DNA from: an uncultured Mycoplasmataceae bacterium
Lineage (GTDB): Bacteria > Bacillota_I > Bacilli_A > Mycoplasmatales > Mycoplasmoidaceae
Length of the DNA stretch: 64,000 nt
Assembly: GCA_949282725.1 (NCBI GenBank)
Contig: CASDPP010000001.1
Location: 186,001 to 250,000 of the forward strand
Reading direction: 5' to 3'
The translations under genes were made by a program, and so were the position numbers. How positions within the stretch are numbered: position 1 is the first letter of the stretch; the number at the start of each line of letters is the position of its first letter. The notes under the pieces are model-generated. The model made no database searches. It saw only the letters and a list, made by a program, of their open reading frames with translations, and was not told the DNA's origin. Positions 1-64,000 of this stretch are shown piece after piece.

Positions 1-1
1 A

Positions 2-1441
2 GATTTTAAAGATGAAGTTTTAAATGAAGCAAGAAAAATAACTTGTATTGAAAAAAAAGACTTTGATGAAAGAAAAGACTTAAGATCATTACCAATTATT
101 ACCATTGACCCAACAACTTCAAAAGACTTTGATGATGCAATATATGTAAAAAAGAATAGTGATTCTTTTGATTTATATGTTTCTATTGCAGATGTAAGTC
201 ATTATGTCAAACAAAACACAGCTTTAGATAAATCAGCATATGAACGAGGATGTTCGGTATATTTAGTTGATCGGGTAATTCCGATGTTACCGCACAATAT
301 TTCTGATGATATTTGTTCACTTAATCCAAATGAAGACCGATTAACACTAACGTGTCAAATGAAAATTGATTTAAAAGGTAATATCAAAAATATAGATGTT
401 TATCCTTCTGTTATTCATAGTCACTTTCGTTTCACTTATGATCAAGTAAATGATTATATTGAAAATAAAAAATTTAATGTTCCAGTTAATAAAGAAATTA
501 TAGAAATGATTAAAGATTCTTTAGAACTTCATAAAATTTTAGATCAAAAAAAATATCAAAACGGATACATAAATTTTAATACTCCAGAACCATTAATTAA
601 AATTGATAAGAAAAACAGACCAATTGAAATTACTCAAAAAAAATCAGGTATTGCTCAAAACATGATAGAAAATTTTATGGTTAGTGCAAATGAATCTGTT
701 ACAATGTTTGTTGATAAAATAAAACTTCCTTTTATCTATCGTGTTCATGATAAACCCATCAAAGATAAACTGATTTTATTTGCTAATGATGCAAAAAGAT
801 TGGGATTTATCATTGAAAACGATTATGACAATATAACTTCAAAAGAAATATCACGTTGAATACAAAATAATAAATCTAATCCAAATATTAATTTAATTGA
901 TATGATGCTTTTAAAATGCATGTCAAAGGCAGAATATTCTACAAATAACATCGGGCATTTTGGTTTAGCAATTAAACAATATACACATTTTACTTCACCA
1001 ATTAGAAGATATGCTGATTTAATAGTTCATAGAATATTATGAAATTTTGTTTTTAAACAAAATAAAATAGGAATTGATAAAGAAAAATTAGAAGAAATAT
1101 CAAAGAATATTAATCAAAAAGAAATTATTGCAGTAAAAACTGAAAGAGATGTTAATCAAATGAAATTTGCTGAATACATGTCTAATTTTATAGGAAAACA
1201 ATTTGAAGCAATAATTACTTCTGTAAATACTTTTGGGTTTTTTGTGCAATTAGAAAATATCATTGAGGGTTTAGTTAAAATTGAAAATATTGGTAATGAT
1301 TTTTATACTTTTGATGAAAAGACAAGAGTAATTTATGGCAATAAAACAAAACAAACGTTTTCTTTAGGTAAAAAAGTATTAGTAGAGCTTATATATGCTA
1401 ATAAACACACAAAGAAAATTGAGTTTAAATTAGTAAAATAA
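2..1441 (+). CDS. rnr: Ribonuclease R (5' end outside window)
   Basis: This is a processive 3'-5' exoribonuclease of the RNB family that degrades structured RNA and, with SmpB/tmRNA, non-stop mRNAs. The visible part starts inside the RNB catalytic domain. The four metal-binding aspartates are present as D36, D42, D44 and D45 of the fragment ([12 protein letters not shown]). The C-terminus (about 1160-1441) is an S1 RNA-binding domain that ends right at the stop, without the long basic tail of the E. coli enzyme. In-frame TGA codons, for example at 857 and 1039, encode Trp. smpB follows after 14 nt, the usual rnr-smpB arrangement. Identification is secure; the start and N-terminal cold-shock domains lie upstream of the window. 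Confidence 0.96.
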
Positions 1442-1455
1442 TTTAAAATTTTAAT

Positions 1456-1896
1456 ATGAAAATATTAATTAATAATCGAAAAGCTAATTTCAACTATGAA
1501 ATTCTTGAAAAAATGGAAGCGGGAATCTCATTATTTGGTTCTGAAGTAAAATCAATCATTAAAGGAGATTGTTCAATTGATGAAGCGTTTGTAATTTTAA
1601 AAAAACAAGAAGCTTATGTAATTAACATGTATATTGCTCCATATTTACAAGCAAATATTAATAATCACGAACCAACTAGAAACAGAAAACTTTTATTGCA
1701 TAAAAATGAAATTCTAAAACTAGAATTAGAAATAAAAAAACAAAAGTTAGCATTAATAATTACTAAAGTTTACGTAGTTAAAAATAAAATTAAAATAGAA
1801 ATTGGTCTTGTTAAATCAAAAAAACAATGACAAAAGAAAGAAAAAATTAAAGAAAAAGACATTTTAAGAGAAACAAATAAATCTTATAAGATGTAA
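1456..1896 (+). CDS. smpB: SsrA-binding protein SmpB
   Basis: SmpB binds tmRNA and brings it to ribosomes stalled on mRNAs that lack a stop codon. The 146-residue product has the family's usual length. It starts with the typical NRKANFNYEI block, contains the conserved GISLFGSEVKSI segment, and ends in a Lys-rich tail of the type that folds into the mRNA channel. One TGA (1828-1830) reads as Trp just before this tail; treating it as a stop would remove the essential C-terminus. The gene sits 14 nt after rnr and is probably co-transcribed with it and with the acyl carrier protein gene downstream. The tmRNA gene is not in this window. Confidence 0.95.
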
Positions 1897-1937
1897 ATAA
1901 TATCGGTTTTCAATATATAATAAAATAAATTAGCAAT

Positions 1938-2186
1938 ATGTCTAAAACAATAATATTAGAAACAATCATTGAAATTATCAAAGAATACGGTATCAATATT
2001 GATGTAAAATCTTTAGATTTTAATATGCCTATGAAAAAAATTGGAATAGATTCAATTTTAGGAATTAGCATTATTGTTAGTCTTGAAAAGAAACTTAATA
2101 TTAGAATACCTGATAATTTATTAACTAAAATCACAACAATTAATGAATTAATTGATGTTTGTGAAAAACTTTCAAATTCTAATTAG
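1938..2186 (+). CDS. acpP: Acyl carrier protein-like phosphopantetheine protein
   Basis: The 82-residue acidic/hydrophobic helical protein has the carrier-protein signature GIDSI, so Ser39 is the expected 4'-phosphopantetheine attachment site. The length matches bacterial ACPs. Mollicutes generally lack full fatty-acid synthesis, so a role in lipid or glycerolipid acyl transfer is inferred. It lies 41 nt after smpB. Its TAG stop (2184-2186) shares its last two bases with the first two bases of the tRNA-Trp gene, so tRNA 5' processing of a joint transcript would cut this mRNA inside its own stop codon. Confidence 0.85.
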   Translation: MSKTIILETIIEIIKEYGINIDVKSLDFNMPMKKIGIDSILGISIIVSLEKKLNIRIPDNLLTKITTINELIDVCEKLSNSN

Positions 2187-2259
2187 GGGTGTAGTTCAAT
2201 GGTAGAACAGCGGTCTTCAAAACCGTTTGTTGTGGGTTCAAGTCCTGCCACCCCTGCCA
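2185..2259 (+). tRNA. trnW: tRNA-Trp(UCA), decodes UGA and UGG
   Basis: A complete cloverleaf with encoded CCA. The acceptor AGGGGTG (2185-2191) pairs perfectly with CACCCCT (2249-2255), the discriminator is G, and the CCA is at 2257-2259. The anticodon TCA is at 2217-2219 in the loop CTTCAAA. The 5' start with A and the overall sequence resemble known mycoplasma tRNA-Trp(UCA). This tRNA explains the many in-frame TGA codons. The 5' end overlaps the acp stop codon by two bases. Confidence 0.96.
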
Positions 2260-2271
2260 AATAAAATTAAC

Positions 2272-2299
2272 AATAACTATCTTATGATAGTTATTTTTT
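2272..2299 (+). terminator. Intrinsic terminator after tRNA-Trp
   Basis: A perfect 10-bp inverted repeat (AATAACTATC / GATAGTTATT) with a TTAT loop is followed by a T run. It closes the rnr-smpB-acp-tRNA-Trp unit just before folD. The stem is AT-rich, as expected in this genome. Confidence 0.75.
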
Positions 2300-2318
2300 A
2301 TTATAATTATTACAAGAT

Positions 2319-3176
2319 ATGAAAATTCTTAGTGGTCGTGATTTATCCAAACAATTAGAAGAAAAATATATTGATGAAATTAAACACTTACAAGCAAAAG
2401 GAATAAACCCCACTCTTAATATTATTCAAGTAGGAAATAATCAAGCTAGTAATGTTTATATTGGTAACAAGGTAAAATTAAGCAAAAGATTAAATTTTCA
2501 ATGTAATCATATAAAATATGATGAAAAAATTAGCAATGAAGAATTAATACAAAATATAAAAAAATTTAATAATGATGATTCTGTCCATGGTATTTTAGTT
2601 CAGCTACCATTGCCAAAACACTTAAACGAATCATTAGTCATTGAAGCAATTGACCCAAATAAAGATGTTGATTGTTTTTCAAACACAAATGTAGGTAAGT
2701 TGTGAACGGAAAAAAGAGATATTAGTAAATTACTAAAACCATGCACTCCGTTTGGAGTTATTACTTTATTAAAAAGTAATCACATTCCAATATCTGGAAA
2801 AAATGTTGTAATTATTAATAGAAGTAATATTGTAGGTAAACCATTAGCAGCATTATTTTTATTAGAAGATGCCACTGTTACTGTTTGCCATTCAAAAACA
2901 CAAAACCTTAAAGATTTTACAAGAAAAGCAGATATTTTAGTGTCAGCCGTTGGAATTGCTAACTATATTGATGAATCATACGTCAAAAATAATGCTATTT
3001 GTGTAGATGTTTCTATTAATAGAGATGTTAATGGAAAATTGTGTGGTGATTTTAATTTTGAAAGTGTAAGTGATAAATGTTCATACATTACACCAGTTCC
3101 GGGCGGAATAGGACCAATGACAATTATTTCTTTATTACATAACTTACTATTAGTAACAAAGAATAAAATTAAATAA
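2319..3176 (+). CDS. folD: Bifunctional methylenetetrahydrofolate dehydrogenase/cyclohydrolase
   Basis: FolD interconverts 5,10-methylene-, methenyl- and 10-formyl-tetrahydrofolate, supplying formyl groups for initiator tRNA (see fmt) and one-carbon units. The product is 285 aa, the family length. The catalytic Tyr47/Lys51 pair lies in YIGNK. The nucleotide-binding motif NRSNIVGKP and the C-terminal PVPGGIGPMT signature are clear. One TGA (2703-2705) codes for Trp. A TATAAT -10 box lies about 11 nt before the ATG and no Shine-Dalgarno is obvious, a pattern seen at several genes here. Confidence 0.96.
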
Positions 3177-3210
3177 TATTAATTTATTAATATTATAATA
3201 TTAAAGATAG

Positions 3211-5124
<1,914 letters not shown>

Positions 5125-5127
5125 GGT

Positions 5128-7599
5128 ATGTCAGATAAAAACAAACAAAATAATATCATTATAGAAAAAAATTTAGAAGACATAATGTCAGAAGGTTTTG
5201 GAAGATATGCTAAATATATTATTCAAGACCGTGCTCTTCCAGATATTCGTGACGGTTTAAAACCGGTTCAAAGAAGAATATTATATGCAATGAATAACTT
5301 ACAGTTATTTTATGATCGTCCACATAAAAAATCTGCTCGTGTTGTTGGGGAAGTAATTGGTAAATACCATCCACACGGTGATAGTTCAATTTATGAAGCA
5401 ATGGTTAGAATGTCTCAACAATGAAAAAATAATATTCCTTTAGTAGATATGCATGGAAACAACGGTTCTATTGATGGAGATAGCCCCGCAGCAATGCGTT
5501 ATACAGAATCGCGATTAAGCCATTTAGGTCAAGTACTAACAAAGGGTTTGGAAAAAAATATTGTGAAATTTATTTCTAACTTTGATGATACTGAATCAGA
5601 ACCTACTGTTTTACCTACACTAATTCCTAATTTAATGATTAATGGTGCTTCAGGAATTGCGGCAGGATATGCTACTAATATTCCGACATTTAATTTCAAT
5701 GAAATAGTTGATGCAATTATTACTAGAATTGATTCGCCAAATTGTTTTGTATCTACAATTGAAAAAGTAATGCCCGGACCAGATTTCCCAACTAGAGGAA
5801 TTATTTTAAACCAAAAGGGTATTAGAGATGCATATGAGACAGGAAAGGGAAAAATTACTATTCGTGCTAGAATGGAAAAAGTAAATTCAAGAAAAGTAAT
5901 TATTACTGAAATCCCTTATGAAACAAATAAATCTCAAATTGTTAAAAATATTGATGAATTAAAAGAGAAATACGAAGTAATGAATATTGAATCTGTTGTT
6001 GATGAATCAGATCGGAATGGAATTTGTATTGCTCTTAATTTTAAAAATAGTTTTGACTTTGAATTTATAAAAACTCTTTTATATAAAAATACACAATTAC
6101 AAATTACATATCCAATTAATATTGTAGCAATTAAAAATGCTAAACCATACCAAGTTCCTATTTTATTTTTTCTAGACTCATTTATTGAACATATAAATGA
6201 AGTGACTATTAAATCTTTTCAATACGATTTACAAAAAGCATCTGGTAGAAAAGAAATTATTGAAGGATTAATAAGAGCAATAAAATTCTTAGATGATGTA
6301 ATTTATTTAATAAGACACTCATCAAATAAAGAAAATGCTAAAGAAAATTTAATTAAAAAATATCAATTTACTGAAAAACAAGCTGAGGCTATAGTAAATC
6401 TTCGACTATATAGATTATCTAATAGTGATGTTGATGAGTTAAAAAAAGAATTAGAAGAATTAATTGCTAAAATTAATGAATATCAATTGTTAATTTCAAA
6501 TCAAACTGCTAGATTTAATTGAATCAAATCTAAACTTCGTGAATATAAGAAAATTTTTGGAACAGAAAGAAAAACAGAAATTAGTCATGAAGATGATAAA
6601 TTAATAGTAAATATTAATGATACAATTGAAAATAGAGAAAAAATTATTATTGTATCGCGCCAAGGATACTTAAAAAACATTTCAAAAAAATCCTATGCTC
6701 AATCTGATTTAAATGACAATAAATTAAAAGAATTAGATGTTATTGCAGCTAAATTTGTTTCTAACCAAAGGGATAAAGTTGTATTAATAACAAATAAAGG
6801 AAAATATATTACAATTCCTACATTTAAAATTGAAGAATCAAAAATAAAAGATATGGGTACTCATATAAATAACATCATTACCATTGGGGATAATGAAAAA
6901 GTTATTTATGCTTTTAATTATGATAATAAATTATCGGATGAAAGACTAATTTGTTTAGTTACTAAAAACAATAAAATTAAAATGGTTAAACTTAATAGTT
7001 TAAATATTAACAAAAACATTAAATCATCAACCATTATGAATCTTGATCAAAATGATGAACTTGTCTCTGCTTTTATTTTTGATAAGGAAGATTCAAATAA
7101 TAAAATAGGAATAATTACAGAACAAGGTTTAGGTTTGGTATACTCATCACAACAAGTTCCAATTCTTTCATCTAATGCTAGCGGAGTAAAAGCGTTAAAT
7201 ATTAAAACAGATGATCATATTGCTGGAATATTTGATGCTAATAATCAAGATAAATATGTGTTAATAAGTTGTTTTAATGGATTTAAAAGACTAAAAATAA
7301 GTGAATTTCCTTTTGGAAATAGATCAAATGTTGGAAAACAAATAACATTATCATCTAGTTCTGATAATAAAAAAGTTAAATATATTAGCTTGATTAATAA
7401 AAATAATCAAATATCTTTTGTAGATACTGATAAAAAACACTATATAATATCTTATAGTGATGCCCAAATAGGTTCAAAGGATTCAGGGGTATTTTCTTAT
7501 AAAAATAAAAAAGTTTTACAAGCATCTGTGTTTGATTCAGATATTGAACTAGAACAAAACAAACAAGAAGAAAAACAACCACCTAAAATACTATTCTAA
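5128..7599 (+). CDS. parC: DNA topoisomerase IV subunit A
   Basis: ParC is the breakage-reunion subunit that pairs with ParE. The product is 823 aa. The winged-helix/tower region contains [21 protein letters not shown] (Gln before RR is ParC-like; GyrA usually has His). The catalytic Tyr125 is in AAMRYTE, preceded by the [11 protein letters not shown] block. The C-terminal third (from about residue 500) is a beta-pinwheel domain of repeated blades. TGA codons at 5422 and 6520 are Trp. The gene starts 3 nt after parE. The [14 protein letters not shown] stretch is the quinolone-resistance determining region and looks wild type. Confidence 0.95.
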
Positions 7600-7601
7600 C
7601 T

Positions 7602-8168
7602 ATGGCGATTAAAAATACATGATTAAACTTTTTTAAACCAAACATTTATGTCAAAAATTTTCGTGACATCAATATTAATATGCTTGAAAAATATAACATA
7701 AAACTTATTATTTGTGATTTAGATAATACCCTTACACCGCATTTTAACCATTTACCTTCGCTTGAAAGTATTAAATTTGTTGATAAAATTAAAAATAATG
7801 GTTTGTATTTTGTTTTAGCATCAAATAATATTAAGAAAAGAACAAAAGCTTTTGCAGAAAAACTAAAACCACATGATGTAATGTGATTAGCTTTTAAACC
7901 ATTTACTTTTAAAATTAAAAAAATAATTAAAAAATATAAAGTTAAACCTGAAGAAGTTTTATTTATTGGTGATCAATTTTTGCTTGATATTTTTTGTGCT
8001 AATTTGATTGGTGCAAAAAGTATTCTTGTATTACCTAAATTTGATTTTAGTGACAAAAGAACGAGCATTTCATCATTTACTGAAAAATTTATTTATCAGA
8101 AATTGCAACATAAAAATATGTTAAACTCTTCAGTTTATAAAGACGAAACTTATTATGAAATCTTATAA
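7602..8168 (+). CDS. YqeG-family HAD-IIIA phosphatase
   Basis: A haloacid-dehalogenase-type phosphatase of the YqeG/GEP4 group (188 aa). Motif I, ICDLDNTLTPH, supplies the nucleophile D39 and acid/base D41; motif II is LASNN; motif III/IV is FIGDQFLLDIF. Family members act on phosphatidylglycerophosphate in fungi; the bacterial substrate is not established. The ATG is 2 nt after the parC stop, and a TGA Trp occurs at residue 7. The gene's last 14 nt overlap the start of nadD, which fits the conserved yqeG-nadD-yqeK neighbourhood of Firmicutes. Confidence 0.85.
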
Positions 8169-9210
8169 AAAAATATTATTATTTGGTGGTGTTTTTGATC
8201 CAATTCATATTGGACATACAAAAATTCTTAAAAAAGCAATAGATAAAATTAAACCAGACATAACTTATGTTGTTCCTAATAAAATTCCACCATTAAAAAG
8301 TTCTTTACCTATTTCAAACGATTTTGAAAGAGTTAAAATGATAGAATTAGCTATTTCAGGAATGAAAAAAGTTGAAGTTTGTAATTATGAAATAGAAAGT
8401 AATTCATTCTATAAGTCTTATACATTTCTATTATTAAGATATTTTAAAAAACTTTATCCTGATGCAAAACTATATTTTTTAATAGGGTATGATCGTTATT
8501 TAGATTTTAAAAAATGAGAAAAACATGAAAAAGTAAGTTCATTATGTACATTAGTTGTAGCAAACAGAAATGGTAACTGTAATAAAAAAGTAGATAATGT
8601 AATTTTTATTAATGTTCCTGAAGTAAAAATTTCTAGTCATGAGCTAAGAAATAAATTAAATCCTGCCTTTTTAGATAAAAAAGTACTTGAATATATAATT
8701 TCAAGAGGAATATATTTAAAACAGCAAATCAAACCGTTAATGTCAAACTATCGATTCAATCACTCAATAAGGGTGGCATTAACAGCTCACGAGTTTGCTA
8801 AAAAATATAATTCCATTAAATTATCTAAACAAGCTAAAGTTGCTGCATTATGTCATGATATAGCAAAAGAATTTTCTCAAGAAAAACTTTTATCTATTGT
8901 AGGTAAAAACTACAATAAAAAACTATATCCAACAATTCATACAACACATGGTTTAGCTGCAAGTATATTTGTACAAAAAAAATTTTTAATTAAAGATAAA
9001 GCAATTCTTAGTGCTATTAAAAATCATGTAATTCCACCAAAAAATGCATCTGTGTTAGATAAAATTATTTATTGTGCCGATAAACTAGAACCAGCAAGAA
9101 CAAATAAAGACATCCCAAAAAGAAAAGAATTATATGAGTTAGCATGTAATAATATTGATAAAGCCTTTAAAACCGTTTTAAAATTTAATGAAGAAAAATA
9201 TAAAAAATAA
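8155..9210 (+). CDS. nadD: NadD-YqeK fusion: nicotinate-nucleotide adenylyltransferase plus HD hydrolase
   Basis: One uninterrupted 351-residue frame joins two enzymes that are separate in most Firmicutes. Residues 1-190 are NaMN adenylyltransferase (NAD synthesis), with GGVFDPIHIGH at 11-21 including the HxGH nucleotidyl-transfer motif. Residues 196-351 are the YqeK HD-domain phosphohydrolase, with H203 and the H233-D234 pair; YqeK homologues hydrolyse Ap4A. No TAA/TAG lies between the parts and the single TGA (8515) is Trp. A similar fusion is known in M. genitalium and relatives. The start overlaps yqeG by 14 nt. Confidence 0.92.
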
Positions 9211-9212
9211 AT

Positions 9213-9860
9213 ATGATTGGAATAATTGTTGCTTTAGAAAAAGAGCTTTTGATTGATAAAAAGAAAATTAAAAATTATAAACAAACAAAAGTTTTGAGTT
9301 TTAAAGTAATTACTTTTGAATATCAAAAAAAAGATTTTGTTTTAATTTTTTCAGGAGTTGGTAAAGCTAATGCGGCAGCTGCAACAACGACTATTATTTC
9401 TAAATTTAAAATTGATTTTCTAATTAATTTAGGAAGTGCTTGCAGTATTGATAAAACAATAAAACCTTACCAATATTTAGCGATTGATAAATTATTTTAT
9501 GGTGATGTTAATTTAACTACATTTGGTTATCAAATAAATCAAATGGCAGGAGAAAAAAAATTTTTTAACACAAATAAAAAAATAATTTCAAAAATTAAAC
9601 AATGCAATAAATTTGTATCGATTGCAACAGTAGATACTTTTGTTGATGCAAAAAATATATCTAGTTTTAAAATTAATCCTATTTGTAAATTAATTGATAT
9701 GGAAAGTTGTGCAATAGCACAAACAGCCGAAAAACTAAAAATTCCTTTTGCTAGTATTAAATTTGTTTCAGATACAATTTATAAACCAAGCAATTCTAAA
9801 CAATGAGAACAAAGTTTGAAGAAATCAGATTTATTCTCGCTAATTTTATGTCTCGCTTAA
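9213..9860 (+). CDS. mtnN: 5'-methylthioadenosine/S-adenosylhomocysteine nucleosidase
   Basis: This nucleosidase removes adenine from methylthioadenosine and S-adenosylhomocysteine, clearing by-products of methylation by enzymes such as TrmB and MiaB. It is 215 aa. Visible family features are the N-terminal GIIVALEKE segment, a glycine-rich phosphorylase-fold loop SGVGKANAA, the purine-site DMESCAIAQ and the catalytic Asp in VSDTIY. A TGA (9804) is Trp; the true end is TAA at 9858-9860. The ATG is 2 nt after nadD, and the 3' end overlaps trmB by 13 nt. Confidence 0.92.
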
Positions 9861-10498
9861 GAAACATACCTAACGCAATAAATAAAATCAAAAAATCAAA
9901 ACTAGTTTTAGATTCTAACAAAAAAATAAATATTAGGAAAATATTTAAAAACAACAATCATCTAATTGTTGATTTAGGATGTGGAAAAGGAGATTTTATA
10001 ATTAAAAATGCAATTAACTATCCTAAAAACAATTACTTAGGTATAGAAAAAAATCCAACAATTGTTTTAAAAATACTTAATAAAATTAATAATTTAGATA
10101 AAGTTCCTGATAATTTATATTTTATTTGTGCTAGTGCAGAAAATTTGTTAAAAATTATTAAACCTAAATCATTAGAAACACTATTTTTAAATTTTTCTGA
10201 TCCTTGACCTAAAAAAAGACATTTTAAAAGAAGGTTAACATATAAATCGTTTTTAAACATTTATTACAAAATCTTAAAGTCTAATGGAAAATTAATAATT
10301 AAAACTGATAATTTAAACTTATATGAATTTAGTTTAGAGGAACTAAAAAAATTTAAAAAATTAAAATTAATTTTTTATTCTAGTGACATTTATAAAAATA
10401 AAAAAATAGATATTGAAAAAGAGATAATGTCCGAATATGAAAAAAAATTTTATTTACAGAAAAAACCTGTAAATAAAATTATTGCTCAAAAGATATAA
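9848..10498 (+). CDS. trmB: tRNA (guanine-N7-)-methyltransferase
   Basis: TrmB uses SAM to make m7G46 in tRNA variable loops. The 216-residue product has the SAM-binding DLGCGKGDF loop, the FSDPWPKKRH signature and a late KTDN element. I chose ATG 9848 because it begins MSRLRNIP, matching the usual TrmB N-terminus; an ATG at 9803 in the same frame would add 15 atypical residues. The DPWP Trp is a TGA codon. It overlaps mtnN by 13 nt. The stop lies 2 nt from the rpsD stop on the opposite strand, with no room for a separate terminator. Confidence 0.93.
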
Positions 10499-10500
10499 TG

Positions 10501-11106
10501 TTATTTAACTAAACGGTTATATCATTCAACAACGTATGTTTCGTTAATATCTGGATTTAATTCTGCTCTTTCAGGATATCTAAGATATTTACCAATTAAA
10601 GTATTTTTATCAAGTTCTACAAAACCTACGGGTGTAAATTGACCGTCAAATTTAATAATCTTTTTACTTTTTTCTTTAACTGTAATAACAGATTCTAAAG
10701 GGACAACAATAGAAGGAATTGTACATTTTTTACCATTTAATAAAATATGACCATGACTAACTAATTGTCTAGCAGCTCTTCTTGTATTAGCAAATCCTAA
10801 TCGATAAACAATGTTATCTAATCTACTTTCTAATATTCTTAACAATGATAAACTTGTAGAACCTTTCATTTTTTTAGCAGTTGCAAAAAAACGTCTAAAC
10901 TGTTTATCAGTTAAACCATACATTAATGCTAGTTTTTGTTTTTCTTTTTGTTGTTCTCCGTACCCTGACAACTTTTTATTAGCAGCTCCGTGTTGACCTG
11001 GTGCGTATGTTCTTTTTTTACCTTTTAAAAATTCTTTATTATTTTCTAATAAAGAAAAGCCTAATCTACGTGATTTTTTGTGTATACTTCCTATGTATCT
11101 TGACAT
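10501..11106 (-). CDS. rpsD: 30S ribosomal protein S4
   Basis: S4 is a primary 16S rRNA-binding protein that nucleates small-subunit assembly. The 201 residues begin MSRYIGSIHKKSRRLG, have no N-terminal zinc cysteines (C- form), contain the KEKQKL and YGLTDKQFRRFF blocks, and an S4 fold (about 90-155) with ESRLDN and VSHGHILLNGKK. A TGA near the C-terminus codes Trp, giving the end WYNRLVK. It is a single-gene unit: trmB converges on it with a 2-nt gap. A TATAAT box about 25 nt upstream (11130-11135 on this strand) is a plausible promoter. Confidence 0.96.
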
Positions 11107-11185
11107 TATATTATCTGTATGTAATGTATATTATATTAAAAAATAAAAAAAATATAAATATATTTTGAAATATTCTTATTAAATA

Positions 11186-11191
11186 TATAAT
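11186..11191 (+). promoter_or_regulatory. -10 box for tRNA-Ser
   Basis: TATAAT lies 13 nt before the mature 5' end of the tRNA-Ser gene in an otherwise A/T-only stretch. No clear -35 is seen, which is common in mycoplasma promoters. Confidence 0.5.
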
Positions 11192-11204
11192 ATATTTATC
11201 ATTC

Positions 11205-11293
11205 GGAGACGTACTCAAGTGGTTAAGAGGACACCCTGCTAAGGTGTTAGATCGTTCTGCGATGCATGGGTTCGAATCCCATCGTCTCCGCCA
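11205..11293 (+). tRNA. trnS: tRNA-Ser(GCU)
   Basis: An 89-nt class II tRNA with a long variable arm. The acceptor GGAGACG (11205-11211) pairs with CGTCTCC (11283-11289), discriminator G, with encoded CCA. The anticodon GCT sits in the loop CTGCTAA. The T-loop reads GGGTTCGAATCCC. An acyltransferase-like gene starts 31 nt downstream. Confidence 0.96.
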
Positions 11294-11324
11294 TTTTAAA
11301 AATAACGAACGAGCGTTCATATTA

Positions 11325-12404
11325 ATGAATAATATTAAAAAAACATCAGAAAGAATAGTAGGAATTGAGATTCTAAGATACATCTTGATGATGTTTTTAG
11401 TTTTCCAACACCTACAAGAACAATGCTTGCCTGAAAATCAGCATGGATTTTTACCTATTGTAGCAACGATAACAGTCCCCGCTTTTTTTATGATTACCGG
11501 TTTTTTTGATAACGGGGGAGGGAATAGATTTTATAAATTTCTCAAAATTTTTCTAAGTTGAATGATTTTTGGGATTATATTTCAAGAAATTTTCTATCTT
11601 TGTAACTTAGCTCCGCTTTCTCCGTTTGAACAAATTTTTACATTTCAATACATAAAAGACGGGTTATCAACTTGATGATTTTTATACATTTTGTTTTGGA
11701 TATATTTATTTAGCCCTTACATTCATAAATTTATTAATAATTATTTTAAAGCTTCTTGTATTTTATCTTTTTTATTATTTTTATTATTAAATTTTTGAAT
11801 GTATCAAATTTTTATTTATAAAACACAAACTTTAGATGGATATATGGATTTTATAACTCCAATCATGTTGTTACGTGGTTTTTTTTATTTTATGTTGGGT
11901 GTGATTTTCAAAAAAATAAAATTAAATTCATTTAGTCAAATGATAATTGGATTAATATTTATCACAATCTATTTTATTTTTTTATTTGGAATAAAACAAC
12001 TATATTATGACAAACAACCGAATCCAGATTATTTTTGATTTGACATGGCAAGAAATTATTTCAGCATAATTTTAATTTTAGGATCATGTGGGTTGATATT
12101 ATTTTTCAGCAACATTAATCCAAAAAATAAGTTCATTAATAGTTTATTTTACCTTTTAGGTAAAGTATCAATTTGCATCTATTTATTTCACGGATTATTT
12201 TTTGATATTTTTCAAAAATTCATTCCTTCTTGGAATATAGAAACATCAATTTTATCTTCTAGTTCATATACATGCTTGTATTTATCTATCTTATCTTGTT
12301 CTACTGTGTTTGGATTTATTTTTTTAATTCCTCAAAAATATTTATTAAATTCAATATCAATTATTTTTGATAATTTTACAAATTGATATGAAAAAATTAG
12401 TTAA
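11325..12404 (+). CDS. Acyltransferase-3 family membrane protein
   Basis: A 359-residue, roughly ten-helix membrane protein. The N-terminus has the acyltransferase-3 layout: RIVGIEILRYILM, then a His in VFQHLQ about 10 residues later, followed by TVPAFFMITGF. Members O-acylate sugars or other surface glycoconjugates using acyl-CoA. The substrate is unknown; a surface polysaccharide such as that made by the 56-60 kb locus is one possibility. It lies directly behind tRNA-Ser with no close neighbour of related function. Its stop overlaps the 3' end of the convergent MATE gene by 8 nt. Several TGA Trp codons show it is adapted to this code. Confidence 0.75.
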
Positions 12405-14172
12405 AGTTTTCTAATTGTTTTTCAGCATAAGACATTTTTTTAAATGTTGAAGGAATACAAATTTTTTGAGTAACAAACGCTTTTTTGTCACGATCATAAA
12501 ATCTTATTGTATATCTTATTTTTCCTAAGAATTTATACAAGTAAGTTATTGAAATTGTTTGAACAATGATTCCAGCCATTGATGTATTTAAAGGATTTGT
12601 TCCGACAAATATATAGGTGTTTTGATTTTGTACCGCGATTGCATACATAATACTTGAAGCGATCGGAAATGTTAAACATCCTTGAATAAGGGCAACTATA
12701 TTAGCTAATCACATTTGATTTGTTGCTTGGAATATCAATAAACCACCAATTGTTAAAGAAACCATTGGAATGAATAAGGCTTGAATTGTTAAATAATTTC
12801 TCATGTCTCCTTGAGTTGATTGAGGAAGATCGAATAATTTAATTAATCATGTACCCATGAATGTTGCTAAAGAAACATAAACAATTATTGCATATATAAA
12901 TGAAACAAGAATTGAATATCAATAGATTGTTCTAATTCTTTGAAATTTAGATCTTGCATAGTTATATGCAACAAATCCTCTTACTCCATCTGCAATACCG
13001 AAAATGGCATAGAAAAATAATGATGTTATTGGTCAAACAGCCCCTGATAGCTCTTGTCAATATTGCCCTCCGCCTTGACTTGGTACATGATCAGCCACAT
13101 CTGCAAGTTTACTAATAAAAACCGCATTAGCAATATTGTTTGCTAAATTTCTTAAAAAAACAGAAATTCCTAAAATAATTACAGGAACTAATATTGTAAA
13201 TGAAATTTTAATAGGTGAATCTGGTAAAAGAATCCGGTATTTCATTCAAGTTTGGTTTTTTCTTGATAAATATAAAATATATGTGGCATAAACAATAACG
13301 TTTACACTTCATCCTGTAAGGGTAGCTAAACCTCCACCCATCATTCCTGCATGGGCAAATGAAATATAAATTCAATCAAAAATAACATTTAAAATGTTAC
13401 ATCCCACTTCAGCTGTAGTAATAAATAATAATTTACCTTCAGCTCTAACCATAAATGAAAAATACAAAATAAATACATTTAAAATTGAGCTTCAACATAA
13501 AATGTCTAAAAATTCATGACTTCAAGCAATTTGTGTTGCTCTACCTATTTTAAAATATTCATTGATATCACTTAATTCTTGATCTGACAATGTTGTCTTT
13601 CCTGGCTCGATAACAATTTGATTACCAGCTAAGGAACTTAATAATGCATTATTAATACTAGCAAAAACAAATGAAGATAATAAACCAATAAAAATAGCAC
13701 AATAGAATGTTGTTTTTCATATTTGGTTTGCTTTATCTTTATTGTTCTTTGCAATACATTGACCATATAAAGTACCCGCTCCAACAGCAGCAATATTTGG
13801 AACAGCATTAATAATATTCATTATTGGACATGTAATTGCTACAGCACTTTTTACAATTGAAGCGGTATCCATTAATGAATAATTTGATCCTAAATCTGTA
13901 TTTAATTTTTTAAGTAAATCAATAATATAGTTTTCTAGTCCTTCTCCATGGATGCTAAAATTTCCTGAATCATATATGTGTAAAAAATCATGATAAGGAT
14001 CTTTAGGAACTAAAGTTGTTAATAAAAGTTGATCAGCAAAAACATAAATACCACTCATTAAAGATATTAATAAACCAGGTATTGCTACAATTAAAACTGT
14101 TTTAAAAATATTTTTATTAGCGTATAGTTTATGTGCTCTTAATTCTTTGCTTATAAACTTTTGTTCTTTCAT
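12397..14172 (-). CDS. MATE-family efflux transporter (large mollicute type)
   Basis: A 591-residue polytopic protein, longer than the usual 440-480 aa of MATE transporters. The first helix region reads VLIVAIPGLLISLMSGIYVFADQ, the normal MATE start. The extra length lies mainly in a loop after helix 1 (residues about 50-105) and a C-terminal tail. Later blocks such as AVPNIAAVGAGTLYGQ and the second bundle (about 330-560) follow the two-fold MATE repeat. MATE carriers export cationic drugs or metabolites in exchange for Na+ or H+. Many Trp are TGA. The gene stands between the tRNA cluster and a convergent acyltransferase with which it overlaps by 8 nt. Confidence 0.85.
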
Positions 14173-14214
14173 TTTTAAATAAAAAAATCAACCAACGGTT
14201 GATGTGATTTCAAA

Positions 14215-14288
14215 TGGAGCGGGTAATGAGAATCGAACTCACATTAATAGCTTGGAAGGCTATAGTTCTGCCATTGAACTATACCCGC
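14215..14288 (-). tRNA. trnG: tRNA-Gly(UCC)
   Basis: On the minus strand the acceptor GCGGGTA pairs with TACCCGC, discriminator T, encoded CCA. The anticodon TCC is in the loop CTTCCAA. It is the last of five tRNAs transcribed toward the MATE gene. Confidence 0.95.
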
Positions 14289-14290
14289 AA

Positions 14291-14376
14291 TGGTGCTGAA
14301 AGAGGGACTTGAACCCTCACGGTGTTGCCACCACAGGATTTTAAGTCCTGTGCGTCTACCATTCCGCCACTTCAGC
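14291..14376 (-). tRNA. trnL: tRNA-Leu(UAA)
   Basis: An 86-nt class II tRNA. The minus-strand acceptor GCTGAAG pairs with TTTCAGC (one G-T wobble), discriminator A, encoded CCA. The anticodon TAA lies in the loop CTTAAAA and the T-arm is GGGTTCAAGTCCC. Confidence 0.95.
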
Positions 14377-14380
14377 ATAA

Positions 14381-14455
14381 TGGTGTCCCACCGGAGAATC
14401 GAACTCCGGACCCCTTCATTAAAAGTGAAATGCTCTACCGCTGAGCTAGTGGGAC
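14381..14455 (-). tRNA. trnK: tRNA-Lys(UUU)
   Basis: The minus-strand acceptor GTCCCAC pairs with GTGGGAC, discriminator A, encoded CCA. The anticodon TTT lies in the loop CTTTTAA, with a normal D-arm (GCTC...GAGC) and T-arm. Confidence 0.95.
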
Positions 14456-14458
14456 GTT

Positions 14459-14533
14459 TGGCTGGGTAGGTTGGATTCGAACCAACGCATGTCAGAATCA
14501 AAATCTGATGCCTTACCGCTTGGCTACAACCCA
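14459..14533 (-). tRNA. trnQ: tRNA-Gln(UUG)
   Basis: The minus-strand acceptor TGGGTTG pairs with CTACCCA except for a T-T mismatch at the sixth pair; discriminator G, encoded CCA. The anticodon TTG lies in the loop TTTTGAT. It is separated from tRNA-Lys by only 3 nt. Confidence 0.94.
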
Positions 14534-14538
14534 ACACA

Positions 14539-14623
14539 TGGTGGACGGAAGTGGATTCGAACCACTGAAACCTAAGGTGGCTGATTTACAGTCAGCTGCG
14601 TTTGGCCACTTCGCTATCCGTCC
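14539..14623 (-). tRNA. trnY: tRNA-Tyr(GUA)
   Basis: An 85-nt class II tRNA. The minus-strand acceptor GGACGGA pairs with TTCCGTCC bases, discriminator A, encoded CCA. The anticodon GTA is within CTGTAAA. It is first in the five-tRNA minus-strand cluster; the roughly 100 nt upstream to the divergent tRNA-Gly hold both promoters. Confidence 0.95.
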
Positions 14624-14709
14624 GTTATAAGTAACCTTTTTATATTATATAAGTTTTTTAAAATAATAAAAAAAATATTGATATTTTTCCATTTAGTTAA
14701 TTTAATAAG

Positions 14710-14715
14710 TATAAT
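14710..14715 (+). promoter_or_regulatory. -10 box for tRNA-Gly(GCC)
   Basis: TATAAT ends 10 nt before the mature 5' end of the plus-strand tRNA-Gly, at the expected distance for a start a few bases upstream of the tRNA. Confidence 0.55.
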
Positions 14716-14725
14716 ATTGATACAT

Positions 14726-14799
14726 GCAGATGTAGTTCAATGGTAGAATGTGACCTTGCCAAGGTCAAAACGCGAGTTCGATTCTCGTCATCTGCTCCA
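14726..14799 (+). tRNA. trnG: tRNA-Gly(GCC)
   Basis: The acceptor GCAGATG pairs with CATCTGC, discriminator T, encoded CCA. The anticodon GCC lies in the loop TTGCCAA. With tRNA-Gly(UCC) 440 bp away on the other strand, this is the second glycine isoacceptor in the window. Confidence 0.95.
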
Positions 14800-14810
14800 T
14801 ATATGAAACT

Positions 14811-14838
14811 AAAGTCCTTATAAAATAGGACTTTTTGT
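14811..14838 (+). terminator. Intrinsic terminator of tRNA-Gly
   Basis: An 8-bp stem AAAGTCCT / AGGACTTT with an 8-nt loop is followed by T-rich sequence, 11 nt after the tRNA. It separates the tRNA from the dnaJ control region. Confidence 0.75.
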
Positions 14839-14862
14839 TTTTTTATATATTAGATTTATAAA

Positions 14863-14889
14863 TTAGCACTTTTAATAGTTAATTGCTAA
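14863..14889 (+). promoter_or_regulatory. CIRCE operator (HrcA site) upstream of dnaJ
   Basis: TTAGCACTT, nine spacer bases, then AATTGCTAA. This matches the CIRCE consensus TTAGCACTC-N9-GAGTGCTAA at 15 of 18 arm positions, with exact 9-9-9 geometry. It lies 9 nt before the TATAAT (14899-14904) of dnaJ. CIRCE is the binding site of the heat-shock repressor HrcA, so dnaJ (and probably grpE) should be heat induced. hrcA itself is not in the window. Confidence 0.85.
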
Positions 14890-14898
14890 AATATGTGT

Positions 14899-14904
14899 TA
14901 TAAT
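14899..14904 (+). promoter_or_regulatory. -10 box of dnaJ, implying a leaderless start
   Basis: TATAAT ends 6 nt before the dnaJ ATG at 14911. With the usual 6-7 nt from -10 to transcription start, the A of ATG would be +1. An in-frame ATG at 14893 lies upstream of this box and so cannot be the start of this transcript. Confidence 0.65.
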
Positions 14905-14910
14905 AGTTTT

Positions 14911-16098
14911 ATGCCTAAAAATAAACGTGATTATTATGAAGTTTTAAATATTTCTCGTTCTGCTACAGCGGATGAAATTAAAAAGGCTTTTAGAAAATTA
15001 GCGATGAAATATCATCCTGATCGTAACAAAGAACCTGATGCTGAAGAGAAATTTAAAGAAATAAATGAAGCATATGAAGTATTAAGTGATCCACAAAAAA
15101 GACAAACTTATGATGCATATGGATTTGACGGTTTAAACAGTAACGGATTTACCGGCGGAAGAAATCCATTTGATATATTTAATGAATTTTTTGGTGGTCA
15201 AGGAACTAATGTTAATTTTGGTGGTGATTTTGGTGATAACATTGAAGATTTCATATCTGGAATTTTTGGTGGTAGAAGATCTAGAGGCAAAAAACAAACT
15301 AACACTGTTCCATATGATCTAGATATTCATGCCCAATTAAAAATAAGTTTTTTACAATCAATTGAAGGAATTAAAAAAAAAGTAAGTTTAAATGTAAAAA
15401 AAACTTGTGATCATTGTCATGGTAAAGGATATGAAAAAGATTCAGATGTATCTACATGTACAAATTGTAATGGTACAGGCTTTGTTATTAAACAACAACG
15501 TTCTTTTTTAGGAATAATGCAAACTCAATCTGTTTGTCCTAAATGTAATGGTACAGGTAAAATCATTAGTAAAAAATGTCCTAAATGTAATGGAAAAAAA
15601 TATATTGATAAAACAATTGATATTGATTTAGAAATCAAACCGGGAATTAATTCAGGTGAAGTATTAGTCTTTGAAGGTAAAGGTAACTCATTTGGCACAA
15701 ATATAGGAAATTTGTATATTGAAGTCCTAGTAGAAGAAAGTAATTTCTTTAGGAGAAGAAATAATGATATTTATACAAACGCTTATGTCGATCCACTTTT
15801 AGCCATTACAGGTGGAACGATTCAAATTCCAACACCTTATGGATTAAAAGAAATTAAAATAGCACCAGGAACAGGCAACGGAGAACAAATAACAGTTTCT
15901 GGATTAGGAGTTAAAAATTCATATAAAACTTTTTTAAACAGACACGGGGATTTAATAGTAAATATAGTTTATACTAAACCAGCTAGATATACAAAAGAAG
16001 AAATCAATAAATTAAAAGAATTTATTAAAAAAGATAATGTTGAAACTAATTCGTACATTCAAAAATTTACAAAGTATTATAACGATAGCAAAAAATAG
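14911..16098 (+). CDS. dnaJ: Chaperone protein DnaJ
   Basis: DnaJ is the Hsp40 co-chaperone that delivers unfolded proteins to DnaK and stimulates its ATPase. The 395-residue protein has the J domain with HPD at 35-37, a Gly/Phe-rich linker (about 70-125), and four zinc-binding CxxCxG repeats (CDHCHG, CTNCNG, CPKCNG, CPKCNG), then the C-terminal substrate-binding domains; it is a full type I DnaJ. I start at 14911 because [12 protein letters not shown] is the usual beginning and the promoter -10 lies just ahead. grpE follows 8 nt later. dnaK and hrcA are not nearby, unlike the classical hrcA-grpE-dnaK-dnaJ order. Confidence 0.96.
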
Positions 16099-16106
16099 GA
16101 GGAAAT

Positions 16107-16697
16107 ATGTCAAATAAAGAAAAACAAAAAGTAGAACAAAAAAATCAAATAAAACATCAAACCAACGAAGAAATTATTTCGTTAAAAAAAGAAATTGATG
16201 AACTACGTAAAAAAAACGAATCATTAGTTGATGAAATTAATAAGATGAATCAAAATTATGTAGAAAAAATTAACAAAAAAGCAATTGAAGCAAAAGCTAT
16301 TGTTGATGCTAAAATTAAAGAGTTTGAGCAAAAACAAAAAACAGAAATTGAACAAATAAAGAAATTTGCATTTAAACCATATGCATTAGAATTAATTGAT
16401 GTTGTAAATCAACTAGAGAGCGTTTTGTCATTTGAACCTTCAGATCCTAAAATAAAAAATTATCAAGTTGGTTTTAAGATGTATTTATCAATGCTAAAAA
16501 ACATTTTAGAAAAAGGATGTATTAAAGAAATTCCAATAGCAATCGGTGATGAATTTAACCCTGAATATATGGAATGTTTTGAAACACAACAAAGTGCTGA
16601 ATTAGAAGATAATAAAGTAGTAAAAATTATTAAAAAAGGCTATAAAATTCATGACATCTTACTTTCTCCTGCTCTTGTTGTTGTTTGCAAGAAATAA
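16107..16697 (+). CDS. grpE: Nucleotide exchange factor GrpE
   Basis: GrpE releases ADP from DnaK and completes the DnaK-DnaJ cycle. It has 196 aa: a long charged N-terminal coiled coil (about 1-95) and the C-terminal beta domain with GDEFNPEYMECFET, matching the family's GxxFDPxxHEA region. A strong Shine-Dalgarno (AGGAGG) ends 5 nt before the ATG, one of the few clear ones in the window. It is probably co-transcribed with dnaJ from the CIRCE-controlled promoter. Confidence 0.93.
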   Translation: MSNKEKQKVEQKNQIKHQTNEEIISLKKEIDELRKKNESLVDEINKMNQNYVEKINKKAIEAKAIVDAKIKEFEQKQKTEIEQIKKFAFKPYALELIDVVNQLESVLSFEPSDPKIKNYQVGFKMYLSMLKNILEKGCIKEIPIAIGDEFNPEYMECFETQQSAELEDNKVVKIIKKGYKIHDILLSPALVVVCKK

Positions 16698-16708
16698 TAT
16701 TTATCCAT

Positions 16709-16714
16709 TATAAT
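16709..16714 (+). promoter_or_regulatory. -10 box of the DJ-1 gene, leaderless spacing
   Basis: TATAAT ends 6 nt before the ATG at 16721, the same spacing as at dnaJ, and no ribosome-binding site fits between them. Confidence 0.6.
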
Positions 16715-16720
16715 ATTATT

Positions 16721-17284
16721 ATGAAAAGAATATGCATTATTTTAGCTAACGGTAGCGAAGACATGGAGGTAGTAATTCCTTATGATTTATGAAATCGTGC
16801 AGGATTAATTGTAAAACTTTTATCAATTCATAAAAAGAAAAATGTTTCATTGGCTCATGGGACAAAAATCATATCACACGAATTATTAGCAAATGAAAAC
16901 CTTTCTAAATATAATGGGATTTATATTCCTGGAGGATTAGAAGGTGTAAAAAACATTTTAAATCCCCAATTAGCACAAAAACTTCATACACACATCAAAA
17001 ATAACTATCAAAAACAAAATATTACTTTCATAAGCATTTGTGCCGGATCTACTGTTTTTAGTGAATTAGGACTTCCGGAAACAATAAAGATGACATGTTA
17101 TCCTGGTTTTGAAAAACATTTGGGTAAATCCTATGTAAAAAAAGATGTAGTTGTAAATAAAAACTTTATTACTGCTACAGGGCCAGCGAAAGCTTTTGAT
17201 TTAGCATTAGCTGTGATTAAAAAATTTGTATCACCAAACAAAGCAAAAGAAATAGCAAAAAATATACTTAAAGATTATAAATAA
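16721..17284 (+). CDS. DJ-1/PfpI family protein
   Basis: A 187-residue class I glutamine-amidotransferase-like protein of the DJ-1/PfpI family. The nucleophilic Cys107 is in ISICAGS, and Glu16 matches the conserved acidic residue that tunes the cysteine in DJ-1. Family roles include glyoxalase III/deglycase-like chemistry and oxidative stress response; the older name ThiJ is misleading because no thiamine genes are present. It lies after dnaJ-grpE but has its own promoter box. One TGA Trp occurs near residue 24. Confidence 0.85.
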
Positions 17285-17305
17285 TTAAATAAGAAGGAGA
17301 AAAAT

Positions 17306-17602
17306 ATGACAAACACTATTAGATGAAAAGGATGTAACAAAAATGATTCAATTGCTTCATACATAGATGAAAAAATTGAAAAATTCTCAAAATTTCATTT
17401 TGTGATGCCAAATGTGAAAACAGAAGTTGTTTTTTATCCAAAACAACAAAGTTATACAGTGAGAATGAATGTTTCTGTTAAAACAAGAGGGCTTTTAAGA
17501 GCAGAAGGAACAGGCAATGAAGTTACGGCTGCTATTAATTTTTGTGTTGATAAAATAATTGACCAACTAAGAAGAGTGAAAACTCAATTTAAAGATAATT
17601 AA
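17306..17602 (+). CDS. hpf: Ribosome hibernation promoting factor, short form
   Basis: A 98-residue HPF/RaiA-type protein that binds the decoding channel of idle ribosomes and blocks translation. The beta-alpha-beta-beta-beta-alpha pattern is visible, with the family-like TVRMNVSVKTRGLLRAEGTG strand pair and a final basic helix. It lacks the C-terminal dimerisation domain of long HPF. The start at 17306 follows a good Shine-Dalgarno (AAGGAG); an internal Met at 17402 would delete the first strand and helix. One TGA Trp lies at residue 7. Its stop is 2 nt from the lacB stop on the opposite strand. Confidence 0.8.
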
Positions 17603-17604
17603 TT

Positions 17605-18156
17605 TTACTTTTTAAATGTTTTAGGAATTGGAATTTTTTCTTGTTTAACATTTTTTGTATATTTTCCTGTTTCCCATTTTTTTATTAATGGCATGAAAAA
17701 ATCTGATTGATGATTTTTGTTTTGAATAACAGCATCAATTTTTTTAATTTCATCTTTATGACTACCATCATATCTTTTATTAACAAAAGTTAAAACTATT
17801 TCAGTAATTAAATCTATCCCTAAAACTCGTGCACCAATACCAATTACATTAGCGTTATAGTATTTTTTAGCTATTAATGCTGTTGAAACACTTTCTGCTA
17901 AACAAGCTCTTACACCTTGAACCTTATTGGCTGCATTAGTAATACCAATTCCTGAACCACATAACACAATGCCAAAAACCGCTTTTTTAGTCGCTACTTG
18001 TCTACCAACTTCATATCCGTAAATTGGATAATGAGTAGAAGTATTTTCGTTATAAGTCCCACAATCAATAATTTCATATCCTTTTGATTCTAAAACTTTA
18101 ATTAATTGTGTTTTTGTTTGATATCCCGCATGATCACAACCGATCGCTATTTTCAT
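17605..18156 (-). CDS. lacB: LacB-like sugar-phosphate isomerase subunit (RpiB/LacAB family)
   Basis: 183 aa, Rossmann-like RpiB/LacAB fold. The CDHAG phosphate/substrate motif (7-11) and the catalytic Cys66 in LCGSGIG are intact, with the ANKV and NANVIGIGARV blocks. It resembles LacB more than RpiB in the THYPIYGYEVG segment and in the C-terminal extension ending DFFMPLIKKWETGKY, which mirrors LacB's FFxxFLEKWDRGEY. LacB and LacA together convert galactose-6-phosphate to tagatose-6-phosphate. The gene starts 2 nt after lacA. No lacC or lacD kinase/aldolase is seen nearby, so a ribose-5-phosphate isomerase role remains possible. Confidence 0.82.
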   Translation of the reverse strand: MKIAIGCDHAGYQTKTQLIKVLESKGYEIIDCGTYNENTSTHYPIYGYEVGRQVATKKAVFGIVLCGSGIGITNAANKVQGVRACLAESVSTALIAKKYYNANVIGIGARVLGIDLITEIVLTFVNKRYDGSHKDEIKKIDAVIQNKNHQSDFFMPLIKKWETGKYTKNVKQEKIPIPKTFKK

Positions 18157-18158
18157 AG

Positions 18159-18617
18159 TTATTTAGTTTTTTCCTTTCTTAAAATTTCACTTATCATGTC
18201 AAGTCTTACTACATGACGATTTCCTTCATAAAAATCTTCATAAAATGCTTTAATATAATTTTTCATTTCATCAATTGTACAAATTTTAGAACCAAATGTT
18301 AAAACGTTAGCATTATTATGTCTCATAGTCATATGAGCGTTATATTCATTATTTAACTGAGCAACCATTAAGTTTTTAAATTTTGACAAATACATAAACG
18401 AACAAATACCTCAATCATCAATTGCTATTGCTCTTGTAATAGTTTTTGAGTTAATTTTTTTCACTATTTCATTAGCATTTTCGATAATTGAATTAGCCTC
18501 ATTATTTTTATTACATAAAACAAAACGAGCTTTTGGGATAGAATATTTAGCCCAACTGATAATTTCTTTTGCAATATCTAGATTGTTTTTGTTTGAAATT
18601 ATTCCAATTTTTGTCAT
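18159..18617 (-). CDS. lacA: LacA-like sugar-phosphate isomerase subunit
   Basis: 152 aa, paralogous to LacB but without the active-site Cys. The region IAIDDWGICSFM aligns in form with LacA's IDxFGAGSFM, MRHNNANVLTFGS with RGHNNxRMITxGS, and EGNRHVVRLDMI with GGRHQIRVDML. This is the LacA signature rather than RpiB. One TGA (18411) supplies the Trp in DDWG. It is first in a two-gene unit with lacB and diverges from guaB, sharing an 89-bp promoter region. LacA needs LacB for activity, which supports a heteromeric enzyme. Confidence 0.8.
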
Positions 18618-18666
18618 ATTGTCAAAAATCTAATTATTATTTTTAAAATATCCTTATAAAATGTAT

Positions 18667-18699
18667 TATAATTCATAATAAATTATTTAATAATTTATT
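18667..18699 (+). promoter_or_regulatory. guaB promoter -10 and adjoining palindrome
   Basis: TATAAT at 18667-18672 is followed at 18677-18699 by a perfect 11-1-11 inverted repeat (AATAAATTATT, T, AATAATTTATT). The palindrome lies at the expected transcription start, 7 nt before the guaB ATG. It could be an operator or a 5' hairpin controlling the guaBA unit, or chance in A/T-only DNA. Confidence 0.4.
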
Positions 18700-18706
18700 T
18701 ATTAAT

Positions 18707-19843
18707 ATGAATTTAAAGAAAAAAGTTAAATCTGGATATACATTTGGTGATATTTTATTAATTCCTAAACATTCGAATGTAATTCCAAGTGATGTTAGTG
18801 TTAAAACAAAATTGTCTAGTAAAATTAATTTAAATATCCCTATTGTTTCTGCTGCAATGGATACAATTAGTGAAGATAAAATGGCTATTAGCATGGCACT
18901 AAATGGTGGTTTAGCTTTTATTCATAAAAACTTATCAATTCAAAAACAAAGTGAAATGGTAAGAAAAGTTAAAAAACACAAAATAAATTTTAAAAAATAT
19001 CCTGATGCTGCAATAGATAAAAAAAATCGTTTACTTGTTGGAGCTGCTATTTCTATCTCAAAAGATGCTTTAGATCGTGTAAAAGCTTTAGTTGAAGCAG
19101 AAGTAGATATTTTAACATTAGATAGTGCTCATGGAGATTCATATAATGTTGTTACTAAAATTAAAGAAATCAAAGCAAAATATCCAAACATTACATTAGT
19201 AGCTGGTAATATTGCTACTAAAAAAGCAGCGAAAAATTTAATTAAAGCAGGAGCTGATTGCTTAAAAGTTGGTATTGGTCCTGGTTCTATTTGTACAACA
19301 AGAATTATTTCTGGTGTTGGTGTTCCTCAATTAACTGCTGTGTTTGATGTCGTTTCATATGCAAAAAAGAAAAAAATCCCTGTAATTGCTGATGGAGGAA
19401 TTAAATATTCTGGTGATATTACAAAAGCTTTAGCAATTGGTGCTGATTGTGTTATGCTAGGAAGTATGCTAGCAGGAACGGATGAAACACCTGGAAAAGT
19501 TATAACAATTAAAGGAAAGAAATTTAAAAAATATGTCGGAATGGGATCATTAGCTGCTATGAATAGAGGATCGAGTGATCGTTATTTTCAAAACAACCAA
19601 GTGCCTTCTAAATTTGTACCTGAAGGAGTAGAAGCAAAGATGCTTTGTAAAGGACCGGTAGATAATGTTTTATATCAAATTATTGGTGGTTTAAAATCTG
19701 GAATGGGCTATTGTGGTGCAAAAGATATTAAAGAATTAAAGAAAAGATCTTCGTTTGTTTATATTAGTATTTCTGGATTTAACGAATCACATGTTCATGA
19801 TCTTGATATTACATTAAATTCACCTAACTATCATGGAAAATAA
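18707..19843 (+). CDS. guaB: IMP dehydrogenase lacking CBS domains
   Basis: GuaB oxidises IMP to XMP with NAD+, the committed step of GMP synthesis. At 378 aa it is about 110 residues shorter than the usual roughly 490 aa: the barrel runs directly through without the paired CBS (Bateman) regulatory domains. The catalytic Cys196 is in GSICTTR, and the IMP-phosphate loop [10 protein letters not shown] and the flap region (GSSDRYF) are present. guaA begins 11 nt before this gene ends, so they are translationally coupled. Loss of CBS domains suggests loss of nucleotide-sensing control. Confidence 0.95.
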
Positions 19844-21365
19844 AGTTATTGTTTTAGATTTTGGAAGTCAATATAATCAACTAATTGTTAGAAGAATTAG
19901 AGAATTAGGTGTTTACAGTGAGCTTTGTAGTCATAAAATATCAGCTCAAGAAATAAAAAAACAAAAAAATATTGTAGGAATAGTTTTATCTGGTGGTCCG
20001 AGTTCTGTATATGAAAAAAATGCAATGAAGATAGATAAAGCAATTTTTTCATTAAATATTCCTATTTTAGGAATATGTTACGGTATGCAATTAATATCTC
20101 ACATATTTGATGGAAAAGTACAAAAAATAAACCACCGTGAATACGGTTTTGCTTCATTAAATTTAAAAAACAAAAATCAATTAACAGATGATATTCCTAA
20201 ATCTTCACAAGTGTGAATGTCTCATACTGATCAAGTTGTTAAACTACCTAATGATTTTATTTGTTTAGGATCAACTAAAACATGTAATAATGCTGTTATT
20301 GCAAATAATAAAAAAAGAATTTTTGGTGTTCAGTTTCACCCTGAAGTGTCTCATACAAAATATGGAATGAAATTAATTAACAATTTCATATTTAAAATAT
20401 GTAATGCAAAAAAGCAATGAACTGTTTCAAAGTATATTGATAATCAAATTAAGAAAATTAAAGAAACGGTTGGAAAAGATAAAGTTATATGTGCTTTAAG
20501 TGGTGGGGTTGATTCAATGGTGGCAGCAACCTTAGTACATAAAGCAATTGGTAATCAATTAACTTGTGTTTTTGTAGATCATGGTTTATTAAGAAAAGAA
20601 GAGACTCAAAATGTTATCAAACAAGTAAGAAATAAATTAAAAATTAATTTAATCCCAATAAACGCATCAAAAATTTTCTTCACTGCACTTAAAAATGTTA
20701 CTGATCCTGAACGAAAAAGAAAAATTATTGGTAAACTATTTATTCAAGAATTTGAAAAACAAGCTAAAAAAATTAAAAACATTAAATGATTAGTTCAAGG
20801 AACTTTATATACAGATTTAATTGAATCTGGTACTAATTCAGCAAAAACTATTAAATCACATCACAATGTTGGTGGACTACCTAAAAAAATGTCATTTAAA
20901 CTTATTGAACCTTTAAATTCATTATTTAAAGATGAGGTAAGAAAACTTGGTTTAGAATTAGGTCTTTCAAAAGATATCGTCTATCGACAACCATTTCCTG
21001 GTCCGGGTTTAGCAATAAGAATTATTGGCGATATTACTTCTGAAAAAATTAAATTAGTTCAAGAATCTGATGCAATATTAAGAGAAGAAATAAAAAAAAC
21101 TAAATTAGATAATCAAATATGACAATACTTTACAGTTTTAACTAATCAAAAATCTGTTGGTGTTAAAGGTGATAATAGGTCTTATGAATATGTATTAGTA
21201 ATTAGAGCTGTTACTTCGGTGGATGGAATGACTGCAGATTACGCAAAAATACCTTATAATGTTTTAGACATTATATCATATCGTATTACAAATGAAATAG
21301 ATGGCATTAACCGTGTTGTTTATGATATAACATCAAAGCCACCAGCAACAATTGAATGAGAATAA
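19833..21365 (+). CDS. guaA: GMP synthase (glutamine-hydrolysing)
   Basis: GuaA converts XMP to GMP using glutamine and ATP. The 510 residues comprise a class I glutaminase domain with nucleophile Cys82 (GICYGMQ) and the QFHPEVSHT His/Glu pair, an ATP-pyrophosphatase domain with the SGGVDS P-loop, and the C-terminal dimerisation domain ending IEWE. Several TGA Trp codons lie in frame. It overlaps guaB by 11 nt, and the transporter gene starts 1 nt after its stop, forming a guaB-guaA-transporter unit closed by the 23160 terminator. Confidence 0.96.
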
Positions 21366-21366
21366 T

Positions 21367-23148
21367 ATGAATAAATTAAAGGGGTTTACAAATAAATTTA
21401 ACAATTACAAAAAAATATTAAAAACAACATTTTGACTAGAAGTTTTATATTCATATTTTTACATTTTTTTAATTTTGTCTATAATTTCTTGATCAAAACA
21501 TACATTAACTGATAAAGGTGTTTTTATATCTAGCGTGTGTTTTGGTGCAATATTTTCTTTTGTTTTTGGTGGATTAATAATTTTTTTCTTATTATTTGGT
21601 TTTAATTTACAAAAAGAAAAATTATTTGTAATTAGTTATTTTTTGTCTGTCATTCCTATAGTAAATTTAATTTTTTGTTATATAACTAACAAAATTTTTA
21701 CTAAAAAACTAAAAATTGGTAAAAGTGAATCTCTTAGTGCTTATTCTATTTTGTTTTTACTTTCTTTTGCAATTATTTTAGTTATCTGAATATTATTTAT
21801 TTTTAATATCTTACCTTCTGATGCAACAATTCCAGGAATCTTGGATGGATTTTTATCACCAATTTATGGTTTTGCTGATGCAGCGCAACTAATTGTATTT
21901 TTATTAATTATTGGTGGGTTTTTACAATTAGTGAACTCTTCCTTGGCTTTAGAAGCTGGAATTACTTCATTAACAAAAAAAATAAAAGGAAAAGAAATTT
22001 GATTAATACCAATATTAATGCTTTTATTTTCTATTGGAGGAACAACATTTGGAATGTGTGAAGAAACTATTCCTTTCTATTTAATATTAATGCCAGTTTT
22101 ATTAGCTGGTGGTTTTGATAAAATAACAACGTTGTTTGTTATTTTGTTTGGCGCTGGATTAGGTGTTGCAGGATCAACAATTAATCCTTTTTTAATTAGT
22201 GTTGCTGTTGAATCATCACAAGTTCCAGGTTTAACAGTCTCAACTGGTATCGGGTGAAGATTAATAGTTTATTTTGCTTTAGTTATATCAGGAATTACAT
22301 ATGTAACTTATCGAGCATATAAAATCAAAAATGATCCTAAAAAATCTATTGTTTATAATTCAATGAAAGAAGATTTAAAAACATTTAAAATAGATCTTAA
22401 AAATACAGTTCAATTTACAACAAAAAGAAAGATTATTTTGTTTGTTTTTTTGTTTACATTTGCTGTCATGATTTTAGGTGTCATTGATTGACAATCTTTA
22501 ACTGGATTTAGTGGTTTTGTTTGATTTCACGATCAATTAGCAAAATGCTTCCCTTTTATAAGTTCTTTAAATCCTATTGGACAATGATCAACAGTAGAAA
22601 TGTCTTTTGTTTTTTTGGTTTCATCATTTATTGTTGGTGCATTAACTTGAAAAAACGAAAAAGAATTTATAAATAATTTCTTTACAGGTGCAAAAGATTT
22701 TTTAGGGGTAGGGTTTATTATTGCAATTGCTAGAGGTCTTTCAAAATTATTAGAAAATTCAAAAACAAGTCAAATTTTAGTTGATCAAATAACTAATATG
22801 GCTTCTTCTATGAACCATATACTATTTTCGATAGTATTATTCTTAATTTTTGGACTATTATCAGTCTTTATTATTTCAACTAGTGGATTAGCATCTTTGG
22901 CTTTCCCAACAGTTGGCCCTGCTTTAACAAATGCCGGATTATCTGTTTCAGCAAGTATTACTTCATTCTCATTAGCAAGTGGATTTATTAATTTATCTTC
23001 CCCTTCAGCAGGTCCATTTGTTGCGTCTTGTTCACTATCAAAAATAGAATTAAATACTTATTATAAAGCTTCGTGAAAATTCTTAACATTTATTGGAATA
23101 CTATCTTTATCTTTAGTAATTGTGTCTCAATTAGTATCTTTCAGTTAA
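21367..23148 (+). CDS. YfcC-family (DcuC/ArcD-like) transporter
   Basis: A 593-residue secondary transporter with about 13 membrane helices. The GGTTFGMCEETIPFY signature and the re-entrant-like GAGLGVAGSTINPF segment mark the YfcC family of C4-dicarboxylate/amino-acid carriers; the second half has the matching SSPSAGPFVAS element. The family includes ArcD-type arginine/ornithine exchangers, and a catabolic ornithine carbamoyltransferase lies at 43 kb, but substrate cannot be read from sequence. The ATG is 1 nt after the guaA stop, so it is co-transcribed with purine genes. It ends at the hairpin at 23160. Confidence 0.8.
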
Positions 23149-23159
23149 TAAAATAAAAA

Positions 23160-23182
23160 AAAGAGGTTTATGACCTCTTTTT
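23160..23182. terminator. Bidirectional terminator between transporter and pgk
   Basis: An 8-bp stem AAAGAGGT / ACCTCTTT with a 5-nt loop, with A-rich sequence on the left and T-rich on the right, serves the plus-strand guaBA-transporter unit and the minus-strand gap-pgk unit. Confidence 0.8.
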
Positions 23183-23201
23183 AAAATACATTAATATTTT
23201 A

Positions 23202-24431
23202 TTATTTGTCTTGAATAGATTCTATTCCTGGTAAAGAAGATCCTTCGATTAACGCTAATGATGCGCCTCCACCAGTAGAAATAAAACCAAAATCGGATTC
23301 TTTAAATCCTAAGTTAATAGCTGCTGCTGCTGAATCTCCACCACCAATAACTATAAATGTTTTATTTTCATTATGACATTTTTTTAATATGTTACAAAGT
23401 TCTTTTGTACCATTAGAAAAGTTTTTAAACTCACTAACTCCTATTGGTCCATTTCAAATGACAGTTTTAGCATTAGCTAATTCTTTTTCAAAGATTTTTG
23501 TTGTTTTAGGTCCTACATCTAATCCCATTAATCCTTCTAATCCTTGATCTAATGTACGATATGTAGATTCAACATCTTCATAGTTAGGAGCACAATAAAA
23601 ATCAACTGGAAGAACAATTTTTTCTCCATATTTGTCTAGCATGTTTTTAGCCGTTGAAACCATTTCTGTTTCTACTAGTGATTTACCTATGTTATGTCCT
23701 TGAGCTTTTAAGAAAGTAAATGCCATAGCTCCACCGATTAGAACCTTATCAGATTTGTTTAATAATTGTTCAACAACTTTTAATTTATCACTAATTTTTG
23801 CACCACCAACAATTGAAATAAATGGTTTTTGTGGTTTATCTGCAACCTTTTGTAAATTTTCTAATTCGTTTTCGATTAAAAAACCAATGCATGATGTTTT
23901 AATGTTGTTTGCTATACCAGCATTTGACGCATGTTTTCTATGAACTGTACCAAAAGCATCATTTACAAATACATCTGCTAATGAAGCCCAAAACTTGCCT
24001 AATTCTGGATCACATTTAGATTCTTTTTTAACGACTTCTCCTTTTTCATTAACATCATTATATCTAGTGTTTTCTAAAACTAAGATTTCTTGAGGTTTTA
24101 ATTTATTAACTTGATCAATAACATTTTTTCCTGTATTTTCTTCACAGAAAATAACATTCACATTTTTTAGTTGTTTTTTTAATTCGTCAGCAACAATCTT
24201 AAGAGATTTTTTGCCACTTTTAATATCATCAAGAGATTTAATTCTTGAAAGATGTGATAAAAGAATAATTTTACAATTGTTTTCAATTAAGTGTTTTAAT
24301 GTTGGAATAGAAGCAACGATTCTTTTGTTGTCAGTAATTACTTTATCTTTAATAGGAACGTTATAGTCAACTCTAACAATTACAGTTTTGTTTTTTAAAT
24401 TAACATCTGTAATACATTTTTTATTAAACAT
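23202..24431 (-). CDS. pgk: Phosphoglycerate kinase
   Basis: Pgk makes ATP and 3-phosphoglycerate from 1,3-bisphosphoglycerate in glycolysis. It is 409 aa, normal length. The N-terminal signature [12 protein letters not shown], the LLSHLSR and SNAGIA blocks, the AKISDKL hinge, and the ATP-binding GGGDSAAA near the C-terminus are clear. A TGA (23454-23456) is the Trp in VIWNGPIGV. It lies 10 nt after gap and is co-transcribed with it. Confidence 0.97.
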
Positions 24432-24441
24432 AAATTATAAA

Positions 24442-25455
<1,014 letters not shown>

Positions 25456-25471
25456 TTATTTTTAATGTTTG

Positions 25472-26341
25472 TTATCTATAATCTACTCATTTTTTACTTA
25501 ATAGACAATTAATTTCTTCTTTATACATTGGTTTGTTGTTGTATCAAGGAGTTTCTAAAATTTTTGTAACATTAATCAATTTTTCATGATGAACAAATTT
25601 CAAAAGTGTTTTAAAACCAATTTTACCATACCCTATATTTTCGTGTCGATCCTTTTTAGCTCCATTAGGATTTTTAGAATCATTTAAATGAATAACTTTT
25701 AAATATTTTAATCCTATAATTTTATCAAACTTATTTACAATTTCATTAACATCATGAACATTATAGCCAGCATCGTTAATGTGACATGTGTCCAAACAAA
25801 CTCCGACTAGATTTTTGTTATCAACATATGAAATAATTTGACTAATTTGTTCAAATTCATATCCTACTTCATTCCCTTTTCCAGCCATTGTCTCAATACA
25901 AATTACAACATTTTTGTTATGTTTATTAATGCTATTAATAACTTCTGCAACATTTTTAATTGCTTGTTCTTTACTAACATTTATTGCTGATCCTGGGTGA
26001 ACAACAAGGTATTTAGAATGAATCAAATCAATTCTTTTTACTTCATTAAGTAAATAATCAATTGCATATTGTTTTCTTACTTTGTCTTCTACACAAAGAT
26101 TGATGATATACGGAGCATGAATAATTACATTTTCAGGGTTAATTTGTTCTATAGATAATTGTTTTAAATATTCATTTATGTTTAATTTATTAAAATCAAT
26201 TCTTTTTGAATTTTGTGGTGCTCCAGTATAAAACATAAAAGCATTAGCATTATATTGTTTTGCTTGTTCGATACATCCTAAAAGATATTTTGGTGCACAA
26301 AAATTTACATGCGAACCTATGATAATATTATTTTTTTTCAT
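25472..26341 (-). CDS. nfo: Endonuclease IV (AP endonuclease)
   Basis: Nfo cleaves DNA 5' of abasic sites in base excision repair. From ATG 26341 it is 289 aa, beginning MKKNNIIIGSHVNF; in-frame Met codons at 26356 and 26383 lie within the upstream gene and give atypical extensions. Zinc-ligand motifs of the xylose-isomerase-like barrel are visible: the GSH start, the VVHPGS and IETMAG strands, CLDTCHINDAGY, and HLNDSKNPNGAKKDRHENIG. Two TGA Trp codons occur near the C-terminus. It overlaps the preceding membrane-protein gene by 14 nt. Confidence 0.95.
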
Positions 26342-27056
26342 TTTGTTTTTTTGCATATAAAAAATATAGAGAAATAAAAGCAAAAAATAAAAAAGCTCCT
26401 AAGATAAAAAATAAAAGCATTAAATTTCCCCCGTTATCAACAGCTGGGTTTAAACTAGTAAATTGTCCATATACAGAATAATTAGATAAAAACGGAATTA
26501 TCATCGCATAAACAATAAATGCTCATGGATATATCATTCCATATCCCAAAGTACTAAAATAATTTTTATTTTTAAAGTTAGTGTTGTTATTTTTAAAAAC
26601 AAAAAAGAAAAAGATAATTGATTCTATTGGTACAATTAAATGAGCAAATATGTTAAAAATTCAACTATATGCATTTCATTTTAATAAATTGCCGGCAAAT
26701 GCATCGCTTGGAAATAAAATAGCACAATAAATAAGCATAGTTATTGTAATATAAGACGTGCTAAATAATATTGCTGAATAATTAAATTTATTTTTATCTT
26801 TTTTAAATCAATACATTATACCAACAATACAAACAATAAAATTTGATTGAACTGTAAAATAACTTCATCATTTTGTTCATCATTTTCATAAAAAATCTGA
26901 AGCCGAACTAATTCCTGATTGACATATGTTAACTAAATTTCAACATTCTAATGCAACCAAAATAAACAATGAAACAAAAATACTAAAACTTAATCAACCA
27001 GCAATATTGTTGTTATATTGCGGGATAAAACTGTATTTTTTAATGTTTTTGTTCAT
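26328..27056 (-). CDS. Six-helix membrane protein, possibly Pr6Pr-like
   Basis: A 242-residue protein with about six hydrophobic helices and many TGA Trp codons, which would make a standard-code gene caller miss it. The WSYFTVQSNFIV segment resembles the YFTxQSN signature of the Pr6Pr/FAR-17a-AIG1-like membrane family, whose bacterial function is unknown. A short Lys-rich tail is predicted cytoplasmic. Its ATG overlaps the rpmA stop as TAATG and its end overlaps nfo by 14 nt, so it is embedded in the rplU-prp-rpmA-nfo unit by translational coupling. The family call is tentative. Confidence 0.7.
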
Positions 27057-27337
27057 TATTTAATTAAAATATCTACTTTTTTCTTATTAGCACCAAAAAC
27101 TGAATATTTTACAATTCCTGCTGCTTTTGCAAATAATGTATGATCTTTTCCTTGACCTACATTTTTACCTGGATAAATTCGATTTCCTCTTTGACGATAA
27201 ATAATTTGTCCAGATTTAGCAAATTGCCCATCTGCTAATTTTGCACCTAAAAACTTTGGTTGTGAATCACGGCCGTTTTTTGTAGATCCAACACCTTTTT
27301 TTGAAGCAAATAATTGTAAGTTAATTTTAATTGTCAT
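27056..27337 (-). CDS. rpmA: 50S ribosomal protein L27 with cleavable N-terminal extension
   Basis: L27 lies near the peptidyl-transferase centre. It is 93 aa, with the normal [15 protein letters not shown] start of the mature protein and the [16 protein letters not shown] core. Ahead of Ala11 is the extension [10 protein letters not shown], matching the LQLF/A site that the Prp protease removes in Firmicutes such as S. aureus. The prp gene lies immediately upstream. A Shine-Dalgarno GGAG sits inside the end of prp. Confidence 0.97.
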
Positions 27338-27340
27338 ATT

Positions 27341-27646
27341 TTATTCTCCTTTTTTAATATTTAGCTTAATATTTTTTTTGTATTGTTTTGCAATTGCTAT
27401 TAATTGTAATGATAATAAATAAATTTTATTTAAGTTTTCTTTTGTTTCTTTAGAAATTTTTATATGAAATAAAGGAATTTTTTCATCTATTTTAATTATA
27501 GCATCAGTTTTTTTAAATCAAGCACAACTTGATTGACTAATAGCACTAACTGCCGCGCAAATTAAATCGTGATTTTGATTAATTGGTTTTTTTGTATTGT
27601 GTCCAATAATCTTAATTTCTTTTTCAGTTATAAAAATTTCAATCAT
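27341..27646 (-). CDS. prp: Prp-type cysteine protease (YsxB family) for L27
   Basis: A 101-residue protein located between rplU and rpmA, the standard position of prp/ysxB. The candidate catalytic pair is His16 (IIGHN) and Cys30 in HDLICAAVSA, which matches the Prp core GHA...DIVCA. Prp cleaves the N-terminal extension of L27 before ribosome assembly. It has one TGA Trp (residue 43) and is therefore split in a standard-code reading. The ATG is 3 nt after the rplU stop. Confidence 0.88.
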
Positions 27647-27649
27647 GAA

Positions 27650-27952
27650 CTATTTTAAAATAATTTTTTTAACTTCTAGTTTCGTATAAGGTTGACGGTG
27701 TCCTTGTTTTTTTGTATGATGTTTTTGACTAATATGTTTGATAATTGTTAATTTTGGTTGTTTTCCTTGTTTTAAAACAACACATTCAATTTTGGCTCCA
27801 TTTAAATAAGGACTACCAAATGAATTATCAATCATTAATACTTTATCAAAAACAATAGTTTTACCTTCTATTTCATTTAACTTTTCAGTATAAATGACAT
27901 CACCTTCTGATACTTTGTATTGTTTAGAACCTGTTTCAAATATTGCAATCAT
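27650..27952 (-). CDS. rplU: 50S ribosomal protein L21
   Basis: A 100-residue 23S rRNA-binding protein. It begins MIAIFETGSKQYKVSEGDVIYTEKL in two recognisable strands and ends with the basic KTKKQGHRQPYTKLEV signature. First gene of the rplU-prp-rpmA-membrane protein-nfo unit. The 178-nt region upstream holds its promoter and a leader with an inverted repeat. Confidence 0.97.
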   Translation of the reverse strand: MIAIFETGSKQYKVSEGDVIYTEKLNEIEGKTIVFDKVLMIDNSFGSPYLNGAKIECVVLKQGKQPKLTIIKHISQKHHTKKQGHRQPYTKLEVKKIILK

Positions 27953-28130
27953 ATTTAATATATATTTATTCAGACTCGTTTAACTTAAGGTTTTATATTT
28001 TATATAAATTCAGACCCAGTCAATACGGTTTGCTATACAAAACTATTGATATAGCATACTATAATAATACAATAATTTATAAAAAAAATCAATAATTATT
28101 CTAGGTATCTTTATAATTATTATTAATAAT
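27953..28130. promoter_or_regulatory. Divergent control region of rplU and ychF
   Basis: This is the longest gene-free stretch in the window (178 nt) and is less A/T-pure than others. It holds a 7-bp inverted repeat TGCTATA (28031-28037) / TATAGCA (28050-28056), a TTCAGAC repeat (27972 and 28009 areas), and TATAAT at about 28060. On the minus strand the inverted repeat would fall in an rplU leader; Firmicute rplU operons often have autoregulatory leaders, but no specific match to such a leader is claimed. Confidence 0.4.
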
Positions 28131-29234
28131 ATGAATCTTTCAGCTGGTATTGTTGGTTTACCAAATGTAGGAAAATCTACTTTATTTAACACAATTACAA
28201 ATTCTCAAGTTTTAGCAGCAAACTATCCGTTTGCAACAATTGATGCTAATGTTGGAATTGTAAAAGTTCCCGATAAAAGATTAATTGAATTAGCAAAAAT
28301 TGCTCAAGCACAAAAAATAACATATGCAACATGTAAATTTGTTGATATTGCCGGATTAGTAAAAGGGGCTTCTACAGGAGAAGGACTTGGTAACCAATTT
28401 TTATCTAACATAAGGGAAGTTGATGCAATTTGTCATGTAGTTAGATGCTTTGGAGATAATTCAATAACTCACGTGTATAATACAGTCGATCCTGTGAGAG
28501 ATGTAGAAATTATTAATTTAGAATTAATTTTGGCTGATTTACAAACAATAACCAAACATTTACCAAAAGTAATTTCCAAATCAAAAAGTGGAAACAAAGA
28601 TGCAATGATTGAGCTAAATGTTTGCGAAAAAATTAAATCTTTGTTAGAACAAAATAAGTTTGTTAAATCTATTTCTTGAACTGAAGAAGAAAAATTTTTT
28701 ATTAAAAATCTTAACCTTCTAACTAACAAACCTGTCATTTATATAGCTAATATTGATGAAGGGTCAATTAATCAACCAGAAAATAATGAAAATTTTATTA
28801 AATTAAAGCAATACATTGAAAAAAATTCAAATGATTGTGTAATTCCAATATCAATTAATATTGAATATGAAATATCAAAATTAAATGATGATGATAAACA
28901 AAGTTTTTTACAAGATTTAAAGATTACAGAAACGGGATTAGATCGTTTAATTTTATCAACTTATAAACTACTTAATTTACAAACTTTTTTTACATTTGGC
29001 AAACAAGAAACTAGAGCCTGAACATTTCATAAAGGAATGCGTGCAAACGAATGTGCAGGTCTTATTCACACTGATTTTCAAAAGGGGTTTATCAAAGCAG
29101 AAGTATATTCGTGTTATGACATGTTCGAACACAAATCAGAACAAACTTTAAAAAATCTAGGAAAAATTAGATTAGAAGGAAAAGATTATGTGGTTGAAGA
29201 TGGAGATGTTTGTTTTTTTAAGTTTAATGTTTAA
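28131..29234 (+). CDS. ychF: Ribosome-binding ATPase YchF (Obg family)
   Basis: A 367-residue P-loop protein of the Obg/OLA1 branch that binds ribosomes and prefers ATP. G1 is GLPNVGKST (9-17), G3 is [17 protein letters not shown], and a coiled-coil insertion follows (about 130-200). The C-terminal TGS domain contains [31 protein letters not shown] in part. The NKxD element is replaced by an NIDE type, consistent with ATP preference. Two TGA Trp codons. It stands alone with a 44-nt gap to purA. Confidence 0.95.
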
Positions 29235-29258
29235 AAAAATAATTACATTTTTAATTTA

Positions 29259-29280
29259 ATACATTATAAATATAATGTAT
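29259..29280 (+). promoter_or_regulatory. Inverted repeat over the purA promoter and start codon
   Basis: ATACATTAT (29259-29267) and ATAATGTAT (29272-29280) form perfect 9-bp arms around AAAT. The right arm includes the first two bases of the purA ATG (29279) and a possible -10 (TATAAA, 29265-29270) lies across the centre. It may be an operator or a hairpin hiding the start codon. Confidence 0.4.
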
Positions 29281-30556
29281 GGATAAAAATCAATGTTTAT
29301 TAATTCTTGGATCACAATATGGTGATGAAGGTAAAGGAAAGTTTGTAGATTTGTTAAGTGAAAAATATGATTATATTGTCCGTTTTCAAGGCGGTGACAA
29401 TGCCGGACATTCAATTGTAATTAACAATGTTAAATATAAGCTAAGATTAATTCCTTCAGGTATTTTTTTACCTAATAAATTTGTTGTTATTGGTCAAGGT
29501 GTTAATGTTAACCCGAAAACATTAATTAATGAAATTCATTATTTAAATGAAAATAATTTTTCGATTAAAGGTCGTTTGTTTATTTCTGATCGTGCTCATG
29601 TTATTTTTGATTTTCATAGAGCGATTGATAAATATTACGAAGAATTAAAAGGAAAAGAAAAAGTAGGAACAACTTTATGTGGAATTGGTCCTTGTTATGC
29701 TGATAAAATCCAAAGAGTTGGTGTAAGAATGTGTGACTTACTATCAAAAAGTAATTTAACTAAAAAAATTACTCTTTCTTTTACAACTAAAAAAGATATC
29801 TTACCAAAAATCGGATATTCAATGAATGACATTCCAAAAATAGTTAATGAATATTATCAATTAGGTCAAAAAATTAAACCATACATTCATGATACTATCA
29901 CTCTTTTGAATAATGCTTATGAAAAAAAGAAAAAAATATTGTTCGAAGGTGCTCAAGGTGCGTTTTTAGATATTGATATGGGTACTTACCCATATGTAAC
30001 ATCATCTTCAGTTATTTCTGGAATTGGTAGTGGTACAGGAATAAGTATTAATAAAATTACAAAAGTATTAGGAATTATTAAAGCATACACCTCTAGAGTA
30101 GGATCAGGACCGTTTCCAACAGAATTAACCGGACCATTAGCTAAAAAAATTAGAGATGCTGGTTGTGAATATGGAACTGTAACAAAAAGACCAAGACGAG
30201 TCGGGTGATTAGATCTAAACATGTTAAAATTTTCATGTCAAGTTTCTGGGGTAACAGAAATAGCTTTAACATTAATTGATGTATTAACAGGTATCGAAAA
30301 AATTAATGTTTGTGTTGGTTATAAATATAAAAATAAAATTCTTAAAACAATTCTTTCAGATGAATTAGAATACAAAAAATGTAAACCTGTTTATAAAACA
30401 TTCAAGGGATGAAAAGAAGACATTACTAAAGTAACAAATTATAATAAACTACCTTTAAATTGTAAAAAATATATCGAATTCATCTCTAAAGAATTAAAAA
30501 TTCCAATTAAATATGTTTCTGTTGGAAACAACCGTAAACAAACAATTGTAAGATAA
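29279..30556 (+). CDS. purA: Adenylosuccinate synthetase
   Basis: PurA joins IMP and aspartate with GTP to make adenylosuccinate on the way to AMP. It is 425 aa. The GSQYGDEGKGK P-loop, the QGGDNAGHS catalytic His region, and KVGTTLCGIGPCYADK are clear, as is the C-terminal TSRVGSGPFPTE. TGA Trp codons at 30206 and 30410. The tdk gene begins 1 nt after its stop, giving a two-gene nucleotide unit. Confidence 0.96.
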
Positions 30557-30557
30557 T

Positions 30558-31142
30558 ATGTCAAAACTTAACGCTTTTGTACAACAAAAAGGGTGAATTG
30601 AAGTTATCTGCGGACCAATGTTTGCAGGTAAGTCAGAAGAATTATTAAGAAAAATTAATCGACTTAAATATGCTGAAGTAAAGTCAATGATTTTTAAACC
30701 TTTAATAGATTCAAGAACAAAAAATGAAATCAAATCTAGAAGCGGTAAATATGAAAGTGCTATCATTATCAAAAATCCTAACGAAATTCTTAAATATGTT
30801 TTTAATGCCAAAGAAAAACCACAAGTTGTAGCAATAGATGAAATCCAATTTTTCCCTAACAGCCTAGTTGATGTGTGTCAAAAACTAGCTAATAATGGAG
30901 TGATTGTATATGCTGCAGGATTAGACACTGATTTTAGCGGAAAACCATTTCCTGTAACAGCAAATTTATTAGCTGTAGCTGAAAAAGTAATAAAATTAAC
31001 AGCTATTTGCACTGTTTGTGGAGCTCCAGCTACTAAGACACAAAGATTATTCAAAAAGAACAAAAATGATAAAAAAAGAATAGTAATTGGTGATGAAGAA
31101 TCATATACAGCACGTTGTCGACATCATCATGAAGTTCGTTAA
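30558..31142 (+). CDS. tdk: Thymidine kinase (type II)
   Basis: Tdk phosphorylates thymidine for salvage. It is 194 aa. The Walker A loop GPMFAGKS (19-26), the lasso-domain zinc ligands (CTVCG and a late CRHHHE), the Asp-Glu pair in AIDEIQFF and the GLDTDFSGKPF stretch are all conserved. A TGA at residue 13 is Trp. The start at 30558, 1 nt after purA, gives the expected N-terminus; an internal Met at 30618 would remove the first strand before the P-loop. Confidence 0.95.
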
Positions 31143-31189
31143 TATCATATAATTCTTTAATATTTTTTGCTTATAATAACTAAACCAAT

Positions 31190-33769
31190 ATGATTGAAAG
31201 AAAAAAATATAATCATAAAGATATAGAGAAAGACTTGTATAATTTTTGAGTTACAAATAAGTTTTTTGAACCTGAAATTAACTCAAAAAAGAAAAGATTT
31301 TCTATCATTTTACCGCCGCCTAATGTTACAGGTCATTTACATTTAGGTCACGCTTGAGATGGTTATATTCAAGATTTAATTATTCGTTATAAAAAACTTA
31401 ACGGGTTTAATTGTGTGTGAGTTCCTGGTACTGATCACGCTGGTATAGCTACACAAACTAAATATGAAAAAATACTTAACGAAAAAGGTGTTAATAAATA
31501 TTTATTATCGAGAGAGCAATTTGTAAAACAAATTTATGATTGATCATCTGAACAATCAAAATACATTCACTCACAATGAGCAAAATTAGGTTTGTCTTTA
31601 TCTTATGATAATGAACAATTTACTCTTAATGATCAATCTTCTAAAAATGTGTTAGAAGCTTTCGTTACTTTATATAATGACGGATTAATTTATCGTGATA
31701 ATAAAATTGTTAACTGGGATTGTAAATTGCAAACAGCTATTAGTGATATAGAAGTAAAGTATAAAAAAACAACTTCTAAACTTTATTATTGTAAATATTA
31801 TTTATGTAATGATATAAATAAATATTTAGTTGTTGCTACAACTAGACCAGAAACTATTTTTGCAGATACCAACTTATTTGTTAATCCTACAGATAGAAGA
31901 TACAAACAATATGTTGAAGAATTTGTTTTTAACCCTTTAACCAATAACAAAATCAAAATTATAAGTGATAAGTATGTTGATAAAAAATTTGGAACAGGTG
32001 TTATGAAATGCACCCCTGCGCATGATATCAACGATTATGAATTAGGGATAAAACACAAAATAACTAATTATGTTGGTGTTATTAATTATGATGGTAAATT
32101 AAACAAATATGCCGTTTCTAAAAATAAATCTTACGAAGGTTTAGATAGAATCAAAGCAAGAGAATTAATTGCAAATGAATTAAAAGAACATGGATTATTA
32201 GAAAAGGTTGAAACATATTTGAACCAAATTTCTATTAGTGAAAGAAGTGGAGAAATTATTGAACCTTTAATTTCTAAGGAATGATTTGTTAAGATGACAC
32301 CAATCTTAAAGAATCTTAAAAATATTTTAAAATGAAAAGAAAAATACATGATCATTCCAAAAAAATTTAATAAATTAATGAATAATTGATTAAAAAATAC
32401 ACATGATTGATGTATTTCTAGAAATCTTGTTTGAGGACACCAAATTCCTATATGATATGAAAAGAAAACTAATAAAATATATGCTGGTGTAAATCCTCCT
32501 AAAGATGAACAAAATTATGTTCGTGAACAAAAAGTATTTGATACATGATTTTCTTCTGGTTTATGACCAATTACTACGTTGTTATCAAATGATAAACTTA
32601 AATCATTTTTTCCAGTTGATGTTTTAGTAACGGGTTATGACATTTTGTTTTTTTGAGTTGCTAGAATGTTATTCATGTGTTCATGAATTAAACACAAAAT
32701 TCCTATTAAAAACATTTTATTACATGGGTTGATTAGGGATTCTCAAAATAGAAAAATGTCTAAGTCATTAAATAACGGAATAGACCCAATGGATTTAATT
32801 GAAAAATATGGAACAGATGCTTTGAGATTATTTTTAACATCTACTGTTTCAGCTGGTGAAGATTTAAGATATGATGAATCAAAAATTCAATATTTTTGAT
32901 CATTTTTAAATAAATTATGAAATTCTAATAATTTCATTCAAATTAATTTCCCTAATGTTTTAAATGAAACAATAAAAAATGTTAAACTTCCAATTAATAT
33001 ATGAATCATAAATGAATTTAACAAAATAATTAAAAACATTAAAAAGCATTATGATTCCTATAATTTGCAATTAGCTAATAAAAATTTAATTAATTTTGTT
33101 TGAAATGTTTTTTGTAATGAGTATTTAGAATTCATTAAACCATTTATAAATGATGATCAATACAAAGAAGAAGTTGCAACAGTTTGTTTAACGATTTTCA
33201 AAAATATTTTGATTTTAGTTCATCCTATTGCGCCATTTATTACAGAACATATTTTTCAAAATATATTTAAATCTAAATCCATTTTGTTATTTAATTATCC
33301 AACAAATATTAAATTAGTTAAAACCAAAAAAATAGATTTTACTCCTTTTAAAGAATTGTATTTTTTAATCAAAGACATTAGAATAAAAAATAATTTAAAA
33401 CAATCAGATGTAATAAATATAAATTTATTAACAAACAAAAAAACTAATCTTTATTGATTAAAAAGTTTATTAATAAAGTTTAATATCAATCTTGTGTCAA
33501 TAAGTTCATGTCGTGAACAAAACAACTGGAGAGTATTTAAACAGAAAGATTTAATTATTGAAATTGACAATAAAATATTCCCACAAAAAAATAAAGATAA
33601 AATATTATCTGAATTAAAGAAATTAGAATTTGAAATTAAAAGATCTAAAGGAATTTTAGCTAATGAAAATTTTATTAAAAAAGCTCCTAAAGAAAAAGTT
33701 AATTTAGAAAAAACCAAGCTTGAAAATTATCAAAAACAATATGATGAGTTAAAAAAAGAATTAAAATAG
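31190..33769 (+). CDS. valS: Valyl-tRNA synthetase
   Basis: Class I synthetase charging tRNA-Val, 859 aa. The HIGH motif is HLGH at 51-54 within [18 protein letters not shown] appears as [13 protein letters not shown]. The editing domain (about 170-340) has the TTRPET and [17 protein letters not shown] signatures. The C-terminal 80 residues form the basic coiled-coil arm typical of ValRS. About 25 TGA Trp codons, and one rare TGG at 31709. A TATAAT lies 12 nt before the ATG. Confidence 0.97.
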
Positions 33770-33795
33770 TTCTTTTTTTGCCATTCTATTTATTG

Positions 33796-34176
33796 ATGAA
33801 TAAAATAAATAGATTAATCATTTGATTTATATTATCAACTTTCACTATTTTGTTGGTCATTTTTTGTTTTGTTAATGTTGAATACAATACAAAATCATTA
33901 GTTCTATCAAATAATCAAACGTATTTGGTGTGCTTTGATAAACAAACAAAAAATTATATAAATAAAAATGAAATCAATAAATGTAATATCGAATCAAACT
34001 TAATTAACTTTTTATTTTATATTTATTTTAAAGAAGCTGAAAATGATCAGTATTGATATTATCTAAACCCAACAGAATCTGACTTTTATTTAGATAATGG
34101 TAGTTATTCGTTAACAATTAAATTAGGAAAAATTACTCTTGTTTCATATATTTTTAATAAAATATATTTATGATAA
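33796..34176 (+). CDS. Hypothetical single-pass membrane protein
   Basis: 126 aa, not recognised. Residues about 7-26 are a strongly hydrophobic N-terminal helix with a basic start (MNKINR), followed by a 100-residue polar, probably extracytoplasmic domain rich in Asn, Tyr and Lys. No lipobox Cys follows the helix. It has two in-frame TGA codons and overlaps ybeY by 7 nt, so it belongs to the ybeY-dgkA-era-recO unit by position. It could be a small secreted or anchored protein specific to the lineage. Confidence 0.6.
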
Positions 34177-34610
34177 ATTTTTTTATTGATGAAAAATGAA
34201 AACAAAAAAATCCATCAATTTATAAAAATATTATGAAATCTTTATTCTTGTTGCAAAAAGAATTAAAAATCAATAAAGACTACTTTTTTGATTTGTCGTT
34301 TGTGTCTGAAAATAAAATTCAAGAAATCAATAATAAATATCGACAAAAAAACCAACCAACTGATGTTATTACTTTTGCTTTAAATGACAGCAAAATAAAA
34401 ATTAAAAATTGTTTGTTAGGTGAAATTTATCTTTGTGAAAAACAAATTAAAAATAAAGCTCCATCTTTTCATTTAACATATCCTCAAAATATGATAAATA
34501 CATTTATTCATGGTGTTTTACATTTGTTAGGGTATGAACATAAAACAAAACAACAAGAAAATAAAATGATTTCATTACAAAATAAGATATTAAATAAATT
34601 ATTCTATTAG
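34170..34610 (+). CDS. ybeY: Endoribonuclease YbeY
   Basis: YbeY is a zinc-dependent single-strand RNase involved in 16S rRNA 3' maturation and ribosome quality control. It is 146 aa. The metal-binding HGVLHLLGYEH signature is near the C-terminus, and the upstream YRQKNQPTDVITFA segment is conserved. The start at 34170 overlaps the preceding gene by 7 nt; a TGA at residue 10 is Trp. It starts the conserved Firmicute order ybeY-dgkA-era-recO. Confidence 0.95.
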
Positions 34611-34626
34611 TATAATTATTAATAAA

Positions 34627-35013
34627 ATGATTAATTCAAAACAAAAAAAGAAAATTGGGTTTAAAAAATTCTTATATGCTTTAAGAGGTTTTTACACTGC
34701 ACTTAAAGAAGAAATTTCCCTAGTTATTCATGTTATTATTTCTGTTTTAGTAATTGGTGTTGGGGTATTTTTATATAAACAGATGACATCACTAGATTGA
34801 TGTATCATTGTCATTTTAATAAGTGTAATTATCAGTTCTGAATTAGTTAATACAGCAATTGAGAATATTGTTGATACTTCAAAGTTTGAATATAACTACA
34901 ATATTCAAAAAATAAAAGATATAGCTGCTGCTTCAACATTAATTCTTACTATTTCTTCAATTATTGTAGGTTTAATTATTTTTATTCCAAAAATAATCCA
35001 ACTATTTAATTAA
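34627..35013 (+). CDS. dgkA: Diacylglycerol/undecaprenol kinase-like membrane protein
   Basis: 128 aa with three hydrophobic helices. The DgkA signature is present as NTAIENIVD followed by the KIKDIAAAS segment, and the N-terminal GFKKFLYALRGF. Gram-positive members phosphorylate undecaprenol. In a cell without peptidoglycan the substrate is more likely diacylglycerol or another lipid alcohol; this is inference. It lies between ybeY and era as in Firmicutes. One TGA Trp follows the second helix. Confidence 0.88.
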
Positions 35014-35015
35014 AT

Positions 35016-35885
35016 ATGTTAAAAACAGGATGAATTAGTATTGTTGGAAAACCAAACGTAGGTAAATCTACACTAATTAATAATTTAGCTAATAAAAAAA
35101 TATCAATTGTTACTTTTAAACCACAAACAACATGAAATCAAATTAAGTACAATTATAAAGATAAATTTATCAATGTTATTTTTTGTGATACACCTGGGAT
35201 ATGTTTAAATAAAAATAAATTTGACTCATATTTAAATAAACAAATTAAAGGCAGCTTAAAACAATCAGACTTAATTGTTTTAATTACTGATCCAAACCAA
35301 CCATTTGATGAAAAAGAAATGCTTATTATTAAATCAATATTAAAATATAATGTTCCAAAAATTTTAGTCGTAAATAAAATAGATATTTCTAACAAAAAAG
35401 AAATTGAAGAAAAAATTGATAAAATAACAAAATTATTAAAATTTAATGATATTATTTGTTCTTCTTTTCTTAATCATGAAACTGACCAATTATTATCATC
35501 TATTAAAAAAAATTTATCTAAAACTGACAAAATAATTAACCCTATTATAGAAAATGATAAATTTTATGTTTCTGAATTAATTCGTGAACAAATATATTTA
35601 AACACCAAACAAGAATTACCATATTCATCATATGTTGAGATTGAAAAATATACTTATGATCCAAAAAAGAACGTTTTAGATATTTCTGCTTTGATTAATG
35701 TAGAAAAAAAATCTCAAAAACCAATCATCGTTGGTTCAAAAGCACAGGTAATTAAAAAAATTTCAATGAATGCAAGAAAGCAATTAGAAAAAATATATGA
35801 TTGTAAAATTAATTTAAAAGTATTTGTTAAAGTTAATGAAAAATGAAAAGATAATGAAAATATTCTTAACAGAATAACAGGTTAA
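35016..35885 (+). CDS. era: GTPase Era
   Basis: Era binds 16S rRNA during 30S assembly. It is 289 aa. GTPase motifs: G1 [10 protein letters not shown]3 DTPG, G4 NKID. The C-terminal KH RNA-binding domain has the GxKG-like [15 protein letters not shown] (35844) gives the Trp of the final helix, so the true end is TAA 35883-35885. The start is 2 nt after dgkA, and recO starts 1 nt after era. Confidence 0.96.
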
Positions 35886-35886
35886 T

Positions 35887-36576
35887 ATGGCAGAAAAAAT
35901 ATTATTTGGTTATTTGATTGATATTAAAGATTATCAATTATTTGATAATATTTTAACTTTTATCACACCGACAAAAAGATTTTCATGTCTTTCTCTAGGA
36001 TCAAGAAAAATAAATTCTAAAAACTCTAGAAATTTATTTTATGGTTCGAAATCGGAAATTATTTTTTTTGAATCAAGAAACAACAACAAATTAAGTAGGT
36101 TAAAAAAGATTAATAACATTGATCAACCGAATTGATCTATCCAAAATAAAAAAGTTTTATATTTACTTAATGATATTGCTTTAAAAACAGATTTTGTTGT
36201 AAATGAAACATATTTATTTTATGAAAAATGATTAAATTATTTAAAAGAAGGGATTCATTCAACTGAATTAATTATTTTATTAATTTTAAAAGAGTTTATT
36301 CAACTTACTGGTTTAAATATTATTGTTGATCATTGCCCTGTGTGTGGCTCAAAAAAACTTAAAACTTTTAGTTTTAAAGAACATGGAATAGTCTGTGATT
36401 ATTGCTATGAAAAAAATGAAAAATACTTTTCATTAAGCATTACAAAAAATCTTTATTTTTTATTTACGGATCAATTAGATTTAATAACAAATAACAAAAA
36501 AATTCTTAATCAGCTAACTCGGTTATTAAATGAATATATTACTTTTAATTCGGGAATTAAATTTAATTTAAAATAA
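35887..36576 (+). CDS. recO: DNA repair protein RecO
   Basis: RecO loads RecA onto SSB-coated DNA and anneals strands. It is 229 aa. The N-terminal OB fold starts with AEKILFGYLI, and a zinc finger CPVCG...CDYC (about residues 152-178) lies in the C-terminal helical domain. The sequence is divergent, but the finger and the position directly after era support it. Two TGA Trp codons. Confidence 0.87.
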
Positions 36577-36595
36577 ATATAATAAATATATTAAT

Positions 36596-37753
36596 GTGAA
36601 TAAACCACTAACTAATTGACAAGTAATTTTAGTTTTTTTATCAATTGTTTTTGTGACTTTGTTCTTTTTATTAATTAGAAAAATTTATTACTATTTTGTT
36701 CGTAAACAAAGATATTACATTTTTCCTAAAATTAGTGTTAAAGGAATAACAAATATTGCTATGGTAATTTCTATATCGGTAGCAACTATATTGCTTTTAA
36801 CAATAGTTACAGCGGGCGTTTTAGCAATTATTTGCCGTGCTTATCCTGGATGAAGAGTGACCATAGAAGGTATTTTAATTAAAATCGGAGGCTTACTTTT
36901 TGGACCAATTATTGGAATTTTTATAGGCGGAACAACTGATTTATTAACTGTGGGATTAACATCGGGAATGTTTCATTATGGATATTTTGTTTCAGCTTTA
37001 GCTTTTGGTTTTTTTTCTGGAATTATCAAATGATTAATTGTAATGTCAAAAAATAATAAATTTTTATTTTGCATATATTCAACAATATATACAGCAATTG
37101 TTTATAGTGGAATAATTTTTTATGTTTGATCTTTACAAATTGATAGTTTTACATTATCTCTTTTTAATCTAACAATTAATGTTAGTAAGTTATTTTTATG
37201 TATTACTTTACTGGTCTTCTTTTTAATTTTTGCTGCTATTTTATGAATTTGTTGTATTTTTTCAAATTATTGAAAATTTATTTATTCAATGCAAACAGTT
37301 AAATACAAAATTAAATTTGTTTTACCAATAAATAGATATCGTAAAAAATTATTTAAATCTACTGGAGAAAAAATTCAACACATTTCAAAAAAACATTTAG
37401 AATTTATTTCAAAAAATGAAGGAAAGAAAATTATAGCTAAAAATAAAATAGAAAAATCTTTATTAAAAAGAAATAATGATGGAAAGTGATTTACATATTT
37501 TGCGCCCGTTCTTGTAACTGTATTTAGTGTTGATGCTTTTGTGGAAATTTTCACTCTACCTGTCTTTGATCAAGACTTTTCTATTCTTCAATATGATTAT
37601 TGATTAGCAGCAAGGGTCATTCTTTTTGTTCCTATGACTATAATAAATTTAATTATAATATTCTCTGTATATCGAATTGTTTGCCCAACAATTAGATATG
37701 ACTACAAAGAAGACTTGTTAGAAAGTAAAGATATTCCATTGATGATTAACTAA
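36596..37753 (+). CDS. Membrane protein with ECF-transporter S-component-like core
   Basis: 385 aa. GTG start at 36596, since the ATG two bases earlier is out of frame. After an N-terminal helix, residues about 50-210 contain the ECF S-component-like pattern LLFGPIIGIFIGGTTDLL and a following GYFVSALAFGFFSG. The C-terminal part holds a basic cytoplasmic segment (about 230-305) and two more helices, making it longer than normal S components (about 180-200 aa). Such proteins bind vitamins such as folate or riboflavin and use a shared ATPase module, not found here. Substrate unknown. Confidence 0.65.
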
Positions 37754-37754
37754 T

Positions 37755-38036
37755 ATGAATAAAAAAATTAAACAATTATCTGAACAATTTTATTTTGAAA
37801 TTGACGAACAAACTCTTAGTTATTTAGAAAAATCTTTTGATGATTTTTTAAATAATATAAACTTATTTAATCAATTTGATATTAATAATTTAGAACCAAT
37901 GGATTATCCTGTAAGTATTTCTTGTTCTATTTTAAGAAAAGACATCCCTGTACAAATTAATGAACCTAAATCATATTTTAAAAATTCTAAATTCTTTGAT
38001 GGACAATATATAAAAATTAACAATGAAAAAATCTAA
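37755..38036 (+). CDS. gatC: Aspartyl/glutamyl-tRNA amidotransferase subunit C
   Basis: The small stabilising subunit of GatCAB, which converts misacylated Glu-tRNA-Gln (and Asp-tRNA-Asn) to the correct form. It is 93 aa with the usual layout: an N-terminal helix, a conserved LEPMDYP turn, and a C-terminal ILRKDIPV region. It overlaps gatA by 14 nt. tRNA-Gln(UUG) is in the window at 14.5 kb. Confidence 0.9.
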   Translation: MNKKIKQLSEQFYFEIDEQTLSYLEKSFDDFLNNINLFNQFDINNLEPMDYPVSISCSILRKDIPVQINEPKSYFKNSKFFDGQYIKINNEKI

Positions 38037-39444
38037 AATTTTATCTATCCATGAAAGTTTAAAAAATAATTCAATAGATGTTTCTAATATATTAGAAACT
38101 GTTCATTTGAACCAAATAAAATTAGAAGGAACTAATTCAATATTAACAAAGTGTGTAATTAAAAATGAATATGATAAATTTCATTTTGACCCTAATAATT
38201 TACTTTCTTGTATTCCTTATAGTTTAAAAGATAATATTTCAACAAGTGAGTTTATTACAACAGGTGGATCTAAATTTTTAAAGAATTATTTATCGCCTTT
38301 TGATGCTACTGTTTATAAAATTATTAAATCTCAGGGTGCTATTTTGACATCAAAAGATTCTTTAGATGAATTTGGTATGGCAGGAACAGGGTTATTTTGT
38401 TTTAGTGGAGAAGTAAAAAATTTTTTGGATCAATCAAGAATAGCTGGCGGTTCATCATCAGGATCAATCAATACAGTTGCTAGTGGAGCTGCTGTATTTT
38501 CAATTGGAACAGATACTGGTGATTCGGTTAGAAGACCGGCATCTTTTTTAGGTGTTGTTGGTTACAAACCAACATATGGATTAATTTCACGTTATGGTGT
38601 ATTACCTTATTCACCTTCTTTAGATCATTTAGGGATTATTACAACAAGTGTTATAGATGCAGCGATTGTTGCAAGTTATATTTTTAAACATGATGAAAAA
38701 GATTTTACATCACAAAAATTAAATTCAAGTTCGGATTTATACAAAAATTTAAAAATTCAAAAAAATTTAGTCATAGGAATTATTGATGGAATAGAAAAAC
38801 ATATTGCTGATGATGAATCTAAATTATATTTAGAAAGTATAGAAAAAATTAAAAGAAAAGGTTTTAAAATTTTAAAATTTAAATTGGAAGATAAGTTTAT
38901 TGATTTGTTAGGCCCAGTATATCAAACAATAAGTAACATTGAAGGAATTAGTTGCTATTCTAATTTTACAGGTATTACTTTTGGTGATTCTACACTTGAT
39001 TATAAAAATTATCAAGATATGATATTAAAAAATAGGACAAATGCTTTTAATAGTCAAGTAAAGAAAAGGTTTTTACTAGGAGCGTATGTTACTCAAAATG
39101 AAAATTTTGAAAAATTGTTTATTGCTGCCAAAAAAACAAGACGTTTTATTGTAAATAAATTTAATGAAATTCTAGATAATGTTGATTGTTTATTAATTCC
39201 AGGTGCATCCTCTATTGCACCTACAATAGAGTTTATTAAATCAAAAACTAAACACACTACATATGCTGATTTGCTGTTGATTCTAGCTAATTTTGCTGGA
39301 AGCCCATCAATTACAATTAATTGTGGATATGTTAAAAAATTACCATTTGGATTAAACTTTAATTGTAAGCAATTTGAAGATCAAAAATTGTTAAACATTG
39401 CATACACAATGGAAAATGTTTTTGAGGAGGATAAAAATGAATAG
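38023..39444 (+). CDS. gatA: Aspartyl/glutamyl-tRNA amidotransferase subunit A
   Basis: The amidase subunit, 473 aa, releases ammonia from glutamine. The Ser-cisSer-Lys triad region is visible as the Lys of PYSLKDN and the GGSSSGS loop of the amidase signature, followed by FSIGTDTGDSVRRPASF. It overlaps gatC by 14 nt and gatB by 8 nt, so the three subunits are translationally coupled. Confidence 0.96.
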   Translation: MKKSKILSIHESLKNNSIDVSNILETVHLNQIKLEGTNSILTKCVIKNEYDKFHFDPNNLLSCIPYSLKDNISTSEFITTGGSKFLKNYLSPFDATVYKIIKSQGAILTSKDSLDEFGMAGTGLFCFSGEVKNFLDQSRIAGGSSSGSINTVASGAAVFSIGTDTGDSVRRPASFLGVVGYKPTYGLISRYGVLPYSPSLDHLGIITTSVIDAAIVASYIFKHDEKDFTSQKLNSSSDLYKNLKIQKNLVIGIIDGIEKHIADDESKLYLESIEKIKRKGFKILKFKLEDKFIDLLGPVYQTISNIEGISCYSNFTGITFGDSTLDYKNYQDMILKNRTNAFNSQVKKRFLLGAYVTQNENFEKLFIAAKKTRRFIVNKFNEILDNVDCLLIPGASSIAPTIEFIKSKTKHTTYADLLLILANFAGSPSITINCGYVKKLPFGLNFNCKQFEDQKLLNIAYTMENVFEEDKNE

Positions 39445-40861
39445 TTATAAACCAGTGATTGGTATTGAGGTTCACGTTGCTCTTAATACAAAATCAAAAA
39501 TGTTTTCTTCTAGTCCTAATAATCACTATGATAAACCAAATACAAACATCAATGAAATTGATTTAGCTCTTCCAGGGTCTTTACCAAGTGTTAATGAAGA
39601 AGGAGTTATTAAAGCAATTGAATTAGCACACACATTACATATGAACATTGATAAATTGCTTAAATTTGATCGGAAAAATTATTTTTATCAAGACTTACCT
39701 AAAGGTTATCAAATTACTCAACAATACCGCCCAATTGGGACAAAAGGTTTTATTGATATAGGAACAAAAAAAATTCATGTTAGACAAATTCATATAGAAG
39801 AAGATACAGCAAAACAAATTATTGAAAACAATAAAATTGTTTTAGATTATAATCGGGCTGGAATACCATTAATTGAAATTGTTTCACAACCCGAAATGAA
39901 TTCTGCTGATGAAGCAATAAATTATTTAACTCAATTGAAAAGAATTGTAAGTTTTTTAGAGGTATCAGATGCTAAAATGGAAGATGGATCGATGAGAGTT
40001 GATGTAAATATTTCATTGATGAAACAAGATTCAAATATTTTTGGTACTAAAGTAGAAATAAAAAACTTAAATTCTTTTGCTAATGTTGCAAAAGCAATTA
40101 ATTATGAAATCAAAAGACAATCAGAATTATTAAAAAACAACAAAGAAGTTGTTCAAGAAACAAGACGATGAGATGAAGCTAAACAACAAACTATTTTCAT
40201 GCGTTCTAAAACAAATGTTGATGAATATCGTTATTTTACTGAACCAAATATTATTTCTTTAAATTTATCTAATGATTTTATTAATAATGCTATTTCAAAC
40301 ATTAAAAATAATATAGATACAATCAAACAAAAATTATTAGAAGATGGTATAAACGATAATTTGATAAATCAACTTTTAAATGATTATAGTTTATTTAAAT
40401 TATTCAAAGAAGCTAATAAAAATGTGAACAATCCAAAATTGTGTGTTACATGAGTTGTAATAGAATTAATGGGCTTATTAAATAAAAACAAAAAAACAAT
40501 CGATTTCTTAGCAAATAATCAAATTAATGATATTAGTAAAATGTTAAATGCGTTAAAACTTAATAGTATTAATGCAAAAGATGCAAAAGAAATTTTAAAT
40601 AAAATTGTTATTATGAATGAGTCTTTTGAATCTTTAATCAAAAATTTTGCTAATCAACCAACATTTGATGATTCATCAATTTCTAATATACTAGAAAAAA
40701 TTATTCAATCTAATATTACAATGCTAGATCAATATGAATCAAGACCAGAACGGGTTGAAAAATTCTTTATCGGAATGTTAATGAAAGAAACAAAAGGAAA
40801 GGCAAACCCTGTTGTTGGTAGTAAAATTTTAAAGGAATTAATTATTAAATTTAAAAAATAA
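39437..40861 (+). CDS. gatB: Aspartyl/glutamyl-tRNA amidotransferase subunit B
   Basis: The kinase/transamidase subunit, 474 aa. It starts MNSYKPVIGIEVHVAL at 39437, preceded by a strong GAGGAGG Shine-Dalgarno inside gatA; an in-frame ATG at 39398 lies within gatA and adds an atypical extension. Conserved blocks: DLPKGYQITQ, EEDTAK, DYNRAGIPLIEIV and MRVDVNIS; the C-terminal YqeY-like tail domain ends in KK. Its TAA abuts the gpmI stop of the other strand with zero spacing. Confidence 0.96.
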
Positions 40862-40872
40862 TTATTTTTTAA
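40851..40872. repeat. 22-bp perfect palindrome at the gatB/gpmI stop codons
   Basis: TTAAAAAATAA at 40851-40861 is mirrored exactly by TTATTTTTTAA at 40862-40872, centred between the two stop codons. Both genes end Lys-Lys-stop, encoded by the two arms. The A and T runs flanking the dyad could also act as a weak bidirectional terminator. Confidence 0.7.
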
Positions 40873-42382
40873 TTAATGACTTACTTGTCATTTCTTTAGG
40901 AATGTTTATTCCCATATAATTCAAGATTGTAGGAGCAACATTAGATAACGAACCTACTATATCTTTATTTAGCTTGACTTTTTTATCAGTTACTATAAAA
41001 GGGACAAGATTTAATGTGTGTTTAGTGATTGGATTACCATTAGCATCAATCATTTCTTCACAATTTCCATGATCTGCAATAATAAATAATGTTCATTTTT
41101 TATCATTCGCTGCTTTTAATAATTTACCTATTTGTTGATCAACAACTTCTACTGCTTTTATCGCTGCTTGGTAGTTTCCTGTATGTCCAACCATGTCACC
41201 ATTTGCATAGTTGGCGATTATCACATCTTGTTTATCAAATTCTTTTATGATGTTTTCTGTGATTTCTAATGCTGACATTTCAGGAGCAAGATCATATGTT
41301 TTTACTTTAGGACTTGGTATTAAAATTTTCTTTTCATTTTTAAAATCAATTTCTTTTCCTCCGTCCATAAAAAATGTTACATGAGCATATTTTTCTGTTT
41401 CAGCAATTCTAGCTTGTTTTAAATTATTTTTTGAAATAATTTCACCTAATGTATTTTTAATGTCTACTGGTGGATAAGCTACTATACTAGGAGTAATTCC
41501 TTCATAATTCATCATTGTTACAAAATAAATGTTATTAAGTTTGAATTTAGGAATGAAATCATAGTATTGTGATCCATATATTAAGTGACTTAATTCTCTA
41601 GCTCGATCTGGTCTAAAATTACTAAATATTATTGCATCATTATTAGCTATAAAAATTTCAGAAGGTTTATAGTTAACATTATATGCAGGAACAATAAATT
41701 CATCTGTAATATTGTTTTTGTATGATTGAGATATATATTGTGATAAATTTTTAAAACTATTTTTTTCTTTTCCTATCAATGTTAGATATTCTTTTTCTAC
41801 ACGTTCTCATCTTTTATCTCTATCCATTGCATAGAATCTTCCACCAACAGATCCTATTTTAACATTTGTTTTTTTTGCTTTTAATTCAATTTGTTTTAAG
41901 TCATTGATAAAAGATTTAGGTGATACATCTCTTCCATCTGTAAAACAATGCAAAACAGTTGGAATATTGCTTTGTTTAGCTATATCCATTAATGCAAAAA
42001 TATGTTGCAAAGAAGAATGTACCCCACCATTAGAACATAATCCTAAAATATGAAGTTTAGAATTATTTTTTTTACAATGATTAATTGCATTTAAAAATGC
42101 TTTATTTTTAAAAAATAATTTATCTTTTATTTCTTTATTAATCAATGAAAGACCTGTATAGACAATTCTACCTGCTCCAATATTTAAATGACCGACTTCA
42201 GAATTACCCATTTGTTTTTTTGGAAGACCAACAAATTCTTCTGAAGCGTTAATTTTTAAAAATGGATAATTTTTAACTAAATTATCTAAATTTGGTTTTC
42301 TAGCATTAAGAAATGCATTACCTTTTTTATTTTTGGAAATTCCGATTCCATCTAAAATTATTAAAGCTGATTTTTTAAACAT
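40862..42382 (-). CDS. gpmI: Phosphoglycerate mutase, cofactor-independent
   Basis: GpmI interconverts 3- and 2-phosphoglycerate with two Mn2+ ions. It is 506 aa, alkaline-phosphatase fold. The metal ligand Asp11 (ILDGIG) and the phosphorylated Ser61 in MGNSEVGH are present; further signatures are the FTDGRDVSP block, FSNFRPDRAREL and the late NYANGDMVGHTG metal site. Two TGA Trp codons. It complements gap and pgk at 23-25 kb. Confidence 0.97.
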
Positions 42383-42434
42383 AATAATTTTTTAAACATA
42401 ATAATTATAGTTAATTATAACATATTATAAAAAT

Positions 42435-42463
42435 AAAAAAGAGACTTGTTGTCTCTTTTTTTG
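42435..42463 (-). terminator. Intrinsic terminator behind the two-helix protein gene
   Basis: A 9-bp stem AAAAGAGAC / GTCTCTTTT with a TTGTT loop and A/T runs on both sides. It lies 19 nt after the 42482-42913 minus-strand gene and upstream of gpmI. Confidence 0.75.
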
Positions 42464-42481
42464 TGTTGTTTCTATGATATA

Positions 42482-42913
42482 TTAAGCACCAATGCCAACA
42501 CGTTCTTTTGTTGTTTTAGCTGCATTTTTTTTGTTTTTTCTTCCAGATAATGGAGTGGAAGTTAAAATTGTAGTTTGTTTAAATGTTTCTCTACTAGATT
42601 TCATTGTTAATACAACGATGAAAGCTATTATGTTTAATACTACTAAAACTGCATAGAATATTAGATTAATAAATCCAAATTCTGTTAAATAAACGTTACC
42701 TTCATCGTTAGTGTCAATGATTAAGATATGTTTTACTCATGGGTGATTAATAATAGGATAATCTATTAATGTAATAAGCATTGAAAAGAACGTTAAGAAC
42801 ATTACAACTGCCGATAATAAAATTACTGAACTTAAAAGTCATTTTCTAAATAAGTTCCCACTTGTTAATTTTCTAAGTTTTTTTGATCTTTCTTTATTTG
42901 AAATGAATGACAT
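42482..42913 (-). CDS. Hypothetical two-helix membrane protein
   Basis: 143 aa, not recognised. A basic N-terminus (about residues 6-24, Lys/Arg rich) is followed by a hydrophobic helix (about 27-47), a short outer loop with IIDTNDEGNVYLTEFG, a second helix (about 83-103) and a basic cytoplasmic tail rich in Lys and Thr. Two TGA Trp codons. It is a single-gene unit with its own terminator, divergent from argF. This hairpin topology with basic ends is common among uncharacterised mycoplasma membrane proteins. Confidence 0.65.
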
Positions 42914-43014
42914 AATTTAATTTTACAAAAATATTATAACATAAATTATTTAATTTTGAATTTTTTTATTTATCTAATACATTTTCTAACATTGATAATA
43001 TAATATTAACAAGT

Positions 43015-44040
43015 ATGGGGTTTAATTTAAAAAATAAAGATTTTCTAAAATTGTTAGACTTTACATCTGACGAAATAAAATACTTAATTGATTTAAGTAT
43101 TACATTAAAACAACAAAAAAGATTAGGAATTGTAAACAAGCAATTAGAAGGTAAATCAATTGTTATTATGTTTCAAAAAACGTCAACTAGAACCAGATGT
43201 TCATTTGAAGTTGCGGCATATGATTTAGGAATGCATGTAACATATTTAGATTCTTCTTCAAGTCAATTCGGAAAAAAAGAATCAGTTCAAGATACAGCAA
43301 TGGTATTGTCAAGATTCTATGATGGAATAGAATTTAGAGGATTTAAACAAAAGGATGTTGAAGATTTAGCAAAATATTCTTGTGTTCCTGTTTGAAATGG
43401 TTTAACAGATGAATGACATCCAACACAAATGATTGCAGACATGATGACTATAAAAGAACATTTCGGTAAACTTAAAGGATTAAAATTAGTATATTGTGGT
43501 GATGCAAGAAATAATGTTGCTAATTCATTAATGGTTGCTTGTGCCAAATTAGGATTGCATTTTGTAGCTTGTGCACCTAAGAAATTAATGCCTAGTCCTG
43601 CTTTAGTTAAACAATGTCAACAAATAGCTAAAGATACAGGAGCAAGTATAACATTAGAATCAAATAAATTAAATGCCACAAAAAACGCTAATATCATTTA
43701 TACAGATGTTTGAGTTTCAATGGGAGAATCTGACAAAGAGTGAGATAAGAGATTAAAAATTCTTAAAAATTATCAAGTTGATGTTAAGACAATGCAAAAT
43801 GCTAATAAAAATAACTCAGAAGGTTGTATTTTCTTACATTGTTTACCTGCATATCATGGTTTAGATACAGAAGTGGGAATGTTTGTAAGCAAAAATTATG
43901 GCAAAAAATATCCATTTGTAAAAAACGGCGAAATTGAAGTTACTCATGATGTTATTCATTCAAAACTTTCTCTATGTTTTGATCAAGCGGAAAACAGAAT
44001 GCATTCAATTAAAGCAATAATGTTAGCAACTATTTGCTAA
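43015..44040 (+). CDS. arcB: Ornithine carbamoyltransferase (catabolic)
   Basis: 341 aa. The carbamoyl-phosphate loop STRTR (57-61) and the ornithine-site HCLPA motif are intact, with EFRGF and the DVWVSMGE block. In mycoplasmas this enzyme runs in the citrulline-splitting direction of the arginine dihydrolase pathway, giving ornithine and carbamoyl phosphate, from which carbamate kinase makes ATP. arcA and arcC are not in the window. TGA Trp codons are plentiful. A TATAAT box lies 10 nt before the ATG. Confidence 0.93.
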
Positions 44041-44047
44041 TATTTCT

Positions 44048-44761
44048 ATGAAAAATAACTTAATTTATATTCATGGTTTTTCAAGCAATAAAGACGACCA
44101 TCCTTATTTAGAAAATTTTTGTAAAAAGATTAAATGAAATTATTATTCTTTTGATTTGCCTGGACATGGTAATTTAAAAGCGAAGTATAACTTAAAAGAA
44201 ATTACTTTTGATCAAATGATTTCATATCTTACAAAAAAAATTAATGATTTAAATTTAAAATCATTTGTTATTTTAGGTCATTCATTAGGTGGTGCCATTA
44301 CCACATATTTAGCAGGAAAACATGTCTTTGGAAAAAAACTAAAAGCTATTGTTTTAGAATGCCCTCATTCAATTAAAACAATTTTAAGATCGGTAAAATC
44401 ATTAAAATCTTCATTTAAAAATATATCTTCTTCACTAAAAAATATCTCAAATTCCCCATATGAAACTTTTTTAGAAAAGTTTAATTTTAAAAAACAATAT
44501 TCTTCATTTTTATTAAAAATATTAAATCCTAGAAAATTAAAAGAAATTGAAGAAGCAGCAAAATATATTAATGTAAAAACAATGTTAATTGTATCTGAAA
44601 ACGATCCTTTTATTCCTTATGAGGATACAATAGACCTATATTTAAATACTGTTCACAATATTGAATGACATGGAATTAAAAATGGTTCGCACATCCCATC
44701 AATAAAACAAAAAGATGAATATTATAAATATTTAAAAGACTTTTTAAAAAGTATTAAATAA
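44048..44761 (+). CDS. Alpha/beta hydrolase
   Basis: 237 aa. The oxyanion HGF near the N-terminus, nucleophile elbow GHSLGG with Ser79, an acid candidate in SENDPFIP and the late His in NGSHIP form a complete triad. A lid region (about 115-165) is Ser/Lys rich. The substrate is unknown; esterase or lipase activity is likely. It follows argF by 7 nt. Its stop overlaps the fmt stop on the other strand by 8 nt (TTAAATAA). Confidence 0.85.
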
Positions 44762-45689
44762 ATAATTTTCCAACTTCAAAAATATGTTTACCATTTAACA
44801 TATTTTTAACACTAACTGGATTTTTAGAAGGTAGTTGTAAATCTGTTATTTGTAACAAATAATCGCTTGTACATACATAAATGCCTGTTTTATCAATTTT
44901 TTCGATTGTTCCAGGAACAAAACGTGATAAAGAGCTTGTTATCTTAGAACCTAATATTTTAATATTTAATCCGTTATATGTTGTTCTTGCACAAGGAACA
45001 TTAAATAATCCTCGAATCTTATTATTTATCTTTTTAGCTGAAAGTTTTCAATCAATAATTTCATCTTCTGATGTTATATTGTAACAAAATGATGCTTTTT
45101 TTTCGTCTTGTTTGATTGAAGTTATTTTATCTTTTTCTAATAAATCTAAGTATTTAATTAGCATTACACAAGATAATGAAGTAAGTTTAATATATAAAGA
45201 TTGATAAGTGTCTTCATTAGAAATAGACATCTCTTCTTGCATAACAATATCACCAGCATCTAGTTTTGATACAATATACATTAAACTTACTCCTGTTTTA
45301 ACTTCACCATTTAAAATTGCTGAATGTATTGGCGAACCACCACGATACTTTGGTAATAACGACGGGTGAATATTAATTGGTTTATGTTTACCGATTTTTA
45401 ATATTTCATCACAAATTATATTTCCATATGCACAAGAAATAATCATGTCTGGTTTTGAATCATTAATTAAATCTACAATTTCTTTTGTTTTTGTTGGTTG
45501 ATAACATTTAATGTTATTTCTTAAAGCAAATTTTTTAACAGGGTTATCAATAATTTGTTTTTTTCTTCCTGATGGTAAATCTTGTTTGGAAACAACAAAC
45601 AAAATTTGTTGATTATGACTAATCAATGTTTCTAAACATTTTACAGCAATTTCTTGTGTCCCAAAAAATATAATTTTATTTTTTTGCAT
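44754..45689 (-). CDS. fmt: Methionyl-tRNA formyltransferase
   Basis: Fmt formylates initiator Met-tRNA with 10-formyl-THF (see folD). It is 311 aa. The N-terminal IIFFGT strand, the catalytic NIHPSLLPKYRGGSPI segment, the GVSLMYIVSKLDAGDI block and the C-terminal OB-like domain are all present. A TGA (45048-45050) is Trp; ending there would lose the C-terminal third. It overlaps the upstream gene by 14 nt. Confidence 0.95.
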
Positions 45690-46320
45690 TTTTTTCTCTT
45701 TGTTTTTGTTGAGCTTTTTTTTGTCTTTGTAATTTTTTTCTTTCTTTTTTCTTAGCGGCTTCGTCTGCTTTTTTCATTTTTAATTCTTCTTCAGCTTTAA
45801 TTGGAGCAATCCATTCCATTTCTTTGTTATAATCCACTAAACCGTTAATAACAATTTTACGATCTCATTCTTTACGATTAATTTTAGTATTTAAAACTTC
45901 ACATTCAATCGCTCTTGGTTTATCTAATGTGTTATTTTTAATGTTTTTTGTTTGGAAACAAACAACATATAAATCTCTTGTTTTTTGTAGTTTTATCTTT
46001 TTTAATTCATCTTTAGATAAAGATTTAGATAATTGTAGGTCTCTTAACTTATTAAAATATTTAGTTTTAGTATTTAAATAATGTGAACCATTAGGATTTA
46101 TGTAATCTACTGGTAATCTTTTAGCTACATAACAATTAACAATTTCTTTTCCATATTCATTAGAATCTTTAAGATATTGCTTAATTGTTTTTCAAACTTC
46201 ATCTTTTTCTTTTCTATTGCTAATTGTTCCTCTAATATTTTTTTCTTTCCTTTTTTTTAGTCATAAAGGTATTCCAACTATAGCTCCAATTAGTATTAGA
46301 ATTAATAATATATTTTGCAT
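45676..46320 (-). CDS. Hypothetical membrane-anchored protein with basic tail
   Basis: 214 aa. Residues 3-20 are a hydrophobic anchor (ILLILILIGAIVGIPLW), followed by a 150-residue globular part with conserved-looking Trp and charged residues, and an extremely basic C-terminal coiled stretch of Lys/Arg/Gln (about 175-214). It resembles the mycoplasma-restricted proteins that carry an N-terminal anchor and a cytosolic domain (a DUF5385-type family is my guess). It overlaps fmt by 14 nt and is separated from the divergent lipoprotein gene by only 21 bp. Function unknown. Confidence 0.7.
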
Positions 46321-46341
46321 ATTTATATATAATATAATTAT

Positions 46342-46923
46342 ATGAAAATTACTAAATACTTAAAATATTTTAGTGTATTAACGGCATTATCTTTTGTTCC
46401 TTTAATGACTACTAGTTGCTCTTCTAGTGGTTCTAAATATGATAATTTGTCATTTTTATCCCCTTATGAATTTAGTTCATTAAACGATGCAAATCAATTA
46501 ATTTCAATATCTAAAAAATTCTTGCCAATGTCACAAAAAAAAGACATTAGTTCTACAGAACTAGATAATTACAAAATTCTTTCTTCTGATCCTAAATGAT
46601 ATTATGAGTTTATTTATTCATTAGCAAACGCTACATATGAATGAATTGATCAAAAACAAATAAAAAAATTTGATATTTCTACACAATTTCAAGAACAAAC
46701 TAAAAATTCATATCAAATAAGTGTAAATGTAACTTATGATAATACAAATAAATTTACCATGATTTATGAATTAAGTGGTTCAAATCCCGTTATAGCTGAA
46801 AATGATCAATCAAAAATAAAATTAAATTTTCACCAAACTTCTGGTTCAGAAAATTGATCACTAAGTGGTTGATATTCATATATGTATCAAAATATAAATA
46901 TAAAAGAAATTAATATTTTTTAA
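46342..46923 (+). CDS. Putative lipoprotein
   Basis: 193 aa. Signal peptide with a Lys-containing start and hydrophobic core, and a lipobox MTTSC with Cys26 as the expected lipidation site, followed by a Ser-rich linker. The mature part (about 165 aa) is unrecognised and rich in Ser, Asn, Tyr and Lys. Four TGA Trp codons lie in the last third. TATAAT at 46328-46333 ends 8 nt before the ATG, so the transcript is nearly leaderless. It is probably a surface antigen. Confidence 0.75.
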
Positions 46924-46964
46924 TTTTGTACTTATAATATTAAATATATTTATAAATAAATAAT

Positions 46965-47249
46965 ATGGCTAATATAAAATCTAACATTAAAAGTATTAGA
47001 AAAAATAAAAAAAGATCAATTCAAAATAAACATCAAATTTCAAAAATGAAATCTACTATTAAAAAAGCTAGATTAAATCCAACTGAACAAAATGTTAATG
47101 ATGTTTATAAAATTGTTGATTCTTCTTTAGCGAAAGGAAAAATTCACAAAAACAAAGCAAATAGAATTAAATCAAGAATTGCTAAAAAACTTAAAAAAAC
47201 AAAAACAACAGAAACTGTTAAAGCGAAAAAGGAAGAAGATAAAAAATAA
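46965..47249 (+). CDS. rpsT: 30S ribosomal protein S20
   Basis: A 94-residue, Lys-rich, all-helical 16S-binding protein. It begins MANIKSNIKSIRKNKK and includes KSTIKKARL and the KGKIHKNKANRIKSR segment typical of S20. The last codons (EEDKK, stop) form the left arm of a terminator hairpin. Its stop abuts that of the convergent MFS gene with no gap. Confidence 0.96.
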   Translation: MANIKSNIKSIRKNKKRSIQNKHQISKMKSTIKKARLNPTEQNVNDVYKIVDSSLAKGKIHKNKANRIKSRIAKKLKKTKTTETVKAKKEEDKK

Positions 47250-47265
47250 TTATCTTCTTTTTTTT
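47234..47265. terminator. Terminator inside the 3' ends of rpsT and the MFS gene
   Basis: A 9-bp stem AGAAGATAA (47234-47242) / TTATCTTCT (47250-47258) with a 7-nt loop and an eight-T run. The left arm is rpsT coding sequence and the right arm is coding sequence of the opposite MFS gene, so one hairpin can serve both. Confidence 0.75.
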
Positions 47266-48611
47266 CATAATAAGTATTTAAAATCTCTTTTTTCTAAAAC
47301 TACAGTATATAAAAACAAGAAAAGTGAGAAAATAACAAAACCAATAATAATTAAATTAATTAATTCTGATACTTTCATGTATTGTTCAATAGATGATTCT
47401 GGTCCTAAAACATTTTGTTTTAAATAACTTGTAAATCATGTACTAGCAGTGATTCCAACTGATAATATTGATTGGTATATACCTGTTGGTGTAATCTTAT
47501 TTGTAGTAAATGTTTTTTGTAAAATAAAACCTAATATTAAGTTATAAACAATTCCATAAGCAAAGCCGTTTAATATATGAACTCCTAAATAAGCATATGG
47601 ATTAGTTATAAATAAAGAAATTATATGATAAATAATTCATACAATTATACCTATTGAAAAAGATCATACTTTACCTATTTTATTAATTAAATACAAACCA
47701 GTAATTAGTCCACCAACTAATTGACCAAAACTAAACATTACGGATAAATAACCTTCATATGCTTGTGATGTATTATCAGATAATTTTTGCAAATGTAACT
47801 GAGCTATTGATCCAGAGTTAGCGAATTTAATAAAAGCAATAATAGATCCTAATACACAAATAAGAATAAAATAAAATACTTCATTATGTGATTTTAATTT
47901 ACTTTTATATTTAACATCTGATAAGAAATTTGATGGTTGTTCTTTTACAAAAAAACATAATACCAAGGAAATTAAAAGAAATACTAACCCAATTAATCAT
48001 AAATATTTTAAAATGTTTTTATCATATGGTTCGGATTGTGTTTTACTTATAACTGATACTACTGACTGAATTGGTGAAGAAATAAAATCTGCAAGTAATG
48101 GTGGGATGGACAAAATTGAAATAGTTAAAAAACATCTAGATTTTCCGTATTGTTCATTAAAAAGCATTTGGTATGTTCCAATACATGAAGCTCCAACACC
48201 AACACCAAGTGACTGAATAACATTAGTTGTTGTACAAGGATAAATAATAATAGGAATGTAAGTTATTATTTGAATAATTATTGCTAAATAAATAAATGAT
48301 TTACGATTTTTTCTTAAATAACAAAATCAGTCGGCAAATATTCTAGCAAAAATACCAATAAACCCATATGCTGAAAGTGGTAATCATAATAAAAGATTAT
48401 CGTTTAACGCTTTACTTTCCATTGTCCCTGTGTAAGATCTTAAAAGCATTAATGGGATTCAAAAAAACAAATATAAAATGAATAACACCTTATAGTTTTT
48501 TTGTTCAATTTTTAATTTATTAATTAAAATAAATGAAAAAATAATAGTTAATAAAAAAACTATTAAATTGACAATTATTGAAATATTATCTGTTCAGACA
48601 CTATTTAACAT
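47250..48611 (-). CDS. MFS transporter
   Basis: 453 aa with about 12 helices. A motif A-like loop between helices 2 and 3 reads GIFARIFADWFCYLRKNRK, the pattern found in mycoplasma MFS proteins of unknown substrate. The second half starts near KEQPSNF. Many TGA Trp codons hide it from standard-code calling. The ATG lies 5 nt after the tRNA-Thr gene on the same strand, so they may share a transcript. The stop abuts that of rpsT. Confidence 0.8.
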
Positions 48612-48616
48612 TTAAA

Positions 48617-48690
48617 TGGTGCTGAATCCGAGAATCGAACTCGGGGCAAGTGATTACCATTCACTTATTTTTCCACTAAACTAATTCAGC
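48617..48690 (-). tRNA. trnT: tRNA-Thr(GGU)
   Basis: The minus-strand acceptor GCTGAAT pairs with ATTCAGC, discriminator A, encoded CCA. The anticodon GGT is in the loop ATGGTAA. It lies between a lipoprotein gene and the MFS gene, all on the minus strand with gaps of 4 and 5 nt. Confidence 0.94.
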
Positions 48691-48694
48691 TATT

Positions 48695-49480
48695 TTATAA
48701 AATATTTTTATCTTTTTTATAAATTTCATTGATTTTATCACTAATTTCTTTTTCATTTTGTGGTTTTTCTAAAACACCTGACGGTTTACCTTCTTTTCAA
48801 AACATTAAATATGGTGAAGAACTAGATCAATCTGTATATTTCATTGATTCTTCAAAATTAGAAAATAAAATTGATATAGTTGAAACAATATCTCGATATA
48901 CTTTGGCAGCATCATCTGTTCTTTTATATTTGCCTTCTTTATGGTTTTCATCTTTTTCTTCATCGTCTTTTGTTCATTTAGCAAATGAACCATCTGAAGG
49001 TAAAACTGTTTTTTCTTCTTCAGTATTTGCTGAATAATATAGGTCAATATAACTTATAAAAGAAACTCCATTTGGCATTCCTTCAATAGATGTAGAGTTT
49101 TTTCATGAATCATATAAAATGGAATTAGCCAAATTTCTATCACTTATATTATAGGATGAGTTTTTTGGTGAGTCGCTATTGAATAAAATATTAAACATAG
49201 CACATTGATTAGCAAAGTCATCTGCATAACAAGAACCTAAAACAAAACAATAGTTTCCATTGTTAAATTTTGTATTCCCATACAACATTTTTGTTATTGA
49301 AAAATCAGGACTAGACATATCTTGTCAAAAGTATTGTTGTTTATCGTTGTACTTTTTATAATCTAAATATTTAAAATTTTTACTTAGTGTGGTACTTTTG
49401 CAAGAAGTTAATATTAAAATAGCTGGGGAAGCTAATGCTAATGTAGAAATTGATGTTAAAAATTTAACAATTTTTTTCAT
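48695..49480 (-). CDS. Putative lipoprotein
   Basis: 261 aa. The signal peptide has a lipobox LTSC with Cys27 as the lipidation site. The mature protein contains several Cys, an acidic Lys/Glu-rich central segment (about 165-180) and a C-terminal region (about 200-250) with FEESMKYTDWSSSSPYLMFW and EGKPSG. That WSSSxPYLxFWKxG pattern is reminiscent of a thioredoxin-like beta-hairpin, but no CxxC is seen. Function unknown. It reads toward tRNA-Thr with a 4-nt gap and diverges from miaB with a 47-bp region containing promoters for both. Confidence 0.75.
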
Positions 49481-49527
49481 GATGTTATTAATATTATAAT
49501 ATATTATATAAAAATAATTATAAAATA

Positions 49528-50916
49528 ATGATCATTAGAAAAAAAACTAAAATTACTGAAAAGGATTTTTTGTTAAAAAAAAAATTATTATCTTTAGGCA
49601 ATAAAAAAAGTTTTTTTATTAGAACCTATGGTTGTCAATCTAACGTGAGAGATTCTGAAAATATTTCTGGAATATTAAAAGAATTATCTTTTAAACAAGT
49701 GAATTCCATAGAAAAAGCTAACTTAATAATTCTTAACACTTGCACAATAAGAGAAAATGCAAATGATAAGGTTTTTGGCGAAATAGGATTATTAAAAAAA
49801 TATAAACAAAAAAATAAAAAGTTAAAAATTGGAATTTGTGGCTGTATGGCTCAAGAACAACACATTATTGAATTAATAAAAACAAAATATCCACAAGTTG
49901 ATTTTGTTTTTGGCACAAACAATTTAGATCAAATACCAGAAATTTTAGACCAAGTAATTAATAAAAACAAAAGAATTTTTCTTGTCAAAGAACAACCAGA
50001 ATCTTTATTTAATAATTTACCTTCGTTAAGAAATTCTAAAGTTAAAGCTTTTGTCTCAATCATGCAAGGGTGTGATAATTTTTGTTCATATTGTATAGTC
50101 CCTTATGTTAGAGGACAAATGGTCTCAAGATCAAAAGAAGCAATTTTAAATGAAATAAAAGAACTAATTAAAAAAGGTTATAAAGAAGTCACTTTATTAG
50201 GGCAAAATGTAAATTCTTATGGAATAGATAAAAAAAATAATTATTTTTTTTGGGATTTGTTGGATGATGTTGCTAATTTAAAAATTCCAAGAATTCGTTT
50301 TGTTACATCAAACCCTTGAAATTTTAATAAAAAGATAATTGATATTATGGAAAAACATCCTAACATTATGCCTTATCTTCATTTACCGGTTCAATCGGGT
50401 GATGATGAAATTTTAAAAAGAATGAATCGAAAAACAAAAATTAATAAGTATATGAATTTAGTTAAAGAAATAAAAACTAGAATTAAAGATATATCTATTT
50501 CTACTGATATCATTGTTGGTTTTCCAAATGAAAATAAGAAAGCTTTTGAAAATACAATTAAAATGTATAAAAAACTAGAATTTGATAATGCTTATACATT
50601 CATTTATTCACCAAGAAAAAATACACCTGCTGCAAAAATGAAAGATGATGTATCATTTAAAGAAAAACAAAAAAGATTATATGAATTAAATAAATTAGTA
50701 AAATTTTATGCACAAAAAAATAATGATAAATATTTAAATAAAGTTGTTGAAGTCTTAGTAGAAGGAAAATCAAAAAAAAATAGCTCAGTTTATACCGGCT
50801 ATTCAAAACAATGAAAAGTTGTTAATTTTGAAGGGAAGTGTAAAATAGGAGATCTTGCTAACGTTAAAATAACAAAAGCATTAAATTTTTCACTTTTTGG
50901 AAAAAAGATTAACTAA
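49528..50916 (+). CDS. miaB: tRNA-2-methylthio-N6-dimethylallyladenosine synthase
   Basis: A radical-SAM methylthiotransferase acting on A37 of tRNAs that read U-starting codons. It is 462 aa. The N-terminal UPF0004 domain holds three cluster Cys (YGCQ, NTCT, CGCM); the radical-SAM triad is CDNFCSYC; a C-terminal TRAM domain follows. A run of ten A (49575-49584) encodes Lys codons near the start. Two Trp at conserved sites are TGA. The stop overlaps the end of the convergent LRR gene by 3-4 nt. Confidence 0.95.
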
Positions 50917-51869
50917 ATCTTAACTGTTGTTTTTTTCTTTTTAGATAGATATCAAATTGCAAATCCTATTGCTAATAAAATCGGAATACCTAAACCAAAT
51001 ACTAGACCTAAAATTAATCCTGTATTTGATTTTGATTCTGGTGGTAAACCAATTTCAACTTGATCACGACTAAAACCAAAGTTTGATGCATCTAAATATG
51101 CTTGTTTTGCTGCTTCTGATGGGACATAGACTTTGCCTGTTACTGTAGGTTGTCATAAACTACCAAATGTTGGTGGTGTTTCTGATAAGAAATATATATT
51201 ATCAAGTCTAGCAGTAGAACTAAAAGTACCTTCTCCAATACTTGTTACACTAGAAGAAAATATTAATTCTCCTGTTATGTTAGAATTAATATCAAAAGCA
51301 TTATCTCCAATACTAGTTAAACTTGTGGCTTTAGATAAATCTAGTGAAGTGATAAATGCGCCTCGAAAAGCAAGGTTTCCTATACTTTTTACATTAGATC
51401 GAATCACTAAATCTCCTGCTAGTTTGCTACAGCTTTCAAAAGCACTATTTTCAATAGTGGTCAAATTTGTAGCTTGTGATAAATCTAATGAGGTAATTTT
51501 TGTTCTTCTAAATGCATTATTAGAAATAGTAGTTAAACTTGTAGCTTGTGATAAATCTAATGAGGTGATGTTCTCATTACCATAAAAAGCATTGTTTGCT
51601 ATTTCTGTAATATTTGAAGCAACTTGTAATGTCCCTGTTCCTTCAGCATACCCTGTAATTACTGTTCCTTCGACATTTACAGTAATATCACCCATTTTTC
51701 TTTGTTCTGCATTTGTTTGATTTGTAACATAATTATTTAATGAATTGTTGTTATCTTCAGTAATAACTTTTTGTGTGTTTTGATGTTGATTATTAAATCC
51801 AATACCTGCTAAAGGACTTAATAATGTTAACGAACTTAATAGTTTGTTAATTGTTTTGATTTTTTTCAT
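50913..51869 (-). CDS. BspA-like leucine-rich-repeat surface protein
   Basis: 318 aa. Layout: N-terminal signal peptide (about 1-25), a spacer with NQTNAEQRK, about five LRR_5-type repeats of about 24 residues (roughly 60-215) with the core ITSLDLSxATxLTTI and NAF, a beta segment with VPSEAAKQAYLDA, and a C-terminal membrane anchor (about 290-308) with a Lys-rich tail. This is a surface-exposed repeat protein of the BspA/Treponema LRR type used in adhesion. Two repeats share 28 identical nucleotides. The promoter has a 17-nt homopolymer spacer, suggesting phase variation. The stop overlaps miaB. Confidence 0.85.
51467..51566. repeat. Direct repeat pair inside the LRR gene
   Basis: A 28-nt sequence at 51467-51494 recurs without change at 51539-51566, 72 nt (24 codons) apart. 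It corresponds to two successive leucine-rich repeats. A third, diverged copy lies near 51320. The identical copies allow repeat-number change by slippage or recombination. Confidence 0.8.
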
Positions 51870-51892
51870 AATTTTATTTAATTTATATGAAC

Positions 51893-51922
51893 ATTATAAC
51901 AAAAAAAAAAAAAAAAACACAA
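51893..51922 (-). promoter_or_regulatory. LRR-gene promoter with T17 spacer (candidate phase switch)
   Basis: On the minus strand: a -35-like TTGTGT (51922-51917), then a spacer of 18 nt almost entirely T (the plus strand shows 17 A, 51901-51917), then TATAAT (51898-51893), with the ATG 23 nt further on. Gain or loss of single T residues would change the -35/-10 distance, the same design as the Vlp promoters of Mycoplasma hyorhinis. Confidence 0.7.
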
Positions 51923-51930
51923 GAGGGTAG

Positions 51931-51955
51931 TAAAAAAATAGGAAAAAACCCTATT
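51931..51955 (-). terminator. Terminator of the DEAD-box helicase gene
   Basis: On the minus strand a 6-bp stem AATAGG / CCTATT with a 7-nt loop is followed by a run of T, 15 nt after the helicase stop and just before the LRR-gene promoter. Confidence 0.6.
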
Positions 51956-51970
51956 ATTTTTAACTATATT

Positions 51971-53290
51971 TTAACTGTTGTTTTTTTTATATTGTTTATC
52001 TATGTATTGTCTTTTTAATTTTTGTTTTATTTTTTGAATTTGTTCTTTTAATTTTTTCTTATAACATGGTTTTATTTTTTTATTGATGTTAATTAAACAT
52101 TTAATTTTAGAATTATTTTTTGAATCAATTAAAGGCTTTTGGTATTGTTTTATATATTTCTTTTTATTTTTTAATTTATTATCTTTATCAATATATAAAT
52201 AATTCCATGAAATATTTTTTTTAGTTAGTCTAGATAATTGAAAATCAATATTTTTCTTATAGATAACATAACTTGTTCCAGTGTTATTAACTCTTCCGAC
52301 ACGTCCTGAACGATGTATGTATCATGTGTCATCTTCTGGCAAACCTACTGAAATTACTACATCAACAAAAGGTAAATCAATTCCTCTAGCAAATAAATCT
52401 GTTGTAATTAAATATTGATATTGATTTTTTTGAATATTTTGAAAAATACTTTTTCTTTTTCTTGGAGAAGTGTTTTTATTAACTAAAGTCATTTTTAATT
52501 TTAACGGCTTTAATTGTTGATAAATGTTTTCAGATTCTTTTAAAGAATTAGTAAAAATAATACAAAAAAATGGATTAATATGCGAAAGAAACTTTTTAAG
52601 TGTTTCTATATGATTGTCATTAAAACTATAAACTACATTGTGAATGATTTGATCATTGATTCATATTGATTTAGTTGAAGAATAAACAGTGGTATTTTTA
52701 AAATATTTTTTCAATTTATTTGAAAATGATTCGTGAATTGTGGCAGAACAAGCAATTTTTTGTAGTTTATCATTATCAATCATATTAAAAATATCATCAA
52801 TAACATGAACAAATCCATAATCAAATAAAGTATCTGCTTCATCTAAAATAATTGATTTAATATCTTTATCAATAATTTTTTCTTTTAATAAATCTTGAAT
52901 TTTTGTTGGTGTTCCAATAATAATTTTAGGTTTTATTCTTTTGATTTTTAATATTTGATTTTCATGTGATAAATCGGCTGCACACGAAAAAAAACTTAAT
53001 TGATTATTGTATTGTTTAAACTCATTTAATAATTGATAAATTTGTAAACATAATTCTTTTGTAGGAACAACAATTAAACATTCTGTTTTTTGATCGAATG
53101 ATAAATTTTGTAAAATAGGAATTAAATATGAAAGTGTTTTACCACTACCTGTTTTAGAGACAATAATCATGCTTTTTCTTTCTAAAAGATGTGGAATAAC
53201 ATTTTCTTGAACGTTTGTTAAACCAACAAAATGTTTTTTATTCAAATAATCTAAAATTCATTTTTTTAAATTCAATTGTGAAAAATTCAT
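51971..53290 (-). CDS. DEAD-box RNA helicase
   Basis: 439 aa. Motif I is SKTGSGKT, Ia PTKEL, II DEAD (ILDEADTLFD), III SAT, V TDLFARGID and VI HRSGRVGR. The C-terminal about 75 residues are extremely rich in Lys, Ile and Gln, an RNA-binding tail. Likely roles are ribosome assembly or mRNA decay at low temperature (CshA/CsdA type), but the exact orthology cannot be decided here. Three TGA Trp codons. The ATG is 5 nt after leuS. Confidence 0.92.
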
Positions 53291-53295
53291 AAGCT

Positions 53296-55701
53296 TTAAA
53301 CAATAATGTTAACAATTTTATTTTTAACATAAATAATTTTCTTAATTGGACGATTATTAATAAAATTAATAACTTTTGGTTGTAGTTTTACCTTGCTAAT
53401 TACTTCTTCTTCTGTTCATTCAGGATTAATTTCAATAACACAACGATATTTTCCGTTTTCCTGAATTGGAATATTAATTAAACTTAAAACAAGTTTTGAT
53501 TCATCATATTTAGGTCATGAAGCAAAATATATTGAAACATCATTTTTTAGTTTTGATTGTCATAATTCTTCAGCAATATGAGGGGCAAAACAAGATAAGA
53601 CTATTAAAAATGATTCAAGATACTTTTTGTTAATGCTTTTATATTTATAACATTCGTTTATGAAAATCATCATTTGAGAAATAGCAACATTAAAATTATA
53701 ATTTTCTATTTGCATTGAAACATTTTTTACAAATAAATGATATTGATATTCTAATTCTTGATTTGTATTTTTTTCAATTATTTCGATACTATCAAACAAA
53801 TTAAAAACACGATCCAATCATTTTCTAATACCATTTAATCCTGTTGTGTTTCAAGGTAAAGAAGCATTGAAAGGACCCATAAACATTTCATATAGTCTTA
53901 ATGCATCAGCACCGTGTGAGTTTACAATTTCATCAGGATTTACTACATTCCCTCTTGATTTAGACATTTTCTCATTATTTTCACCTAAGATCATTCCTTG
54001 ATTAATAACTTTATAGAATGGTTCTTTTGTTGGAACAATTTTTATATCATATAAAAATCGGTGTCAAAATCTAGCATATAAAAGATGTAATACTGCATGT
54101 TCTTGTCCTCCAATATATAAATTTACTGGTAGCCATCTTTTAAAAAGATCAAAAGCTTTAGAACTATTCAAATCCATTAATTCACCGTTTTCTTTTACCA
54201 ATAAATATGCTAAATAATATCAGCAAGATCCTGCTCATTGTGGCATTGTATTAAGTTCTCTTGTAAATTCTTTTTTACCAATTTTTACTTTTCTTCATGT
54301 TTTTAAATTACCTAAAGGAGGTAATCCATCTTTATTTGGTTTAAAACTATCAAGATCAGGTAATACTAATGGATATTTTTCTACTAAATGTGGTTTGTTT
54401 TTTTCGTCATAAACAATTGGAAATGGTTCACCTCAATATCTTTGACGACTAAATAATCAATCTTTTAATTTATAAGTAATAAATTTTTTTCCAATTTTGT
54501 GTTTAGATAAATAATCTAAAATTTTTTTTGTTGCATTTTTATTATCTAAACCGTCTAAAAAAGATGAATTAATATGTTTTCCATCGCCTTCATATGGCAA
54601 ATCAGTATTATTTGTTTGAATAATAAATTTAATTGGTAAGTTAAATTTTTTAGCAAATTCATAATCTCTCTTATCGTGTGCTGGAACACCTATAACACAT
54701 CCTGTACCATATGAAGATAAAACATAATTTGAAACATAAATAGGAATCTGTTCTTTTGAAATGGGGTGTTTTACATAAACTCCCGTAAAAAAACCTGTTT
54801 TATCTTTATTTATTTTGCGGTCTAAATCTGTAATTTGCTTAGTTTTTTCTAAATATTGTTCAAGTTGTTTTTTTGTTTCTTTTGAACTACATATTTTTTT
54901 AGCATATTCTGACTCAGGAGAAATAGCTAAAAAACTGCAACCAAATATAGTATCTGGTCTAGTCGTAAAAGCTTCAAGATTTATTTTATTGAATTTAAAT
55001 TTTATAATAGCCCCTTCAGATTTACCAATTCATTTTTTTTGAATAGATTTTAACGATTCAGGTCATTGTGTTTCATCTAATCCTTCAAGAAGTTTATCAG
55101 CATATTTAGTAATTTTAAGCACTCATTGGCGCATTGATTTTTTGATAACAGGAAAATTACCTCTTTCAGAAACCAATTTATTATCTTTTACTAAAACTTC
55201 TTCATTAGATAAAACTGTTCCTAATTCTTCACATCAATTAACATCTATTTCTCTTATTTCTGCTAAATTATGTTTAAATAACTGAGCAAAAATTCATTGT
55301 GTTCATTTGTAATATTCTGGTTTAGAAGTATTGATTTCCTTTTCATAATCATATGAAAAACCTATTTTTTTTAATTGTTCACGAAAATGATTAATGTTTT
55401 TTTCTGTAAATTCTTTAGGGTGGTTTCCTGTTTGAATAGCATATTGTTCTGCTGGTAGTCCAAAAGCATCTCATCCAATTGGATGTAAAACGTTAAAACC
55501 GCAATGAACTTTATATCTGGCTATGATGTCTGTTGCTGTGTAACCTTTTGGGTGACCGACATGTAGTCCTTGTCCAGAAGGATAAGGAAACATATCTAAA
55601 ACATAAAATTTTTTCTTTTTATCATCATTTTTAAAATGATATGTTTTATTCTCTTCTCAAAATTTTTGTCATTTTTTTTCAATTAAATTATGGTTATACA
55701 T
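53296..55701 (-). CDS. leuS: Leucyl-tRNA synthetase
   Basis: Class I synthetase charging tRNA-Leu (one is at 14.3 kb), 801 aa. The HIGH region reads [20 protein letters not shown] appears as [13 protein letters not shown]; the CP1 editing domain lies between. About 20 TGA Trp codons break the frame under the standard code. The C-terminus ends [11 protein letters not shown], the normal last strand. The helicase gene follows after 5 nt. Confidence 0.96.
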
Positions 55702-55706
55702 AAAGT

Positions 55707-56630
55707 TTATTTTTTCTGATTAATCTGTTTTTGATCTTCATAAACATATTTTTTAAATTCTTCAACTTCTTTATTAATTCGATCAATATCAATTTTTAAT
55801 TGTTCACGATCTGTATAAGAACGCAAAATATTGTTAAGTTGAGGATATAAGAATACTTTTAAAAGTAAAATATAATTTTTTGACACATAGTTATTATCAT
55901 ATTTTATTTTTTCATATGCTAATCTTATTCCTTTAAAAAATAAATGAATATGTTGATATGTGTATTTTGTTCTTGAACGTGAATTATATGTTAAACATGT
56001 ATAGTAATATGCTTTATCAGAAAAAATAATTTTTTTAGCTTTTGAATATGTAACAATTAAATAAAACATATCTTCTGCAAAAATATCTTTTTCGTAAAAT
56101 CAAATATCATTTTTAATTAAAAATTCTTTTCGATATGCTTTTGCTCAAACTGAACATTTATCCATTAAAGCATTGTTAAAATTATCAACATTAACTGGAA
56201 CACTAGTATTAAAGTTGTATTTTGATGGATTTAAAATGTCTCCGTGTTGATTTATGTTTTTTGATTCAAAAGAAAAAATATCTAAATCAGGATATTTTGT
56301 AAAAATATCTGATGTTACTTTAAATATATCACCAAAAATATAATCATCTGAATCAACATAAAAAATAATATCTCCTGTTGAATTTTTAACACCAACATTT
56401 CTTGCATTTCCTGGGCCTGTTGCTTTTGGAAGAGTATAAACAAAACAATTAGAATGTTGCTTTTTAATGTTATTAATTGCTTGTTTGGTAATTAAATTAG
56501 ATCCATCGTCTACTAGAATGCATTCAAAATTATCATATTTTTGTGAAAATATGGATTTAAAACATTTATTTAAAAACTCTTGTGGAGTATTATGTATTGG
56601 AATAACTACACTTATTTTTTTTCCACTCAT
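55707..56630 (-). CDS. Glycosyltransferase family 2
   Basis: 307 aa. The GT-A domain has SVVIPIHNTP at the start, VDDGS for UDP binding and FYVDSDDYI containing the DxD metal site. The helical C-terminal third and Lys-rich tail probably contact the membrane. I start at MSGKKISV (56630) because the Met 12 codons upstream adds a hydrophobic stretch within the promoter region. It lies 5 nt before leuS on the same strand and starts the surface-glycan region. Acceptor unknown. Confidence 0.88.
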
Positions 56631-56705
56631 ATTATATATATTATATATTTCAAAAAAAATAATCAAGATAATAAAAAAATATTTTTTTACTATATTCTTT
56701 GTGAT

Positions 56706-56957
56706 ATGGAAAAATTAGTTTTAAAAGAAAAGAAAAATTTATCTGGTGGATTTAGTTCTACAGTTTTATGAATCGCTGTTGCTGGTGTATGTATGATGGG
56801 TAATATGATTTTTAATGGCGTAAGTGGCTTAGCTGATTCACTTAATGGTAATGATAATAAATCAAAATCTAATAACAATTATTCTTATGGTAAAAAAACA
56901 TCATATGTTAGATTTTCGCCTTTCATTAGATCATCAGCTATTTCTATGAGATTTTAA
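56706..56957 (+). CDS. Small protein with double-glycine-like leader
   Basis: 83 aa, not recognised as a known family. A charged N-terminus (MEKLVLKEKK) ends in NLSGGFSS, which resembles the LSxxGG processing site of double-glycine leader peptides. A hydrophobic Gly/Ala/Met-rich segment follows (residues about 18-45, with a TGA Trp), then a polar Asn/Ser/Lys tail and a basic C-terminus. This pattern occurs in class II bacteriocin-like peptides and pheromones. No C39-peptidase ABC exporter is in the window. It could equally be a small single-pass membrane protein. Confidence 0.6.
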
Positions 56958-56980
56958 CAATAATATAAAGTTAAATATTT

Positions 56981-56986
56981 TATAAT
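56981..56986 (+). promoter_or_regulatory. -10 box of glf
   Basis: TATAAT ends 9 nt before the chosen glf ATG (56996), leaving a leader of only a few bases. Confidence 0.45.
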
Positions 56987-56995
56987 AATATATGA

Positions 56996-58126
56996 ATGAA
57001 AACTATTCATATATTTGGAGCAGGAATTAGTGGGTGCTGTTTAGCTAATTTATTTGCTAACTTAGGATATCAAGTTATCTTATATGAAAAAAACAATTTT
57101 GTTGGTGGTAATATTTATGACTATAAAGACAAAAATGGCATTTTAATTCATAAATATGGACCTCATATTTTTCATACAAGCAATAAAGATGTAATTAAAT
57201 TTGTTAAAAAATTTTCTAAATTTAACAATTATAAACATCGTGTTTTAATAAATATAAATGAGAAATTTGTTGATTTGCCTATTAACTTTAATAGCATAAA
57301 AAAGCTTTTTCCTGATAAATACAAACAAATTATAAATTCATTAAAAAAAGAATTTGAAGGAAAGCAGTTTGTTACTATAAATGAACTTTTAAATTCTCAA
57401 AATGAAAATTTAATAACATTTACAAAATACATATATCAAAACATTTATTCAAATTACACATCAAAGATGTGAGGTGTTGATATTTCAAAAATTAATATTA
57501 ACACACTAGGAAGAGTTAAAATCATATTATCAAATAAGAATAATTACTTTCCGAAAGATTCTTTTCAAGGATTACCTGAAAAAGGATATACAAATTTTGT
57601 AAAAAACATCATTAAACACAAAAATATTAAATTGATTTTAAACTCAAAAATTAATATAAAATTTAAAGATAATTATCTTTTTATTCAAAATAAAAAAATA
57701 ACAGATCCAGTTTTTTATTCTGGCTCAATCGATGAATTAGCAAATTACAAATTTGGAATGTTACCATATCGATCGTTAAAAATTAATTTTTTAAATATTA
57801 AAACAAAAAATTTTCAGCCGGCAAGTGTAGTTAATTATCCAAGTCATAAAACAATGACAAGAATTACAGAATATAAAAAAATGACGCTTCAAGAAGCTAA
57901 ATCAACAACTATTTCCAAAGAGTTTCCTGAACAATTTGTTTTAAATAAAAATTTGAGATTTTATCCGATAAGTAACAAAAGCAATCTTGCTCTATATAAT
58001 AAATACAAACAATATTTTAAAAAATACAAAAACTTATATTTTATTGGTAGACTAGGAAGATATGAGTACATCGATATGGATGATGCAATATCTCTAGCAT
58101 TAAAAACATTTAATGAATTTAAATAA
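56996..58126 (+). CDS. glf: UDP-galactopyranose mutase
   Basis: Glf is a flavoenzyme that turns UDP-galactopyranose into UDP-galactofuranose. It is 376 aa. The FAD-binding GAGISGCCLA loop and YEKNNFVGGNIYD are at the N-terminus, followed by the YGPHIFHT signature; the C-terminal RLGRYEYIDMDDAI block holds the second flavin site. Two ATGs four bases apart are possible; the in-frame one is 56996. The neighbouring glycosyltransferases imply that the product is used locally. Orthologues exist in M. genitalium. Confidence 0.95.
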
Positions 58127-58127
58127 T

Positions 58128-59033
58128 ATGAAAACATTTACTATTATCACACCTGTTTATAATTCACAATCATATATTGAAAAATGCCTTTTATCTGTTA
58201 TAAATCAAAAATATAATTTAAATTTAGTACAACACATTTTAATCAATGATGGATCAACTGATAAAAGTGAAGAAATTATTAAAAAATATCAAAATAAATA
58301 TCCACATATTAAATACTTTAAAAAACAAAATGGTAATTGAGGGTCAGTTATTAACTATGTATTAAATAATAAATTAATTAATAATCAATATGTTATCATT
58401 TGTGATTCAGATGATGTTATCAGAAAAAATTGTTTAAGAATAATTAATAAAAAAATTAAGGATAATGATTTGTTTATGTCTTCTTCATATTTATGAAACG
58501 GAAAATCAATTCATGTTCCTGTATTTCCATATTATTATTTATTTAGAACAAAAATTTTTCCTAATAAGAAAAAACAAAAGATCTTTACATCTATTTTAAT
58601 TCCTAATACACTTTGTTTTTCTCAATCACTATTTTATAATGCACAAAGTCTTCGTGAAAAAAATCCTCATCAAGATGCTATTCTTTTTGCAGATTTATTT
58701 ACAAAAGCAAAAAAAATTTCTTTTACTAAATCTATTTTATCTAAATATTATATTTTTAGATCAGGTAACACAATGACAAATATAACAAATGAAAAAACTA
58801 TTAAAGTAATTTATGAAAATTTACAATGATTTGCTAATCACGACTTACCAGAATATTGTTTTTATTATTTAATGGGAATGAAAAATTTAAAAAAATATAT
58901 GCTTAAAAATAATTTGAAATTATCTGTTTCACACAAACCATCATTAAAATGATTCCCATGATATGTAAGATTTATAGTGTTTATTTTTTGAAAGATAAAT
59001 ATTGTTAAAAAATATTTTATTATTACTAAATAA
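58128..59033 (+). CDS. Glycosyltransferase family 2
   Basis: 301 aa. FTIITPVYNSQSYI starts the GT-A fold; LINDGSTDKS binds the nucleotide sugar and ICDSDDVI holds the DxD-type metal site. The C-terminal region is basic and hydrophobic, ending FWKINIVKKYF, probably membrane-associated. It starts 1 nt after glf, so it is the best candidate galactofuranosyltransferase. Several TGA Trp codons. Confidence 0.88.
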
Positions 59034-59048
59034 TTTATAATTTACTTA

Positions 59049-60638
59049 ATGGGATATTTAGCAAGCTTTTCATTAAGTATATTCATCATTTTTAATTGTA
59101 TTTTTTTTGGATGTGTTCTAAAAAGATTTTTCTTCCAAAGAAATATGTATTTTTTATTTTTTACGTCTTTTTTATTTATAGCAGGAATTTTTTACGTATT
59201 TTCAATAATTTTGTTTGTTTTTTCTGCAAGCATTATTTTTTACATTTTTATTTTTCTATCTTTACAAATTATTTTGCTTTTATTGTATTTATATAATTGA
59301 AGATATATTCTTGAAAATAAATGAATTTTTAATAAAAAATCTACTTATTTTTTATTATTCTTTATAATTTCTTTGTTTGTTTGCTTCATATATACATATG
59401 CTTGTTATCCTAGATCACTATATTCAACTAGTGGTTATTATTCAACATACTGCATTATTCCTTTTATTAGTTATGTTAAAAATCAAAACTATAGTTGATA
59501 TGCGCCAATAGATTTCACTACAGAAATTTGAACAAATGATTTCAATATTTTATATGTTTTAGATGTAATAATAATTAATTTATTTAAATTAAAAACAGAG
59601 TCGTTTGATACATTTATAAAGCTTGGATGAATTTTTCCTTTTTCTTTTTTAATTTCTTCATTAACAACAAGTATATTTTTTAATTTTATTAATTCTAAAA
59701 AAAATTTATTATCTTATTTAGTGCTGTTTATTTGTTTTGATTATTTTTTAACATTGTTTTCATTTATGTATGGAGAAACAACATATGTTGATTCTACATG
59801 ATTATTAATGTTTATTACTTATTTTTTAATATTATGTTTTTTCTATCGTCCAATTAATGACTATGAAAAAACATTATTTTTAACAATGAATATTTTTACA
59901 ATATATTTTGTTGATCAATATTCTACATATGTTTGTGTTTGCTTGGCAATGTTTTTATTTCTATATTCAGTTTATCGAAACTTAAATGTCTTTTTTATAT
60001 TAATAAATGTTTTATTGATTATATTTTTTACAACATCTATTTCTGTTTCGCTATTAACTAATAGTCCGTTTGTTTTTATCATTATTGCTTTGGTTTTTTC
60101 TATTGCTTTATTTTCTTTTAGATCAATTAGAAAGAAAAACTTTTTCTTTATTAACAAAAAGTCTTACACATTTTTTCGAAACAATATATGATTTTTTGTT
60201 GTTTTGTTTTATATTTTTGTTTATTTGTATCTTTTTTACATTTTAACAAAAAATAACTTTTCGTTATTTTATAAATTTTACAATTTTGATTATCTTTTTA
60301 ATATAGATGTAACAAAGGCAAATAATAATATAATTGTTCAAACATTAAATTATTTGTTTTATTTAGTAATACTACTTATAGCTATTGCAAGTTGATGAAA
60401 AAAAACAAAATACAACGTTAAGGATAAATTATATGAGTACTTAGTATTTTTTATTTTCTTTACTTTTTTAAATCCGTTTACTCCTATGTTCGAAATGTTT
60501 GAAATTCAAACTTCACAAAATCACATATCATATTTTAATTACATATTAATTGCAATATGTTTAATGAAAATTATTAATAATAATTATATTAACACACGTT
60601 TTGATAAAATAATAAATCCATGTCTGATAAAAAAATAG
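59049..60638 (+). CDS. Large polytopic membrane protein of the glycan locus
   Basis: 529 aa with about 12-14 hydrophobic helices and one long polar loop between helices 4 and 5 (about residues 115-170, Tyr- and Ser-rich). The layout resembles GT-C glycosyltransferases or Wzy-type polymerases; an ACYPRSLYSTSGYYS loop and a later GETTYVDSTW loop are the polar landmarks. No definite catalytic motif can be assigned. It follows the GT2 gene by 15 nt and overlaps ligA by 19 nt. Function is inferred from context only: polymerising, transferring or exporting a galactofuranose-containing glycan. Confidence 0.7.
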
Positions 60639-62632
60639 TTTTAAATAAAATTAATGAATTAAAAAAACAATTAAAAGAGTGAGAATATCACTATTATGCT
60701 TTTGATAAACCGTTGGTTGATGATTATACATATGATAATGCATTAAAAGAATTAATTAAATTAGAAACTCAATATCCTGAATTTATTACAGATGATTCTC
60801 CTTCAAAAAGAGTCGGAGGGACTGTTAGTGAAAAATTTGAAAAAGTTTTACATAAATTCCCAATGTTATCTTTATCTAATGTTTTTAATGATAAAGAAGT
60901 TATAAAATTTGATAACAATATCAAAAGTAGTTTAAAACAAGGAGCTAATTATTCTTATTCATTAGAACCAAAAATTGATGGACTAAGTATTTCGTTAATA
61001 TATAGTAAAGGAAAGTTGGTAAGGGCCTTAACTAGAGGAGATGGAAAATTTGGTGAAGATATTACAAATAACGCAAAAACAATAAAATCTATTCCGCTAT
61101 CTATTAATGAATTATCTGATTATTTTGAAGTTAGAGGTGAAGTGTTTTTAACTTATAAGAATTTTAATAAAATAAATCAAGGGTTTAGTGATGAATCTGA
61201 TCAATTTTCTAATCCAAGAAACGTTGCGGCAGGATCTTTAAGAAATCTAGATTCTTCTTTAACTGCAAAAAGAAATCTTGATATGATTGCATACTACATT
61301 CCTTCTACTGAATATTTGAAAACACATAAAATTACAAAGCAATCTGAAGTTTTATCTCATTTAAAAAAAATTGGATTTCATGTTTCAAAACTTAATAAAG
61401 TATTTAATGATATTAAGGATGTTGTTAAGTATTTAAATGAAATGAACGATATTAAAGACTCTTTGGAATATCCAATAGACGGAATGGTTATAAAATTAAA
61501 CGAAATGCATTATTATGATTATTTAGGATATACATCTAAATTTCCTAAATGAGCTACTGCATATAAATTTCCTCCTGAAATAGCAAAAACAAAACTTCTT
61601 GATATTATTTCCACTGTAGGTAGAACAGGTAAAATTACATATGTAGCAAAATTACAACCAGTAAAACTTGGTGGGTCGGTGATTTCTTCTGCTACATTAC
61701 ACAATTATGATTACATTGATAAAAACGATATAAGAATTGGTGATGTTGTTGAAATTTATAAAGCCGGAGAAATTATCCCTAAAGTTTTAAGATCACTAAA
61801 AAATGAAAGAAAACAAGAACTTAAAAAATATGTTGCTTTAGATGCTTGTCCTTATTGTCATACTAAATTAGAAAAATTACGAGGAGAAGTTGACCAATAT
61901 TGTGTTAATACAAATTGTCCTGAAAAAATAGTTCAATCAATTGTTCACTTTTGTTCTAAGGATGCCATGAACATTGAAGAATTATCGTTAAAAACAATTA
62001 CAAAATTATATGAAAATAAATTAATAAACTCTATTCAAGATATATTTTTGTTAGAAACAAAAAAAGAAATTATTATTAATAGTAACTTACAAATTAAAGA
62101 AAAATCTTTTAATAAAATAATTTCAAATATAACAAACTCAAAGAAAAATTCTCTAGAACATTTAATTTTTGCCCTAGGTATTAGACATGTTGGCGAAAGA
62201 ACTTCATTATTATTAAGCCAAAAATTTAACACAATAGATCAATTAATGAGTTGTTCTAAAGAACAACTTGAAACATTAAACGATATTGGCTCTGTTGTTG
62301 CTAATTCTATATATGAATATTTTAAAAATGATGCAAATATTAAACTGATTAATGATTTAAAAGGTTTTGGGTTAAATATGACATATATCCCTATTTCAAA
62401 CAATGTCAACCAAGATAGTGAATACTATAAAAAGAATTTTTGTATTACTGGTTCTTTTGATATTCCGCGTCAATCAATAAAGAAATTATTAATGCAAAAA
62501 TTTAATGCTAATGTTACAAGCACAATAAATAATTCAACTGATTATCTTATTGTTGGTGAAAATTGTGGTTCTAAACTTGATAAAGCAAAACAATTAGGTA
62601 TTAAAATTATTCAGAAAAAAATTTGGGAATAA
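60620..62632 (+). CDS. ligA: NAD-dependent DNA ligase
   Basis: LigA seals nicks during replication and repair. It is 670 aa. The adenylation motif is LEPKIDGLS with Lys118; an N-terminal Ia domain has HYYAFD-type NMN-binding Tyr residues; the OB fold, a Cys4 zinc finger (CPYCH...CVNTNC), HhH motifs and a C-terminal BRCT domain follow. One TGA Trp lies at residue 21 and another near 310. The start overlaps the preceding membrane-protein gene by 19 nt. Confidence 0.97.
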
Positions 62633-62737
62633 TTTTTTTGTTTGTATTTTAGACATATTTTTAAAAAATATTATTTATATATAAATAATGAAAAATTTAT
62701 TATTTTTTTATATTTTTTTTGTTTATAAAATTGATAT

Positions 62738-63631
62738 ATGGAAAGATTTGAAACAACTATTTTAAATATAGAAACTGTTAATGATACAAATAATAATATG
62801 ATAAATAGCACACAAAAATTAATAAACATAAATCAAGATGCTATCTATCATTCAAAAAAACCAACATACAAAAAAGTAAAAGTTAGAAAGAACCCATTTG
62901 AAAATTATTTTCCAATTTTTTATAAAAAAGAATTAAAAATTTCTCTTTATACAATGATTGCTTGATCAATATTTTTATGTTTATCGATTTTTTTATTTTC
63001 GTTTGCAACATTTAAAATTATTTCAAATGAACATATTTCAAACTGACTAATTTGTTTAACTGTTCCTCTATTATTAATAGTTATTGGTTTATTCACTAGA
63101 TACTTTATAAGTTACTTAAATTTCAAAAATGAATCTAACACAATAAATTTCAAAGATGAAAAAACATTGTCTTTTAATATTAAGAAAAAATATTTAGCTT
63201 TAAAAACAGGACACATTAACATTAATTGATTTAGTACTTTATTCTACACTTTATTAGTTATTGCATTTATTGTTAATTGTGTATGTTGCTTTTTAATATC
63301 ACACTCATTAAAAAGTGTATTTGTCTTTAGTATAAATCAAAATTTTAATAATTTTACTATAGCAACATGAATTATGGGTGTATTATTAATAATAGGAGTA
63401 ATGACACAAATTACATTATTGGTATACGGATATTTAAGATTTTCAAGAATTGAAAACTTTTATAATTTTGAAATAATTTCTAAAGAAGAAATTAATAGTG
63501 TAAAGAAAAAAAATAATATTAGAAACTCAATCATCTATTTCTTAACAATCTTTTCAGTATTCTTTTTAATATTTGTTGTATATAAAACAGTTAAAAGAAA
63601 AAAGCAAACTAATATTACTATTAAAAATTAA
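62738..63631 (+). CDS. Four-helix membrane protein, mycoplasma-specific
   Basis: 297 aa. A soluble, Asn/Thr-rich N-terminal 70 residues lead to four helices (about 72-95, 102-122, 165-190, 210-232) and a fifth near the C-terminus, ending in a Lys-rich tail. It resembles the MSC_0882-type membrane proteins found only in mollicutes, but I am not certain. Four TGA Trp codons. It stands alone between ligA and the ferredoxin gene, with 105 nt of A/T-rich DNA upstream. Confidence 0.65.
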
Positions 63632-63661
63632 TGTTATAATTAATAATATAAATTATTAAAT

Positions 63662-63832
63662 ATGGCATCTAAAGTAAATAAATCTCTTTGTATAGGTTGT
63701 GGAGCATGCACAAGCGTTTGTCCGTTAGGAGCAATTACAATTGGTCCTGATGGTTTTGCTGTTATAGATGAATCAAAATGTAATGACTGTAAAACTTGTG
63801 TAGCTGTTTGCCCTTGTGGTGCTATTAAATAA
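63662..63832 (+). CDS. 2[4Fe-4S] ferredoxin
   Basis: A 56-residue clostridial-type ferredoxin. The first cluster motif is C10-C13-C16-C20-Pro, the second C40-C43-C46-C50-Pro, with an extra Cys52. The pseudo-two-fold repeat and GAI after each cluster are typical. It carries low-potential electrons to partners such as pyruvate:ferredoxin oxidoreductase or hydrogenase. None of these is in the window, and such electron carriers are unusual in reduced mollicute genomes. The stop overlaps that of the convergent ffh gene by 8 nt (TTAAATAA). Confidence 0.92.
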
Positions 63833-64000
63833 AGTTTTTAAAAGGATTCATTCCAGATCGAATCTTCTTACCGATTTCATCCATTTTTTGTTTTGTTTTA
63901 TCATATTCATTTAAAAACTTATTAAGTTCGTCTGGTTTTCTACCTGATCCTTTAACAATTCTATTTCTTCTTGATTCAGAACGTCTTAATAGTTTTGGTT
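63825..64000 (-). CDS. ffh: Signal recognition particle protein Ffh (3' part)
   Basis: The last about 58 codons of Ffh. The M-domain signature [20 protein letters not shown] matches the SRxRIAxGSG helix that binds 4.5S RNA, and the end reads [11 protein letters not shown]. The NG GTPase domain lies beyond the right edge of the window. Confidence 0.88.

Follow-up and report, generated by a model that had tools for sequence, protein, structure and literature searches.

What becomes of a protein-coding message when its stop codon belongs in part to the tRNA that follows it? The question is raised by a locus in a window of 64,000 nucleotides (the whole stretch of DNA analysed here, from an uncultured Mycoplasmataceae bacterium), where the acp gene ends inside the gene of a tRNA-Trp, downstream of rnr and smpB. 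The original prediction held that maturation of this tRNA would strip the acp message of its stop codon, and that acp expression could in this way be tied to trans-translation, with rnr and smpB as members of the same operon.

The acp-trnW junction and its probable transcript

The acp gene encodes an acyl carrier protein of 82 amino acids (PF00550, E = 2.6e-10) and runs on the plus strand from 1938 to 2186, with its ATG at 1938 and its TAG at 2184-2186; the gene of tRNA-Trp(UCA), whose CCA is encoded, occupies positions 2185-2259 of the same strand. The tRNA is recognized both by ARAGORN (anticodon TCA; the label SeC attached to it is an effect of the bacterial code setting) and by Rfam (RF00005, 2185-2256, 68.8 bits). 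Its acceptor stem involves the pairing of AGGGGTG (2185-2191) with CACCCCT (2249-2255), and is followed by G73 (2256) and the encoded CCA (2257-2259). The A1-U72 pair and the CCA thus fix the first base of the tRNA well at 2185, and the acp stop codon consists of T(-1), A1 and G2 of the tRNA. The 2-nucleotide overlap is real, and the positions originally given for the stop codon and for the first tRNA base are borne out by the open reading frame, by ARAGORN and Rfam, and by the acceptor pairing. Like the selB-selC type of overlap, it has the stop of an upstream coding sequence inside a downstream tRNA gene of the same strand. Judging from the acceptor stem, RNase P is predicted to cleave the plus-strand transcript between 2184 and 2185. 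UGA accounts for 202 of the 219 Trp codons (92%) in the large open reading frames of the window and is read by tRNA-Trp(UCA), which should thus be much needed, each copy costing one acp message if it is cut as predicted. The genome also has a tRNA-Trp(CCA), at another locus, and acp itself contains no Trp codon.

A TATAAT that matches the -10 consensus in six of six positions lies 22 nucleotides before the acp ATG (1916-1921, plus strand) and is the predicted -10 element of the transcript; within 40 nucleotides upstream of trnW, no -10-like hexamer better than three of six was found. On the other side of the tRNA, a terminator-like hairpin with a T run (AATAACTATC-TTAT-GATAGTTATT-TTTTA; 2272-2300, plus strand), recognized by sequence and fold, would end the transcript ahead of folD (2319-3176, plus strand; PF00763, PF02882), the next gene, which has its own TATAAT just upstream. 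The acp promoter, the promoterless trnW and the hairpin beyond it make a joint acp-trnW transcript very probable, as had been proposed; acp and trnW(UCA) very probably form one short transcription unit of their own, in which the acp start is nearly leaderless and acp is only 249 nucleotides long. Among relatives, a perfect TATAAT is present at most 45 nucleotides upstream of the ATG in 25 of the 26 acp genes scored; in front of the tRNA it is absent from all 17 cases with a gap of 17 nucleotides or less but present in 9 of the 16 whose gap is at least 29 nucleotides, a class in which the preceding open reading frame is in a few cases not acp. A scan for sigma-70 promoters and terminators gave no signal above shuffled sequences, which can be explained by the fact that promoters here show only a -10 element and that the hairpin is too A+T-rich for a G+C-based scan.

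The 3' part of rnr, encoding RNase R (positions 1-1441, plus strand; open reading frame 2-1441 under code 4; PF00773, E = 6.8e-116, and an S1 domain), starts before the window and is followed by smpB (1456-1896, plus strand; PF01668, E = 5.7e-47). Both genes are indeed upstream of acp and on the same strand. Their grouping with acp and trnW in an operon is not secured: since acp has a TATAAT of its own, rnr-smpB may constitute a unit apart, or may be joined to acp only by read-through, and rnr is probably a neighbour that lies outside the acp-trnW unit. The four-gene arrangement is also unconserved, as tblastn, for which the window genome provided the positive control, detected neither rnr nor smpB within approximately 1.5 kb of acp at any of 49 loci in relatives; among the loci compared, rnr-smpB lies beside acp only in the window genome. 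The adjacency of rnr and smpB is in itself ordinary gene order in Firmicutes (PMC12320835, PMC3534368). A meaningful tie between the overlap and the adjoining rnr-smpB genes is consequently unsupported.

Recurrence of the overlap among relatives and at other tRNA genes

The linkage of acp and trnW(UCA) is, as comparison across the order indicates, old. Of 50 such pairs, three overlap, every one of them by exactly 2 nucleotides; part of the pairs, the order-wide sample, had been selected by a pattern that demands T or A at position -1, which biases it toward such overlaps. Apart from the window genome, the three are genomes G071 (of another family, f11) and G102 (of another genus, g17), and in both the protein is an ACP (PF00550, E = 4.8e-9 and 1.7e-12, respectively). 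The 19 other acp-trnW pairs of the genus to which the window genome belongs have gaps of +4 to +74 nucleotides, the acp stop being placed upstream of the cut. The overlap is thus missing from these close relatives, its recurrence being confined to G071 and G102, and the notion of a conserved regulatory overlap is not supported.

How such a junction can arise is illustrated by two congeners: G060 (L300, C1) reads CAA-TAG-CCC-T|AG and G102 (L292, C10) reads CAG-CCC-T|AG, where the bar marks the tRNA boundary. This comparison shows that the former acp stop of G102 was lost through a change of TAG to CAG, upon which T(-1)A1G2 of the tRNA became the next stop. T is present at -1 of tRNA-Trp(UCA) in 46 of the 50 pairs, a sample in part selected on that position, and since A1 and G2 are fixed, a TAG is usually present at -1 to +2 and would be in frame for approximately one third of gap lengths. 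With a short spacer, the overlap should therefore be within easy reach; even so, only three of the pairs have it. Depending on the frame, stops within the tRNA are provided at -1 to +2, at nucleotides 8-10, or in the D arm (ending at nucleotide 21 in some tRNAs and at 23 in others). Selection might be suspected behind three independent overlaps of the same length, but their recurrence at that position is accounted for by T(-1)A1G2. It is of note that in two congeners an acp-like gene precedes a different tRNA in place of tRNA-Trp(UCA): tRNA-Trp(CCA) after a gap of 58 nucleotides in G018:C12 (L058), and tRNA-Gly(UCC) after a gap of 29 nucleotides in G016:C32 (L057).

Overlaps of this kind are found at other tRNA genes of the genus as well. 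Outside the window, but in the same genome (G000:C3:126496-126919; L319, L010, L318), a gene for an S1-domain protein of 118 amino acids (PF00575, E = 2.1e-6) has as its stop codon U8A9G10 of tRNA-Arg(UCG) (G000:C3:126496-126572), and so ends 10 nucleotides inside the tRNA. Among 18 S1/tRNA-Arg(UCG) pairs of the genus, five end 10 nucleotides inside and two end 23 nucleotides inside, three abut, and eight are separated by gaps of 1-7 nucleotides; the stop thus lies within the tRNA, by 10 or 23 nucleotides, in 6 of 17 congeners besides the window genome. A tree of the S1 protein, itself weakly supported, calls for at least five changes between inside and outside positions. In G015 (L110, C8:14460-14533), ymdB (PF13277, E = 6.8e-80) overlaps tRNA-Trp(CCA) by 1 nucleotide, and in G020 (L415, C6) a 270-aa gene with a similar C-terminus enters tRNA-Trp(CCA) by 10 nucleotides.

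A survey of every tRNA, 198 in total, in six genomes from the genus reveals that most tRNAs that are first in their cluster have their own TATAAT, and that a small recurring set lies close behind a gene and tends to lack its own -10 element. This set consists of Trp(UCA) behind acp, Arg(UCG) behind the S1 gene, Trp(CCA) behind ymdB, Thr(GGU) behind a gene of approximately 190-295 aa, and Ile(GAU), which follows a 130-aa gene resembling rpsI. Credible overlaps amount to 3 of the 198 tRNAs, two of them in the window genome. A 111-aa open reading frame of G026 that overlaps tRNA-Thr(UGU) by 18 nucleotides was rejected as spurious, the tRNA's own TATAAT being located inside it. A scan of genome contigs for the pattern TAGGRGTGTAGYTCAA proved too general and was set aside: its matches were mainly tRNAs from Alphaproteobacteria and other phyla, where the long open reading frames in frame lay in G+C-rich sequence, in which open frames are to be expected often. 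Elsewhere in the window, at 14215-14799, a minus-strand cluster of five tRNAs (Tyr, Gln, Lys, Leu and Gly) faces a plus-strand tRNA-Gly(GCC) approximately 100 nucleotides away. The recurrence of overlaps at acp-trnW and at other tRNA genes indicates a real physical conflict, and one of wider reach than the original prediction had recognized.

Predicted fate of the cut message

A cut by RNase P between 2184 and 2185 would plausibly leave an acp mRNA that ends in ...AAU-U and has no stop codon. The genome encodes an RNase P RNA of class B (G000:C1:295808-296135) and a tmRNA (G000:C3:5986-6396) whose tag, ADYNKNDNMKMDQSFMINELSKQNQLNFAYLA, ends in ...NFAYLA; SmpB, RNase R and the tag protease Lon are also encoded, such that the tmRNA, SmpB and protease needed by a non-stop gene of the arfA type are all available. 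In Mesoplasma florum, Lon degrades SsrA-tagged protein (PMC9097571), while SmpB is essential in both Mycoplasma genitalium and M. pneumoniae, and RNase R of the former also trims tRNA 3' ends (PMC4014445). The separation of T from AG by RNase P, in a cell that encodes the rescue pathway, is hence supported as a prediction from the sequence. As for the proposed link between tRNA maturation and acp through trans-translation, the non-stop outcome is plausible, while the regulatory part assigned to rnr-smpB finds no support.

The course of events that best accounts for these observations would be the following. Transcription would start at the acp promoter and end at the hairpin 3' of the tRNA; with the loss of the spacer that is present in relatives, acp has come to terminate on the ready-made T(-1)A1G2, as can be read directly from the sequence. 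Ribosomes could use the TAG of a given transcript only as long as RNase P has not cut it between T2184 and A2185; from then on the acp message would be non-stop, and the ribosome, the message and the product would be cleared by tmRNA-SmpB, RNase R and Lon along known pathways. A given transcript could then serve either as a source of tRNA or for the production of further untagged ACP, the two uses being mutually exclusive. We consider it likely that the overlap is a recurrent and tolerated by-product of compact mRNA-tRNA units, whose non-stop messages would be cleared by housekeeping trans-translation, and that it does not represent an evolved switch tied to rnr-smpB.

Such a switch, in which tRNA-Trp maturation removes the acp stop, trans-translation limits ACP, and the co-located rnr-smpB genes tune or sense the process, could draw on components that are all encoded, on a 2-nucleotide overlap that arose at least three times, and on the precedent of Escherichia coli arfA, where non-stop messages made by an RNase can act in regulation and, in addition, repress the cistron upstream (PMC10107115). 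It is nevertheless distinctly unlikely, given that rnr-smpB accompanies acp-trnW at none of the 49 other loci, that acp has its own predicted promoter, that 47 of the 50 acp-trnW pairs do without an overlap, and that the comparable overlap at the unrelated S1/tRNA-Arg pair points to a general cause that is not specific to acp. The overlap could also be inconsequential if acp translation were completed before the tRNA is made and folded, and if RNase R destroyed the cut message before reinitiation. The short acp gene (249 nucleotides) with its nearly leaderless start would be suited to this, and relatives with gaps of 4-17 nucleotides would also be left with an unprotected 3' end, from which decay would presumably soon remove the stop in any case. 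This separation in time is, however, unlikely, since tRNA-Trp(UCA), the reader of 92% of the Trp codons in the window, seems dependent on the acp transcript, which implies many cuts and some ribosomes caught by them.

Repair by 3' adenylation, as in mitochondria, would proceed from the terminal U left by the cut: the geometry matches that of those human mitochondrial messages whose end abuts a tRNA (PMC9674279), and the addition of AA after U2184 would restore an in-frame UAA. What makes this highly improbable is that neither the poly(A)-polymerase domain (PF01743) nor the RNase_PH/PNPase domain (PF01138) was found in the window genome, by searches that both match in most control genomes, although in a genome that is 92.8% complete such absences are no proof. 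Lastly, in a six-contig draft from one strain the end of acp might be suspected of being misassembled, but the acp frame is intact, as are the tRNA and the terminator-like hairpin, and several unrelated assemblies show equivalent overlaps, which leaves this explanation with a negligible probability.

Implications and parallels with known systems

If RNase P cuts as predicted, the overlaps would constitute a genetically fixed and constitutive supply of non-stop mRNA in these bacteria, and would offer one concrete reason for the retention of tmRNA-SmpB in mollicutes and for the essentiality of SmpB in M. genitalium and M. pneumoniae (PMC4014445). The bases of the tRNA (T-1, A1 and G2; U8-A9-G10; a TAG in the D arm) serve as fallback stop codons for the upstream gene, and natural pairs of species, with the stop before or inside the tRNA, would allow the cost to be measured. 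One may go further and imagine that in such reduced genomes the 3' ends of protein messages are the source of a small fixed set of promoterless tRNAs, that RNase P routinely yields non-stop RNAs, that the output of several small proteins is governed by trans-translation, and that in the window genome read-through from rnr-smpB allows the rescue machinery to sense how heavily it is loaded; this broader scheme is speculative and quite improbable.

The literature covered, which comprised few subscription papers, yielded no description of such an overlap between acp and trnW in mollicutes. The closest published idea is that of Mukai (2021), who proposed the same non-stop consequence for the selB-selC overlap of Alphaproteobacteria, Gammaproteobacteria and Nitrospirae (PMC8124441); mitochondrial punctuation (PMC9674279) and arfA (PMC10107115) are functional parallels. 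As in selB-selC, where the stop of Dyella and Luteibacter lies inside the tRNA, the 3' end of a bacterial coding sequence reaches into, or extends across, the next tRNA gene of the same strand. In selB-selC, however, protein and tRNA belong to one pathway and the whole tRNA is often nested, whereas no tie to their tRNAs is known for acp, the S1 gene or ymdB (ACP has no known role with tRNA-Trp, and acp lacks Trp codons), and their overlaps extend over 1-23 nucleotides and are mostly absent in relatives. Animal mitochondrial tRNA punctuation (PMC9674279) resembles what is predicted for acp-trnW, where the promoter layout speaks for a joint transcript: RNase P cuts at the tRNA 5' end and thereby removes or truncates the upstream stop, and there is a rescue system for non-stop ribosomes; in mitochondria the stop is completed by polyadenylation and rescue involves MTRFR, while the window genome has tmRNA-SmpB and no detected adenylating enzyme. 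In E. coli arfA (PMC10107115, PMC3989581), a cut by RNase III generates the non-stop message and trans-translation represses the product, a likeness to the cut predicted here. For arfA, a regulatory circuit within ribosome rescue has been demonstrated; at acp-trnW any regulation would be hypothetical, and the cutting enzyme would be RNase P, acting in the maturation of the tRNA.

Follow-up and report, generated by a model that had tools for sequence, protein, structure and literature searches.

Poly-T promoter spacers recur across a BspA-type LRR gene family in an uncultured Mycoplasmataceae bacterium: a probable set of slippage-prone promoters

Promoter and LRR gene at the locus

We analysed a 64,000-nt stretch of DNA (the window; C1:186001-250000) from the genome of an uncultured Mycoplasmataceae bacterium, which comprises 593,293 bases in 6 contigs (C1 to C6). 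The features of interest, numbered from the first base of the window, are the following.

50913..51869, minus strand: gene for a BspA-type LRR surface protein of 318 aa (code 4), with its ATG at 51869
51884..51888, minus strand: predicted transcription start at about 51886, placed from the position of the -10
51893..51898, minus strand: -10 hexamer TATAAT, read from the sequence
51901..51917, minus strand: T17 homopolymer (A17 on the plus strand), a putatively slippage-prone tract
51917..51922, minus strand: -35-like hexamer TTGTGT, a 3/6 match to TTGACA
51937..51955, minus strand: terminator-like hairpin AATAGGG...CCTATT followed by a T run, with a weak predicted fold (-9.4 kcal/mol)
51964..51982, minus strand: apparent remnant of the 3′ terminus of an earlier-lying paralog, AACAACAGTTAAAATATAG, which codes for ..TTVKI-stop

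An earlier sequence-only reading had proposed that a 17-nt homopolymer fills almost all of the spacer that separates TTGTGT from TATAAT upstream of a BspA-like surface gene, and both parts of this description hold. The homopolymer is the A17 at 51901-51917 of the plus strand, and read on the minus strand the order is TTGTG-T17-G-T-TATAAT, 31 nt 5′ of the LRR gene ATG. The 17th T belongs both to the tract and, as its last base, to TTGTGT; the spacer between the two hexamers is 18 nt (T16-G-T, 51916-51899). The TGT at 51901-51899 directly precedes TATAAT, giving a perfect extended -10 (TGnTATAAT). From the predicted start, the leader is about 17 nt long, with no evident Shine-Dalgarno sequence.

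The downstream protein matches LRR_5 with 146.4 bits against a cut-off of 27.7 (E 5.3e-43) and thus carries the LRR_5/TpLRR repeats of BspA-type proteins. Its layout consists of a basic, hydrophobic N-terminus without Cys, an LRR_5 ectodomain, a C-terminal membrane segment (residues ~283-308) and a KKKK tail. Hydropathy shows one strong segment, at the C-terminus (up to 2.59 over 19 residues), and an N-terminal segment that stays below 1.3. Cys is absent from the first 30 residues in all 30 family members examined. The LRR proteins are predicted to be exposed at the cell surface.

Two general promoter searches of the window passed over this site. A consensus promoter scan returned 18 matches, below the 23.1 expected from shuffles, and the T17 promoter is missing from its list because TTGTGT agrees with TTGACA at only three of six positions. 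A survey of 58 ORFs found 17 upstream regions with a gap of at least 50, 13 of them with a -10; this survey kept the last -10 match and so missed the T17 promoter's own -10, and its 13 promoters are too few to describe -35 use.

The terminator-like hairpin lies between the upstream helicase gene and the T17 promoter. Its fold has a z score of -1.73, with 12 of 200 shuffles folding equally well, and similar hairpins of the form AATAGGG...CCCTATTTTTTT recur in many paralog promoters. The helicase gene itself (51971-53290, minus strand; DEAD-box-like by eye) has its out-of-frame end within AACAACAGTTAAAATATAG, apparently the final codons of a BspA paralog. The LRR unit looks as if it had been copied here from a tandem array. 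Elsewhere in the genome, GTTAAAATATA is found within 110 nt upstream of 12 of the 32 family starts described below, three of which are cut by contig ends.

Recurrence of the tract across the gene family

A whole-genome comparison with the 318-aa protein gave 109 matches, and scanning the family loci yielded 32 start sites of the MKKIKTINKLLSSLTLLSPL kind. The tract is present at 16 of these starts, absent from 13 and cut off by contig ends at three, two of which end exactly where the tract would begin (T-GCTAAAAT). Thus, 16 of 29 assessable paralog starts carry the tract, each in a promoter of its own. The genome contains 17 A/T runs of at least 15, and 16 of them lie 27-32 nt 5′ of a family ATG, with T on the sense strand in every case (16/16). 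Their lengths are 15 (one tract), 16 (five), 17 (two), 18 (four), 19 (two), 20 (one) and 21 (one). The promoters share the pattern TTG[C/T]-T(15-21)-G-N(1-2)-TAWAAT. TTG[C/T] on the 5′ side and TAWAAT on the 3′ side flank all 16 tracts, columns 5′ of TTG are more variable, and TG occupies the extended -10 position (TG[T/C]) in 14 promoters. The seventeenth run, a T23 at the start of contig C2, lies 3′ of a family gene without promoter flanks.

These runs stand well apart from the background. With a first-order Markov model based on the window, the expected number of A/T runs of at least 15 is 0.28 for 64 kb and 2.6 for 593 kb; the window contains one such run and the genome 17. The true background is stricter than the model: the window has 52 A/T runs of 8, two of 9 and one of 10, and the only other genomic run of at least 11 is a single T11 at C1:300958. 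All 134 overlapping 11-mer matches are accounted for, 133 by the 17 runs and one by the T11; runs of 12, 13 or 14 are therefore absent from the genome. We rejected a chance origin, as the model comes nowhere near to placing 16 of 17 runs at the same position with respect to a single gene family. Since the promoters are related by descent, the 16 tracts do not represent 16 independent events, and they probably descend from a few ancestors through duplication.

The sequence-only reading had considered a single promoter; the same tract at 16 paralogs, with lengths that differ between near-identical promoters, goes beyond it. We compared lengths in the three pairs of promoters whose flanks are most alike, a comparison between paralogs of one assembly in which homopolymer counts may be wrong by a base or more. 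In the first pair, the window gene has T17 and C4:4157 has T19, with 31/31 downstream bases identical and 2/25 upstream mismatches. C3:740 and C3:2019 have T17 and T18, with no mismatches downstream and two upstream, and C3:7683 and C6:1347 have T18 and T16, with 1/29 mismatches downstream and 1/25 upstream. We read these length differences as probable signs of slippage. The implied spacers are 16-18 nt in eight promoters and 19-22 nt in eight.

Members without the tract include some in which the same promoter module seems to have contracted, with T7 at C1:59764 and C2:1228 and T6 at C4:343. Tract-bearing and tract-less members are intermixed in an N-terminal tree, with at least 10 changes and with 20 of 27 inner branches left open. 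Separately, early frameshifts occur in two tract-bearing paralogs, L033 (C1:133392) and L039 (C3:740), the latter adjoining a T9 run in the coding sequence. Many contig ends (C1:322385, C2:1 and 25603, C3:176094, C4:4321, C6:1 and 6492) lie in or beside family genes. The assembly thus breaks at the LRR family, and copies of the family are therefore probably missing.

Tract sets in related genomes

Across 95 family genomes, including the window's own, T14-N(1-5)-TAWAAT was found in 24. Two congeners have tract sets of their own: G043, with six loci (T14-18), and G053, with nine (T15-17). Reversed control patterns gave no matches in either genome. In G043 (L138-L143), one of the six loci precedes an LRR_5 protein (E 1.8e-28). 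At three of the six, a G-run is seen by eye near the beginning of the ORF, and two of these three ORFs seem to be out of frame, which suggests two stacked switches. In G053, eight of nine loci have GAAGTTAWAAT in common; within this group, the leader contains a CA repeat in seven cases, and a MKKFSFKK start is recognisable by eye in six. The ninth locus precedes an unrelated, metabolic-looking gene. The MKKFSFKK family (L130, L132-L137) is surface-protein-like and combines a T15-17 tract with a long CA leader repeat in most copies; at L134, two T-tract promoters face each other a few hundred bases apart. Pfam comparison assigned no family to one G053 protein or to three non-LRR proteins of G043.

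Outside G000, G043 and G053, the T-pattern occurs at one or a few places per genome, in some cases before non-surface genes; the L082 site, for example, precedes an RNA polymerase alpha-like protein (identified by eye). The tract cannot be called a general feature of BspA genes, since it is missing from most of the remaining congeners that have LRR relatives. A poly-A version of the promoter pattern is absent from the window's genome; on a first reading, it occurs here and there in 19 of the 95 family genomes. A collection of genome contigs gave nine stretches with the promoter pattern, all in other lineages judged by their titles, and viral contigs gave no match to the pattern and no relative of the 318-aa protein. 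In the relative G083, L127 has an A84 run directly 5′ of TAAAAT, which is probably an assembly artefact.

A further observation concerns pyruvate:ferredoxin oxidoreductase (PFOR), which has been called unique to Ca. M. girerdii among mycoplasmas in the available text of one report (PMC5476646). The genome studied here shares PFOR with Ca. M. girerdii (L148, C2:11650-15111), and within the genus 25 of 36 genomes have a PFOR match that exceeds the cut-off. PFOR puts the organism close to Ca. M. girerdii in kind, but its lower G+C content and lack of dinucleotide repeats (both given below) argue that it belongs to a different species.

Explanations for the tract

We think it likely, if short of firm, that the tracts make up a Vlp-like system in which promoter spacers across the BspA-LRR repertoire are prone to slippage. 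In this model, a module consisting of the terminator-like hairpin (in many copies), TTG[C/T], T15-21, G-N-TAWAAT, a short leader and a signal-peptide start would drive members of a lineage-specific BspA-LRR surface family from at least sixteen copies. Slipped-strand events during replication would add or remove T's, shifting both the distance and the helical phase between the -35 and -10. Tracts of about T15-17 (spacer 16-18) would allow good transcription, and longer or shorter ones would transcribe poorly. The prediction that spacers of 16-18 nt are on and those of 19-22 nt are off derives from general knowledge of promoters. Each copy would slip independently, and a population would therefore be a mixture of cells with different LRR proteins. 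In other mycoplasmas, a layout of this kind allows individual genes to flip on and off, and the cell could thus shuffle the surface proteins that it displays. Slippage in living populations, with an on/off or a graded effect on transcription, is what we would expect from this arrangement. The response could be graded rather than on/off, since 14 of the 16 promoters have an extended -10 that could lower dependence on -35 spacing. The weak -35 match, the unswitched T-tract of vpma and the 13 of 29 assessable starts that lack a tract also count against slippage control.

The same extended -10 fits a different explanation, in which the T-tract is a fixed structural element that strengthens the promoter and whose length drifts with little effect on expression, as for vpma. 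There are precedents for such a role: a vpma T-tract directly 5′ of the -10 is reported to have yielded no negative variants (PMC2268961), and a long T string 5′ of the Borrelia vmp promoter is described as raising transcription (PMC4534519). However, simple tolerance of long tracts would leave unexplained why runs of 12-14 are missing and why runs of at least 15 occur almost only here, and it does not explain the length differences between near-identical promoters. We therefore regard a purely structural role as possible but unlikely.

It is also conceivable that the 5′ module (hairpin, promoter and signal-peptide start) functions chiefly in recombination, as a site for the duplication, exchange or movement of paralogs, with the tract as a by-product or break point. 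Identity averages 93% in the signal peptide and 61% over residues 31-120 among 14 tract genes, paralogs occur in tandem arrays, two contig ends (C1:322385 and C6:6492) coincide exactly with the promoter, and a paralog 3′-end relic lies at 51964-51982. Yet each tract gene has a complete promoter of its own, which does not imply a single expression site, and identity over the 30-nt promoter core averages only 69% (91 pairs, ungapped). On balance, we consider this explanation improbable.

We give very little weight to the suggestion that the tracts and their exact lengths are sequencing or assembly artefacts. Homopolymers this long are error-prone, and the T23 at the start of C2 has no promoter flanks, but flanks are conserved on both sides at sixteen loci, runs of 12-14 are absent elsewhere, and similar tract sets occur in two other genomes of the genus. 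We rejected a pure artefact on these grounds. We likewise rejected the least credible alternative, that the tract is the U-run of the upstream helicase gene's intrinsic terminator with no promoter role: a terminator-like hairpin does lie upstream, but it has its own, separate T run, T17 begins later, after ACTACCCTCTTGTG, and ends two bases before the -10, and the tract recurs 5′ of family starts.

Returning to slippage-prone spacers as the preferred explanation, a more ambitious version can be formulated, although we doubt that it will hold: at least sixteen independent promoter-slippage switches would run the BspA-LRR repertoire, and congeners would stack a second switch on the first (an early-ORF G-run or a leader CA repeat), in a genus that has many PFOR-bearing members and, in our view, stands close to Ca. 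M. girerdii, a symbiont of trichomonads. If this were true, transcription would determine surface identity as a combinatorial code, and this code might be adapted to a protist partner and not to vertebrate immunity. The 16 natural alleles from T15 to T21 on nearly one promoter could reveal how spacer length controls mycoplasma transcription, a point on which the reports for vlp and vpma are contrary.

Comparison with known systems

The sequence-only reading held that control by promoter-spacer homopolymers is established in mycoplasmas through the Vlp system, which agrees with published accounts in which indels in the -35/-10 spacer switch transcription of vlp, maa2 and vmm (PMC2268961, PMC10502178). 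As here, M. hyorhinis vlp has a homopolymer in the promoters of a surface-protein family, described as a poly-A in every member, each with its own transcript. In our genome, the homopolymer makes up most of the -35/-10 spacer in all 16 tract promoters, and the tract lies in the own promoters of many members of one surface-protein family. In contrast to vlp, the sense strand carries T rather than A, and the products are LRR proteins without an N-terminal Cys rather than lipoproteins; an N-terminal Cys signal was found in 0 of 30 members examined. The vlp family is reported to have seven members (PMC7954426), compared with at least 16 loci here, where switching is predicted only. By analogy, the LRR family appears to work like the vlp system while standing outside the Vlp protein family.

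Spacer indels also switch a surface protein in M. arthritidis (maa2) and M. mycoides (vmm), both single genes as described, and the vmm switch is a dinucleotide repeat, unlike the homopolymer here. The spacer repeat of maa2 is poly-T. M. agalactiae vpma resembles our locus in having a T-tract directly 5′ of the -10 of a surface-protein promoter, but there one promoter is described for the whole locus, with Xer1 recombination as the switch (PMC2268961). The same source reports the vpma T-tract as having no role in variation, with expression left unswitched; because of this, tract position alone is no proof of a switch. Given 16 separate promoters, a vpma-type inversion by a site-specific recombinase is unlikely here. 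In M. gallisepticum vlhA, as here, each family gene is described as having its own repeat-controlled promoter, but the repeat is a GAA trinucleotide 5′ of the promoter, outside the spacer (PMC6258824, PMC4534519). No trinucleotide repeat of at least five units (vlhA-type GAA) was found in 153,305 bases that take in the window and the loci of the family, nor were dinucleotide repeats of at least five units found in the same bases.

The sequence-only reading also held that the arrangement, on an LRR adhesin-like gene, looks undescribed. That judgement stands for this promoter type on a BspA-LRR family, since we found no report of a promoter-spacer homopolymer on such a family in the open-licence literature, as far as its available text extends. 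It does not stand for the components: promoter-spacer slippage is already described for vlp, maa2 and vmm, and phase variation of BspA-like genes is known. In M. agalactiae, the available descriptions of the BspA family do not mention a repeat, and spma genes are described with poly-G in their 5′ untranslated regions (PMC12103780, PMC2824730). Ca. M. (Malacoplasma) girerdii is reported to have an expanded BspA-like LRR family, tandem-repeat phase variation and PFOR, and its BspA-like repeats are given as mostly dinucleotide, with on/off states inferred from frameshifts (PMC5476646). Its genome has a G+C content of 28.6% and a size of 619-629 kb, compared with ~25% (in the window) and 593 kb here. 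Two length-variable homopolymers are mentioned in the text available from Costello 2017, which names only one of them, a methyltransferase G8, so that a BspA gene could be the site of the other. The difference in repeat type is thus between a promoter homopolymer here and, as far as described, mainly dinucleotide repeats in the BspA-like genes of Ca. M. girerdii. If our preferred explanation is correct, BspA-type LRR genes, whose phase variation has so far been reported in Ca. M. girerdii and there mainly with frameshifting dinucleotide repeats, would also be switched at the promoter, and across a whole family. What distinguishes the present case from the known kind is this family-wide scale on LRR genes.
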